The notes under the pieces are model-generated. The model was given only the letters and a program-made list of their open reading frames with translations. It was not told where the DNA came from and searched no databases. Made by a program: the position numbers and the translations under genes. Below are positions 1 through 47,846 of a stretch of DNA of 47,846 nt, in pieces (within the stretch, counting starts at the first letter, position 1; every line of letters starts with the position of its first letter). Source of the stretch: Lachnospiraceae bacterium. Its GTDB lineage: Bacteria > Bacillota > Clostridia > Lachnospirales > Lachnospiraceae. Location of the stretch: NCBI GenBank assembly GCA_017940415.1, contig JAGAYR010000008.1, positions 1 to 47,846 of the forward strand. The letters run 5' to 3'.

Positions 1-2
1 CC

Positions 3-33
3 GATGACAAAACAGAAGCGCCCCCGCTGTCAT
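3..33. repeat. Half copy of a REP-like inverted repeat
   Basis: This stretch reads GATGACAAAACAGAAGCG followed by CCCCCGCTGTCAT. It matches the right arm of the full inverted repeat at 32787-32853 with about four differences. The left arm would lie before the window start. Both copies sit directly 3' of the last permease gene of a sugar ABC operon. The GTGACA...GGGGACG...TGTCAT pattern resembles hairpin repeats scattered through clostridial genomes (family knowledge). That it is half of a full hairpin is inferred. Confidence 0.6.
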
Positions 34-54
34 ATAAACCATTGTCACTTGCGT

Positions 55-1089
55 TTATTTCTTGCTCTTGTTTCTTTTATTCAGAACAACGCTCTGAAGG
101 AGGATGAAGAAACAAAGCATTCCGCCTGTTGTGATACTCTGCCACCAGGGATCGTTAAGTCCGCTGGAGACAACTATCTTCTTGATGGTGGTAAGTGTCA
201 TGGTTCCGAAAAGAGTACCGATAATATTACCTACACCGCCCGTAAGAAGTGTTCCGCCGATGATGGATGATGCGATGGCATTCATTTCCATTCCTGCGGC
301 GTTTGTTGCATTACCTGCTCCGGTGTGCATCATAAACACGTAACCTGAAATTCCGCTGAGGAGTCCGCTGATCACGTAACTTAAGAAGCGGGTTCTTTTT
401 ACGTTGATACCGAGCATAAGTGCGCTCTGCTGGTTTCCGCCGATGGCATAGAAGTTACGGCCGAGACGGACATACTTGAGAAGTACGAATATAACCGCTA
501 CACAAAGCAGTGCGACTACGACCCCCAGTTCCATTCTTGCCGGAACAAAATTTCCGTTCTTTGCCGTATATCCCAAAGCATCTATTTCAATCTTGATTGC
601 CCTGAGCGCCGCAAATCCTTCATGTTCTACTTTCTGAGGATTTACGGAAAGTATGGTGGTCATGCCTCTTGCAAAGAACATTCCCGCAAGGGTTACGATG
701 AAGGGCTGGATCTCCAGATAGCTGATAAGGAAGCCGTGTACAACTCCGAATGCAAGTCCTATACCAAGGGCTAAGAGGATGGAGCCGAAAATGCTTCCGC
801 CCTTATTCAGATACAGTACGCATGCCATTACAACAAGTGATGTTACCGCACCGACACTAATGTCAATTCCGGCACCGATCATTACGATGGTAAGTCCGCA
901 GGATACAATGATAAGTGAAGCATTATCATTGAGCATGTCGAAAACCTGCTGGGGATGTAAGAAGCCACCCTTCAAAAATCCCATTGCCATGAGGTACATC
1001 ACCACAAAGATCACTATGGTGATGCCCATGAGAAGCTGAGCATCTGTAAGCGGTTCACGTTTTAAAGTCTTATTGTTCTTCATGATCAT
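55..1089 (-). CDS. yjfF: Sugar ABC transporter permease, YjfF-like
   Basis: Inner-membrane permease of a ribose/galactofuranose-type ABC importer (BPD_transp_2 family), 344 residues with about eight to ten hydrophobic segments. It carries the family signature around GAGIDISVGAVTSL (residues 72-85) and a YjfF-like C-terminal half with AIASSIIGGTLLTGGVGN followed by a DPWW stretch. It is the last gene of the operon. Its ATG overlaps the TGA of the upstream permease gene (ATGA), with AAGGAG just before it; an in-frame ATG two codons later is also possible. Two different permeases (this and the next gene) form the channel, as in E. coli YtfT/YjfF. The substrate is likely a furanose or related sugar by homology only. 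Confidence 0.88.
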   Translation of the reverse strand: MIMKNNKTLKREPLTDAQLLMGITIVIFVVMYLMAMGFLKGGFLHPQQVFDMLNDNASLIIVSCGLTIVMIGAGIDISVGAVTSLVVMACVLYLNKGGSIFGSILLALGIGLAFGVVHGFLISYLEIQPFIVTLAGMFFARGMTTILSVNPQKVEHEGFAALRAIKIEIDALGYTAKNGNFVPARMELGVVVALLCVAVIFVLLKYVRLGRNFYAIGGNQQSALMLGINVKRTRFLSYVISGLLSGISGYVFMMHTGAGNATNAAGMEMNAIASSIIGGTLLTGGVGNIIGTLFGTMTLTTIKKIVVSSGLNDPWWQSITTGGMLCFFILLQSVVLNKRNKSKK

Positions 1090-2165
1090 GCCGCTCCTTT
1101 CACTGCTTTACCGGATCTGTTTTCAAGAAACTTCGACATGAACTTTCCGAATTTCTGTTTTACAACAGGCGAGCCTATTACAACGAGCAGAATGATGACT
1201 ATCGCTTTATAAGCCTTAACGTCTGTTGATGAAACCTTCATTGCATAGAGAGTGATGGTAAGCGTCTGGATAACGTAAGCTCCGATGATACTTCCGCCTA
1301 TCTTGAACTTACCGCCGCCGAGATTGTTTCCTCCGATGGCTACCGCAAGAATGGTATCCATTTCAACATCAAGGAGAAGTGTCTCGTGATTGATAAGTCC
1401 CAGACGGCTTACGCCTATGCTGCCCGCAACGGCCACGCATACACCCAGGATGATGAATGATAAGAGCTTGATGAATGTTGAGTTTATTCCGTTTAATCTT
1501 GCTGCGCTTCCGTTTATTCCTACGGACTGGGTAAAGAGTTCAAGGGAAGTGAATTTGAAGAGCAGTTTGAAAACTATGGCCATTGCTATGACTATCAGAA
1601 CCGGCGTTGGAACGGGTATGCCGGGAATGAAGCTTCCGATGGCATTTATAACGGGACTGCTTACGGTGGGTGTTGCACCGCCGTTGATCCAATATGCTAT
1701 GGATCTTCCGCAGGTGTATAAGATCAGCGTCGCGATCATAGGCTGTATATTGAATATCGCAACCAGTGTTCCGTTGAAAGAACCGAAGATCATTGCAACG
1801 ATACATGCACAGATAAATGCAAGAAGTACTTTTCCTCCGCTTATCTGGGGAGACGACTTAAGTACTTTTACAAATACGCTTCCCGCGATTGCTGCCGCAG
1901 CACCTACGCTTATGTCCTGTCCGCCGCAGGCCGCGGTAACAAGAGTCATTCCCATTGCAAGGATTGCAAGTTCGCTGGCACCGTTGATGATACTGATGAG
2001 GTTACCTGCAAGAACTATGTTTCCGTCGTTGTTGTGAGATATTCCCACACTGAAGAAAGACGGATCTCTTATAAGATTGAATATTACCAGCAGTACTATC
2101 GCTATCACAGGTATGGTGAGCTGGCCGAGACCACCGCTTAAAAATTTCTTTTTAGTTTTCGCCAT
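1086..2165 (-). CDS. ytfT: Sugar ABC transporter permease, YtfT-like
   Basis: Second inner-membrane permease of the importer, 359 residues from the chosen start. It has many hydrophobic helices and the family motif AACGGQDISVGAAAAIAG, where YtfT-type permeases have GGIDLSVGA. A C-terminal stretch MDTILAVAIGGNNLGGG matches the YtfT pattern. A longer frame opens at 2186, but the ATG at 2165 is preceded by GGGAGGTGA at good spacing, so 2165 is preferred. It overlaps the end of the ATPase gene by 14 bases, which points to translational coupling. Its predicted role is to form the channel with the YjfF-like protein. Confidence 0.87.
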   Translation of the reverse strand: MAKTKKKFLSGGLGQLTIPVIAIVLLVIFNLIRDPSFFSVGISHNNDGNIVLAGNLISIINGASELAILAMGMTLVTAACGGQDISVGAAAAIAGSVFVKVLKSSPQISGGKVLLAFICACIVAMIFGSFNGTLVAIFNIQPMIATLILYTCGRSIAYWINGGATPTVSSPVINAIGSFIPGIPVPTPVLIVIAMAIVFKLLFKFTSLELFTQSVGINGSAARLNGINSTFIKLLSFIILGVCVAVAGSIGVSRLGLINHETLLLDVEMDTILAVAIGGNNLGGGKFKIGGSIIGAYVIQTLTITLYAMKVSSTDVKAYKAIVIILLVVIGSPVVKQKFGKFMSKFLENRSGKAVKGAA

Positions 2166-3666
2166 CTTTAGTCTCACCTCCCGCAATGGTCTTCATAACC
2201 TGTGTCTGATTCAGGTCTGCGCCTTTGAGTTCACCTACGATATGTCTGTCACGCATTACGATAAGTCTGCTGCAGGTTCTGAGCATCTCTTCTACTTCGG
2301 ATGAAATGAATGTTACGCTCACACCGTCTTCCGCAAGTTTAAGTACAAGCTTCTGAATCTCAAGTTTGGTTCCTACATCGATACCTCTTGTTGGCTCATC
2401 GAGTATGAGATAATCGGGATGAGTAAGAAGCCATCTTGCAAGGATTACCTTCTGCTGGTTACCGCCGCTGAGGGATCCTACGGGAGTTTCACGACTTGCG
2501 GTCTTGATGTTGAGCACCTTGATATATTCATCCGCAAATGCTTCCTGTTCGCTTCTGCTGATGGGCTTGAACAATCCGTTCATTACCTGAAGCGCCAGAA
2601 TGATATTTTCTCTTACGCTGAGTTCGGCGATGATGCCGTCACGTTTTCTGTCTTCCGCAAGATATCCTATACCGTTCTTCATTGCATCGATGGGACGGGT
2701 TATCTTAACCGGTTTTCCTTTTATCCGTACGTTTCCACCGGTGACTTTATCCGCACCGAATATGGCCCTTACGCTTTCACTTCTTCCGGAGCCCAGGAGT
2801 CCGGTAAATCCGTTGACCTCTCCCTTTCTGATGGAGAAATCAAAAGGCATAGCATCCGAGCTTGAAAGTCCGCTTGCTTCGTAGAAAACTTCCTGCTGCT
2901 TAACTTCTTTTTCCTCGGTCTCACCAAGATTGTTTAACTCATCGAGATCCTTACCGATCATCTTGGCAACAAGTTCAACCTGAGGAAGATCTTCAGTTAA
3001 GTATTCGCCAACAAGCTCACCGTTTCGAAGTACAGTGATTCGGTCGCTTACTTCGTAAACCTGTTCAAGGAAATGAGTAACGAATATGATTCCTACGCCC
3101 TGAGCTTTGAGATCTCTCATAAGCTTAAAGAGCATGTTAACTTCTTTGTCATCAAGAGATGAAGTGGGCTCATCGAGTATAAGAACCTTACACTTCATAT
3201 CAACGGCACGCGCTATCGCAACCATCTGCTGAACAGCAAGGGAACAGTCACCAAGCTGCTGCGTGCTTCTTGCGGGAATACCGAGTTCATTAAGGATCTC
3301 GTCCGCTCTCTTTTCATAGGTTTTATGTTTAATCCATGCTCCGTCTTCTCTTCCGATGAACATGTTCTCGGCTACTGTGAGATTGGGGCACAGAGTGATT
3401 TCCTGATAAACTGTACTGATTCCGTTATTTTGTGCATCCTGCGGAGAGTGGATGGAGATGCTCTCACCTTCCACGGTTATCTGTCCGCCGTCCATTTGAT
3501 AAACACCGGTAAGAACCTTGATAAGGGTTGATTTGCCGGCACCGTTTTCCCCCATAAGTGCATGGATCTCACCTTTTCTCAAAGTGAAATCCACGCCGTT
3601 AAGTGCGAGTACCCCGGGAAATCTTTTCTCGATATGACGCATCTGCAGCAAAACTTCGTTCTGCAT
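2152..3666 (-). CDS. ytfR: Sugar ABC transporter ATP-binding protein, YtfR-like
   Basis: Cytoplasmic ATPase of a carbohydrate (CUT2-type) importer, 504 residues with two fused nucleotide-binding domains. Domain 1 has Walker A GENGAGKST at residues 39-47 and Walker B VLILDEPTSSLD. Its signature loop reads LAVQQM in place of LSGGQ, usual for this family. Domain 2 has a degenerate Walker A (GLLGSGRSES, without GKS/T) but a good LSGGNQQK signature and LILDEPTRGID. Such asymmetric sites are typical of RbsA/MglA/YtfR proteins. The start is supported by GGAGGAAAAGAT before ATG. It follows the binding-protein gene after a hairpin and overlaps the first permease. Confidence 0.92.
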   Translation of the reverse strand: MQNEVLLQMRHIEKRFPGVLALNGVDFTLRKGEIHALMGENGAGKSTLIKVLTGVYQMDGGQITVEGESISIHSPQDAQNNGISTVYQEITLCPNLTVAENMFIGREDGAWIKHKTYEKRADEILNELGIPARSTQQLGDCSLAVQQMVAIARAVDMKCKVLILDEPTSSLDDKEVNMLFKLMRDLKAQGVGIIFVTHFLEQVYEVSDRITVLRNGELVGEYLTEDLPQVELVAKMIGKDLDELNNLGETEEKEVKQQEVFYEASGLSSSDAMPFDFSIRKGEVNGFTGLLGSGRSESVRAIFGADKVTGGNVRIKGKPVKITRPIDAMKNGIGYLAEDRKRDGIIAELSVRENIILALQVMNGLFKPISRSEQEAFADEYIKVLNIKTASRETPVGSLSGGNQQKVILARWLLTHPDYLILDEPTRGIDVGTKLEIQKLVLKLAEDGVSVTFISSEVEEMLRTCSRLIVMRDRHIVGELKGADLNQTQVMKTIAGGETKDGEN

Positions 3667-3680
3667 ATCTTTTCCTCCTA

Positions 3681-3723
3681 AAAAGCAGCGCAGCCATTAC
3701 TGTTTTCTACAGCACAGCTGCGC
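3681..3723 (-). terminator. Intra-operon hairpin between binding protein and ATPase genes
   Basis: On the minus strand GCGCAGC and GCTGCGC (outer arms 3717-3723 and 3688-3694) enclose an inner CTGT/ACAG pair. They are followed by TGCTTTTTA, then by the ribosome binding site of the ATPase gene. The position between the binding-protein gene and the rest of the operon suggests a partial terminator or 3'-end stabiliser that gives excess binding protein. The function is inferred. Confidence 0.55.
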
Positions 3724-3743
3724 CACCTTATCAGATCATGAAA

Positions 3744-4763
3744 TTATTCGCCAAGGCCGTAAGTGTCGATATCAGCCTGGGTAATGGTAGTTGCATCAAA
3801 TCCCTTCTCTTCGTTGATGATGATCTTGGAGTCGATGGTTCTCTTACCCTGAATGATGTCGCTGATGATCTGTGCCTGGAAAGGAGAACACTGACCGTCA
3901 TAGTTCCAGCTTCCTGCAAGGAGCTCTCTGAGCGCCCAGCTGTTGCAGTCAAATCCCATAACGATAACTTTGCCGTTTACGCCGTGGGTGATACCTGCTT
4001 CGTCAAGTGCTGCTACAGCACCCTTTGCCATTCCGTCATTCTCTGCATAGATTACGTTGAAGTCTTCGCCGCTGTTGATAACGGACTCAACGATCTTCTT
4101 AGCTTCTGCCTCGTCCCAGGTAGCGGTCTGCTGAACAACGAGGTTCATGGTTCCTGCCTGGAACTGTGCATCAAGAGCACCGGTACGTCCGATCTGAGCG
4201 TCGGAACCCATAGCACCCTGGATATGTACTACGTTGTAAGTATCAAGCTTCTGGTCAAGGAGCCACTGAACTGCGGTCTCGCCTTCCTTAGCCATGTCGG
4301 ATACAACTGCTGCCTCATAAAGGCTCTCGTCAACATCGATCATACGGTCGAAAAGGAAAACTTTGATTCCGGCTTCCTGAGCCTTGGTAAGAACTTCGTC
4401 CCAGCCTGTGGTCTCAGCTGCGGAAATAAGGAGATAGTCAACGCCTTCGGTGATGAAGCCCTGAGCTGCCTGAAGCTGCTCGTCATTCTTTAAGCTGTAG
4501 AATGTCTTAAGCTCATATCCGTTAGCCTCAGAGAAAACAGCTTCCATATCGTTAACGTTAGCTTCACGATAACCTGACTCTGAAGGGGGATTGTTAACAA
4601 CACCTACTTTGATCAGCTCGCCTGATGAGCTTGCTGCAGTTCCTGCGTTGCCTGAAGATCCGGAATTTCCCGAACTTCCTGAGCCGCCTGATGAGCCGCA
4701 TGCGGTAAGTACAAGCGATAAAGCAAGTACACCGGCCATAGCCATTGCTTTAAACCTTTTCAT
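3744..4763 (-). CDS. Sugar-binding lipoprotein of the ABC importer
   Basis: Extracellular solute-binding protein (Periplasmic_binding_4 type), 339 residues. Residues 1-22 form a lipoprotein signal ending in the lipobox LTAC, followed by a Ser/Gly-rich linker (GSSGGSGSSG). The mature part resembles YtfQ-type proteins, with SESGYREANVNDM near the N-terminus, then LFDRMID and NDGMAKGA. It would hand sugar to the YtfT/YjfF channel. GGAGG stands 9 bases before the ATG. Upstream are a kinase/regulator pair and a second binding protein. That second protein is closer to E. coli YtfQ, so this one is left without a symbol. The substrate is unknown; a furanose sugar is one guess. Confidence 0.88.
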   Translation of the reverse strand: MKRFKAMAMAGVLALSLVLTACGSSGGSGSSGNSGSSGNAGTAASSSGELIKVGVVNNPPSESGYREANVNDMEAVFSEANGYELKTFYSLKNDEQLQAAQGFITEGVDYLLISAAETTGWDEVLTKAQEAGIKVFLFDRMIDVDESLYEAAVVSDMAKEGETAVQWLLDQKLDTYNVVHIQGAMGSDAQIGRTGALDAQFQAGTMNLVVQQTATWDEAEAKKIVESVINSGEDFNVIYAENDGMAKGAVAALDEAGITHGVNGKVIVMGFDCNSWALRELLAGSWNYDGQCSPFQAQIISDIIQGKRTIDSKIIINEEKGFDATTITQADIDTYGLGE

Positions 4764-4818
4764 AATGCATTTCCTCCATTTCTCCGCCCTATCGCGGTAT
4801 GACTTTACGATAGATTAC

Positions 4819-4860
4819 TTTATAGGCGGAGTAAATCGAGGTTCATTTTGAATAGGTTCA
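4819..4860 (-). promoter_or_regulatory. Candidate promoter and response-regulator site of the first ABC operon
   Basis: On the minus strand two TGAACCT direct repeats (rc of 4854-4860 and 4839-4845) are spaced 15 bases apart. They precede a -10-like TATAAA (rc of 4819-4824), and the proximal repeat occupies the -35 position. That layout is common for promoters activated by AraC-type regulators. The 145-base gap between the regulator gene and the binding-protein gene has room for this control. The -10 is not strong and no repeat consensus is known to me, so this is tentative. Confidence 0.35.
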
Positions 4861-4908
4861 AAATAATTCCGGATTTTTTAAAAACGGTGGATTTTAATTT
4901 TATGAAGG

Positions 4909-6156
4909 TTAATTTTGATACTGCGAACGGTATTCGGAAGGAGTCATACCGACGTTCTTTTTGAAAATATAACTGAAATAGTGAGAGTCGTTGTATCCTG
5001 ATTCTCTCGCTATCTGAGAACTCTTGATATTTGTGGTCTTAAGCATTTCCCTGGCTTTGTTAAGTCTGAGATAAATAAGATATTCGGTAAATGTCTGTCC
5101 CGTCTGCTGTGAGAAAACGGTGGAGAATCTGCTGTTACTCATACCTACAGCTTTGGCAACATCCTGAAGCATAAGATTGGGATCAGTAAAGTGCTGGGAC
5201 ATATAAAGCTTTGCTTCACTGATAACTTCGGGTGTTCCCGATTCTTCCGATACATCTCCCATTTCTCTTGTTCCGAGAATGGTAGCTTTCTCCTCCGCGC
5301 GATCTACAAGTATATGTCTGATGTGGCGTGCACTCTTGAAGCTCTTAAGAATATCTTCGGGATTATCTACGATCTCTCCGATTCCGACACGAATGTCAGA
5401 ACTTCCCGCACGTTCCAGTTCTCTTACAAGTGATGCGGCAAAAGCATAAGCTCTTTCCTCAGCATCTTCCGCAGTGTCTCCCATAACAAGAAGCACGGAT
5501 CCTGTTCTGCTGGATGTTGCATGCATTACACCTCCGCTTCCTTCCGCAAGGTCAAAAGCTATTGCCTGTCCTTCACTTACGGGCTGATAGGCTGCGTCGA
5601 CTACGGCATAAAAGGGAGCGATAATATTGCATCCCATTGAATGAAGATGCTTGAGTACGCTGTGTGAATCTTCGGCAGCCGCCTCCTCCGAATAAAGAGA
5701 TGCGATAAGTTTTGCTTTTACGAGCTGCTCGTCACTTCCGATACGTGATCTTAAACTTGCAGCATGCTCGATTGCTTTCCTTTCATCGGAAAGCTGCTTG
5801 CTTACTTTATCGAGAACCTCTCGCAGGTTCTCCGAATTGATGGGCTTTACCAGATATTCACGGACGCCAAGCTGTATGCACTGACGTGCATATTCGAATT
5901 CATCGTATCCGCTGAGTACGATGATTCCGATCCATGGCATCTGCGTACGAAGAATACGGCACAGCTCTATGCCGTCCATAAAAGGCATCTTTATATCGGT
6001 TATGACTATGTCGGGATTGGTGTCACGGATCATGGGAAGAGCCATCTCTCCGTCGGGAGCTTCACCCACAAGAGTATAGGGAGTCTCATCCCAGGGAAAG
6101 GATTCTCTTATTCCTTCTCTGACAACAATCTCATCATCAGCCAGAAATACTTTCAT
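4909..6156 (-). CDS. AraC-type response regulator (YesN-like)
   Basis: Cytoplasmic response regulator, 415 residues. The N-terminal receiver domain starts MKVFLADDE, with the phosphoacceptor Asp in DIVITDIKMP and the conserved Lys in YLVKPI. A long middle region follows. The C-terminal AraC double helix-turn-helix (about the last 100 residues) contains DVAKAVGMSNSRFSTVF and SGYNDSHYFSYIFKK. The frame stays open to 6219, but GAGGAGATATTCGAAG before the ATG at 6156 sets the start. It overlaps the kinase gene by 20 bases. By its place it should activate the ABC genes directly downstream when phosphorylated. Confidence 0.9.
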   Translation of the reverse strand: MKVFLADDEIVVREGIRESFPWDETPYTLVGEAPDGEMALPMIRDTNPDIVITDIKMPFMDGIELCRILRTQMPWIGIIVLSGYDEFEYARQCIQLGVREYLVKPINSENLREVLDKVSKQLSDERKAIEHAASLRSRIGSDEQLVKAKLIASLYSEEAAAEDSHSVLKHLHSMGCNIIAPFYAVVDAAYQPVSEGQAIAFDLAEGSGGVMHATSSRTGSVLLVMGDTAEDAEERAYAFAASLVRELERAGSSDIRVGIGEIVDNPEDILKSFKSARHIRHILVDRAEEKATILGTREMGDVSEESGTPEVISEAKLYMSQHFTDPNLMLQDVAKAVGMSNSRFSTVFSQQTGQTFTEYLIYLRLNKAREMLKTTNIKSSQIARESGYNDSHYFSYIFKKNVGMTPSEYRSQYQN

Positions 6157-7603
6157 CTTCGAATATCTCCTCTCGCACCTTGCACGGTACAGTAAAAGAA
6201 ACCTCCGTGCCTTCCGCATTACTTTCGATCTTAAGTCCGGATTCCTGATTATAGTACAGACGTATTCTCAGGTTGACGTTAACCAGCCCGAAACCGCCTC
6301 CGCCTTCGCTGACGGCAGGCTGTCCTTCTTTCATTCTTTCATTCAGATCGCTCAACTGCTCGGGAGTCATTCCGAGGCCTGTGTCTCTTACGCTGAATCT
6401 CAGCATTCCGTCTTCAAGCTTACCCGTAACCTTGATGGTTCCGCCTCCGCGCTTTATCTTGATTCCGTGATAGATGGCATTTTCGACAAGAGGCTGAAGG
6501 AGAAGTTTAAGGATATAGAACTCTCCTATTTCATCCGGAATGTCAATCTCGTATCTGAGTATGTCGCGGTATCTGGTCTGCTGTATCTTTAAGTATCCTT
6601 CGATGTGCTTCTTCTCCTGAGAGATGGGAATCCAGTCGGCACCCGAAGACAAACTTATCCTGAAGAAATCGCTGAGAGCGCTGGTAAGCTGAATGACTTC
6701 TTCTCCGTCACCTGCCTCCGCTTTCCATACGATGGCATCCAATGTGTTATAGAGAAAATGGGGATTAATCTGAGCCTGAAGAGTCCTGAGCTCCGCTTTT
6801 CTGAGATTCTTGGCATCCTGCGTACTTTTTTCCATCATGGACTTAAGCCTGTCCGCCATGGTATTAACCTGGGCTGTGAGATTTCTGAGCTCGGTTACAT
6901 CCGTATCCGCAATTCTTGCATCAAGGGATCCTTCAGCAATCTTGGCAGCAACTTCCTCCAGTCTTTCGATGGGCTCTCTTACGGATTTCTCCGTTGCCAT
7001 AACCGCTCTGTTTCTTACCCACAGGGACATAACGACTACAAGGGCCTCCATGATCGCTGTGATTATGATACCAAGCATAAGTGATTCACTCATCTTGGCT
7101 GTTGATGTGATCTCCTGGGCAATGTAATCATTCAGCATGCTGTCTACAAGAGAAGCAACATCTCTTACTTCCGTAAGTATTGCTTCACTTTCGATAACGG
7201 GAACATCGTTTTCCATATTGTCGCGGATCATGTCCACGTAGTTCTGCAGAGTCTGCATGGTACGGGATGCGACTATAAGGGAGAGACGGTTTTCCGAACC
7301 CGTCTGCTCGGTTATTGCCTCTATGGTCTCATTGATATCTCTGATCTTACCGTAGATATTGCTTTCGGGGATTGTTTCCCTTCCGCTTACGATATTCCAT
7401 GCACTTAAGGGAATCTCTTCTGCGACAACTGTTTTAAGACTGGTGATTGTTTCCATTCGAACGATGGAATTGTGATATTTATACGCATAGACAAGCATCA
7501 GAACCAGGCTCATTATGATGGGAATAACCAGCATAAATACGAGCTTGTGGCTCAGGTCGCTTATTCGTCCGAGTATGCTCTTTTCCTTCTTGATCTTCTC
7601 CAT
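6137..7603 (-). CDS. Sensor histidine kinase, YesM/LytS type
   Basis: Membrane histidine kinase, 488 residues. It has a transmembrane helix at about 19-41, an extracytoplasmic region of about 130 residues, a second helix at about 173-195, and a HAMP-like segment. The His_kinase domain has phosphoacceptor motif QAQINPHFLYNTLDA. The ATPase domain shows LLQPLVENAIYHG (N box), DTGLGM (G1) and GGGFGLVNV (G2). It lies six bases after the stop of the second binding lipoprotein and overlaps the response regulator. The three probably form one signalling unit, with the lipoprotein presenting the sugar to the outside domain (inferred). Confidence 0.9.
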   Translation of the reverse strand: MEKIKKEKSILGRISDLSHKLVFMLVIPIIMSLVLMLVYAYKYHNSIVRMETITSLKTVVAEEIPLSAWNIVSGRETIPESNIYGKIRDINETIEAITEQTGSENRLSLIVASRTMQTLQNYVDMIRDNMENDVPVIESEAILTEVRDVASLVDSMLNDYIAQEITSTAKMSESLMLGIIITAIMEALVVVMSLWVRNRAVMATEKSVREPIERLEEVAAKIAEGSLDARIADTDVTELRNLTAQVNTMADRLKSMMEKSTQDAKNLRKAELRTLQAQINPHFLYNTLDAIVWKAEAGDGEEVIQLTSALSDFFRISLSSGADWIPISQEKKHIEGYLKIQQTRYRDILRYEIDIPDEIGEFYILKLLLQPLVENAIYHGIKIKRGGGTIKVTGKLEDGMLRFSVRDTGLGMTPEQLSDLNERMKEGQPAVSEGGGGFGLVNVNLRIRLYYNQESGLKIESNAEGTEVSFTVPCKVREEIFEDESISG

Positions 7604-7609
7604 CCGTTT

Positions 7610-8587
7610 TTAATATCCTCTGGGTCCGATGGTCGATACATCCATTTCATCGCTGAATACCTGCTCCGTGGGATGAATCACCGCATCAACAGGCTCGCCT
7701 TCTTTGAGCTTAAGTGCGGTTTCCATGAGTTCGCTTCCAAGATTGGGCGTACACTCAACCACGCAATTGATCTTGCCTTCTTTAAGAACATCAATTGCTT
7801 CCTGCCCGCCGTCGATGGAGATTATGATAATGTCACGGCCGGGGATCATATCTGTTTTTTCGATTTCTGGAAGAGCTCCCAGAGTCATCTCGTCGTTATG
7901 ACTGTAAACGACATCAATGTCATCTCCGTAAGTCTCCAGAAGATACCTCATGCACTCTGCACCGCGGCTCTTAAGGAAATCCCCGTCGATGCTCTCAAGT
8001 ATATGCATGCGTTCGTCGTCTGCTATAGTGTCGGCAAATCCTGCCTGACGTTGCAGCATGGGAGTTGAATTTTCGGTGCCTGTTATCTCTACGATATTTA
8101 CATGGTCAAGTCCGAGAGAGTCTGCTTTGCGGATCAGATACTCCGCAGCCATTACGCCCTCGTTATAAAAGTCCGCACCGATAAGACAGGCGGTAAGGTC
8201 TTCTTTTTCGGTCTCGATGGTTCTGTCCACCAAAACAACGGGGATTCCCGCTTCTTTGGCTTCCATGAGCACATTGTCCCATCCGTCTTCAACGATGGGA
8301 GAAAAAGCAATGACATCCACCTTATATGCGATGAATCTTCTGATGGCTGCTATCTGGTTCTCCTGGCTCTGATTGGCATTCTCGAACATGAGACTTACGC
8401 CGTACTGCGCAGCGGAATTTTCAATATCCTTGGTATTTCCTATTCTCCATGCACTCTCGGACCCCACCTGACTGAAGCCGAGAAGCAGCTCCGGATCATT
8501 AGCCTCTTCGGCAGCCTTCGTACACCCCGTAAGGAGAACTGCTGCCACTAATAACGCAAACAGCCTTAGACGTTTTACTATGTACAT
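7610..8587 (-). CDS. ytfQ: YtfQ-like sugar-binding lipoprotein, probable sensor partner
   Basis: Extracellular binding protein, about 325 residues, with a lipoprotein signal ending LLTGC. The mature chain follows the E. coli YtfQ pattern closely: LGFSQVGSESAWR at the start, VDRTIE, YSHNDEMTLGA, ISIDGGQEAIDVL, VECTPNLGS, and a final RGY. Yet the gene is not next to transport genes. It opens the operon and is followed after six bases by the kinase. This suggests ligand sensing together with the kinase, as known for XylFII-LytS in clostridia, rather than uptake. The start may be the ATG at 8593 or the one at 8587; AGGGG is better spaced for 8587. Confidence 0.82.
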   Translation of the reverse strand: MYIVKRLRLFALLVAAVLLTGCTKAAEEANDPELLLGFSQVGSESAWRIGNTKDIENSAAQYGVSLMFENANQSQENQIAAIRRFIAYKVDVIAFSPIVEDGWDNVLMEAKEAGIPVVLVDRTIETEKEDLTACLIGADFYNEGVMAAEYLIRKADSLGLDHVNIVEITGTENSTPMLQRQAGFADTIADDERMHILESIDGDFLKSRGAECMRYLLETYGDDIDVVYSHNDEMTLGALPEIEKTDMIPGRDIIIISIDGGQEAIDVLKEGKINCVVECTPNLGSELMETALKLKEGEPVDAVIHPTEQVFSDEMDVSTIGPRGY

Positions 8588-8615
8588 TTTCATACCCCTG
8601 TATATACCCCGTACA

Positions 8616-8633
8616 TTTTCGAAAACTCGAAAA
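8616..8633. promoter_or_regulatory. Inverted repeat upstream of the ytfQ-like gene
   Basis: TTTTCGA (8616-8622) and TCGAAAA (8627-8633) form a perfect 7-base inverted repeat with a 4-base gap, about 30 bases upstream of the start codon of the sensor operon. It could be an operator, but no protein is known to bind it and it may be chance in AT-rich DNA. Confidence 0.25.
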
Positions 8634-8636
8634 TAT

Positions 8637-8675
8637 AAAAACCAAGAATAAGTTTAACACATATCCTTGGTTTTT
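8637..8675 (-). terminator. Terminator after the acidic lipoprotein gene
   Basis: AAAAACCAAG at 8637-8646 pairs perfectly with CTTGGTTTTT at 8666-8675. The 3' arm itself provides the T run on either strand, so it can work in both directions. It separates the end of the envelope cluster from the start of the ytfQ-like operon. Confidence 0.7.
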
Positions 8676-8713
8676 ATCTGTCAATTATTTAATTAAATTA
8701 TCGAAAGCCTGTA

Positions 8714-9715
8714 TCAGAATTCTTCAGCCTCTGCCTGAACGGTCTCGATATCTTTCCAGGTCATGGTCTTACTCTCGTCGATATCGTTGGCCATGAGCTT
8801 TTCAAGTACGTCCGCTTCAACAACTACGGCGCCAAGATCTTCAAGAGCCTGTACGTAAGCTTCTTCCTGCTCTTTGATACTCTTATTGCCGCTCCATGCA
8901 GCTACGCAGATATAGACCTTGCCGTCCTTGGTGACTCTGGTCATCTCAAGTTCGGATTCAGCATCAAGAGTAGGAATCTGAGAGAAATCCATGGTCGGAT
9001 CAAGTGTATAGAAAACATCATCACACCATGTGGCATACAGATATGCGGATTCGTAGATGACTTCCACAGATCCGTCAGGCATTACCTTGAGATAATCCTG
9101 GTAATGAGCACCTGCTCCGCCGGATCCGCCGTAAAGCATCTCGCCGGTGTAATAAAGATCAAGATATGATCTGTAACCGAACTCTACATAATACTTAAGT
9201 TCAAGCTTTCCGTTATTGTATGAGATAAAACCGATCCAGTTTAAGAATGAAGGATCATGGTTTTCAACAAGCAGTGCGAGGATATCGTCTCCTTCTTCTC
9301 CCGTGTTCGGAGTAAAAAGAGCATATTTGACGTCATATTCTCCGCCCATTCCGTAATCAAGTTCATCTACTACGGCATCGCGGAGTTCTTCATAAGTATA
9401 AGTTCCGGGATCGGGAGCGGTATATTCGTCATCCTCATCATTGATAAGGGTAACTTCCATCTCACCTGCAAGGAACATGTCATATGCATCGGATCTGGGC
9501 ATTGCCTCTACGGTCTCTTCTTCAGGCTCAGCTTCCGTTTCATCTTCCTCTACACCGGCAGTATCGGTTTCTTCCTCATCCTCTTCTTCCTCTTCATCAT
9601 CCTCGTCCTCTACTGCGGCACGGGGATCTTCGGGTGCGGTGTTACCGGCACATCCTGCAAGCATTGATACGGAAAGCATTCCGCACATCATAAGCATAAG
9701 GATCTTCTTTTTCAT
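8714..9715 (-). CDS. Acidic lipoprotein of unknown function
   Basis: I do not recognise the family. The 333-residue protein begins with a lipoprotein signal (MKKKILMLMMCGMLSVSMLAGC). A striking low-complexity run of Asp and Glu follows at about residues 34-70. The rest looks like a soluble domain rich in aromatic and acidic residues, with DYLKVMPDGSVEVIYES and TRVTKDGKVYICVAAWSG. It is anchored outside the membrane by prediction. The acidic run may act as a flexible or cation-binding spacer (inferred). GGAGAATTATTTTC precedes the ATG. It is the last gene of the sigma factor/deacetylase cluster and lies 20 bases after the deacetylase. Confidence 0.75.
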   Translation of the reverse strand: MKKKILMLMMCGMLSVSMLAGCAGNTAPEDPRAAVEDEDDEEEEEDEEETDTAGVEEDETEAEPEEETVEAMPRSDAYDMFLAGEMEVTLINDEDDEYTAPDPGTYTYEELRDAVVDELDYGMGGEYDVKYALFTPNTGEEGDDILALLVENHDPSFLNWIGFISYNNGKLELKYYVEFGYRSYLDLYYTGEMLYGGSGGAGAHYQDYLKVMPDGSVEVIYESAYLYATWCDDVFYTLDPTMDFSQIPTLDAESELEMTRVTKDGKVYICVAAWSGNKSIKEQEEAYVQALEDLGAVVVEADVLEKLMANDIDESKTMTWKDIETVQAEAEEF

Positions 9716-9735
9716 GAAAATAATTCTCCATAAAT

Positions 9736-10359
9736 TTACAAAGTATACGTATACAGATCTCTCTTTGCATTTTCGGGTGTGATTCCCGCTCTGTCAAAGA
9801 GCTGCCTGAGAGTCACAAATTCATATCCCTGCTTCTTAAGCTCGGGAATTATTATATCAAGAGCTTCGACGGTATTGTCGTTTCCCTCCATGTCGTGAAG
9901 GAGAACAAGAGCACCGTCTTTGGCTCCTTCTATCACTTTACGTGCGCGCTCTTCGGCGCTCACCTCGGGAACCCAGTCATTACATGCGATTCCGCATATG
10001 AATATATAAGGAATTGTCTGAAACATAAGGTCGTTTACATTGATGAAAGGAGGCCTGAAAAACATGGGCTCCTTACCGGTAACAGATACGATCCTTCTTG
10101 TAGTCTCTTCGATCTCCGCCTTGATGGTATCCGCATCAAACTCTCTCATATCGGAATGAGTAAGGGAATGATTTTCGATATCGCATCCGTAGTCAAGCTC
10201 GGCTCTTACAATCGCTTCTCTTTCGGGAGTGATGTTTTCACCTATGAGGAAGAAGCTTGCCTTTACGTCGTATTTTTTTAACTTCTCCAGGACCTTAAGG
10301 CTGGTATGATCGGAAGGTCCGTCATCAAATGTAAGTGCAATATACTTTTTGTAGCTCAT
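9736..10359 (-). CDS. Polysaccharide deacetylase family protein
   Basis: NodB-homology carbohydrate esterase (CE4), 207 residues. Motif 1 is ALTFDDGPSDHTS near residue 8, with the catalytic base and metal Asp pair. Motif 2 is HSLTHSDM with metal His residues. Motif 3 is FFRPPFINV, and the C-terminal HD-type motif is VLLHDMEG. There is no signal peptide or membrane helix, unusual for enzymes acting on peptidoglycan or xylan outside the cell, so the place of action is uncertain. TGAGGTACTAA precedes the ATG. It lies in the envelope cluster after the anti-sigma candidate. Confidence 0.88.
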   Translation of the reverse strand: MSYKKYIALTFDDGPSDHTSLKVLEKLKKYDVKASFFLIGENITPEREAIVRAELDYGCDIENHSLTHSDMREFDADTIKAEIEETTRRIVSVTGKEPMFFRPPFINVNDLMFQTIPYIFICGIACNDWVPEVSAEERARKVIEGAKDGALVLLHDMEGNDNTVEALDIIIPELKKQGYEFVTLRQLFDRAGITPENAKRDLYTYTL

Positions 10360-10383
10360 TTAGTACCTCAATCATTAAAACTG

Positions 10384-11262
10384 TTACTGTGCCATCAACA
10401 TCTCTATGATTCCCTCTACGGTTACAATGGGGAGGGGTTCCTCACAGACAACGGAATAAGCATAAGTTCCGTCATTCCATACCGCATTCATTGCAGTATC
10501 TTCATCATTACCGTGAATCTCTGCGGAATAATTCGGATAATCAATATTTGTGGTCACACTGTATTCATTGTAATCACCGCTTATATCTTCTCCGAGTTCG
10601 GATACAAATCCCTTGCGGATTCTGTAAACCTCTTCATCTCCGTCCATAAAGATAACTTCGATCATGCCGCCGTCCAAAGCTCTGTAAACTCTGGTAAGGC
10701 CGTAATCATAATCATCGGGAATCTCAAGATCAATTCCGGAAATCCTGCATGCTTCTTCGAGTGATTCACAATCGGTAAAAGGATTGGGCATTCCCTCTAT
10801 TGTCAATGTATCGTCCTTTCCTGAATAGGTTCCATCGTCCCTTTCACCGGCAGTTTCCGAAGTTGTAGCAGCTTCTGCCATATCATAAGAAGAATCACAT
10901 TCATCTTCGTAACATGCTTCCTCAGCAGCTGCATCTACAGAGTTTACTTCGGCCATGGGTGCGTATTCCGCGGGAGCTGCACTGTCAGCTGATGCTGAAG
11001 GAGCGGAGGCACCTGAATCTCTGGATGTCATAAATGACTTAACTATAACCGCACATACCAAGAGACCGGCAACAGCGGGAAGATAGTACATAAAGAATTT
11101 CTTTACGCCGGATGAATTCTTCTTAGCATTCGTAGCAGCCTTAGCCGCATCGAAGCTTTTGATCACATTCATGCCTGACGCATCCTCTTCAAGGATCTCG
11201 CTGACATATTTTTCATCAATTTCACCTATCGCCCTAAAGAGCGTATTCTTATCCGTCTTCAT
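10384..11262 (-). CDS. Single-pass membrane protein, candidate anti-sigma factor
   Basis: 292 residues: a cytoplasmic N-terminus of about 75 residues, one transmembrane helix at about 77-98 (MYYLPAVAGLLVCAVIV), an Ala/Ser/Glu-rich stalk, and an outside domain of about 150 residues. The ATG overlaps the stop of the sigma factor gene (ATGA), the classic layout for sigma/anti-sigma pairs. There is no HxxxCxxC zinc anti-sigma motif in the N-terminus, so it would be a non-ZAS type, or a regulator of another kind. The function is inferred from topology and coupling only. Confidence 0.65.
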   Translation of the reverse strand: MKTDKNTLFRAIGEIDEKYVSEILEEDASGMNVIKSFDAAKAATNAKKNSSGVKKFFMYYLPAVAGLLVCAVIVKSFMTSRDSGASAPSASADSAAPAEYAPMAEVNSVDAAAEEACYEDECDSSYDMAEAATTSETAGERDDGTYSGKDDTLTIEGMPNPFTDCESLEEACRISGIDLEIPDDYDYGLTRVYRALDGGMIEVIFMDGDEEVYRIRKGFVSELGEDISGDYNEYSVTTNIDYPNYSAEIHGNDEDTAMNAVWNDGTYAYSVVCEEPLPIVTVEGIIEMLMAQ

Positions 11263-11816
11263 ACCGTGACACCTTCTTCCTCAAGGCAAACCTTAAGCCT
11301 CTCCCTGCTGCGGGCCAGACTCATCTTAACCTTGCTTTCTCCTATTCCGTAGAACTCAGCAATCTCCTTGACGTCACTTCCGAAGAAATATCTTCTGACA
11401 AATATCTTCCTGCTTTCCGGTTTTTCTTTTTCCAGGAAGGAATTCAGGATCTCCCTGAGTTCCATCCCCTCACCGGGCACAGGCAGACGGTTGTCCGCTA
11501 TACACTCTTCGAGCTCGTCAAGAATTGCGGGGATCATTCCCGCACCCCTTTTATCCGCATGCATCGCATCAAGCTTATCAAGAGAAACGTTCCTGATGAT
11601 CTTGGTGAGAAAAGCAGACAGGATATTGGGTCTTGTGGGAGGTATGCTGTTCCATGTCTTCATATAAGTATCGCTTAACGCTTCTTCCGCATCTTCAATA
11701 CTGCGAAGTATACGAAGAGAGACGCTTTTGAGCATCTTTCCGTACTTGGTCGCAGTTTCTTTGATGGCTTCTTCCGATCTTGCAAAATAAAGATCGATTA
11801 TTGCAGAATCTTCCAC
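11259..11816 (-). CDS. ECF-type RNA polymerase sigma factor
   Basis: Sigma-70 family factor of the extracytoplasmic type, 185 residues. Region 2 spans about residues 20-85 and includes SIEDAEEALSDTYMKTWNSI. Region 4 near the C-terminus has FFGSDVKEIAEFYGIGESKVKMSLARSR in two parts, a helix-turn-helix for the -35 element. An upstream in-frame ATG lies at 11837, but GAGGAGGT sits inside that extension, 7 bases before a GTG at 11816, so the GTG is the better start. It is translationally coupled to the membrane protein that probably restrains it. Targets may include its own envelope cluster (inferred). Confidence 0.88.
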   Translation of the reverse strand: MEDSAIIDLYFARSEEAIKETATKYGKMLKSVSLRILRSIEDAEEALSDTYMKTWNSIPPTRPNILSAFLTKIIRNVSLDKLDAMHADKRGAGMIPAILDELEECIADNRLPVPGEGMELREILNSFLEKEKPESRKIFVRRYFFGSDVKEIAEFYGIGESKVKMSLARSRERLKVCLEEEGVTV

Positions 11817-11869
11817 GTTTTTTACCTCCTCATACATGAAGACGGAATAGAGAGTGAAAAGGTCACCGG

Positions 11870-13228
11870 TCAGTTCCTGTAATTTGCGGTTATCGCATCA
11901 ACACACTCACGGCAGATAACATTTCCGGTAGCTCTGTCGATAAGACCGAACTTCTCGGCTGCGGGTGAGCCGCTGTTGTTGAACTCGTTGTTATCCCAGA
12001 CGATAAGAGGGATGGTGTAAAGTGCGGAGCACTCACCCATGTACTGATAATACGCTACTCTGTCCTCGGTATTGCACTTATCGGTAGCACCGTACTCACC
12101 GATTATTACGGGAACTCCGTTAGCTACGAATCTGTCATAGAGGGATGAGAATACCTGCTTGTTCTCTCTTTCCTCACCCGCTCCGAAATGTGTGGTTCCC
12201 GTTGCCTCTCCGGCAAAAGCATAGGGGGTGTAGGCATGTACGGTAACAATAAGTCTGTCCTTAGCCGAATCCCAGGGAAGCTGGAAATCATCGGATGCAG
12301 CTACAGAAGGCATATCGCAGTATCCGCATACCATCAGGAAACGGTCTGCATTGTTTCCGCCGGTTGCCCTTACTGTATCAACGAAGGTCTGGTTAGCCTG
12401 TGCAAGTGCGTTATAAGAATCACGAACGGTGGAATCTACGGTAGAAAACCACCACTCATAACCGGTATCTCTGAGTCTGGGCTCGTTGATACATTCGAAG
12501 ATCAGCTTATCGCTGCGGTCCTTGAAATGCTCGGCCAGCTGTTTCCAGATGGTCTCGGTATACTTCAAAGTATTGTCGAGATGAGCGGAATCGGGATAAA
12601 AGAAATCGGTCTTAACATCATGGTGAACATTGATGATGACGTACATATCCTTGCTCAGACAGTAGTCAACTATCTCGCTTACTCTGTTAAGCCAGGGCTC
12701 GCTTATCTGATAATTAGAATCCACATGATCGTGCCATGAAACGGGAATACGGATTACATTGAATCCCTCGTCGCAAAGAGAATCGATGAATGCATATGTG
12801 GTACGTGCGCCGCACCATGCTGATTCAAATGCCATCTCGTCGGTAAGCCAGTCACAGTCATTGGCATCAAAGGCATTTCCCAGATTGAAGCCCGCTCTCA
12901 TTCCGGAGATATATTCGAAAGCTTCATTATCGGGAATGGGCTTTATGGTATATCCGTTAAGAGAGGTTGTTCCGGCATCGGTGATGAAGGTTAAAGGCTC
13001 ATCGGGTTCGTCCGGTGTAGGCTCGGCTGAAGGTTCAGGTGAGCTTTCCGGTGAAGGCTCAGCTTCCTGAGCATCTCCTTCGCTCTGCTCGTCAGCAGTC
13101 GGTTCTGCCGTCTGCTGCTCTTCTACTGTCTGTTCAGGCGAAGGCTCGGGCTGAGGCTGCTGAGTATTTCCGCATCCTGCCAATGCCATGACAAGAATTG
13201 ATAAACAAACTAATTTTGCAAATTTCAT
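11870..13228 (-). CDS. GH5 family glucanase lipoprotein
   Basis: Extracellular glycoside hydrolase family 5 enzyme, 452 residues. A lipoprotein signal ends LAGC, followed by a long Glu/Pro/Ser/Thr linker at about residues 20-75. The TIM-barrel catalytic domain has FNLGNAFDANDCDW, the substrate-binding NVHHD, the acid/base Glu in ECINEPRL and the nucleophile Glu in IIGEYGATDK. It likely cuts beta-1,4-glucan or a related hemicellulose at the cell surface. The start is the ATG at 13228 preceded by GAGGTGGAAAAT; a GTG lies three codons upstream. Only 53 bases separate it from the sigma factor, so they may be co-transcribed. Confidence 0.9.
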   Translation of the reverse strand: MKFAKLVCLSILVMALAGCGNTQQPQPEPSPEQTVEEQQTAEPTADEQSEGDAQEAEPSPESSPEPSAEPTPDEPDEPLTFITDAGTTSLNGYTIKPIPDNEAFEYISGMRAGFNLGNAFDANDCDWLTDEMAFESAWCGARTTYAFIDSLCDEGFNVIRIPVSWHDHVDSNYQISEPWLNRVSEIVDYCLSKDMYVIINVHHDVKTDFFYPDSAHLDNTLKYTETIWKQLAEHFKDRSDKLIFECINEPRLRDTGYEWWFSTVDSTVRDSYNALAQANQTFVDTVRATGGNNADRFLMVCGYCDMPSVAASDDFQLPWDSAKDRLIVTVHAYTPYAFAGEATGTTHFGAGEERENKQVFSSLYDRFVANGVPVIIGEYGATDKCNTEDRVAYYQYMGECSALYTIPLIVWDNNEFNNSGSPAAEKFGLIDRATGNVICRECVDAITANYRN

Positions 13229-13444
13229 ATTTTCCACCTCGCGTTAATATAAAACACAGCCTATTTTACCATTAAAATGCCTTAAATGCCCGTTCTTAAG
13301 GGAAAAATAAGAAGTTGTGGGAAAACGTTAGAATTGTCTGACAATTTAAAGAAAACGAGAAAGTTTATGCAAAATGAGTAATTTTTACCAAAACATATTT
13401 TCGGTGGTTTCCATAAAAATATGGGGTAAATAACGTTATTTTAT

Positions 13445-13515
13445 GGTGGATAACGTGTATAAGTCCGTGTATAACCCCCTTTTTAGGGGTTTTTTAGCCC
13501 TTTTTCGGTGGAAAA
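13445..13515 (-). other. Cluster of DnaA-box-like nonamers in a 345-bp gene-free region
   Basis: Read on the minus strand this stretch holds TTTTCCACC (rc of 13507-13515), TTATACACG (rc of 13466-13474), TTATACACG (rc of 13454-13462) and TTATCCACC (rc of 13445-13453). The last two are directly adjacent and all point the same way. The DnaA box consensus is TTATNCACA, so three boxes differ only at the last base. The flanks are AT-rich. A plus-oriented hairpin, AACCCC/GGGGTT at 13473-13491 followed by T6, overlaps it. The remaining gap (13238-13582) shows only a weak extended -10 for the GH5 gene (TGGTAAAAT, rc of 13263-13271). Confidence 0.45.
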
Positions 13516-13582
13516 CTTTATTTTAAAAAAATATGTCGTCCGATGTTGACAATCACTTCATTGGTAACTTTTTACAAACCGG

Positions 13583-15976
13583 TCATCTGGCCATGAATCT
13601 TTCGGCGTCTTCGATGGTCTCATATCCGTAAAGCTTAGCGGTGATCTGCATTGTCTCATATGCCAGATTCTTGCCGGCGCCCGATAATCCCACGATAAAA
13701 CGGGCATAAAGCTCCAGCATCTTATCGGAATAAGTTCCCAGCTCGCCCCTTAAATAAGTCTCATATGAAGTATCGTAAGCACTGTCATCGGCGGTTCTTA
13801 TCCTGCGGGCTCTTTCTCCCATTGCGGGGTATTTTGAGGCAAACTCCTCCATCCATCCCACCTGGATGGCTACAATCTGCTCGATGATGGTTTTCTTTTC
13901 CTCGGAGAGGGCAGGGAAATTGTCCTTGATCTCGGCGTATCTCTCGGGAGCGGTGTGCTCCATCATACGTCCGTATTTCTCGGTAATAAGGTTGTGGCCC
14001 AGCCTCATCTCACGCTCAAAATCATAGAGATACTGAAGAAGCATGGTCTTGTTCCATGTCATGTACTGGCTTCTTCGCATGATGCTGAAGGTTCTCCAGT
14101 CATCCTGGCAATAGGCTCTTCCGCCTTCGTTTACGACCTTATCGAAGGCCTCAAATTCATCCTTCGCGATCTTCATGGCAAGGTCATCAATGCTCTCGTC
14201 CGTCCAAAGAGACTTCTGAAGAAGCTCTTCCGTCTGATTATCCAGATAAGGATCGATGTCGCTTATGTAATCCCTTCTGTAAAGCTCCATGGCAAGGAAT
14301 GCACCCACATCTTCGGATTTTTCGGGATTTTCGATCATGGCAAGAAGAAGTCCGTCAAGAGTATCTCCGCCTTCCAGATCTTTAAGACCGTATCTGAGCC
14401 ACTTGTCGTGAGGATAGAACCTGCCGTTTGCCAGATACAGGACCTTCATGGCTTCTCTTGCGGCGTCGTATACGAACATGCGGGAAGTAAGCTCGTCTCC
14501 GCGGGCAGCAACCCTCTTAGCATTGTACTGACCCTCACGTGAAAAGCGGGCGCAGCTCTCTGCCAGATGCTTGAAAAGAATACTTTCGGGATAGCCTGCG
14601 GAAAGTTTCTTCCTGAACTCCGTGACTATTCCCTCGTCATCTCTCCAGATCTCGCCGTTTACGGCAGCGGCAAGAAGAGGCGACATGGTCTCCCTCCAGT
14701 TAATATCCTCATAGGAACCGGCTCCGGTCAGGCGCTTGAAGAATTCGGGAATAACCTGAACTCCTCTTCTGTCCTTGCCGCGTACGTAAGGTGCTCTCTT
14801 AATTCCGTCCATTTCTCCGGGCAGTTCTTCGTAGGCTTTGCGAAGCTCTTCACCGATCTTTTCATCCGTTTCTTCGGTGATCCAAAGAACCACAGAGGGG
14901 CCCCAGTCGTGGTCCCTTGATAACTCGTCATCGTATCCGAAGGCATCGGATCCTTCACCTGCAAGACCGCATGCGATCTTAGATGTGTACTCCGGGAACT
15001 TCTCATCGATCATAGGTCTGACATATCTGTCATAATATTTTCTGCAGATGTCGACACCTTTTTCAGCGGATGATTTACCTGAGGGGACTCTTTCGGCAGA
15101 TGCCTTTTCAGCTGATGTCTTGGTTTCTGCGCTTACGCCTGCTGCCCCGGCTCCGGATTTTTCGGTTGCCCCGGGTGCGGATGCAGCCCTCTGTGCAGCC
15201 AGACATGCGTTGTAGTTTTCGTTTAATCTCTCGTAATATCCGTTCCTTCCGAGAACACTCTCCATTATCTCCATGCCCTGCTTGAAGCATGAAGCTGCGG
15301 CTTCGAACTTACCTTTTATATAATAGTAAGAGCCCATAGCGGAAAAGGCCGCGCAAAGATGCTGGTCCTTCACACCGAGACTTTCAAAAAGAGCCACAGA
15401 ACCTTCTGCCGCTTTAAGCGCTTCCTCGTGCTCACCCGTCTGTATCATGGTAGCTGCGATATTTGCGAGGGAGACCGCTTCTTCGTATTCTTTTCCGTTA
15501 GCTTTATCAATGTTCAGGGCTTTGATAAGCAACGCCTTAGCCTTGGCAAATTCGCCCTCCTCCTGATAAAGGAGCGCTTCGTTGTTGTAAAGGGAAGCAT
15601 AGAGCATATCGTCGGGTTTAAGAGTTACGGCATAGATCTTCTCAACATCGTGGTAAACGGAGCGGGATCTGTCCAGATCCCCTGCTGCCCTGTACATAGA
15701 TGCAGCATTGAGAAGGGTCGTGGCATAGGGAATGGACTCTTCGGGGTAGATCCTGCCGGCTATATAGATTGCCCTCTCAGTGATCTCATAAGCCTTCTCC
15801 CACTCGCTTGTCTCGCGGTAATGGCCTATAAGCTCGTTTAAGATCTGAAGGAGCAGATAGTCGTCGCCCTCCTCGGCAGCCGCACCGGCGGTACTGAGAA
15901 GCACGTCCTCGGCCTCGAGGCTTCTTCCCTGTTCATAGAGCTTATCTATTGTTTCCCTAATGGTTTCGATATCCAT
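13583..15976 (-). CDS. TPR protein with DUF4037 nucleotidyltransferase-like domain
   Basis: 797 residues in two parts. Residues 1 to about 265 are tetratricopeptide repeats of the kinesin-light-chain kind (AYEITERAIYIAGRIYPEE, EYEEAVSLANIAATM, HLCAAFSAMGSYYYIKG). A low-complexity Ala/Ser/Glu linker follows. The second half matches DUF4037, with a nucleotidyltransferase-like signature: GEGSDAFGYDDELSRDHDWG (about 330-350). The Gly-Ser and the Asp residues of DHDW stand where such enzymes bind nucleotide and metal. The substrate is unknown. The start is the ATG at 15976 after AAAGGA; a TTG lies upstream in frame. No secretion signal is present, so it is cytoplasmic. Confidence 0.78.
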   Translation of the reverse strand: MDIETIRETIDKLYEQGRSLEAEDVLLSTAGAAAEEGDDYLLLQILNELIGHYRETSEWEKAYEITERAIYIAGRIYPEESIPYATTLLNAASMYRAAGDLDRSRSVYHDVEKIYAVTLKPDDMLYASLYNNEALLYQEEGEFAKAKALLIKALNIDKANGKEYEEAVSLANIAATMIQTGEHEEALKAAEGSVALFESLGVKDQHLCAAFSAMGSYYYIKGKFEAAASCFKQGMEIMESVLGRNGYYERLNENYNACLAAQRAASAPGATEKSGAGAAGVSAETKTSAEKASAERVPSGKSSAEKGVDICRKYYDRYVRPMIDEKFPEYTSKIACGLAGEGSDAFGYDDELSRDHDWGPSVVLWITEETDEKIGEELRKAYEELPGEMDGIKRAPYVRGKDRRGVQVIPEFFKRLTGAGSYEDINWRETMSPLLAAAVNGEIWRDDEGIVTEFRKKLSAGYPESILFKHLAESCARFSREGQYNAKRVAARGDELTSRMFVYDAAREAMKVLYLANGRFYPHDKWLRYGLKDLEGGDTLDGLLLAMIENPEKSEDVGAFLAMELYRRDYISDIDPYLDNQTEELLQKSLWTDESIDDLAMKIAKDEFEAFDKVVNEGGRAYCQDDWRTFSIMRRSQYMTWNKTMLLQYLYDFEREMRLGHNLITEKYGRMMEHTAPERYAEIKDNFPALSEEKKTIIEQIVAIQVGWMEEFASKYPAMGERARRIRTADDSAYDTSYETYLRGELGTYSDKMLELYARFIVGLSGAGKNLAYETMQITAKLYGYETIEDAERFMAR

Positions 15977-15989
15977 CTTATGTCCTTTC

Positions 15990-16021
15990 AAAAAAAGACC
16001 GCACCCGAAAAAGGCGCGGTC
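15990..16021 (-). terminator. Terminator after the EAL-HDOD gene
   Basis: On the minus strand GACCGC (rc of 16016-16021) and GCGGTC (rc of 15997-16002) form a stem followed by seven T (15990-15996). It lies 16 bases after the stop of the EAL-HDOD gene and just upstream of the TPR gene's ribosome binding site. Confidence 0.75.
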
Positions 16022-16036
16022 TCGGTATATTTCTTT

Positions 16037-17269
16037 TTATTTCTCTTTGCCGTAGAACAGATCCCTGAACCAGCTGAGAGAGCTTGTATATGCTTCGTAA
16101 ATAACCGAATCGGAAGCATTTACGAGTATGAGCTGTCTGGATACTTCGGACCAGTTAGCATCTGCATATGCGTTCATGAAATCAAGCACAGGCGCATACT
16201 TGCCGGTTCCTTCCAAAAGGGCATTTCCGATGTCCTTGGAAACCTTGACCAGCTCCAATGCTTCTTTCATAGGCTTATCAAGCATTGCATCAAGAACCGA
16301 GAACAGTCCCATGAGGAAAAGCTCGGATGAATTGGCATTAAGTCCGAATGAAGGAGCAAGGAGTTCTGCGAATCTTGCTCTGATAAGGGATACTCTGGTG
16401 ATCTCGGCAGGCTTGTCGGAGCAAAGCTCTTTGGTGACCGCGGTATTGATCCAGCGCTTTAACTCCTTCTGACCGAGCATTGCTGCTGCGTGTCCTACGG
16501 TTGAGATACCGGAATTGACCGTCATCCTGTTAACCATGGCAAGAAGCGAGATAACAAGCGCGGTATCGTGCTCGATGACTGCTGCAGCCTTATCCAGGTC
16601 AAAGTCGGGGTCATTTACTATATTGAGAAGTTCGATATACGTAGCCTTCATGGGGCTTACGTCTTCTTTGGCATTTACAACGGGAAGCCTGAAGAACTTA
16701 CCTTCATAGAGGTCATAGCCTCCGTCCTGGGTAAGGGCATCATAATCTTCCTGGGTATTAACATTAACCGCTACCAGCGATACGTTGGGGTATACCTTCT
16801 GGAAATATACCTTAGCTTTAGTTATGTCGATCTTCTTGTGATCGAGAAGAACGTAATCCACAAGGTTGAGAACGGGCTTGTACTCCTCAAACTGCTTTAC
16901 CGCAAGCTTTCTTATCGCAAGCTTGTATCCGGAAGCCTTCAGGTCCATAAGCCTGTTAACATACATATCGGTGGGGGTTACAGTGTGGTCGAACAAAAGC
17001 ACCAGTTTATCGTGTGCATCGCTAAACTGATTATCAATATCCGAGAATATTGATACATTGGAAACTTCAACAAAGACATTTCTGTCATCGGTAAGTGTCT
17101 CGAGACCCATGCTCTCGACAATATCGATTCCGAGAACCGAACCCGATCCGTCCAGCGAACCGGTGCCCAGGATACTGGGATTCATGTAAGAATTGTACTT
17201 CTGTGCAAAAATGGAATACGCTTTGACCTGTGTCTTGGAATCAAAAAGCGGTATTAATGCTCCCAACAT
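16037..17269 (-). CDS. EAL-HDOD signalling protein with degenerate EAL domain
   Basis: 410 residues, YuxH/CdgJ-like layout. The N-terminal half folds like an EAL domain by pattern: VDYVLLDHKKIDI and YDLYEGKFFRLP match the late EAL strands. But the catalytic ExL motif and the metal-binding acids are not visible, so it probably does not cut cyclic di-GMP. The C-terminal HDOD domain (about 205-390) includes ATYIELLNIVNDPDFDLD, MVNRMTVNSGISTVGHAAAML and GQKELKRWI. Such proteins usually act in signalling for motility or surface behaviour. AAAGGAGTAGAAGCCT precedes the ATG. It seems to be a single-gene unit with its own terminator. Confidence 0.82.
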   Translation of the reverse strand: MLGALIPLFDSKTQVKAYSIFAQKYNSYMNPSILGTGSLDGSGSVLGIDIVESMGLETLTDDRNVFVEVSNVSIFSDIDNQFSDAHDKLVLLFDHTVTPTDMYVNRLMDLKASGYKLAIRKLAVKQFEEYKPVLNLVDYVLLDHKKIDITKAKVYFQKVYPNVSLVAVNVNTQEDYDALTQDGGYDLYEGKFFRLPVVNAKEDVSPMKATYIELLNIVNDPDFDLDKAAAVIEHDTALVISLLAMVNRMTVNSGISTVGHAAAMLGQKELKRWINTAVTKELCSDKPAEITRVSLIRARFAELLAPSFGLNANSSELFLMGLFSVLDAMLDKPMKEALELVKVSKDIGNALLEGTGKYAPVLDFMNAYADANWSEVSRQLILVNASDSVIYEAYTSSLSWFRDLFYGKEK

Positions 17270-17361
17270 AGGCTTCTACTCCTTTATAAACACCTTGATT
17301 TATGGTGCCACACATACATATAAATTTTACAATAAATGCCCTCAAAAAACAACTAAAACGG

Positions 17362-18108
17362 TCAAGTCCACCCGCCGTCTAAGGTAATGACCTGTCCGGT
17401 CATGTATAAAGGGGCTTTGAGGACCAGAGATACCAGTTTTGCCACTTCTTCGGGGGTTCCGATACGGTCTGCGGGGATCTCTTTTTTCAGTTCGTCCATG
17501 TCTTCGGGTGAAAAGACTGCATTCATGTCCGTATCGACAACTCCGCAGGCTATCGCATTGACTGCTATGCTGCTGGGGGCAAGTTCCTTAGAAAGAGCCT
17601 TTGTAAATGCGTTAAGTCCGCCCTTCGAAGCTGAATATGCTGTTTCCAGAGATGCACCCACATTTCCCCATACCGAGGAGATATTGAGGATCCTTCCGGA
17701 ATGTTTTCTGAGCATGATGGGGATGGCATGTTTGCAGGTATAAAAAGCAGAACTGAGATTGGTTCCGATAACATCGTCCCACTCTTCATCCGCCATATCC
17801 TGAAGAAGTCCTATATGTGAAATGCCCGCATTATTTACAAGAACGTCAAGATCGGAGATTCCCTCAAACAGTTCCCTGACATCCGCGGAAACCTTCATAT
17901 CAACACGCTCCGCGCATACGCTTATGCCGTATTGTTCGCTTAGATAAGCGGCAAACGTTTCCAGCTCACCTATGGAATTCCTGCAGGTGAGTATCAGGTC
18001 ATAACCGTCGGCCGCAAGCGCCTCCGCTATGGCTCTGCCTATTCCTCTTGAAGCTCCTGTTATAAGAGCGTTGGGTCTTTCGGAATCTACAAAAAATTTA
18101 GCAGGCAT
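17362..18108 (-). CDS. Short-chain dehydrogenase/reductase, FabG-like
   Basis: NAD(P)-dependent oxidoreductase of the classical SDR family, 248 residues. The cofactor motif TGASRGIGRAIAEAL lies near residue 18 and the structural NNAGISH near 85. The catalytic Ser lies in ILNISSVWGN and the Tyr/Lys in AYSASKGG. The C-terminus has MTGQVITLDGGWT, typical of FabG-like reductases. The exact substrate cannot be told; there are no fatty-acid genes next to it. The start is the ATG at 18108, preceded by GGAGGTGA; an upstream ATG at 18129 has no such site. Confidence 0.87.
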   Translation of the reverse strand: MPAKFFVDSERPNALITGASRGIGRAIAEALAADGYDLILTCRNSIGELETFAAYLSEQYGISVCAERVDMKVSADVRELFEGISDLDVLVNNAGISHIGLLQDMADEEWDDVIGTNLSSAFYTCKHAIPIMLRKHSGRILNISSVWGNVGASLETAYSASKGGLNAFTKALSKELAPSSIAVNAIACGVVDTDMNAVFSPEDMDELKKEIPADRIGTPEEVAKLVSLVLKAPLYMTGQVITLDGGWT

Positions 18109-18136
18109 ATCAATCACCTCCAAAACCATTTCCCTA

Positions 18137-18165
18137 ATTATAGCAAAATTTGATTATATTGTTTA
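18137..18165 (-). promoter_or_regulatory. Promoter of the SDR gene
   Basis: On the minus strand TAAACA (rc of 18160-18165), a 17-base spacer and a consensus TATAAT (rc of 18137-18142) stand about 29 bases upstream of the SDR start codon. Confidence 0.6.
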
Positions 18166-18193
18166 CTCGGATTTGTTTTTACACTATCCCCGT

Positions 18194-18222
18194 TTGACAA
18201 ACAATAGCGATGAGAATAGAAT
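18194..18222 (+). promoter_or_regulatory. Consensus promoter with no protein gene downstream
   Basis: TTGACA at 18194-18199, exactly 17 bases, then TAGAAT at 18217-18222. This is the strongest plus-strand promoter in the gene-free stretch. It fires into the terminator at 18280-18320, predicting a transcript of about 90 bases from near 18229. Confidence 0.65.
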
Positions 18223-18228
18223 AATCGT

Positions 18229-18320
18229 AACAAAGGTGTTGCCGATAGACGGTCAGCCCAATAAGTTAATAGCTAAAAGAAATAGCCGTATCCTTGCTGG
18301 GGTGGCGGCTATTTTCTTTT
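18229..18320 (+). ncRNA. Candidate small RNA, possibly type I antitoxin
   Basis: The region between a consensus promoter and a strong intrinsic terminator contains no reading frame of note. The terminator stem is AAATAGCCG (18280-18288) with CGGCTATTT (18306-18314), followed by TCTTTT. The segment around GATAGACGGTCAGCCC followed by such a stem reminds me of antisense RNA regions beside small holin-like toxin genes in Firmicutes mobile elements. That recall is uncertain. No toxin frame with start codon and ribosome site is found on the opposite strand, so this may be an orphan antitoxin or an independent regulator. Confidence 0.5.
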
Positions 18321-18374
18321 GCTTCCGAACGCCCCTCCGCAGAGGGCTAACCGCCTACCGTGTATGGCAACACC
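18235..18374. repeat. 140-bp element with imperfect terminal inverted repeats
   Basis: GGTGTTGCCGATAGACGGT (18235-18253) is matched by the reverse complement of 18357-18374, GGTGTTGCCATACACGGT, with one bulge and one mismatch. Inside lie the terminator hairpin at 18280-18314 and a GC-rich hairpin near 18331-18347 (GCCCCTC...GAGGGC). The rest of the 18130-18484 gap is the SDR promoter and AT-rich DNA with no visible gene. It looks either like one large folded RNA locus or a small mobile-type element. Confidence 0.55.
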
Positions 18375-18484
18375 CAAAAAAGTATATTAAATCTCAAGAT
18401 TTGATTTCAAACGTGAAATGTAACAAAATTTTCACGACACATGTGTCATACGCACATCCAAAATCCCAAATTTATCAGAAAATA

Positions 18485-19594
18485 TCACAAATCAGACGCA
18501 TCTATATCCAGAACTATTCTGGGGGTGAATCCGGGATATGCTTCCGCGATGTCTTCCACGATGTGTTTGTATAATCCTTCTCTGTCGGGGGAAGCGAAAT
18601 CAATTATGATGTCCGCCATTATCAGCTTGTTTTCAAAATCAACCCTGAAGCCATGCATCTGAAGAACCATATCATGTGAAAAGATAATGTCTGAGACCTT
18701 GCCTCTCATCTCGGATACTTCGGGATGGACATCATCCCTTGCATAGACACCAACCGCCTCAATGACAACGCCGTATTTGGCATAAATGGTATGAGTGATC
18801 CTGCGGGAAAGAGTATCTATCTCATCCGCATTCTTGGACGCATCAATCTCAACGTGTGCGGAACCCATATATTTATCGGGGCCGTAATTATGGAGGATCA
18901 GGTCATATACACCGTATACGCCGTCAAATTCGCAGATTGATTCTTTGATCTGTTTTGTAAGTTCGGCATCGGGTCTGTGGCCAATGATGTCATCCATTGT
19001 ATGCATAAGCATTCCGAAACCGGCTTTTATGATAATGACACCGATCAGAACACCTACGTAACCTTCTATGGAAAGACCTTTGAGCATGTAGATAGCAGCC
19101 GCCAGAACGGTGGCAGTAGATACGAAAACATCGCTGATGGCATCCTTACCGGAATCGATCAGCGAATCCGAATTGACTTTTTTTCCGATCTTTTTGAAAT
19201 ATGTGCCCAGGAAAACCTTGATCAGTATCGCACCGATCAGTATTCCTATCTGAATATAGTCATAAGAAATGTCGCCGGGATTAAAGATCTTCTTGCAGGA
19301 TTCCACAAACGCTGTAATACCTGCATATAAAACAAGGACAGAGATCACGGCAGCGCTTATATACTCCGCTCTGCCGTGTCCCAAGGGATGCTCTTTATCA
19401 GGCTTCTTGCCCGCATATTTGGCACCGATGATCGTAATGACGCTGCTGAGAACATCAGTCAGATTGTTGACCGCATCAGTGATTATGGCAACGGATCCGC
19501 TGGCAAAGCCGATGACTGCCTTGAATAAGACAAGCACCAGATTGGCTGCTATACCAATAAAACTTGTTCGTACGATCGTTTTTTCTCTGTCCAT
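18485..19594 (-). CDS. Cation diffusion facilitator family transporter
   Basis: Metal efflux membrane protein of the CDF family, 369 residues. Six helices are expected in the N-terminal 210 residues. The metal-site and signature motifs are DAVNNLTDVLSSVI (helix 2), HPLGHGRAEYISA after helix 2, and DSGKDAISDVFVS in helix 5. The cytoplasmic C-terminal domain has VEIDASKNADEIDTLSRRI. It probably exports zinc, iron or manganese; the DxxxD in helix 5 does not settle which. GGAGTAAATGAAT precedes the ATG at 19594; 19600 is an alternative. It lies 25 bases after thiT, so it may share thiamine-controlled transcription. Confidence 0.88.
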   Translation of the reverse strand: MDREKTIVRTSFIGIAANLVLVLFKAVIGFASGSVAIITDAVNNLTDVLSSVITIIGAKYAGKKPDKEHPLGHGRAEYISAAVISVLVLYAGITAFVESCKKIFNPGDISYDYIQIGILIGAILIKVFLGTYFKKIGKKVNSDSLIDSGKDAISDVFVSTATVLAAAIYMLKGLSIEGYVGVLIGVIIIKAGFGMLMHTMDDIIGHRPDAELTKQIKESICEFDGVYGVYDLILHNYGPDKYMGSAHVEIDASKNADEIDTLSRRITHTIYAKYGVVIEAVGVYARDDVHPEVSEMRGKVSDIIFSHDMVLQMHGFRVDFENKLIMADIIIDFASPDREGLYKHIVEDIAEAYPGFTPRIVLDIDASDL

Positions 19595-19619
19595 ATTCAT
19601 TTACTCCGGATAGATGGTT

Positions 19620-20303
19620 TTAAGCCTTATCCGCCATATTTCTGACACCTGCTATTGCCTTCTTAACAGGGGGAAGGGATATGACAATGACTGTCAGTAT
19701 CGCTTCGGGGATAAGGAAAGCGAAATTGTAACAAATGGGATATACGACTCTGAGGGATGCAGGGAAATTATCGGGCATGTAATCCATCCAGTAGATGTAT
19801 CCGCCTATAACATGGAATATTCCCCTGGCAATTACGGCCACGATATATCCGATCACAAGACCGTTCTTTTTTCCCTTGAAAAATCCACTCACACCGAGTG
19901 CGGTAAATGCCAGAATATAATCACAACATACCTGGAAAAAAGTGAGCATGTAACTGCCGCCGTCCTGAATCAGTTCCAGGATACCGTATATAAGTCCTGC
20001 AGCAAGACCGACTCCAGGCCCGTACAGATACCCTACAAAAACAATGAAAAACATGGAAAGAAGTGTTACCGATCCGCCCCAGGGCATCTGGACGATCTTG
20101 ACATAAGAAAGAACAAAAGCAAGTGCGATCGATACACCCGCAAATGTAATTGTAGAAACCGAGAGTTTAGAAGAGGTTTTTTCTCCGCTCTTCTTGCTTC
20201 TCATAAATCCCGTTAAAGCCAGCAATGCGATTGCTATCACGATAAGCAGAGCATAGCCCGGTTTGGTCAAAGAATAATAACCGTCAGTATATTCCAAAAA
20301 CAT
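19620..20303 (-). CDS. thiT: Energy-coupled thiamine transporter ThiT
   Basis: Substrate-binding membrane component (S component) of an ECF-type thiamine importer, 227 residues with about six helices. It matches YuaJ/ThiT with the block SVTLLSMFFIVFVGYLYGPG and, near the end, FHVIGGYIYWMDYMP, which in ThiT helps bind thiamine. It has a longer N-terminus than usual, including an extra hydrophobic helix and a KKSGEKTSSKLS link. The general ECF ATPases are not in this window. A TPP riboswitch directly upstream, whose end overlaps AAGGAGGC before the ATG, confirms the thiamine role. Confidence 0.93.
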   Translation of the reverse strand: MFLEYTDGYYSLTKPGYALLIVIAIALLALTGFMRSKKSGEKTSSKLSVSTITFAGVSIALAFVLSYVKIVQMPWGGSVTLLSMFFIVFVGYLYGPGVGLAAGLIYGILELIQDGGSYMLTFFQVCCDYILAFTALGVSGFFKGKKNGLVIGYIVAVIARGIFHVIGGYIYWMDYMPDNFPASLRVVYPICYNFAFLIPEAILTVIVISLPPVKKAIAGVRNMADKA

Positions 20304-20307
20304 ATAA

Positions 20308-20410
20308 GCCTCCTTACGCCGGTATTACCCGGATCAAGTTCGGACCCTTACAGATCCATGGGTTCCGGTCACTTTTGACCGATCTCAGCTGCAATTAAGC
20401 ACCCCATTAT
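20308..20410 (-). promoter_or_regulatory. TPP riboswitch (THI element)
   Basis: On the minus strand the conserved thi-box elements appear in order: GGGGTGC, GCTGAGATCGG, GACCGGAACCC, then GAACTTGATCCGG and GTAATACCGGCGTAAGGA. The last conserved part runs into AAGGAGGC, the ribosome binding site of thiT, so the likely mode is hiding that site when TPP binds. An extended -10 (TGATATTAT, rc of 20468-20476) lies upstream. Confidence 0.93.
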
Positions 20411-20516
20411 TTAATTGTTACCGGATAAGCGTCCATCCGTTTGCAGCCCGCTTTTCCGATTCAATACATAATATCACAATTTGGAATATATGGATAAATA
20501 ATTATATTGTCTTTTG

Positions 20517-21209
20517 TTATCTCTTAATAAGCTCCAGCTCTTCGGGAGTAAGCTTTCTGTATTCTCCGCCCTGAAGGCCGGGATCAAGTGCAAGATCTCC
20601 CATTTTAAGCCTCTTAAGGTAAGTCACCTTGTTATCGACTGCCTCAAGCATTCTTTTAACCTGATGGAATCTTCCTTCATATATGATCAGGTGAAGTCCG
20701 TCCTCTTCCATATGAGCCTTCGCGGGATGTGTGGGCTTTTCGTCTCCTATATCCACACCTTCTTCCAGTTTTTTCAGGTCGTCTTCTGAGAGTGAGTGCT
20801 CGGGAATCACAAGATACTCTTTGCCCACATGCTTTGAAGGTGAGATCAGGTCATGAAGAAGTGCACCGTCATCGGTAATAAGCAGCAGTCCCTCAGTGTC
20901 TTTATCAAGTCTGCCCACGGGCGAAAGATTCTTAACACCTTCATCAGCCAGAAGTTCCACCACTGTAGTTGACGCTCCCTCTCTGGTGGAAGAAACAACT
21001 CCCGCAGGTTTGTTGAGCATGTAATAGTGAAAACGTTCGTAAGTTATGACACTTCCGTCACAAATCACAACATCCTTTTCGGGATCAATGTGCATTCCCG
21101 GATCACTTACCTGTTTATCATTAACAAGGATTCGTCCGGCTTTTATGATTCCCTTGATTTCCTTACGAGTGCCTATTGAATTGTCTGCAAGAAATTTATC
21201 TATTCTCAT
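20517..21209 (-). CDS. Pseudouridine synthase, RsuA/RluB family
   Basis: rRNA-modifying enzyme, 230 residues. The N-terminal S4 RNA-binding domain starts MRIDKFLADNSIGTRKEIK. The catalytic domain carries the Asp motif PVGRLDKDTEGLLLITDDG (about 103-121) and IYEGRFHQVKRMLEAV near the end. It most resembles the small-subunit U516 type by length and KFL...GTRKE pattern; RluB-like activity on 23S rRNA cannot be excluded. The start overlaps the stop of nnrD (TAATG), making it the last gene of the long dus operon. Confidence 0.88.
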   Translation of the reverse strand: MRIDKFLADNSIGTRKEIKGIIKAGRILVNDKQVSDPGMHIDPEKDVVICDGSVITYERFHYYMLNKPAGVVSSTREGASTTVVELLADEGVKNLSPVGRLDKDTEGLLLITDDGALLHDLISPSKHVGKEYLVIPEHSLSEDDLKKLEEGVDIGDEKPTHPAKAHMEEDGLHLIIYEGRFHQVKRMLEAVDNKVTYLKRLKMGDLALDPGLQGGEYRKLTPEELELIKR

Positions 21210-22108
21210 TAATATATAAACTCAGCTATATCCCCTGCCATGAGTCCGTGCTCGCCTCTGACTTTAGCCGCACTGTCTCCTGCCATGGCGTGTATCCTAA
21301 CTCCGTACGATGCTGCAGAATATGCATCAAGTCCCTGAGCAAGAAGTCCGACTATGATTCCCGCAAGCACATCTCCGCTTCCGGCAGTCCCCATTCCCGA
21401 ATTACCGCAATCATCGTTACATACGATATCTTTATCCGGTGAAATCGTATATGTGATCGCACCCTTGGCAACCACTGTGCATCCAAGATACTTGGATATC
21501 GCAATTCCGAGAGGAAGCCTGTCGTCGTCCGCAGGTCCATCCGATAAAGTTTCAGAGAGTTTATTCAGTTCCGCAGACTCTGTAGGAAGAATCTTCATGA
21601 GTCTGTGTAGTTCGCCGCCGTGTGGTGTGAGGATAATCTTTCTTCCTTCCGATGTCTGGCGTCTGATATCTTCTATAAGATATCTTCCTGCATCCGAGGA
21701 AATGATAGTCAGCGCATCTGCATCAAGGACAAGAGGCTTAAGCCCCGTACCGTTAATGAGAGCATCAAGCTGAGCTATGGATTCACTTCCGGTTCCTATT
21801 CCGGGACCTGCCAGATACACATCACTCCATTTATCAAGTATATGCATTCTTCCCGCAAATGATCCTGTGTCATAAAGAGCTTCGGGAAGTGCAGTCTGGA
21901 TGATGATCCGATTGCATTCGGGAGATGATATCTTAACCATTCCCGCGCCCACTCTGTAGGCAGCTCGTCCCGCAAGCAGTGCACATCCCGCACTTCCGTA
22001 GCTTCCGGAATAGATAAATACTTTTCCGAAGGTTCCTTTGTGTCCTGCAGGATTTCTTTTGGGAAGCATCTCCGATATATTCTTTTTAATTCGTATTATT
22101 TTTCTCAT
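21209..22108 (-). CDS. nnrD: NAD(P)H-hydrate dehydratase
   Basis: Metabolite-repair enzyme that restores NAD(P)H from its hydrated form using ADP or ATP. It has 299 residues of the carbohydrate-kinase-like (YjeF C-terminal) fold. Recognisable blocks are KRNPAGHKGTFGKVFIYSGS, RVGAGMVKI, YLAGPGIGTGSE, ILTPHGGELHRLM and GNSGMGTAGSGDVLAGIIVGL, the last being the nucleotide/substrate loop. The epimerase (NnrE) half often fused to it is absent. A GTG-started frame opens at 22168 but would overlap the end of the upstream gene; ATG at 22108 is preferred. Confidence 0.87.
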   Translation of the reverse strand: MRKIIRIKKNISEMLPKRNPAGHKGTFGKVFIYSGSYGSAGCALLAGRAAYRVGAGMVKISSPECNRIIIQTALPEALYDTGSFAGRMHILDKWSDVYLAGPGIGTGSESIAQLDALINGTGLKPLVLDADALTIISSDAGRYLIEDIRRQTSEGRKIILTPHGGELHRLMKILPTESAELNKLSETLSDGPADDDRLPLGIAISKYLGCTVVAKGAITYTISPDKDIVCNDDCGNSGMGTAGSGDVLAGIIVGLLAQGLDAYSAASYGVRIHAMAGDSAAKVRGEHGLMAGDIAEFIY

Positions 22109-22121
22109 GTTTTTTCCTGAG

Positions 22122-22903
22122 TCACTGTGAACTCTGCGAATTCCTATGCCGGCGCAATCCGTTCTCACTGAATCCTAAAAGATATAATATCACATATTCG
22201 ACAAGTATTACCGAGATGGTAAGTATCCCGTAACCGATCAGATATCCCTTACTGCCGGTTATATTGTATATCCACTCAAGAGGTGTATTTACCTCAGGTC
22301 TGCTTACGAAGAAATAATTGCATCCTGTTTTATATCAAATACATATATGGGAGGCACCACCGCGCACAGGAAAAGGAGTACATAATGGATATGCCTCACA
22401 CTCGGTTTAACTTCACCGTTTATAAGTATCATTAGAGGATACAAGATCAGAAATCCGTGCCACACAAAGCTGTGAAGGTTAATGAAATTCAGAACGGGAT
22501 ACAGGTACGTCCAATCGGGAAAGATAAGTGCCGCAAGTGCTCCCGGCATGATCAGAATAACCGCAACTTCTCCGAAGATATCTTTTGCTTTCTTCCAAGG
22601 AAGAAATTCTCTGAGAAGAAATACGAATATTCCTATGCTGCATACATGAAGCGGAAGATATCCCAAACCGAATCTGTGCACAGAAACAAGAAACAGATCT
22701 TTGAAGGTCTCAAGAGCTGCCATAAAGAGAGGTATGGCTTTGAGTATTCTTCCCTGCTTCTTTTCATCCGCTCTTTTGAATAAAGAAGCAAAAAGTACCA
22801 CCATAACCAAAGTTACGGCAGTACTTGTAATGTGTTCTTTTCCGAACAGGGGATATCCGTTTCCGAAAGGGATATCATCCTGCTGTTTCCAGAAATATTC
22901 CAT
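22122..22903 (-). pseudogene. YwaF/TIGR02206-type membrane protein gene, frameshifted
   Basis: The open frame 22304-22903 encodes 199 residues with several helices and the family's HSFVWHGFLI and LPLHVCSIGIFVF stretches. It stops early after YVFDIKQDAIISS. In the next frame the DNA goes on with NYFFVSRPEVNTPLEWIYNI, GSKGYLIGYGILTISV and two more lines of family-like sequence to a TGA at 22122. Adding one A to the A4 run near 22330 would give VFDIKTGCNYFFVSRPE and a single 260-residue protein. So this is a one-base deletion, real or a sequencing error. The start overlaps the stop of the previous gene (TAATG). Confidence 0.8.
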
Positions 22904-23346
22904 TATATCTCTTCTATAATCTCTACGATCTTAGCCAGCCCCCTCTCATCCTCTTCCGAGAATCTGTTCTTGATCGGGCTGTCGATATCAAGCACGCCGA
23001 TAACTTCTCCATTCTTGCAAATAGGAAGAACTATCTCCGATTCCGATGCACTGTCACATGCGATATGTCCGGGGAATAAGTGTACATCTTCAACTCTGAT
23101 GATCTCCTTCTTTTCCACCGCGGTACCGCACACGCCCTTGCCAACGGGAATCCTTGTGCATGCTACTTTTCCCTGAAAAGGCCCAAGCTGAAGTTCTCCG
23201 TCTCTCATGAGATAAAAACCTGCCCAGTTTAAGTTCTCAAGGCTGTCATATATAAGAGCCGAGAGATTCGCATAAAGGGTTATATCCCACTTATTGTCCC
23301 TGGCCATCTCCTCAGCCTGACTTATCAGAAGTTTATAATCTGTCAT
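22903..23346 (-). CDS. Free methionine-(R)-sulfoxide reductase (GAF domain)
   Basis: Cytoplasmic repair enzyme of the fRMsr family that reduces free methionine-R-sulfoxide, 147 residues making one GAF domain. Diagnostic blocks are LENLNWAGFYLMRDGELQLG, FQGKVACTRIPVGKGVCG with two of the catalytic cysteines, the later HIACDSASESEIVLP with a third, and VIGVLDIDSP. ATG at 23346 overlaps the TGA of the acetyltransferase gene (ATGA) and has GGAG eight bases upstream; a TTG further up is less likely. Its place in the operon beside an aldo/keto reductase suits stress repair (inferred). Confidence 0.88.
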   Translation of the reverse strand: MTDYKLLISQAEEMARDNKWDITLYANLSALIYDSLENLNWAGFYLMRDGELQLGPFQGKVACTRIPVGKGVCGTAVEKKEIIRVEDVHLFPGHIACDSASESEIVLPICKNGEVIGVLDIDSPIKNRFSEEDERGLAKIVEIIEEI

Positions 23347-23861
23347 AACACTTTCTCCATCATCCAAAATTCTCTTGTTCCAACAACTTCATAATACATC
23401 TTGATACATGATACTTCATTATATCCGTCACCGATATACATCTTATAGGCTGGAATATTTGTATCTATAACATCAAGGTGAATTGCCGCGTCACCGTCTG
23501 CTCTGCAGATATCATCTATATCTTTAAGGAAGGATTTTCCGACTCCGCACCCCTGTTTATCAGGTGTAACCGCAAGTGCATGGATGGTTGCTATTTTATC
23601 CTTAGGGCATTTTACTTTCCAATCCACATCATCATACTCGGGATTGACTCTGTGGTTTACGACGCCGGCAGCGATAACATCTTCACCATCACGCATCACA
23701 TACATTTCATTATTCGCTATGGCTGAATCCACAAAGCTCTCATCCGGATAAGTATTGATGTTCCATCCCAGCTTTACGGATGTAGTATTTACTTTTTCTA
23801 TTGCGGATTTATATAAACTGAGGATCTTACCTCTGTCTTCTGCTCTCGCTGATTCTGTCAT
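23343..23861 (-). CDS. GNAT family N-acetyltransferase
   Basis: Acetyl-CoA-dependent transferase, 172 residues. The acetyl-CoA loop is seen in IHALAVTPDKQGCGVGKSFL (motif A, Q/GxGxG/A) and the later IHLDVIDTNIPAYKMYIGDGY (motif B). The substrate is unknown. It sits between the aldo/keto reductase and the sulfoxide reductase with overlapping or touching ends. Start codon choice is open: a TTG at 23873 overlaps the upstream stop, while the ATG at 23861 lies five bases after it and is preferred. Confidence 0.84.
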   Translation of the reverse strand: MTESARAEDRGKILSLYKSAIEKVNTTSVKLGWNINTYPDESFVDSAIANNEMYVMRDGEDVIAAGVVNHRVNPEYDDVDWKVKCPKDKIATIHALAVTPDKQGCGVGKSFLKDIDDICRADGDAAIHLDVIDTNIPAYKMYIGDGYNEVSCIKMYYEVVGTREFWMMEKVL

Positions 23862-23866
23862 ATGTT

Positions 23867-24922
23867 TTACCAAGTCTCCAATAATTTTTCGATTTGTTCG
23901 ATCTTTCCGGGGATGTACAGCTTACGCGAGCATTCTTTCATGCATGGTTTATCATCGCAAGTTTTGCAATGCTTTGCAGTCTCCATAAGATCCATTTTCA
24001 GTTTATTGATCGCCCAGAATTCTTTTCCCAGATGGAAGTAATTGAACTGACGGAAAGAGGTATGTATCTCATGTCCGTGAGGGCAAACACATTTCTGACA
24101 TCTGTCGCATCCTATGGGATCAATCTTCTCACGAAGTCTGTCCAGAACCTCTTCGAATTCAAAATGAATGAAAGGATACTCCTCGGCAAAGGCCTGCTTT
24201 TCCTGCTCAAAAGTTCCTATACCAAGTAGCGCGCATGAGAAGGGATACTCAAGCACTCCACCGATAAGTTCCGTTACGGAAAACGGTCCAATGAGAAGTC
24301 CCGCTGCATAAACCTTATTTAATATGAAGCCCTTACCTCTGAATGCCTCCTCATCTCGAATCCGGTCCAGCATTCCTCGCTCCAGAATATTACCGCTTCC
24401 CTGAAGCACATCGACTCTTTCATCAAGTGCAGCACGGTGAAGCACACTGTAATAATGAGATGCGATTCCCGTAAAACCGATCTTGCCTTCTCTTTTCAGA
24501 TCATAAAGAGCATCCAGTGCTCCACCCTTTGCAAAAACCTCATCCGCATTACTGTCATCAACCTGATGTACAAAATAGATATCAGGCTTCGTGCCGAGAT
24601 TTTCCGTAGACCTCAGCACCTCGCGGTAAATATCTCCGCCGCCGTAAAATCTGGCTTTGTCGGAAATAACGATTTTGGATCTGTCTATTGTTTTGACAAA
24701 TTGTCCAAGCTTGAACTCCGCATCGCCGTATTCTTCAGGTATTGCCGTGTCATAAAAGTTGCACCCGTGATCGAATGCTTTTCGCATAATGGCAACCGCC
24801 GTATCCGTATCGGGACTGAAATACTCCGGAAGCACCGGCACATGACCACTTAAGATCGGAATAGTTCCGAATCCCAGCTCGGATACTTTTAGTCCCGTCT
24901 TTCCAAGCTCTCTGTATCTCAT
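23867..24922 (-). CDS. Aldo/keto reductase with C-terminal Cys cluster
   Basis: 351 residues. An aldo/keto reductase barrel starts MRYRELGKTGLKVSELGFG and contains YDTAIPEEYGDAE (catalytic Tyr at EYG) and IYFVHQVDD. The C-terminal part carries CDRCQKCVCPHG and later CKTCDDKPCMKEC. These Cys clusters look like iron-sulfur binding sites seen in a subgroup of AKRs in anaerobes. The protein may couple NAD(P)H or ferredoxin electrons to an unknown carbonyl substrate (inferred). The ATG overlaps the LRR gene stop (TAATG). Confidence 0.85.
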   Translation of the reverse strand: MRYRELGKTGLKVSELGFGTIPILSGHVPVLPEYFSPDTDTAVAIMRKAFDHGCNFYDTAIPEEYGDAEFKLGQFVKTIDRSKIVISDKARFYGGGDIYREVLRSTENLGTKPDIYFVHQVDDSNADEVFAKGGALDALYDLKREGKIGFTGIASHYYSVLHRAALDERVDVLQGSGNILERGMLDRIRDEEAFRGKGFILNKVYAAGLLIGPFSVTELIGGVLEYPFSCALLGIGTFEQEKQAFAEEYPFIHFEFEEVLDRLREKIDPIGCDRCQKCVCPHGHEIHTSFRQFNYFHLGKEFWAINKLKMDLMETAKHCKTCDDKPCMKECSRKLYIPGKIEQIEKLLETW

Positions 24923-27900
24923 TATGTTCTGCCCCCTGCTTTATCTCCCGTATATCTGATAATGGAGATGTTATCGCACCAGGCAAATGCGTTGTCGGCT
25001 ACCTGCGTCTTATCCGAAACATATACTTCCTCAAGTCCGTCACAGAATGCAAAGCTTTCAGCTTCAATTACTTTAACCGATGCAGGCACAGTGATCTTCT
25101 TAAGTGATTTACAACGGAAGAAAGCACGCTCCGGAATCCTCTCTAATCCCTCGGAAATCTTTATCTCCTTCAGATTACTGCAATGTTCAAAGCATCTGCT
25201 TCCGATTTCTTCAACCGCATCCGATAAGTCAATTGATTCAAGTGACTGACATCCGGAGAATGCAAGGGCACCGATGCTTTTAACAGCTGAAGCGCCTTTA
25301 ACTGTCTTTAACCATTTGCTGTTTTCAAAGGCAGACTTTCCGATTACTTCGGTATCATCCGCCAAAACAATACTTTCCAGCAAATGACAATCCTTATATA
25401 CATCGTCCCCCACAGATTTTATTCCTTGAGGGAAAACAAGATTAATAATGTTCCCGGTACTTTCGATGAGATTATGATCATCATCCAGTTTGAAACAGTT
25501 TATGCACTCCGAGAAAATTCTCTTAACAAGTTCCGGAAATCCTGTGCCTGACAAATCAGCAACATTTTCAAGCACGTACTCTTTCCCTGTATGATCTGTG
25601 ATCTTCTTCAGATTGATACAGTTACGAAAAGAAAGTGCTTCTATTGCAAGTTTTTCATAGGGCAGTACAAGATGGGTGATATCAACATTTCCGGCAAAAC
25701 ACCAGCCTGCAATCTTTTTAACGGAAGCGGGGATTGTGACTTTGCCCTTGCATCCCGCGCCGTCAATAAGTATTCCGTTAACGATTACCATTTCGGATTC
25801 CGCGCGCTTGTCATCAAGCCATGCTGTCTGTGAAAACGCATGACTTCCGAATACATTAACGGATTCCGGAACAGAGATTTCTTTTAACCTGATGTGATCT
25901 CTGAATACATCGGCGCCGATTTCTTCTATGTCGTTCGGAATCGTAACGCGTACCGCATCCTGTGAATATCCAAGAAGTCTTTTTCCGTCACGAATGTCAT
26001 AACAGGAATAAATCGATGAGATAAGTTCTTTTACTGCTTCGGGATAAATGTTTCCCGCATGATTCAATCCGTCAGAGAATTTGTCAAATTCATATCGCAC
26101 GCCGTCATATACGATTGTGTTTATCTGTGTGCTTCCGATAAAGACACAGCTCTTTAATACCGTCTTTGAAGTTATCTCCACGGTCTCAAGAGATGACAGA
26201 TCGGCAAATGCATGATATCCGCACACAGTATCATCCAGCGAAACCTTCTTTAGAGAATCACATCTTTCAAAAGCGCGGTCTCCGATATATTTTATTCCGG
26301 TAAAATCAAAAGACTGAAGGTTAACACATTCATCAAAACATCTTGCTTCCATTCCGGAAAGTTCTTTTGCTTCGAATGTGCTCAACTTAAAACAGCCTGC
26401 AAAGCTCTCGGCAGGAAGACTTTCGATTCCCGACAGATGAACTTCCTCCAGATTTCTGCAATAAGCAAAAATCCCTGTGCCCATCTCTTTAACATGAAGA
26501 CTTACCTTTTTTAATTTCGGGCAATTGGAAAATGCTTTGCTTTCAATAATGCAATCGGGAGAATCAATCACAATCTCCTCAAGATCAGGGCAACCTGCAT
26601 ATGCATACTTGCCAATTCTCTTTACTCCCGACAGATCAAGAGTCTTGATTCCTTCTTTATTCGCACTCGAATACGGAGCAATAAATCCCGCGCCGCTCTC
26701 AATAGCAGTTCCTTCTTCAAAGAACAATCTGCTTTTTTCTTTCAGCCCTGCTTCTATCTCTGCAAAATTTCCCGCACGATAAAAAGCGTAAGGATGAATC
26801 TCGGCATTAACCGGCCATGGATCAAATGCCGGAAGTACAAAGCATCTTCTGAATGCATACTCTCCGATAAACTCTATGCCTTCAGGGATATTTATCTTGA
26901 GAAGTTTCTTGCACTCCGCAAAAGCTTCTCTTTCTATACGTTTAAACGAAGCAGGGAGCACCACATTTTGTAAAGTAAGACATCCTTCAAAAGCCTGCTC
27001 CCTGATCTCACGCAAGTTTCCGGGACAAGTTACGGCTTTGAGTCTTTCATTTCCGAAAAAGCATCTCTCTCCGATCACTTCAACTTCTTTGGGAATCCTG
27101 ACCTGCTCTTCATCTCCCAGATACCTTACCAGGATTTTACCGCTGATATAGAAATCTCCCAGAACCTGATCTCTGATCCTGCTTGCGAGTTCATTCGAAG
27201 GTTCTTCCTCCAGAGAATATTCTTCTTCTCCGACATGAACCTTCTTCAGGTTACAACATCCTCTGAATGCTTTATCGTCGGTGATAAGATTCCCTCTTTT
27301 GATAAACACTTCCTCCAGACTGATGCAGTTTAAGAAAGCATTAGCTCTAATCTCACGAAGAGACTCGGGGAACTCGATACTTATAATTCCCTTTTTATCG
27401 AAGAAACAGCTCTTACCGATGGCAGTTATACCTTCAGGCAAACTAACCTTTTTAAGATTAACGTTAAAAGAAACCAGCACTCCTTCTTCAATCTGAAGCG
27501 AATGATAAACACTCTTTGCAATGGCCCTGATCACTTCGGGATAATCCGAATGAGAATTCATCGCATCAATAAGATTCGCAATCTCGTACTCTTTTCCGGA
27601 CAGGGATATTTTGCTCAAGTTGACGCAACCCTCAAACACTTCATCGGAAAAGTTCGAGAAATCAACATTTTCATTTATGTATAGTTCACGAAGAGAGAGA
27701 TTATGTGAAAAGACAGCTCTCTTAATGGACACAGGTCCTTCCATCACAACCTTACGAACTCCGTCGCAATACAGAAATGCATAACTTCCGACGCTCTTTA
27801 CCGAATCCGGGAATATCATCTCTTCCATGCAGTGACATCTGTGGAAAGCATACTCTCCTATCTCGGTTAATCCGCAGGGAAAGTTAACTTCATTAAGCTG

Positions 27901-28095
27901 TCTGCATCCTTTAAATGCACGGTCACCGATTTTCCTAACTGACTCAGGCAACTTAACTTTAAGAAGATGCGCCATACCCTTGAACGCATCATCTCCTATT
28001 TCAGTTACTCCTTCAGGAACAGTTACTTCATTGGCAGTTCCCTTGTAGGCTTTCAGTATTCCGTTTTCTATTTCAAACTCTTCACAAGAAGACAT
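24922..28095 (-). CDS. Large BspA-like leucine-rich repeat protein without signal peptide
   Basis: 1057 residues made almost wholly of LRR_5 (BspA-type) repeats of about 23 residues. The pattern is IGDxAFxxCxxLxxVxLPxSVxxI (examples: IGDRAFKGCRQLNEVNFP, IGEYAFHRCHCMEEMIFP). Three or four longer inserts break the array, with similar lines such as NAMNSHSDYPEVIRAIAKSV and SDGLNHAGNIYPEAVKELI, so it has internal duplications of repeat blocks. Unlike most BspA proteins there is no signal peptide, anchor or membrane helix, so it is probably cytoplasmic. It starts one base after the dus stop codon. Function unknown; protein binding is likely. Confidence 0.85.
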   Translation of the reverse strand: MSSCEEFEIENGILKAYKGTANEVTVPEGVTEIGDDAFKGMAHLLKVKLPESVRKIGDRAFKGCRQLNEVNFPCGLTEIGEYAFHRCHCMEEMIFPDSVKSVGSYAFLYCDGVRKVVMEGPVSIKRAVFSHNLSLRELYINENVDFSNFSDEVFEGCVNLSKISLSGKEYEIANLIDAMNSHSDYPEVIRAIAKSVYHSLQIEEGVLVSFNVNLKKVSLPEGITAIGKSCFFDKKGIISIEFPESLREIRANAFLNCISLEEVFIKRGNLITDDKAFRGCCNLKKVHVGEEEYSLEEEPSNELASRIRDQVLGDFYISGKILVRYLGDEEQVRIPKEVEVIGERCFFGNERLKAVTCPGNLREIREQAFEGCLTLQNVVLPASFKRIEREAFAECKKLLKINIPEGIEFIGEYAFRRCFVLPAFDPWPVNAEIHPYAFYRAGNFAEIEAGLKEKSRLFFEEGTAIESGAGFIAPYSSANKEGIKTLDLSGVKRIGKYAYAGCPDLEEIVIDSPDCIIESKAFSNCPKLKKVSLHVKEMGTGIFAYCRNLEEVHLSGIESLPAESFAGCFKLSTFEAKELSGMEARCFDECVNLQSFDFTGIKYIGDRAFERCDSLKKVSLDDTVCGYHAFADLSSLETVEITSKTVLKSCVFIGSTQINTIVYDGVRYEFDKFSDGLNHAGNIYPEAVKELISSIYSCYDIRDGKRLLGYSQDAVRVTIPNDIEEIGADVFRDHIRLKEISVPESVNVFGSHAFSQTAWLDDKRAESEMVIVNGILIDGAGCKGKVTIPASVKKIAGWCFAGNVDITHLVLPYEKLAIEALSFRNCINLKKITDHTGKEYVLENVADLSGTGFPELVKRIFSECINCFKLDDDHNLIESTGNIINLVFPQGIKSVGDDVYKDCHLLESIVLADDTEVIGKSAFENSKWLKTVKGASAVKSIGALAFSGCQSLESIDLSDAVEEIGSRCFEHCSNLKEIKISEGLERIPERAFFRCKSLKKITVPASVKVIEAESFAFCDGLEEVYVSDKTQVADNAFAWCDNISIIRYTGDKAGGRT

Positions 28096-28096
28096 G

Positions 28097-29023
28097 TTAT
28101 TCTCCGAATATTTCGCCGCAGATTTTTCTAAGTTCAGAAATGCTTCCGCACTTATACAGACTCATCTTGTACTGTTTTGTTCCGGGAAGTTTTTTCATGA
28201 AATAAGAAGAAAGCTTTTTGATATATGTAAGAACATAGAGTTCGTCAAAACATTCTTCGGCAATATCTATCTGTTCCATGATAAGATCATATTTGGTCTC
28301 TGTGATCTCTCGTCCTGTCAGTTCAGAAAAAATAAGCGGATTTTCAAATCCGTATCTTGCAAGCATAACTCCGTCGGCACCCGTCTTATCCATCATTTGC
28401 TGTGCCTTTTCCACGGAGTCTATTCCGCCGTTTGCAAATACAGGGATCTTCACAACAGACTTGGCAAGCTTTATATAATCATACAAAGGCTCGCCTTCAT
28501 ACATCATGTTTCTGGTCCTTCCGTGAACCGTTATCATATCCGCGCCTGAGTCTTCGCACATCCTGGCAAACTCTTCTATCACGATATTTCGTTCATTCAT
28601 ACCTATGCGGCATTTAACGGATACAACCTTGCCGCTTCGCTTACATGCTTCGATTATTTTGGAAGCCGTGGGCAGATTGTTAAGCAGTGCGCTGCCTTCT
28701 CCCGATTTAACCACATTGGGAACCGGGCAACCCATGTTGATATCTATAACATCAAAAGGCTGCAGCCTTTCGCTCATAACCGCTCTTTCAAACACCGTCG
28801 GAACAGAGCCCAGAAGCTGCACGCACTTTAACTTCTCCCTGTCATCCGTGTATAACAGCTTGGTGGTTGCCCCGTCATTGTATTTGAGGCCGTCGGAACT
28901 GACTATTTCGGTATATGCGGATCCCGCGCCCAGCTTATATGCCATCAGGCGGAAAGGAAAACAGGTATAACCCGCCAGCGGTGCCATAAGTACATTGGAC
29001 TGAAATCTGATCCCACCGACCAT
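28097..29023 (-). CDS. tRNA-dihydrouridine synthase
   Basis: FMN enzyme that reduces uridine in tRNA, 308 residues, DusB-like. Visible are VLMAPLAGYTCFPFRLM (flavin-binding loop), INMGCPVPNVVKSGEGSALL with the catalytic Cys, VKCRIGMNE, MITVHGRTRNMMYEG and ANGGIDS. The frame is open to 29143, but the only strong promoter (TGGTATAAT at 29072-29080) would start the RNA near 29065. The ATG at 29023 has GGTGA at good spacing, so it is chosen; ATG at 29065 would be leaderless. First gene of the eight-gene operon ending with the RsuA-like gene. Confidence 0.87.
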   Translation of the reverse strand: MVGGIRFQSNVLMAPLAGYTCFPFRLMAYKLGAGSAYTEIVSSDGLKYNDGATTKLLYTDDREKLKCVQLLGSVPTVFERAVMSERLQPFDVIDINMGCPVPNVVKSGEGSALLNNLPTASKIIEACKRSGKVVSVKCRIGMNERNIVIEEFARMCEDSGADMITVHGRTRNMMYEGEPLYDYIKLAKSVVKIPVFANGGIDSVEKAQQMMDKTGADGVMLARYGFENPLIFSELTGREITETKYDLIMEQIDIAEECFDELYVLTYIKKLSSYFMKKLPGTKQYKMSLYKCGSISELRKICGEIFGE

Positions 29024-29071
29024 GATCTCGTCACCAAGTTTTCTTTTTACTGCGTTTAGTCCCATGCGTCG

Positions 29072-29080
29072 ATTATACCA
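29072..29080 (-). promoter_or_regulatory. Extended -10 promoter of the dus operon
   Basis: On the minus strand TGGTATAAT is a perfect extended -10. No good -35 stands upstream, as expected for that promoter type. It is back to back with the mgtE promoter, whose -35 begins 20 bases away. Confidence 0.6.
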
Positions 29081-29099
29081 TTTTTTATGCCCAAAAGGC

Positions 29100-29128
29100 T
29101 TGACTTTCCCTCCCTCGGAAAATAGAAT
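29100..29128 (+). promoter_or_regulatory. Promoter of mgtE
   Basis: TTGACT at 29100-29105, 17 bases, TAGAAT at 29123-29128. Transcription from about 29135 would give a leader of roughly 190 bases before the mgtE start. Confidence 0.7.
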
Positions 29129-29130
29129 TA

Positions 29131-29327
29131 GGGCGAAAACCAATCGGTTTTAAATCTATCGGAAGGGTGGTGATCATATGACAGGTGACAGTCGAAGTAC
29201 TGATTCTGTTCCCCGAAGTACACATTATATGATCACGGCTAGTTTACGCCTCACCACCCGGAATTCCCTTTAACAGAGCATTCCCTTAAGTGGGGGCGGG
29301 CTTTGCCGTCTCAAAGGGTGATGCAAA
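29131..29327 (+). promoter_or_regulatory. Long structured leader of mgtE
   Basis: Several stems are visible. AAAACC/GGTTTT lies at 29136-29151. GGGTGGTGA (29165-29173) pairs with TCACCACCC (29251-29259). TGATCATAT (29171-29179) pairs with ATATGATCA (29227-29235). The last two share three bases. CCCTTT (29266-29271) can pair with AAAGGG (29313-29318), the ribosome binding site of mgtE. I could not match it to the M-box or any other riboswitch I know. It looks like a switch, with either metal sensing or leader translation deciding the fold (inferred). Confidence 0.55.
29178..29273 (+). CDS. Possible 31-residue leader peptide of mgtE
   Basis: A short frame ATG...TAA lies inside the mgtE leader and encodes a polar, Ser/Thr/Arg-rich peptide beginning MTGDSRSTDSVPRSTH. 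GGTGGTGAT just before it is close to the GGAGGTGAT ideal, although spacing is short. Both the ribosome site and the start codon lie in stems, so translation would change the fold. The peptide does not look like a secreted or toxic one. It may be a regulatory leader peptide, or chance. Confidence 0.35.
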   Translation: MTGDSRSTDSVPRSTHYMITASLRLTTRNSL

Positions 29328-30677
29328 ATGGAAGAAAAGAATGTATTTGACGAGCTTCTTACTCTCCTTGAAGGAAAAGAGTACGCGAAGCTCCGTGAGA
29401 TTTTGTCCGAGCATAACGATGCGGATATCGCCGCATGGATCGAAGAGCTGGACGAAGAACACATGCCTAAACTTTTCCGTATTCTGACCAAGGATCAGGC
29501 TGCGGATGTTTTCTCATACCTTGATGTAGATCTCCAGCAGAAGATTATAAGTGTAATGTCCGATAAGGAAGCTGCGGGGATCATCGATAACCTGATGGCC
29601 GACGATGCTGCAGACCTGATGGAAGAAATGCCTGCCAATATCGTAACAAGGATCCTGGCTAAGGCAAGTCCCGACACCAGACGTGAGATCAATCAGCTCC
29701 TCCGCTATCCCGAAGACAGCGCCGGAAGCATCATGACCGTGGAGTATGTTGACCTCAAGGAAAGCTCTACCGTCAAAGAAGCAATAGACAGAATCCGCAG
29801 AGTCGGTGTAGATTCCGAAACCATTAATGTCTGCTATGTCCTCGACAGTGGAAGACACCTGATAGGAACCGTTGCATTAAGATACCTCCTTTTGTCCAAG
29901 GATGATGAGATAATCGGGGACATAATGCATGAAAATGTCATTGCCCTCAACACTCTGATGGACCAGGAAGAGGTTGCTTCACAGTTCAAAAAATACGACT
30001 TCACCACAATGCCGGTAGTCGATAACGAGAATCGTCTTGTCGGAATTATCACCGTCGACGATATCGTGGACATCATGGAAGAAGAGGCAACCGAGGACAT
30101 GGAAAAGATGGCAGCTATTCTCCCGTCCGACAAGACCTACATGAAGACGAGCGTATTCGAAACATATAAAAAGAGAATTCCCTGGCTCCTTCTCCTCATG
30201 GTAAGTGCTACATTCACCGGAGCAATCATCAAATCATTTGAAGATGCGCTCAGCGTATGTGCGGTTCTGGTAGCTTATATACCAATGCTCATGGATACCG
30301 GAGGAAATGCCGGCGGACAGGCATCAGTTACCGTCATCCGCGGACTCTCCCTCGGTGAGATAGAATACTCGGATGTACCCGGAGTTATCTGGAAAGAAGT
30401 ACGGGTTGCAGTCTTCTGCGGACTGACCCTTGCGGCCGCAAACTTCGTAAAGCTGCTTGTATTCGACAGACTGGCGATTCCTGTTGCTCTAACCATCTGC
30501 CTTACACTTATCGCTGCAGTTCTGATGGCAATGCTGATAGGATGTATGCTTCCCGTCGGAGCTAAAAGGCTTGGATTTGACCCCGCGGTCATGGCAAGTC
30601 CATTCATCACAACAATCGTCGATGCTCTATCACTTCTGGCATATTTCAGAATCGCAACAATGATACTTAAACTATAG
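29328..30677 (+). CDS. mgtE: Magnesium transporter MgtE
   Basis: Mg2+ channel/transporter of the inner membrane, 449 residues, the usual length. The cytoplasmic N domain (about 1-125) contains DIAAWIEELDEEHMPKLF and LMADDAADLMEEMP. Two CBS domains (about 130-255) follow, with YPEDSAGSIMTVEYVDL and YDFTTMPVVDNENRLVGIIT. The pore domain (about 275-449) has five helices including DTGGNAGGQASVTVIRG, the conserved pore signature. AAGGGTGA before the ATG gives the start. It is the only convincing plus-strand gene, with its own promoter, long leader and terminator. Confidence 0.95.
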   Translation: MEEKNVFDELLTLLEGKEYAKLREILSEHNDADIAAWIEELDEEHMPKLFRILTKDQAADVFSYLDVDLQQKIISVMSDKEAAGIIDNLMADDAADLMEEMPANIVTRILAKASPDTRREINQLLRYPEDSAGSIMTVEYVDLKESSTVKEAIDRIRRVGVDSETINVCYVLDSGRHLIGTVALRYLLLSKDDEIIGDIMHENVIALNTLMDQEEVASQFKKYDFTTMPVVDNENRLVGIITVDDIVDIMEEEATEDMEKMAAILPSDKTYMKTSVFETYKKRIPWLLLLMVSATFTGAIIKSFEDALSVCAVLVAYIPMLMDTGGNAGGQASVTVIRGLSLGEIEYSDVPGVIWKEVRVAVFCGLTLAAANFVKLLVFDRLAIPVALTICLTLIAAVLMAMLIGCMLPVGAKRLGFDPAVMASPFITTIVDALSLLAYFRIATMILKL

Positions 30678-30683
30678 AAAAAT

Positions 30684-30705
30684 GAGGCTGTCATACGACA
30701 GCCTC
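30684..30705 (+). terminator. Bidirectional terminator after mgtE
   Basis: GAGGCTGTC (30684-30692), loop ATAC, GACAGCCTC (30697-30705), then TTTCTTC on the plus strand. On the minus strand ATTTTTCT follows, so it may also end the converging hypothetical gene at 30711. Confidence 0.85.
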
Positions 30706-30710
30706 TTTCT

Positions 30711-31523
30711 TCATTGTCCATACCGCTCCAAAATATCTCTTCTCTGAGCTACATATTCTTCTTTAGTAATCATCCGGCTTTCAGAAGAAAAGGGATTGGG
30801 ATCACCTATCTCCATTACTATTGGCAATGACATTATTTCCCTGTTAAATTCATAATCTGTACCAACATGTGTTTGAAAATATGTCTTAACAAACTCGTAT
30901 TCTTCCGAGTTCACGAAGATTATTCTCAAATCCGCAATAATATCCAAATCATAATTTTGTTTATAAAACTCTATGAATTCGTTTGTTGATCTCAATATCA
31001 TATCGTATTCATCTTCAGATGTTCTGTTTTGAGCAGATGATACATTAAGAATTACATAAAAAAATCTCCTTGGAAAATAGCTGACTGAACGAAGTTCGTC
31101 CGGAGTATTTCTTCCGACGTTTATCATATGTGTCGTTTCACTGTCACTCTGTATATCAGGCATGCAATATACAAATACATCTCCCAGTTCAGAACTCATG
31201 TATTCTTCTAAGATCAGGGAATCATCTTTTGAAATAATGGCTCCCGGATATGTATCATAGCTGCCAACCAGCCCATCAAAGAGCAATGACTGATCTCTCT
31301 GAGGAAAGCTCACATATTCAATTGCGCCTCCATCTACGGATACAGATATGCACTTGAACTCCTCTCCATACTTGGTTTTTAAATTGTGAGCTATCGTCAT
31401 TTTATAATATTCTCTTCTGAACTCTTTAAAATGACACATTGCATAAGCCATTGGTACAAGTATTAGTACGATAACAACAGCAATAAAGATTTTTATTCCG
31501 GATTTTATTTTTTTACTTCTCAT
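30711..31523 (-). CDS. Membrane-anchored protein of unknown function, paralogue A
   Basis: 270 residues, family not recognised. One N-terminal membrane helix (about 10-30, IKIFIAVVIVLILVPMAYAM), the rest probably outside. It is clearly related to the next gene. Shared blocks are a VDGG line, LLFDGL...YDTYPGAII, SSELGDVFVYCMPD, PRRFFYVILNVSS, and YDLDIIADLRIIFVN followed by TYFQTHVGTDYEF. No enzyme motif is seen. It ends six bases before the shared terminator. Confidence 0.72.
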   Translation of the reverse strand: MRSKKIKSGIKIFIAVVIVLILVPMAYAMCHFKEFRREYYKMTIAHNLKTKYGEEFKCISVSVDGGAIEYVSFPQRDQSLLFDGLVGSYDTYPGAIISKDDSLILEEYMSSELGDVFVYCMPDIQSDSETTHMINVGRNTPDELRSVSYFPRRFFYVILNVSSAQNRTSEDEYDMILRSTNEFIEFYKQNYDLDIIADLRIIFVNSEEYEFVKTYFQTHVGTDYEFNREIMSLPIVMEIGDPNPFSSESRMITKEEYVAQRRDILERYGQ

Positions 31524-31561
31524 GTTAACTCTATGTACATTTCACATTAATATGTCATCGC

Positions 31562-32377
31562 TCAGGCTTCATCCAGTTTTTCTTTTTCTTCTATATATTC
31601 ATCTCTGCTTAACCTCAAAGATTTGTAATATAAACCATAGTCATCCGGCCCCATTTGCAGTGTAATCCTGTTAACAGAGGAAATTTTCTCTGCAAAAGAA
31701 TGATCGGTATTAGTATGTGTCATAAAAAAATGTTTTGCATAATCCATCTCTTCTGCATCAACATAATAAATATGCATATCCACGCAGATTTCCCAGTCAT
31801 ATTCCTCTTTATACAAATTTACAATTTCTTCAACAGATCGATTAACCACATCATAATCATTACCCGGATCATCTATAAATGAGTTTGACGATGTATTTAT
31901 GAAAATATAAAAAAATAAATTTGGATACCCACAGATCATATTCAAATCCGATACTGTATAGTTGCCACCGGATATCAATTCTTCGCTCAATTCAGTATTT
32001 TCGTGTTTCGGTGCCGCATAGACATATATATCGCCAAGCTCTTCAGACAGCAACTCTGTCATTAACCCGGAGTTTTCTCTGGCGATTATTGCTCCTGGGA
32101 ATGTATCATAGCTTATATATCCTGTCTTTGAGTCAGCAAATCCATCAAAATGCAATGTAGAATCGTCTGTAGGATAACAGACAAAAAATGCTCCTCCTCC
32201 ATCTACGCCAACAGATTCACAAGCAAACTCCATCCCGTATTGTTCCAGCAAATTCTCGCATATTTTCTTTTCCAAACCGGCTTTGGTTTGACATGAAGAT
32301 AATCCCCAAGCAATTATCATCATGCAAATAACCATCATAATACTGAAGTAATTGTTTCCTTTGATTCTTTGGACCAT
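31562..32377 (-). CDS. Lipoprotein of unknown function, paralogue B
   Basis: 271 residues, paralogue of the downstream gene. The N-terminus ends in a lipobox-like LSSC (about residue 29), so this copy would be a lipoprotein while its sister keeps a membrane helix. Common blocks: VGVDGGGAFFVCYP, DSKTGYISYDTFPGAIIA, SEELGDIYVYAAPK, YPNLFFYIFINTSS, YDWEICVDMHIYYVD and HFFMTHTNTDHSF. TAGGTGAATCG precedes the ATG. The pair looks like a tandem duplication. Base composition is more AT-rich than the neighbours, which may hint at transfer. Confidence 0.74.
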   Translation of the reverse strand: MVQRIKGNNYFSIMMVICMMIIAWGLSSCQTKAGLEKKICENLLEQYGMEFACESVGVDGGGAFFVCYPTDDSTLHFDGFADSKTGYISYDTFPGAIIARENSGLMTELLSEELGDIYVYAAPKHENTELSEELISGGNYTVSDLNMICGYPNLFFYIFINTSSNSFIDDPGNDYDVVNRSVEEIVNLYKEEYDWEICVDMHIYYVDAEEMDYAKHFFMTHTNTDHSFAEKISSVNRITLQMGPDDYGLYYKSLRLSRDEYIEEKEKLDEA

Positions 32378-32403
32378 CGATTCACCTACGTAATTACTCT
32401 AAA

Positions 32404-32730
32404 TCAGAACTTAGAACCTATAGCCAGCACCACGGTAAAGGCACCGATCATAAACATCACAATGGAAACTATGGACAATATGCACTTAGCCTTGTTTCCC
32501 TTCTGAGTTACCAGACCGATTATTCCGGAGATAAGACAGGTCAGGTTAGATATAAGCATCCACAGAAGCACAAAACCTTTATTCCAAATTATTGCCCATA
32601 TATTGGAGGGTAATCCGTGGGAGTATTCTCCCCAAAATGCAAAAGCAAGATTCAGAAAAATGAGCAGTGCCTGAACAGCGAGAAGAATGATCAGATAAAC
32701 AACATACTTATTTGATTTCTTAACGGGCAT
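32404..32730 (-). CDS. Small membrane protein
   Basis: 108 residues with three predicted membrane helices (about 9-30, 50-70 and 84-105) and a short positively charged N-terminus. No family recognised. TAGGAGGTTGTAAA precedes the ATG. It lies 26 bases upstream of the paralogue pair and may be the first gene of that operon, driven by the promoter at 32766-32794. Confidence 0.65.
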   Translation of the reverse strand: MPVKKSNKYVVYLIILLAVQALLIFLNLAFAFWGEYSHGLPSNIWAIIWNKGFVLLWMLISNLTCLISGIIGLVTQKGNKAKCILSIVSIVMFMIGAFTVVLAIGSKF

Positions 32731-32765
32731 TTTACAACCTCCTAAGAATAAAAAACTTCTTTTCC

Positions 32766-32794
32766 ACTATACGATAGATAAGCCTAAGTGACAA
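32766..32794 (-). promoter_or_regulatory. Promoter whose -35 lies in the repeat arm
   Basis: On the minus strand TTGTCA (rc of 32789-32794), 17 bases, TATAGT (rc of 32766-32771). The -35 element is the outer end of the inverted repeat at 32787-32853. It would drive the small membrane protein gene. Confidence 0.5.
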
Positions 32795-32853
32795 CGGGGA
32801 CGCTTCGTTTTTGTCATCAAAGATGACAAAACAGAGGCGTCCCCACTGTCATT
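32787..32853. repeat. REP-like inverted repeat, full copy
   Basis: The left arm AGTGACAACGGGGACG... (32787-32817) and the right arm GATGACAAAACAGAGG... (32822-32853) are complementary at most positions, with a short AAA-type loop. They form a hairpin of about 30 base pairs. No T run follows on the minus strand, so it is not a standard terminator. It lies between the end of the second ABC operon and the small membrane gene; a half copy is at 3-33. Confidence 0.75.
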
Positions 32854-32878
32854 TTGGAGGAAATCATGAATTAGAAAA

Positions 32879-33829
32879 TCACTTAATTACTGATAAACTC
32901 TCTCTGTCTGCGAATATTGCAACGAAGATCAGGAAGATTATTCCCTGTATCAGCTGCATCATCTGAGTCGAAAGTCCCATCATGATAAGTCCGTTTGTAA
33001 GAACAACGTACAGAAGCGAACCGACGATGACATTTTCAAAGCGAACCTTTGCACCTCCCGAAATAGGCATGCCGCCGAGAACCAGTGCTATGAGTATCTG
33101 TGTCTCAAGCTGGCTTCCGACATTGGCGGTTGCAGATCCGTTTTTGACAATGTTTACGAATGCAGCAAGTCCGGTTATTGCACCTGACAGAACATAGATA
33201 AGGAACTTAACTCTGTCGGTTCTTACACCTGCAAATTTGGTCGCTTTCTCACCGGCACCGATGGCTTTAAGCTTGATGCCGAAGCCGGTGAATCTAAATA
33301 CTATAAAGCTTATGATAAGTACGGAAGCGGTAATTCCAAGTTTTATGGCAGTAGTGTCATAATCATATACCTTCATGTTTGCAGCTACCGGAGAATTCGA
33401 TGCCATGTATTTGATCACACCACGGAACAGGAACATGGTACATATGGTAACTATGAATGACTTGATCTTTCTTTTAACATAGAAGAATGCGTTAAATGCA
33501 CCTATCACCGCACCTGCAAGTATTCCGCCGAGTATTGCGAGGATCATGTTCTTTCCGGATAGCATGCATACGACGATGGACGCAATTCCCATGATGGATC
33601 CCTGTGAAAAGTCCAGTCCTCCCATGGTCATGATAAAGAACACTCCCGTTGCGGAGATCATAACAACGTAGATCTGATTGAGGATCAGCTTGCGGCTGTT
33701 CCACATACTTCCGTGTGTCAGGATATTAAATACGATGCACACTGTAATAAGTCCGATTATCGGGAGCGACGAACGGATCAGATTATAGACGAATTGTTTA
33801 TTAAATGCTCCTGTCTTTAAATCGTTCAT
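32879..33829 (-). CDS. Sugar ABC transporter permease, second operon
   Basis: Membrane permease of the BPD_transp_2 family, 316 residues with about eight or more helices. It shows MTMGGLDFSQGSIMGIASI (the family GGxDxSxG motif) and LIALVLGGMPISGGAKVRFE (the late GG loop). The ATG at 33829 has GGAGGGATGATC before it; two codons upstream is another ATG. It is the last gene of the operon and pairs with the permease at 35356 to form a heteromeric channel. Its substrate cannot be told. Confidence 0.87.
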   Translation of the reverse strand: MNDLKTGAFNKQFVYNLIRSSLPIIGLITVCIVFNILTHGSMWNSRKLILNQIYVVMISATGVFFIMTMGGLDFSQGSIMGIASIVVCMLSGKNMILAILGGILAGAVIGAFNAFFYVKRKIKSFIVTICTMFLFRGVIKYMASNSPVAANMKVYDYDTTAIKLGITASVLIISFIVFRFTGFGIKLKAIGAGEKATKFAGVRTDRVKFLIYVLSGAITGLAAFVNIVKNGSATANVGSQLETQILIALVLGGMPISGGAKVRFENVIVGSLLYVVLTNGLIMMGLSTQMMQLIQGIIFLIFVAIFADRESLSVIK

Positions 33830-33841
33830 GATCATCCCTCC

Positions 33842-35341
33842 TTAAACCATCTTGGCGATGAGACTGTTCTCATCCAGGCTTTCGCTACGTTTCAGCTCGC
33901 CGTTTATGGATCCGTCTTTCATGACGATGATCCTGTCGCACATTCCTATAAGTTCAGCAAGCTCTTCGGAGATCATGATGATCGACTTTCCGGATTTACG
34001 CATCTTATCCATCAGCTGATAGATATCCTGTTTTACTTTTATATCGATTCCTCTTGTGGGGCTGTCGAGAAGAAGTATGTCTGAGTCCTTACCGATCCAG
34101 CGTGCCAGAACCACCTTCTGCTTGTTTCCTCCGGACAGATTCGATACAAACTGGTCCACACCCTGCATCTTGGTAGACATCTTCTTGGCATATTCATTGG
34201 CAAAGTTTCTGAGCTTTCTGTCGCTGAGCATATGAGCTTTATTTGACAGTTTATCCAGTGAAGGAAGGCAGATATTATCCCTGATGCTCTGATTCATCAC
34301 CAGTGACTCGTTATCCCTGTCCTTGGACGTATAAGCAATGCTGTGTGAGATTGCGGTGGGTATATCATTGATCTGAGTTCCGTCAGAGAGAACGACCCTT
34401 CCGGTTCTGTCAAAAGAAGCCCCGAAGCATGCTTTTCCGATCTCATGCATTCCGGATTCGGAAAGTCCTCCGAATCCCAGAATCTCACCCTTGTGAAGTT
34501 CAAAGCTGATGTTCGAGATCAATCCCGGTACGTTGACTTCTTCTACTCTCATTACGACTTCGCTTGAAACTTCTTCATCGTAATCTGCCCTGTAATATGC
34601 TCCGGTAACTTCACGACCTACCATGAGCTTTTTAAGACCATCCTCATCGATCTCGCTGCTCTTAACTGTATCGATATATATTCCGTCTCTTAAAACGGTG
34701 ATGGTATCTGACATGGTAAGAACTTCGGGAAGGTCGTGGGAAATAAATATAACTGTATTTCCCTCTTCTCTTATTCTCTTCATATGCTTATAGAGTTCAT
34801 CACGGCCTTCTCTCGAAAGAGCTGTCGTGGTCTCATCTATGACGACTATCTTGGGGGCGAAGTATGTTGCCTTTACTATCTCAACAAGCTTTCTGTCCTC
34901 GAAGTTATAATCATCGATCATATCAGATGCTTTGATACGGTCGAATCCGTATTTTTTTAACAGCTCATTTGCCTTACGGTTCATCGCCTTGGTGTTTTTG
35001 ATTCCCATTTTGACAAACGCATTTTCATGTCCCAGGAAAATATTCTCTGCAACGGTAAGTCCGTCAAGTGTTCCGAGTTCCTGCACTATGATGGAAATTC
35101 CTTCATTGTTTGCTTCAACCTGATTGGCGGGATCAATCTCTTTTCCGTCAAGGATAAATTTGCCGTGGTCTTTATGATAGATTCCGGCCAATGAATTGGT
35201 AAGCGTGGACTTTCCCGATCCGTTCTCACCAATGAGTGCATGTATCTCGCCTTTGTTAATATTAAAAGAAACCTCATCAAGAGCTTTTGTGATACCGAAG
35301 CTCTTACTGACCTTCTTAACTTCCAAACGTATATCACTCAT
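33842..35341 (-). CDS. Sugar ABC transporter ATP-binding protein, second operon
   Basis: Double ATPase of the RbsA/MglA type, 499 residues. The first domain has Walker A GENGSGKST (about 38-46) and Walker B IVVIDETTTALS. In place of the signature LSGGQ it has NFEDRKLVEIVKA, and its Walker B Glu is followed by TT rather than PT. The second domain has the degenerate Walker A GGLSESGMHE, LSGGNKQKVVLARW and LLLDSPTRGID, in which the usual catalytic Glu is a Ser. GGGAGGAG precedes the ATG. Substitutions at both catalytic motifs are notable for this family. Confidence 0.9.
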   Translation of the reverse strand: MSDIRLEVKKVSKSFGITKALDEVSFNINKGEIHALIGENGSGKSTLTNSLAGIYHKDHGKFILDGKEIDPANQVEANNEGISIIVQELGTLDGLTVAENIFLGHENAFVKMGIKNTKAMNRKANELLKKYGFDRIKASDMIDDYNFEDRKLVEIVKATYFAPKIVVIDETTTALSREGRDELYKHMKRIREEGNTVIFISHDLPEVLTMSDTITVLRDGIYIDTVKSSEIDEDGLKKLMVGREVTGAYYRADYDEEVSSEVVMRVEEVNVPGLISNISFELHKGEILGFGGLSESGMHEIGKACFGASFDRTGRVVLSDGTQINDIPTAISHSIAYTSKDRDNESLVMNQSIRDNICLPSLDKLSNKAHMLSDRKLRNFANEYAKKMSTKMQGVDQFVSNLSGGNKQKVVLARWIGKDSDILLLDSPTRGIDIKVKQDIYQLMDKMRKSGKSIIMISEELAELIGMCDRIIVMKDGSINGELKRSESLDENSLIAKMV

Positions 35342-35355
35342 CACATTTCTCCTCC

Positions 35356-36321
35356 CTATTTAACTATCTCGCCCTTGGCAACATTTGTTGTCATCGTAAC
35401 GATTATAAGAAGAGCAAGTCCCGTGATGACGTCCTGTACTGCGGTAGGTGCACCCAGAGCTATGAAACCGAAGAAGATGATGTTGATGACAAATTCTCCG
35501 ATGATGATAGCCGGGATGGGCATTCCGTATTTCTTAAAAGCAAGACCGAAGAAACATCCCATGGTGGGGACAAAGTTTCTGCTCATTGAAGCCATGCCGG
35601 TTACCGCAACCATGGATGATCCATAGCTGATGGTAAGAACCGCCATGATGCCTAAGAATGCACCGCTGATGATAAATGCAAGAACCTTGTACAGATTTAC
35701 ATTGATACCCATATTCTTTGCAACGAATTCGTTACTTCCTATGGCGTATGTATATGTTCCGATCTTGGTGTAATTAAGGATCAGATATGCGAGGGCAAAT
35801 GCAAGAATCGCAAGTATCAGATTTCCGGGCATCTGTCCGAATGCTCTTAAGCCTGAAGGAAGAGTCTGCTCAACGCCTCCTGCTATAAAGTTGGCAACGG
35901 ATTCGTATATAAGAGCAAGACCCGTTGTTACGATCATTGAAGGAATCCGGAGTTTAACATAGAATGTTCCGTTTATCAGACCGACAAGTGCGCCTGTAGC
36001 TATGGCACCTGCAACAAGTCCGAAATATCCCAAACCGAAACGGTTCGCAAATACGCAGCCTACAATAGCGGAGAGCATGATATTGGCGCCGATCGAAAAG
36101 TCGAACATGCCCATTACCATTACGAAATAAAATCCGACGGCACCTACGGCTGCAAGAAGTGATGCCTCGAAATAACTGAGAAGATTTTTGGGAGATCCGA
36201 AATTATCCGGAGTTATGACTTTAAATATTCCCCATGATATGAGTACCAGAAGGATCAGAAGTATATACCCCTTCACCTGACCGGAAAGTTTTTTCCCCGT
36301 ACTTTCTTTTGTTTTAGACAT
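35356..36321 (-). CDS. Sugar ABC transporter permease, second operon
   Basis: BPD_transp_2 permease, 321 residues with about eight to ten helices. The family motif is seen as MVMGMFDFSIGANIMLSAI, where GGxDxS is changed to GMFDFS. The protein contains YAIGSNEFVAKNMGINVNLYK, the usual loop of this family. The ATG follows GAGGTTTATCGGT. It is separated from the binding-protein gene by a strong hairpin, and from the ATPase gene by 14 bases. Confidence 0.87.
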   Translation of the reverse strand: MSKTKESTGKKLSGQVKGYILLILLVLISWGIFKVITPDNFGSPKNLLSYFEASLLAAVGAVGFYFVMVMGMFDFSIGANIMLSAIVGCVFANRFGLGYFGLVAGAIATGALVGLINGTFYVKLRIPSMIVTTGLALIYESVANFIAGGVEQTLPSGLRAFGQMPGNLILAILAFALAYLILNYTKIGTYTYAIGSNEFVAKNMGINVNLYKVLAFIISGAFLGIMAVLTISYGSSMVAVTGMASMSRNFVPTMGCFFGLAFKKYGMPIPAIIIGEFVINIIFFGFIALGAPTAVQDVITGLALLIIVTMTTNVAKGEIVK

Positions 36322-36352
36322 ACCGATAAACCTCGTATATTTTCAGATAATA

Positions 36353-36383
36353 AGAGCCGGTACCGTACCTCGATACCGGCTCT
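36353..36383 (-). terminator. Intra-operon hairpin after the second binding-protein gene
   Basis: AGAGCCGGTA (36353-36362) and TACCGGCTCT (36374-36383) form a perfect 10-bp stem. On the minus strand it is followed by TATTATCTG, a poor T run. As in the first operon it lies between the binding-protein gene and the rest, suggesting partial termination or mRNA protection. Confidence 0.6.
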
Positions 36384-36395
36384 GAATGAACGTTA

Positions 36396-37577
36396 TTAAC
36401 TGCCGGATCGGGCCGCCGCGTCTTCTATTGACAAGGCCGCTGCTGCAGCTTTAAGTCCTTCCATGTCAAGGTTTGACATCTGAACGAGTTCTTCGGAAGT
36501 ATAAGGAAGCTGATCTACGAAGTACTTCTCATAATCCTTATAGTCTTCGGGTGATGCAACATAGAGATAAGGGAACTTGATGTCTTCGAACTTTCCGCCG
36601 AAGTCTTTGTAGTTGCCCTTGATTGCATTGTAAACTGCCATGAATGCGAAGAGAGGATCGCAGTAATGTCCGCCGGATTCTCCTGCCATTGATCCGTTGG
36701 CAAGTCTTTCGCCAAGGTCAGGGAGGAAGTCGGTAGAAACGATGTCAATCTGATCGGTCTTTCCTGCTCTTTCAACTGCTGCGATAGCGCCCTGGAGAGG
36801 ATCTCCGCCGCCGCCTGCAGGGATAAGTGCATCGAGATCGGGATTTGCGCTCATGAGCGCTTCAGCTGCCTTGGAACCGCCTTCCGAAGAAGTTCCTGCA
36901 TACTGAGGCTCGGAAAGAACTGCCTGATCATCAGGATGAGCTGCATTCCATTTTTCAACGCCTGCCTTGTATCCTTCCCATCTTCCGAGCCAGGTAGCAT
37001 CGCCCTGCTCCCATCCGATGAGACCGATGTTTCTGTCGCCTCTTTCAAGGAGGATCTGAACAAGCTTCTCGCCGTTCTCAGGCTCGTTCTCATGAACAGC
37101 ACCTACGTAATATGCGGAATCAAGTGCCGCCTGATAAATGTCTGCGCTGTTTTCCTGAGAGATGATACGGAAGAACTGAGCAAGATAAACCTGATTGTCA
37201 TTACAGGTCTTGATTGCTGAAGCCATCTCCGTATCGGATGAATTACAAATGATGATTCCCTGGCATCCTGCCGCACAGAGCTGCTCAACGGATGCAGTAA
37301 CCTTCTCGGAAACGTGTCCCTGGTCAACGTACATAACCTCAACTCCGAGTGCCTCTGCAGCTTCGTCAAGTATCAGTTTGCACTGTGAACCGAGAACGTC
37401 TGTGGAACTCCATATGGATACACCGATCTTGATAGTATCAGATGATGAATTAGCTGTTGTCTGCGTATTTGAAGCGGGTGCGGATGATGTATTTCCCGTT
37501 GCTGCATTTCCGCAACCTGCAAGTGTCGATCCAAGCATAAGCAAGCTGAGAGCGATACTTACCAGTCTCTTTTTCAT
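36396..37577 (-). CDS. Sugar-binding lipoprotein of the second ABC importer
   Basis: Extracellular binding protein of the Periplasmic_binding_4 type, 393 residues. The lipoprotein signal ends STLAGC, followed by an Ala/Asn/Ser/Thr linker. The mature chain starts TIKIGVSIWSSTDVLG and contains GCQGIIICNSSDTEMAS, DRNIGLIGWEQGDATWLG and DALIPAGGGGDPLQGAI. Longer than the first operon's binding protein, with a different C-terminus, so a different substrate is likely. The start is the ATG at 37577, nine bases after AGGAGGT; the ATG at 37586 touches that site. Confidence 0.86.
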   Translation of the reverse strand: MKKRLVSIALSLLMLGSTLAGCGNAATGNTSSAPASNTQTTANSSSDTIKIGVSIWSSTDVLGSQCKLILDEAAEALGVEVMYVDQGHVSEKVTASVEQLCAAGCQGIIICNSSDTEMASAIKTCNDNQVYLAQFFRIISQENSADIYQAALDSAYYVGAVHENEPENGEKLVQILLERGDRNIGLIGWEQGDATWLGRWEGYKAGVEKWNAAHPDDQAVLSEPQYAGTSSEGGSKAAEALMSANPDLDALIPAGGGGDPLQGAIAAVERAGKTDQIDIVSTDFLPDLGERLANGSMAGESGGHYCDPLFAFMAVYNAIKGNYKDFGGKFEDIKFPYLYVASPEDYKDYEKYFVDQLPYTSEELVQMSNLDMEGLKAAAAALSIEDAAARSGS

Positions 37578-37673
37578 AAACGCCATACCTCCTAAAATCT
37601 ATGAAAACCTACACATTTTGTTTTGAGTACTCCCGGTGTCTTCATGGTATAGCCTTATGCACAAAAGATACAT

Positions 37674-37702
37674 GTAAATATTTCGCCGTTTTGGTAATAT
37701 TT
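37674..37702. promoter_or_regulatory. Direct repeat upstream of the binding-protein gene
   Basis: GTAAATATTT (37674-37683) and GTAATATTT (37694-37702) stand 20 bases apart, about two helical turns, in the gap before the second binding-protein gene. Half-sites of AraC-type regulators are often so spaced, and the regulator gene is next door. AT-richness makes chance possible. Confidence 0.25.
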
Positions 37703-37706
37703 TCAC

Positions 37707-38429
37707 TCATATCTCTTTTCTGTACTTGCTGGGTGATATTCCTTCTACCTTCTTGAAAACTTTCGTGAAGTAAAAGTAATCATTGTATCCTACTATCTCC
37801 GCTATTTCCTGTATCGAAAGGCTTTCATCCCTGAGCAGTTCCTTTGCTCTCTGAATGCGGAGTGATGCAATGTAATCCGAGAAATTAAGCTGCAGATGCT
37901 CTTTGATCATCTCGCTTAATCTCGCCATGCTGATGTTGTATTTTGCCGCAAGGGATGTGAGTGAGATATCCTCCATGTAATGCTCGCGGATATCGGATAC
38001 AACATTGTCTATTGTTTTGTCATATGTGGGAGAATGCTTTACTTCTTCCTCGGTTTCTCCGCGCTCTTTGAGGATTGCAGTCAGCACTCTCGTAAGATCT
38101 TCTTCTTTGATGGGCTTTAACAGATAATCGAAAGCGTGATGCTGCACGGCTTCCTTGGCATATGAAAACTCGGCAAAGCCTGTTATGATAACAACCTTTG
38201 ATTCGGGGGATATCTCAGGAATTGTCTGAAGAAGATCAAGTCCGGAAAGCCCGGGCATTCTTATATCAGTGAAGATAACATCGGGCTTGAAAGAAGCAAT
38301 TTCTTCTTTTGCAACAAGACCGTTATTTGCGGTACCTATAACCTCCGTGTCGATACCCGTTTTTTCCAGAAGTTTTTTCAGACCTAATGTGATCCACACT
38401 TCATCGTCTGCTATATATACACTTAACAT
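37707..38429 (-). CDS. AraC-type response regulator, second operon
   Basis: 240 residues, much shorter than the other regulator. The receiver domain is MLSVYIADDEVWITLGLKK, with the phospho-Asp in KPDVIFTDIRMP and Lys in YLLKPIKEED. The AraC helix-turn-helix pair (about 140-240) is joined by a short linker and includes LTSLAAKYNISMARLSEMI and EIVGYNDYFYFTKVFKKVEG. It lies 19 bases after the kinase gene and 130 bases before the binding-protein gene, whose promoter it probably activates (inferred). Confidence 0.9.
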   Translation of the reverse strand: MLSVYIADDEVWITLGLKKLLEKTGIDTEVIGTANNGLVAKEEIASFKPDVIFTDIRMPGLSGLDLLQTIPEISPESKVVIITGFAEFSYAKEAVQHHAFDYLLKPIKEEDLTRVLTAILKERGETEEEVKHSPTYDKTIDNVVSDIREHYMEDISLTSLAAKYNISMARLSEMIKEHLQLNFSDYIASLRIQRAKELLRDESLSIQEIAEIVGYNDYFYFTKVFKKVEGISPSKYRKEI

Positions 38430-38448
38430 ACCCCTACACCCCGTAAAA

Positions 38449-40134
38449 CTATGATTCTCTTATATGATCCGGCACCTCTATATTGATGGTGGTACCTTTT
38501 CCCACAATACTGCTTACTTCAAAAGTATATTCATCCCCGTAGAATAATCGCAGTCTCTGTATGATATTCGGAAGACCTATTCCGCCTTTTTCATGCGGCG
38601 CATTTATCAGCTCTTTAAGATTATTCAGAGCTTCTTCATCCATTCCGCATCCGTCATCTGTGATGGTGATGGCAAGTTTGTCACCTCTGCCCTCGATCCT
38701 GACATCAACCAATCCGTTATCCATCTTACTTTCAAGTCCGTGGAATACGGAGTTTTCAACAAGCGGCTGCAGGAAAAATCTTATAAGCGGTTTATCGAGA
38801 ACCGAGCTTTCCACGCTTGTCTCTATGGTGATCTTCCCCATGAATCTGAACTCTATGATCCTGGCATATTTCTCGATATAGGATACTTCATCTCTTACTG
38901 TAACTATATTACTTGCTTTAACCGCATATCTGAAGATGTCGGACAGTGCCATGGCCATCTCGGCGATGTTGTCCTGATCGTTTATCAGTGCCATATCTCT
39001 CATGCACGAAAAGGTGTTGTAGAGAAAGTGAGGATTGATCTGATTGCGGTATGCAAGTATCTCCATCTTCTGCTGAGTAAGCTTTGTCTCATACAGACGG
39101 ATCTTTCCTTCTTTTATCTCCTCGATCATTCGCTGGTTTTCATCAAGCATATGATTGAGGCTTTCCGCCACGGTTCCGATTTCATCGGTTCTTTTAAGCT
39201 TAAGTCTTCTGTCCGGATTATCTATGGATTCATCAATAAATCTGTCTATTTCATGTATGGGTTTTGCCATATGGAAATATGAGAAGAATATGATGATCGC
39301 CAGGAAGAACGAAGTCAGCACTGCCGCCATGGTGATCATACTTCGTATAGTACTGCTTCCGGATGCATTACCGGAAACCGACACCGCAACAGCTATCCTT
39401 ATTCCGTTTTGCCAGTTACCCTCACGGTATATATAATCATCATCCGTCTTAAGATCACTCATGGTCAGATCTGCGGGAACTTTGCCAAATGAATGATATG
39501 ACAGATCCAGTTTGTTGGAATCGCTGAGAAGTATCGCCGCATTATTTTCATTCATGATATTATGCAGAGTTCCTTCTATGCTCCAAGGTTCAAGTATAAG
39601 CACGCACATTCCCAGCTGAGTTACATTTGTTCCGCTTCCGCTGTATATAGGATAATAAAAGCCATAGTAATAATTTCTGTCTCCCTGATAATACCAGTCG
39701 GCATTCATGTCGGCTTCTTTTCTCAGATAGAGATTCTTCTCCGTAAGTTCAAGTGGCTTGCCCAGTGATATGAGTACGTTCATATCGTTATCGTAAATGA
39801 TTGCGGAGACTATCTCTTTGTTGCCCTGTGCGATCTGCGTATAGTAGGAGGAAATCCTTGCTTCTCCCGCATCGCTTTCAACCATATCAGCTTCATCAGT
39901 AATCATGAAACGGCAAAGTGATTCTGCATTATATCTGAGATTTTCTTCATAAAAACTCAGTGCATCATCAGCCTGACGAAGAAGGCTGTCTGCAAGAGTC
40001 TTTGCATAGTTAAGGGTTGTATCTTTGACATATACATAAGATGTATAGAGTGTTGCTGTAAGAACGGCAAGAACTGCAAGCACAATACAGGTAAGCTGAA
40101 GTAACAGGCTGTTTCGAATCTTCTGTATTACCAC
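38449..40134 (-). CDS. Sensor histidine kinase, second operon
   Basis: YesM-type kinase, 561 residues: membrane helix at about 10-32, a large outside sensor region of about 230 residues that looks like a Cache domain, a second helix at about 265-290, then HAMP. The kinase domain has phospho-His motif AYRNQINPHFLYNTFSCMRD, N box FFLQPLVENSVFHG, DDGCGM and GGIGLPNI. Start codon GTG at 40134, with GAGGTG four to five bases before. A consensus promoter lies just upstream, so it opens the operon. There is no separate binding-protein sensor here, unlike the first system. Confidence 0.9.
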   Translation of the reverse strand: MVIQKIRNSLLLQLTCIVLAVLAVLTATLYTSYVYVKDTTLNYAKTLADSLLRQADDALSFYEENLRYNAESLCRFMITDEADMVESDAGEARISSYYTQIAQGNKEIVSAIIYDNDMNVLISLGKPLELTEKNLYLRKEADMNADWYYQGDRNYYYGFYYPIYSGSGTNVTQLGMCVLILEPWSIEGTLHNIMNENNAAILLSDSNKLDLSYHSFGKVPADLTMSDLKTDDDYIYREGNWQNGIRIAVAVSVSGNASGSSTIRSMITMAAVLTSFFLAIIIFFSYFHMAKPIHEIDRFIDESIDNPDRRLKLKRTDEIGTVAESLNHMLDENQRMIEEIKEGKIRLYETKLTQQKMEILAYRNQINPHFLYNTFSCMRDMALINDQDNIAEMAMALSDIFRYAVKASNIVTVRDEVSYIEKYARIIEFRFMGKITIETSVESSVLDKPLIRFFLQPLVENSVFHGLESKMDNGLVDVRIEGRGDKLAITITDDGCGMDEEALNNLKELINAPHEKGGIGLPNIIQRLRLFYGDEYTFEVSSIVGKGTTINIEVPDHIRES

Positions 40135-40173
40135 TGTGCACCTCTTCCGGTTTGCGAATCTGAAATCCCCCTT

Positions 40174-40202
40174 ATTGTAGACAAGGGTTTTTATACTGTC
40201 AA
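40174..40202 (-). promoter_or_regulatory. Promoter of the second two-component/ABC operon
   Basis: On the minus strand TTGACA (rc of 40197-40202), exactly 17 bases, TACAAT (rc of 40174-40179), 40 bases before the kinase start codon. Close to the consensus, so basal expression of the kinase and regulator is expected without activation. Confidence 0.8.
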
Positions 40203-40210
40203 TTCATAGC

Positions 40211-40244
40211 AAAATAAAAAGCGGATCTCCTTACGAAGATCCGC
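40211..40244 (-). terminator. Terminator of nrdD
   Basis: On the minus strand GCGGATCT and AGATCCGC (arms 40237-40244 and 40221-40228) form an 8-bp stem followed by TTTTTATTTT. It lies 45 bases after the nrdD stop. Confidence 0.85.
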
Positions 40245-40288
40245 CTGAAAATTTATAAGGGATATTATCTTATCGAAGACTTCGATAA

Positions 40289-42460
40289 TTACAGATGAAG
40301 AACTCTTTCTTTGATCTCCTGAGTTCTGCCCTGATTCCAGAACTGTGTTCCGATGTATCCGCAGGTTCTGCGTGCTACGTTCATCTTGTTCTGATCGCGG
40401 TTTCCGCAGTTGGGGCATTCCCAGATGAGCTTTCCGTCTTTATCGTTAACGATCTTGATCTCACCGTTATATCCGCATACCTGGCAGTAATCGCTCTTGG
40501 TATTAAGCTCTGCGTACATGATGTTCTCGTAGATGTACTGCATTACGGAAATAACCGCATCGATGTTGTCCTGAAGGTTGGGCACCTCAACGTAGCTGAT
40601 AGCTCCGCCGGGTGAAAGTGCCTGGAACTGTGATTCGAACTTAAGCTTCTCGAATGCATCAATCTTCTCGGTAACATGTACGTGATAGGAGTTGGTGATG
40701 TAGCTCTTATCGGTAACACCGGGAATGATTCCGAAACGCTTCTGGAGACATTTCGAGAACTTGTAGGTGGTGGACTCGAGAGGAGTTCCGTAAAGTGAGA
40801 ATGCGATATTTGATTCGCCTCTCCACTTCTTACATGCATCGTTTAATTTCTGCATTACCTCGAGTGCGAAAGGAGTTGCGGTGGGATCGGTATGTGACTT
40901 GCCTGTCATATATCTGGTACACTCGCAAAGTCCCGCATATCCGAGGGAAATTGTTGAATATCCGTCGTAAAGAAGTTTGTCTATCTTCTCACCCTTCTGC
41001 AGTCTTGCAAGTGCGCCGTACTGCCAGAGGATGGGAGCAACATCGGAAAGAGTCCCCTTGAGTCTGTTATGTCTTGCCATAAGTGCTCTGTGGCAAAGCT
41101 CCAGTCTCTCTTCGAAGATGTTCCAGAACTTGTCCATGTCTCCGCCTGATGAGCAAGCGATATCAACAAGGTTAAGAGTTACAACACCCTGATTGAATCT
41201 TCCGTAGAACTTAGGACTTCCGTCAACATTCTGAACACCGGGCTCGTAGGTAAGGAAGCTTCTGCAACCCATGCAGGTATATACGTTGCCGCCCTTGAGT
41301 TCCTTCATAACCTTTGCAGAGATATAATCGGGAACCATGCGCTTTACGGTACATCTTGCGGCAAGCTCGGTCAGGTAATAATATTTGCTGCCCTTGGTAA
41401 TGTTGTCTTCATCAAGAACATAGATAAGCTTAGGGAATGCGGGAGTGATGTAAACACCCTTCTCGTTCTTAACGCCCTTGATACGCTGCTTGAGCATTTC
41501 CTCAATAACAATCGCAAGGTCATCCCTGGTCTGTCCTTCGGGAACTTCGTCAAGATACATAAATACGGTAATGAAAGGAGCCTGACCGTTTGTGGTCATA
41601 AGGGTGATGACCTGATACTGGATGGTCTGTACACCTGCCTTGATCTCGTCAAGAACTCTCATCTCCGCAACCTTATTGATCTCTTCCTCGGTTACGTTGA
41701 TTCCGGCATCTTCCATTTCCTGCTTTACGGTTGCTCTGAATTTCTCACGGCTGATCTGTACGAAAGGAGCCAGGTGAGAAAGAGAAATGCTCTGTCCGCC
41801 GTACTGTGATGATGCGATCTGAGCGATTGCCTGAGTAGCTACATTACAAGCGGTGGAGAAAGAATGAGGCTTCTCGATCATGGTCTCGCTGATGACGGTA
41901 CCGTTCTGGAGCATGTCCTGAAGGTTTACGAGACAGCAGTTGTGCATGTGCTGCGCAAAATAATCCGCATCGTGGAAATGAATGAGGCCTGCTTCGTGAG
42001 CTGCTACAATATCTTCATCAAGAAGAAATCTCTTGGTGATATCCTTACTTACCTCACCTGCCATATAGTCACGCTGAACGCTGTTGACGGTGGGATTCTT
42101 ATTGGAATTCTCCTGCTTAACCTCTTCGTTGTTGCACTCGATGAGGGACAGGATCTGCTCGTCGGTAGAATTGGACTTACGTACGAGCTGTCTCTTGTAT
42201 CTGTATGTAATATAAGAGCGGGCTACCGCAAAAGCCCTCTGATTCATGATCTCGTTCTCTACCATATCCTGGATTTCCTCGACGGAAAGAGATCTGGGAA
42301 TCCTGGAACACTGGGTAAGCATATTATCTGAAATGACCTCCATCTGCTTGTCGGTCATTCTCTCAGTCTCGATTACGCTTTCATTTGCCTTTCTGACTGC
42401 GGCGGCGATTTTCTCTATGTCAAAAGGCACCTCTGTTCCGCTTCTCTTAATGATTTTCAT
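40289..42460 (-). CDS. nrdD: Anaerobic ribonucleoside-triphosphate reductase (class III)
   Basis: Glycyl-radical enzyme that makes dNTPs without oxygen, 723 residues, full length. An ATP-cone (about 1-95) begins MKIIKRSGTEVPFDIEKIA. The catalytic barrel includes HMHNCCLVNLQDML, then CTVKRMVPDYISAK and YTCMGCRSFLT. The zinc site is YCQVCGYNGE with WECPNCGNRD, and the radical Gly lies in RTCGYIGTQFWNQGR near the C-terminus. GGGGAG precedes the ATG. The activase gene nrdG is not next to it nor elsewhere in the window, although it often follows nrdD. Promoter and NrdR-like boxes lie upstream. Confidence 0.95.
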   Translation of the reverse strand: MKIIKRSGTEVPFDIEKIAAAVRKANESVIETERMTDKQMEVISDNMLTQCSRIPRSLSVEEIQDMVENEIMNQRAFAVARSYITYRYKRQLVRKSNSTDEQILSLIECNNEEVKQENSNKNPTVNSVQRDYMAGEVSKDITKRFLLDEDIVAAHEAGLIHFHDADYFAQHMHNCCLVNLQDMLQNGTVISETMIEKPHSFSTACNVATQAIAQIASSQYGGQSISLSHLAPFVQISREKFRATVKQEMEDAGINVTEEEINKVAEMRVLDEIKAGVQTIQYQVITLMTTNGQAPFITVFMYLDEVPEGQTRDDLAIVIEEMLKQRIKGVKNEKGVYITPAFPKLIYVLDEDNITKGSKYYYLTELAARCTVKRMVPDYISAKVMKELKGGNVYTCMGCRSFLTYEPGVQNVDGSPKFYGRFNQGVVTLNLVDIACSSGGDMDKFWNIFEERLELCHRALMARHNRLKGTLSDVAPILWQYGALARLQKGEKIDKLLYDGYSTISLGYAGLCECTRYMTGKSHTDPTATPFALEVMQKLNDACKKWRGESNIAFSLYGTPLESTTYKFSKCLQKRFGIIPGVTDKSYITNSYHVHVTEKIDAFEKLKFESQFQALSPGGAISYVEVPNLQDNIDAVISVMQYIYENIMYAELNTKSDYCQVCGYNGEIKIVNDKDGKLIWECPNCGNRDQNKMNVARRTCGYIGTQFWNQGRTQEIKERVLHL

Positions 42461-42506
42461 GTAAACTCCCCTGATTTGAACGTTTTTTTATATTTTTAGG
42501 CCGAAA

Positions 42507-42580
42507 TATACCAAATATATGGTATAAATTCCTGTGGCCGTGCACTACATATTGTATTCCCTGATTTTCCATTTCGTCAA
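42507..42580 (-). promoter_or_regulatory. nrdD promoter with paired NrdR-like boxes
   Basis: On the minus strand TTGACG (rc of 42575-42580), 18 bases, TACAAT (rc of 42551-42556). Box 1, ATACAATATGTAGTGC (rc of 42542-42557), overlaps the -10 and matches the NrdR consensus ACACTATATATAGTGT at about two thirds of positions. Box 2 is the palindrome around TATACCATATATTTGGTATA (rc of 42507-42526). Centres are about 33 bases apart, three helical turns, as usual for paired NrdR boxes. The rest of the 42461-42808 gap is AT-rich, plus the terminator at 42691-42718. Confidence 0.6.
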
Positions 42581-42690
42581 GATATTGTGGACAATAATAA
42601 TTTAAGAATGATTAATTAAATTTTTGTGAAAATTGTTCAATAGAGCCCGCAAACCCTTGAAAATACTGGATTCTTTGTAAAGAATGCAAT

Positions 42691-42718
42691 AAAAGACACG
42701 GCTCGCGCCGTGTCTTTT
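42691..42718 (-). terminator. Terminator of the glycogen phosphorylase gene
   Basis: AAAAGACACGGC (42691-42702), loop TCGC, GCCGTGTCTTTT (42707-42718): a perfect 12-bp stem with T runs in both directions, about 90 bases after the phosphorylase stop. Confidence 0.88.
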
Positions 42719-42808
42719 ATAATTATGTTAACCCCAATATGTTGTGGTCTCTTGATTAAAATAACACATTCAACCTTTATAACGCCCATTATTGCTGGGT
42801 TTCTGCCA

Positions 42809-45079
42809 TCAGGTCAGATGCCAGATATCATCGTTGTACTGCTTGATGGTTCTGTCGGAAGAGAAGAATCCGGCCTTGGCAATGTTGACGAGACACATTC
42901 TTACCCATCTTCTCCTGTCTTCATATGCGGCAAATGCCTCATCCTTGACCTTGATATAGTCCTCAAGATCGATCAGGGTCATGAACCAGTCTTTGTTAAG
43001 AAGCTCTTTGGAAAGTCTCTCAAGTCTCTCCTTATCGCCAATCTTAAGAAGCTTGGGACTTGTTATGAAGTCTACGGCCTCTTTTATGGTCTTGCTCTTC
43101 TTGTAATAATCTTTGGATACATAATCAGCCTTCTCGTAATGAGCGATGACCTGATCCGATTTAAGGCCGAATTCAAAGATGTTTTCTTTTCCCACAAGCT
43201 CTGCTATCTCAACGTTTGCTCCGTCGGCGGTTCCGAGGGTTACCGCACCGTTAAGCATGAACTTCATGTTGCCGGTTCCTGATGCTTCCTTGGAAGCAAG
43301 TGAGATCTGCTCGGAAATATCGCAGGCGGGAATCATCTTCTCTGCATAGGAAACATTGTAGTTTTCTACCATGAGAACTTTGATGTAAGGGCTGACCTCG
43401 GGATCGTTATTGATGAGTTCCTGCAGGCAGAGGATAAGATGGATGATATCCTGTGCGATAACGTATGCGGGAGCTGCCTTTGCACCGAACATAAATGTGA
43501 TGGGTCTTGCGGGCTTCTTGCCGGCTTTGATCTCCAGGTACTTATGGATGATGTAAAGAGCGTTCATCTGCTGACGCTTGTACTCGTGAAGTCTCTTGGA
43601 CTGAATGTCGAAGATAGAGTTTACGTCAAGCTCAACTCCTTCTTTTTCCTTTACGTAGTCAGCAAGCTGCTGCTTCTTAAGCTTCTTGATCTTATCGATG
43701 GTATCAAGTACTTTGTCGTTATCTTTGAACTCAAGAAGTTTCTCAAGATCCTCGGCATTTCTGGTAAATCCGTCACCGATGGTTTCCGACAGGAACTGTG
43801 CCAGCTCTTTGTTACAGGAGATGAGCCATCTTCTGAAGGTGATACCGTTGGTCTTGTTGTTGAACTTCTCGGGATAGATCTTATAGAAATGATTGAGCTC
43901 GGTATTTTTAAGGATCTCTGTATGGATGGCAGCAACACCGTTGATGGAATGTCCGTAGTGGATGTCGATGTGAGCCATGTGTACCTTGTCATCTTTATCG
44001 ATGATGGCAACCTTGGGATCCTTGAACTTAGCCTTTACTCTCTTATCAAGCTCCTTGATGTAAGGGATAAGGTGAGGAACTACCTGCTTCAGGTAATCCA
44101 GAGGCCACTTCTCAAGCGCCTCCGCGAGGATGGTGTGATTGGTATATGCGCAGGTTGCGGTTACTTCCTTGATAGCCTCGTCCATCGAGAAATGCTCTTC
44201 TTCCACGAGAAGTCTGATAAACTCGGGGATTACGAGAGTGGGATGGGTATCATTGATCTGTATTGCAGCATGCTTGGAAAGCTCATGAAGATCGAAATGC
44301 TTGTCAGCCATATCTTTCATGATGAGTCTTGCTGCATTTGCGCACATGAAATATTCCTGATAGATTCTCAGGAGATTTCCGTCTTTATCGGAATCATCGG
44401 GATACAGGAAAAGAGTGAGGTTCTTCTTGACCGCCTTCTTATCAAAGTCGATTCCCTTTTTAACGATGGATTCATCAACGGTATCAGCATCAAAAAGATG
44501 AAGCTTGTTTACACCGTTCTCATATCCGATGACATCAATGTCATACATTTTGGATACGACTTCAAAATCAGCATACTTAACTTTGAAAGATGTCTTGGTC
44601 TTTCTGAGCCAGCTCTGCTCTTCGATCCAATCGTTCTTCTCTGCGGTCTGCGCATTCTTTTCAAAGACCTGTTTGAAAAGTCCGAAGTGATAATTAAGCC
44701 CGATTCCGTCTCCGGGAAGTCCGAGGGTTGCGATGGAATCAAGGAAACAAGCGGCAAGTCTTCCGAGTCCGCCGTTACCCAGTGAAGGTTCGGGCTCAAT
44801 CTCTTCGATGGATGAAAGTTTCTTTCCGTTCTTCTCCAGGATCTCGGAAAGTTTTCCGTAGATTCCAAGGTTGATCAGGTTGTTTGAAAGAAGTTTTCCG
44901 ATGAGGAATTCCATCGAAATGTAATATACCTTCTTCTCACCTGATATAGGCATAGATACATCCATCAATGTCTTAACCAATGTAAGGATGGAATAATAAA
45001 GTTCTTTATCGGTGCAGTCTGCTATCTTCTTTCCGTACTCTTTTTCGGTGACCTGTCCAAGCTGTTCTTCAAGGTTCAT
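42809..45079 (-). CDS. glgP: Glycogen/starch phosphorylase
   Basis: PLP enzyme releasing glucose-1-phosphate from alpha-1,4-glucans, about 756 residues. Strong family blocks: [84 protein letters not shown], and the PLP-lysine region [20 protein letters not shown]. The frame is open to 45148 and the start is uncertain. ATG at 45079 fits family length, but ATG at 45118 has AAGGAG 13 bases before it. Next to a LacI-type regulator, which may control it (inferred). Confidence 0.92.
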
Positions 45080-45176
45080 AATAATTACATCTCTGCCAAG
45101 ATTACGATTACTCTCCATTTCCCTTTGCAGTCTCCTTCCCATAATCACTGACGGCTGCGCGCCACATCTTAACCGG

Positions 45177-46172
45177 TTACACTAATACGTCTTCGTATCT
45201 GACCTGCATGAGTGAATAAGGCATTCTGATGGATCTGCCCTTTTCTCCGCTCATAAGTCTGCAGCACTCTCTGAGTGCTTCTTCGCCGATCTCTTTGAAA
45301 TCCTGTTTTACGGTTACCATGTTCTTGCCGGCATAGCCCATAAGAGTAATTCCGTCAAATCCGCATACAGGATGAAATACATTCATATCGGTAAGAGCCT
45401 TCATGGCACCTATCGCCATAAGGTCCGATCCGCATGCGATGATATCCTTATCTCTTCCGTATTTCATGGTAAGCTCGCGCGCATTCTTTTCGCTGAAAGC
45501 GCCGTTCTTTACGGTGAGATCAAAACCGAGTTCTTCGGAAAGTTCCCTGGCACCGCGTACTCTCTCTTCCGTTACATAGCTGTTGGTTCTTCCGGAAATG
45601 TAGAGGACGCTGTCGCTGGGGCCGGTGTTTTCGGTTATGGTCTTGCGCAGGATATCCTTCTGTGCCTGTGCATGATCAACACCGATATTTGATATGTTAT
45701 CGCTCTGAAGAGGCATGTCCACTACGACTACTTTGAACTTCTCGCTCTCGATGACTTCGGTAAGTTCCTTCATATCACGGTCAAGACCGCATACGATGAT
45801 ACTTCTGATATTCTGAGCTTCCAGTCTGTGCTCGATCTCTGCCGCTTTCATTCCCGCAAACATGGAAAAGAATAAGGGCACGACATCGAGTCTTGCTTCA
45901 TTGCCTGCTTTTACAGCCCCCATTATGTACTGCATCATGATTTCCGAGGACGCAAGCGTCTGTCCGTCGGGATCGGTAAGTACACATACTCTGCCTGATT
46001 GTTTGGATGAAAGGGAAGCCGCAACAGAATTAGGGATAAAGTGAAGCTCTTCGATAGCTTCATTTACCCTTGCTATGGTATCCTCAGACACACTCGGATA
46101 ATTGTTGATGACCTTGGATACAGTGGAGACGGCTACCCCCGCTCTTTTGGCAACATCTCTGATAGTAACCAC
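45177..46172 (-). CDS. LacI family transcriptional regulator
   Basis: 331 residues. The N-terminal helix-turn-helix [20 protein letters not shown] is followed by the hinge region, then a sugar-binding-type effector domain with [35 protein letters not shown] and [12 protein letters not shown]. The start is a GTG with AAAGGAGG nine bases upstream. It has its own operator-like palindrome between promoter and start, so autorepression is likely. It sits just upstream of glgP on the same strand, with 97 bases between (to the chosen glgP start), and is the best candidate to regulate it. Confidence 0.9.
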
Positions 46173-46210
46173 CCTGAACGCCTCCTTTGCTAATACGAAA
46201 AACGATTTCT

Positions 46211-46254
46211 GAAAACGTTTTCTTTATCGTACCACCTGTCAGATATTTTGTAAA
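46211..46254 (-). promoter_or_regulatory. Promoter and LacI-type operator
   Basis: On the minus strand TTTACA (rc of 46249-46254), 17 bases, TACGAT (rc of 46226-46231). The palindrome GAAAACGTTTTC (46211-46222), a typical LacI/CcpA-family operator core, follows and covers the expected transcription start. Confidence 0.75.
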
Positions 46255-46264
46255 GGAGTCCAAT

Positions 46265-46295
46265 AAAAAAAGAGGACCGCGTAGTGCGATCCTCT
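46265..46295 (-). terminator. Terminator of the small lipoprotein gene
   Basis: On the minus strand AGAGGATCGC (rc of 46286-46295) pairs with GCGGTCCTCT (rc of 46271-46280) with one G-T pair or mismatch, followed by TTTTTT. It lies about 16 bases after the lipoprotein stop. Confidence 0.8.
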
Positions 46296-46311
46296 CAGGA
46301 AAGTCTATATA

Positions 46312-46878
46312 TTATTTCTCGTCAGCAGTGAAGTAAACCCAGAATCCGTTTCCTTCGGTATCGTTCTCATAATACTCTACGAATCCGATGCTGAAATCCT
46401 CAGTTCCTTCGGGAGCTTCGAATACGAGATATCCGGTTCTGGTCTCGTTAACCTTGAGATCATACTCATCAGGGTACTGATCATCCATGATCTCGTCAGT
46501 AATAGGGTAAGTATACTCATCATCACCATTGCCCCACTCAAGCTCGAAATCACCATAGTACATGGGAACTGACTCTTCGAAAGTGTTCTTGAGAGTAAGC
46601 TCTACAACAACGAGCTCGTTTCCTTCGGAAGCTGCGTATCCGCCGATCTCATCGGTGGTGTAGTAAGCAGAATCAATGCTGTAATCAAACCATGCGGTCT
46701 TCATGGTAGAACCAATTCTTCCCTCATAGTAGTAAGATCCGTCATCAAGCTTGGTAGCTTCTACCTGATTCTCTTCGCTGACCCAATCGGTTGCTGCACC
46801 TGCGATACCGGTCTTGCCGCATCCAGCAAGTGAAAGAACCATCATGGAAGTAAGAACTGCTGCGACTAATTTTTTCAT
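46312..46878 (-). CDS. Small lipoprotein, DUF4352/DUF5067-like
   Basis: 188 residues with a lipoprotein signal ending LSLAGC. The mature part has GSTMKTAWFDYSIDSAY, NELVVVELTLKNTFEESVPM and TGYLVFEAPEGTEDFSIGF. That is the pattern of immunoglobulin-like DUF4352-type extracellular domains, which often sit in lipoproteins of unknown role. The family call is by pattern and may be wrong. It is a single-gene unit between tuf and the LacI-type gene, with its own terminator. Confidence 0.75.
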   Translation of the reverse strand: MKKLVAAVLTSMMVLSLAGCGKTGIAGAATDWVSEENQVEATKLDDGSYYYEGRIGSTMKTAWFDYSIDSAYYTTDEIGGYAASEGNELVVVELTLKNTFEESVPMYYGDFELEWGNGDDEYTYPITDEIMDDQYPDEYDLKVNETRTGYLVFEAPEGTEDFSIGFVEYYENDTEGNGFWVYFTADEK

Positions 46879-46900
46879 AATAAATCTCCCTTTTCATAAT

Positions 46901-46932
46901 AATATGCCGGAGAAGTAAATCCCCGGCATATT
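46901..46932 (-). terminator. Probable terminator of tuf
   Basis: AATATGCCGG (46901-46910) and CCGGCATATT (46923-46932) form a perfect 10-bp stem about 36 bases after the tuf stop. The tract after it on the minus strand (ATTATG) is poor in T, so efficiency is uncertain. Confidence 0.55.
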
Positions 46933-46968
46933 GTATTTATGCAATCTGTGAAAAGCTGTGTCTTCGAA

Positions 46969-47846
46969 TTACTCGATGACAGATGCAACTCTTCCTGATC
47001 CAACGGTACGTCCACCTTCTCTGATAGCGAAGGTAAGTCCCTGCTCCATAGCGATGGGGTGGATGAGCTCGATGGTCATCTCAACGTTGTCTCCGGGCAT
47101 GCACATCTCGGTTCCTTCGGGAAGAGAGATAACGCCGGTAACGTCAGTTGTTCTGAAATAGAACTGAGGTCTGTAGTTGTTGAAGAAAGGAGTGTGACGT
47201 CCACCCTCGTCCTTGGTAAGAACGTAAACCTGTGCGGTAAACTTCTTGTGGCAAGTAACGGTTCCGGGCTTAGCAACAACCTGTCCACGCTCGATGTCTT
47301 TTCTGTCAACACCACGAAGGAGTGCTCCGATGTTGTCTCCTGCCTGAGCCTCGTCAAGCATCTTACGGAACATCTCGATACCGGTGATAACTGACTTGCC
47401 CTTCTCTTCCTTGATTCCAAGGATTTCAACTTCGTCATTGAGGTGAAGAGTTCCACGCTCTACACGGCCGGTAGCAACAGTACCACGTCCGGTGATGGTG
47501 AATACATCCTCGACAGGCATAAGGAAAGGCTTGTCGGTGTCACGCTGAGGATCGGGAATGTAAGAGTCAACGGTAGCCATAAGCTCCATGATCTTGTCGC
47601 CCCACTCGCCGTTGGGATCTTCAAGAGCCTTAAGAGCGGAACCCTTGATGATAGGGCAATCCTTGAATCCGTACTCTTCGAGCTGCTCGGTAACTTCCAT
47701 CTCAACGAGCTCGATAAGCTCAGGATCATCAACCATGTCGCACTTGTTAAGGAATACTACGATGTAAGGAACGCCAACCTGTCTGGAAAGGAGGATGTGC
47801 TCCTTGGTCTGAGCCATAACACCGTCGGTAGCAGCTACTACGAGGA
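46969..47846 (-). CDS. tuf: Elongation factor Tu, 5' end beyond the window
   Basis: GTPase that brings aminoacyl-tRNA to the ribosome. The frame runs through the right edge, reading [18 protein letters not shown], so the N-terminal part with the P-loop and switch regions is outside. Present are the guanine-specificity motifs NKCDM and GSALKAL, and the domain 2/3 sequence [34 protein letters not shown] and [21 protein letters not shown]. The C-terminus ends [15 protein letters not shown]. An internal Met at 47817 is not the start. Stop and terminator lie inside the window. Confidence 0.97.

Follow-up and report, generated by a model that had tools for sequence, protein, structure and literature searches.

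A conserved leader-peptide element upstream of mgtE in Lachnospiraceae that is probably operated by the ribosome

Background

Among the described systems closest to the one reported here is mgtQ of the Salmonella mgtCBRU operon, which lies before mgtB. In the excerpted account its RNA forms stems 1:2, 2:3 and 3:4, of which 3:4 masks the ribosome-binding site of the transporter gene; occupancy of the leader or abortion of its translation favors 2:3, and control is exerted at the level of translation (PMC8092293). mgtQ itself is there described as an eight-codon frame with Asp2 and Glu5, situated between two operon genes of a proteobacterium (PMC8092293). A second system is MgtL, the leader peptide of E. 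coli and Salmonella mgtA, which combines acidic residues with Pro-Leu-Pro-Arg (PMC8934632, in excerpt). Abortion of its translation at the EPDP sequence in low Mg2+ turns mgtA on, with EttA having a stabilizing role (PMC11282234, likewise in excerpt). Sensing of Mg2+ through a nascent peptide is so far known from these enterobacterial mgtA and mgtB genes of E. coli and Salmonella. Other systems are built around an aptamer or a candidate aptamer. The M-box (ykoK leader, RF00380) is found before mgtE genes. In the Mycobacterium tuberculosis pe20 operon, which is needed in low Mg2+, an M-box is followed by a conserved uORF (PMC12810186, as excerpted). The mgtE motif SRC-65-1, reported only from Thioalkalivibrio, is a riboswitch candidate distinct from the M-box, in which the Shine-Dalgarno sequence (SD) and AUG of mgtE lie in a stem (PMC11109978, in part).

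Here we describe the leader of an mgtE gene from a Lachnospiraceae bacterium (GenBank assembly GCA_017940415.1, contig JAGAYR010000008.1); the whole stretch of 47,846 nucleotides that was analyzed is referred to as the window. Like mgtQ as excerpted, this leader places a short ORF, preceded by a strong SD, in front of a gene for a Mg2+ transporter, and it is predicted in silico to form three competing pairings, with 3:4 over the transporter SD and 2:3 favored when region 1 is covered. It differs from mgtQ in its 31 codons, its D-x-V-P-R-S core, its own promoter, the MgtE family of the transporter and its occurrence in Lachnospiraceae. The likeness to MgtL, as far as the excerpted accounts go, lies in the peptide: DPTPLPRRR of MgtL resembles DNPLPGRS of relatives of the window, and both use CGA for the first Arg that follows the prolines (CCT CTC CCT CGA in E. 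coli K-12, NC_000913; CCT CTC CCC GGG CGA AGT in the leader of locus L180). MgtL, however, is described as acting on Rho-dependent transcription termination and as having EPDP at its start (PMC11282234), whereas the platform in the window looks translational, has its core at codons 9-14 and precedes a gene of another transporter family. In pe20, as excerpted, the M-box controls the uORF (PMC12810186), whereas no aptamer was found in the window. The leader shares with SRC-65-1 the character of a structured non-M-box mgtE leader; the part of the description at hand mentions no uORF for SRC-65-1 (PMC11109978). By title and opening, the open-license PMC literature yielded no description of an mgtE leader peptide or uORF of this kind, or of one in Lachnospiraceae.

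Results and discussion

The mgtE locus and its leader region

The mgtE gene (29328..30677) encodes a Mg2+ channel of 449 aa with the Pfam domains MgtE, MgtE_N and CBS; it lies on the forward strand, as do all leader features given below. Among the matches listed, from which near-identical records were possibly left out, the closest is the MgtE of Lachnospiraceae bacterium P6A3, at 98% identity. On the opposite strand upstream there are a tRNA-dihydrouridine-synthase-like protein (28097-29143, named by eye), the start of which adjoins the mgtE promoter, and a long leucine-rich-repeat-like protein of 1057 aa (24922-28095, named by eye from its translation). The genome has a second MgtE paralog, 27% identical (G000:C23:3722-5071, locus L002), and inspection by eye of the region upstream of L002 revealed no such leader.

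The promoter consists of a -35 element TTGACT and a -10 element TAGAAT separated by 17 nt (29100..29128) and agrees with the consensus at 10 of 12 positions; TTGACTT together with TAGAAT or TAAAAT was also seen by eye upstream of the leader in close relatives. Fold prediction places a small hairpin, AAAACC/GGTTTT, where the transcript presumably begins (29136..29151). Close relatives have, by eye, a counterpart of this hairpin in which the letters differ. Region 1 (29161..29180; GGAAGGGTGGTGATCATATG), delimited from the ORF list and folding, comprises the leader ribosome site and start codon. The leader ORF itself (29178..29273), recognized as a reading frame and by comparison, runs for 31 codons from the ATG at 29178 to the TAA at 29271-29273; its peptide, which begins MTGDSRSTDSVPRST, reads MTGDSRSTDSVPRSTHYMITASLRLTTRNSL and contains the core DSVPRS (29202..29219), with Arg as CGA (29214-29216) and Ser as AGT (29217-29219). 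A second CGA AGT pair is found at 29193-29198. Region 2 (29227..29259) includes ATATGATCA (29227-29235) and TCACCACCC (29251-29259), both of which pair with region 1, and the segment GCCTCAC (29248-29254), the alternative partner of which is region 3. Region 3 (29278..29299) is made up of the anti-SD arm GCATTCCCTT (29278-29287), the segment GTGGGGGC (29290-29297) complementary to region 2, and the apical stem arm GGGGCGG (29293-29299). Region 4 (29306..29324; AAAGGGTGAT) is the mgtE ribosome site, within hairpin 3:4. No site resembling an intrinsic terminator was seen in 29131-29327.

A first-pass annotation of this DNA had pointed to a structured leader on the strength of the promoter, two long stems, the 31-codon frame and a CCCTTT in front of mgtE. 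All of these features are indeed present, and the leader SD and start codon do lie within the stems 29165-29173/29251-29259 and 29171-29179/29227-29235. Since this sequence, folded by itself, does only modestly better than its shuffled versions (z -1.68; 7 of 200 shuffles equally good), the case for the leader rests on comparison with related loci.

Collection and classification of mgtE upstream regions

Relatives of mgtE were gathered from 97 genomes (78 with a match), from 160 genomes of the family (75 with a match, E 1e-90) and from the best 80 contigs of a named collection. The resulting 201 loci gave 183 distinct upstream regions of at least 200 bases, though the relatives compared are not independent samples. 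A class filter flagged 71 regions as class A, the kind seen in the window, and 49 as class B, in which the leader starts with M-D or M-E. After curation by eye class A numbered 61 (five spurious cases dropped, six moved to B and L161 added), and class B was cut to 35 and then raised to 37 by the addition of L104 and L105. The remaining 85 of the 183 regions are on neither list. Many of these 85 loci have, by eye, an ACT-domain-like reading frame close upstream. A GTG-started ORF, MEGRSQKMKADNNYH..., found 321 bases before mgtE at L087, resembles the class B leader of L082; it falls outside the searched zone and was left off the lists, and leaders further upstream have thus possibly been missed. 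As the class lists were picked with the motif in view, a motif count and a test for an open frame, the former made without reference to the lists, serve as a guard.

Evidence for a coding element

The class A leaders vary in length and start but have in common the core D-x-(V/L/A/I)-P-(x)-R-S, which occurs as DSVPRS in the window and elsewhere as DSSVPRS, DNPLPGRS, DPAPGRS, DVPERS and DIPPHERS; the differences in core length are of whole codons. In the list-independent count, in which short ORFs starting 40-300 bases before mgtE were set against control ORFs from elsewhere at the same loci on both strands, the pattern [DE]x1-4Px0-2RS was present in 52 of 157 SD-preceded leader-zone ORFs and in 6 of 751 controls. 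Relaxing the SD limit brought the number of control ORFs with the motif to 21, none of which had CGAAGT in the first 100 bases. Of 50 cores, 44 use CGA for their Arg, as compared to 4.7% of the 1114 Arg codons of mgtE at the same loci, and 43 use AGT for their Ser, as compared to 17.2% of the 1259 Ser codons there; the 11 of 61 class A leaders without an exact core were left out of this count. One subclade has CGG AGC instead of CGA AGT, and the Arg-Ser residues therefore outlast the change of codons. The other core residues, D, S, V, L, P and G, show synonymous variation. Across the 18 window-type leaders, the ORF frame shows 340 synonymous against 282 nonsynonymous single-base codon differences, and the other two frames show 153/386 and 90/506, all counted over sequence pairs rather than independent events. 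We take these observations to support a coding element on comparative grounds, and the conservation that the first-pass annotation had wished to see for the short frame exists at the level of protein in many relatives.

Conservation of this kind could also signify that the ORF encodes a functional small protein, with the RNA structure being mere context in the mRNA. We consider this very improbable, as conservation of the peptide stops after the core, beyond which the C-terminal part is either free or overlaps mgtE in another frame, and no Pfam (4 scanned) or NCBIfam (9 scanned) match to the leader peptides was recovered.

Class B leaders have Arg-Ser within their first 16 codons in 11 of 35 cases, 10 of these 11 with CGA AGT. 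Classes A and B retain the hexamer CGAAGT to a far greater extent than their amino acids demand, a bias that may stem from slow decoding, from an arrest motif or from a constraint at the level of the RNA. The shared CGA AGT pair and position suggest that the two classes are of common descent. Acidic residues are found in the D-x-(V/L)-P of class A and in the M-D/E starts of class B, with few in the core of the window and mostly one in class A cores. The strongest constraint falls on Pro-(Gly)-Arg-Ser and on CGA AGT, which fits decoding or arrest better than destabilization by acidic residues, of which class A has few. The same translational attenuator might respond to something other than Mg2+, such as CGA decoding, charged tRNA-Arg or tRNA-Pro, EF-P, an ABC-F protein or a ribosome-targeting drug. 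We regard such a signal as rather unlikely for reasons that emerge from the genomic position of the element and from its association with the M-box, both considered below.

Restriction to mgtE and overlap with its start

A profile of 32 leader cores searched against 40 genomes found 11 places with E < 1e-3, all of them directly before mgtE or a fragment of it, and its weaker matches look like chance. A DNA pattern for P-G-R-S, run over 295 genomes of the order, found 12 distinct places in 12 genomes (8 matches for the reversed control): seven are leaders, each followed by an ORF of 448-454 aa with an MgtE-like N-terminus by eye, and the other five look like chance. Thus, neither the profile in 40 genomes nor the P-G-R-S pattern in 295 genomes uncovered a copy of the leader before any other gene. 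A looser pattern in the genome of the window matched the leader (twice) and three other places, which is no more than its reversed control (4).

The relation of the leader to mgtE differs between clades. In the group of the window the leader stops approximately 50-65 bases before mgtE, near the hairpin masking the mgtE ribosome site. In class A outside this group the leader frame is open from the core through the ATG of mgtE in 41 of 43 distinct segments, as against 11.8 expected from mononucleotide shuffles and 4 and 7 in the other two frames; all 41 overlapping frames are out of frame with mgtE.

Pairings in the leader RNA

The first-pass annotation had proposed that the two stems, by sharing bases, form the alternatives of a switch. 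We rejected this candidate: only 29171-29173 are common to the two, which fold together as parts of one composite helix, 1:2, and the pairing that competes is 2:3. A possible partner for region 1 exists further downstream in most loci of class A and in many of class B, and the letters involved differ considerably between loci. Compared to shuffled 3' stretches, the pairing is significant (p<0.05) for 22 of the 61 leaders examined in class A and for 15 of the 35 in class B. Swapping of 3' stretches between loci, which is a better test of covariation than shuffling for 1:2, placed the true partner in the best 10% for 39 of 72 distinct arms, where about seven are expected, and the longest perfect helix is at least 9 in 72%, versus 33% of shuffles. 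Within the group of the window this helix hardly varies and shows no covariation, and it is absent from the seven leaders of the MDAGASYHS type that were tested. RNAalifold on the window-type set returned the outer part of 1:2 and the top of hairpin 3:4 with changes on both sides in only 2 of 22 pairs, and the pairings were consequently tested singly. A MAFFT alignment of the short type was also tried and was not used for pair counts, its 3' arms being out of register.

Among 13 distinct cases, pairing 3:4 surpasses shuffles at p 0.02 or less in all but one, L140 (0.09), and in six of the 13 the true partner ranks above every swapped one. It is retained as the arms change, from GCATTCCCTT/AAGGGTGATGC in the window to AAATCC/GGATTT in L006 and CTCTTCC/GGAGGAG in L137. 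In the alignment 69.7% of cells are paired, compared to at most 55.1% when the arms are slid; the covariation score is 0.265, compared to at most 0.180 slid, and is reached by 15 of 500 shuffles (the alignment is not structure-aware). Changes on both sides are seen in 8 of 17 pairs, a number that shuffles often attain (228 of 500). The CCCTTT that had been suggested to mask the mgtE ribosome site is present (29266-29271), but the better supported mask is GCATTCCCTT at 29278-29287, pairing with 29314-29324.

The third pairing joins GCCTCAC in region 2 to the complementary GTGRGGC in region 3. Here 89.3% of cells are paired, and sliding the arms gives no more than 54.1%; a single pair, in L133, has changes on both sides. 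No measure of 2:3 covariation rises above column shuffles in the group of the window because the letters are too constant. Covariation, the absence of which had been named as a refutation of the leader, is hence detected for 3:4, by some measures and not by others, and for 1:2 across clades, but for neither 1:2 nor 2:3 within the group of the window. Taken together, comparison and modeling, with folding signals of moderate strength, support the pairings 1:2 and 3:4 and the complementarity of 2:3.

Folding with a ribosome placed on the leader

Blocking region 1 in 16 window-type loci takes 2:3 from 0.13 to 5.44 expected pairs. At the same time, exposure of the mgtE SD increases from 0.24 to 0.38 unpaired, or to 0.48 if the block extends through the core. 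For the window alone the corresponding change is from 0.18 to 0.51 (0.56 through the core); none of 40 shuffles shows a shift as large as that to 0.51, and shuffled leaders with region 1 blocked change by 0.012 on average. Taken singly, 6 of the 16 window-type loci pass at 5%, L137 and L138 move in the opposite direction, and L006, L007 and L140 hardly move. In L010, L011 and L028 the free fold varies between 2:3 and 1:2 with the ends chosen for the stretch. Over 18 loci with a baseline of 0.26, covering the leader start gives 0.31 and covering from the start through the core gives 0.39, while a ribosome on the core alone leaves exposure of the mgtE SD unchanged (0.26 and 0.26). For the window type, the model therefore requires that region 1 be occupied too. 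Similarly, 24 class B leaders ending more than 50 bases before mgtE shift on average from 0.26 to 0.39 (shuffles 0.008), with 6 of 24 passing 5% singly and L043 and L092 going in the opposite direction. The first-pass annotation had also raised a translation-coupled leader, and this part of it fares well: the short frame is conserved and the predicted fold responds to ribosome occupancy.

The class A leaders of the short overlapping type respond in reverse. In 18 of these, hand-picked from 43, blocking region 1 changes exposure by -0.139: an idle leader leaves the mgtE SD exposed (0.75, compared to 0.62 in shuffles), and covering region 1 lowers this value to 0.61. A single sign of control for all types is therefore an assumption.

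These results can be accommodated in the following scheme. In idle RNA of the window type, region 1, with the leader SD and AUG, would be held in 1:2, and 3:4 would mask the mgtE ribosome site, keeping the gene off. Ribosomes on region 1, whether they sit on the start codon or are backed up behind another that slows down or is lost at DSVPRS, would allow 2:3 to form; hairpin 3:4 would then open and mgtE would be translated. A ribosome completing the leader would cross region 2, after which 1:2 and 3:4 would re-form and return the gene to the off state. In the overlapping sister type, full translation of the leader would run over the start of mgtE, with 1:2 leaving the mgtE site open. Full translation there would cover the mgtE start, and incomplete translation of the leader would thus again be the on state.

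The stop codon of the window-type leader lies close before the anti-SD arm, and a block over the stop region raises the mgtE SD from 0.26 to 0.36 unpaired in 18 loci. A ribosome ending at the TAA at 29273, near region 3, could thus itself open 3:4 in the modeled fold, which would give control of the opposite sign. In its simplest form, this would mean that termination at 29271-29273 merely couples mgtE to its leader, with no sensing involved. We give little credence to coupling as the entire explanation, as it leaves the conserved core, the CGA codon, the 2:3 complementarity and the overlapping type unexplained.

The M-box and the link to Mg2+

No Rfam family matches the window at the gathering score, nor 29050-29420 at E up to 10, and this includes the M-box (RF00380). 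The first reading of the sequence, which had seen no M-box in the leader, is borne out, and a match to a known riboswitch, which it had listed as a refutation, did not materialize. Its suggestion that metal binding selects one fold found no support, as nothing tested points to an aptamer. A riboswitch binding Mg2+ directly, or some other ligand, with an ORF that is incidental to the stems, would account for a highly structured leader upstream of a Mg2+ channel gene in a genus without a detected M-box. It would not account for changes by whole codons, for the synonymous variation noted above or for sister leaders that hold their frame open over the mgtE start. Moreover, the leader lacks an Rfam match, and the central RNA has, by eye, no fold common to all clades. 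This explanation hence appears improbable to us.

With stricter filters, by which weak matches are lost, the M-box was found in none of 31 genomes of the genus of the window and in 3 of 59 genomes overall, although it precedes mgtE genes elsewhere. Scans of upstream regions, mostly of about 440 bases, covered all 37 class B loci, 15 of the 61 class A loci and 26 loci on neither list; an M-box lay upstream of the leader in ten loci, all of class B. The ten loci are L048, L051, L096, L104-L108, L110 and L114. As judged by eye, the M-box comes first in them and is mostly followed by a terminator-like hairpin, after which come the leader and mgtE; the related leader therefore stands in series with a Mg2+ riboswitch before the same gene. 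The short ORF of these tandem loci often reads MDAGASYHS..., with a frame running over the mgtE start, as two regulators in series. In the line of the window the leader stands alone, without an M-box. Separately, a Clostridiales-1 RNA (RF01699) was observed near mgtE in two relatives (L025, 1341-1497; L078, 54-211).

Both the confinement of the element to mgtE in the searches made and the M-box before a related leader in ten relatives, which points to Mg2+ or to Mg2+-dependent translation, argue against the non-Mg2+ signals considered above. By analogy with these tandems, and from the identity of the gene, the signal is probably Mg2+. The sensor would then probably be the translating ribosome, which low Mg2+ may slow or destabilize on the acidic-Pro-Arg(CGA)-Ser core, as in MgtL and MgtQ.

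Conclusions

The leader of mgtE in the window is real and conserved, and is probably operated by the ribosome. The best reading is that of a fresh case of the device represented by MgtL and MgtQ, rather than a new riboswitch. Specifically, we favor, with moderate confidence, a uORF-based translational attenuator that opens mgtE when translation of its leader peptide is slowed or aborted, probably in low Mg2+. We infer that the leader is translated in the cell, that it responds to Mg2+ and that the sign of control is as outlined. A wider proposal, which we put forward tentatively, is that the ribosome serves as the Mg2+ sensor for mgtE across much of Lachnospiraceae by means of a D-x-(V/L)-P-(G)-Arg(CGA)-Ser(AGT) element on which ribosomes halt or are shed when Mg2+ is low, and that this element evolved separately from MgtL and MgtQ, acting in tandem with the M-box or, as in the line of the window, replacing it. 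If true, the ribosome would have been adopted as a gauge of Mg2+ more than once, through an arrest or destabilization motif with a rare CGA codon that is open to testing in vitro. The replacement of one Mg2+ sensor by another would become testable in the tandems of M-box and leader, and the control of mgtE in genomes that lack an M-box would be explained.
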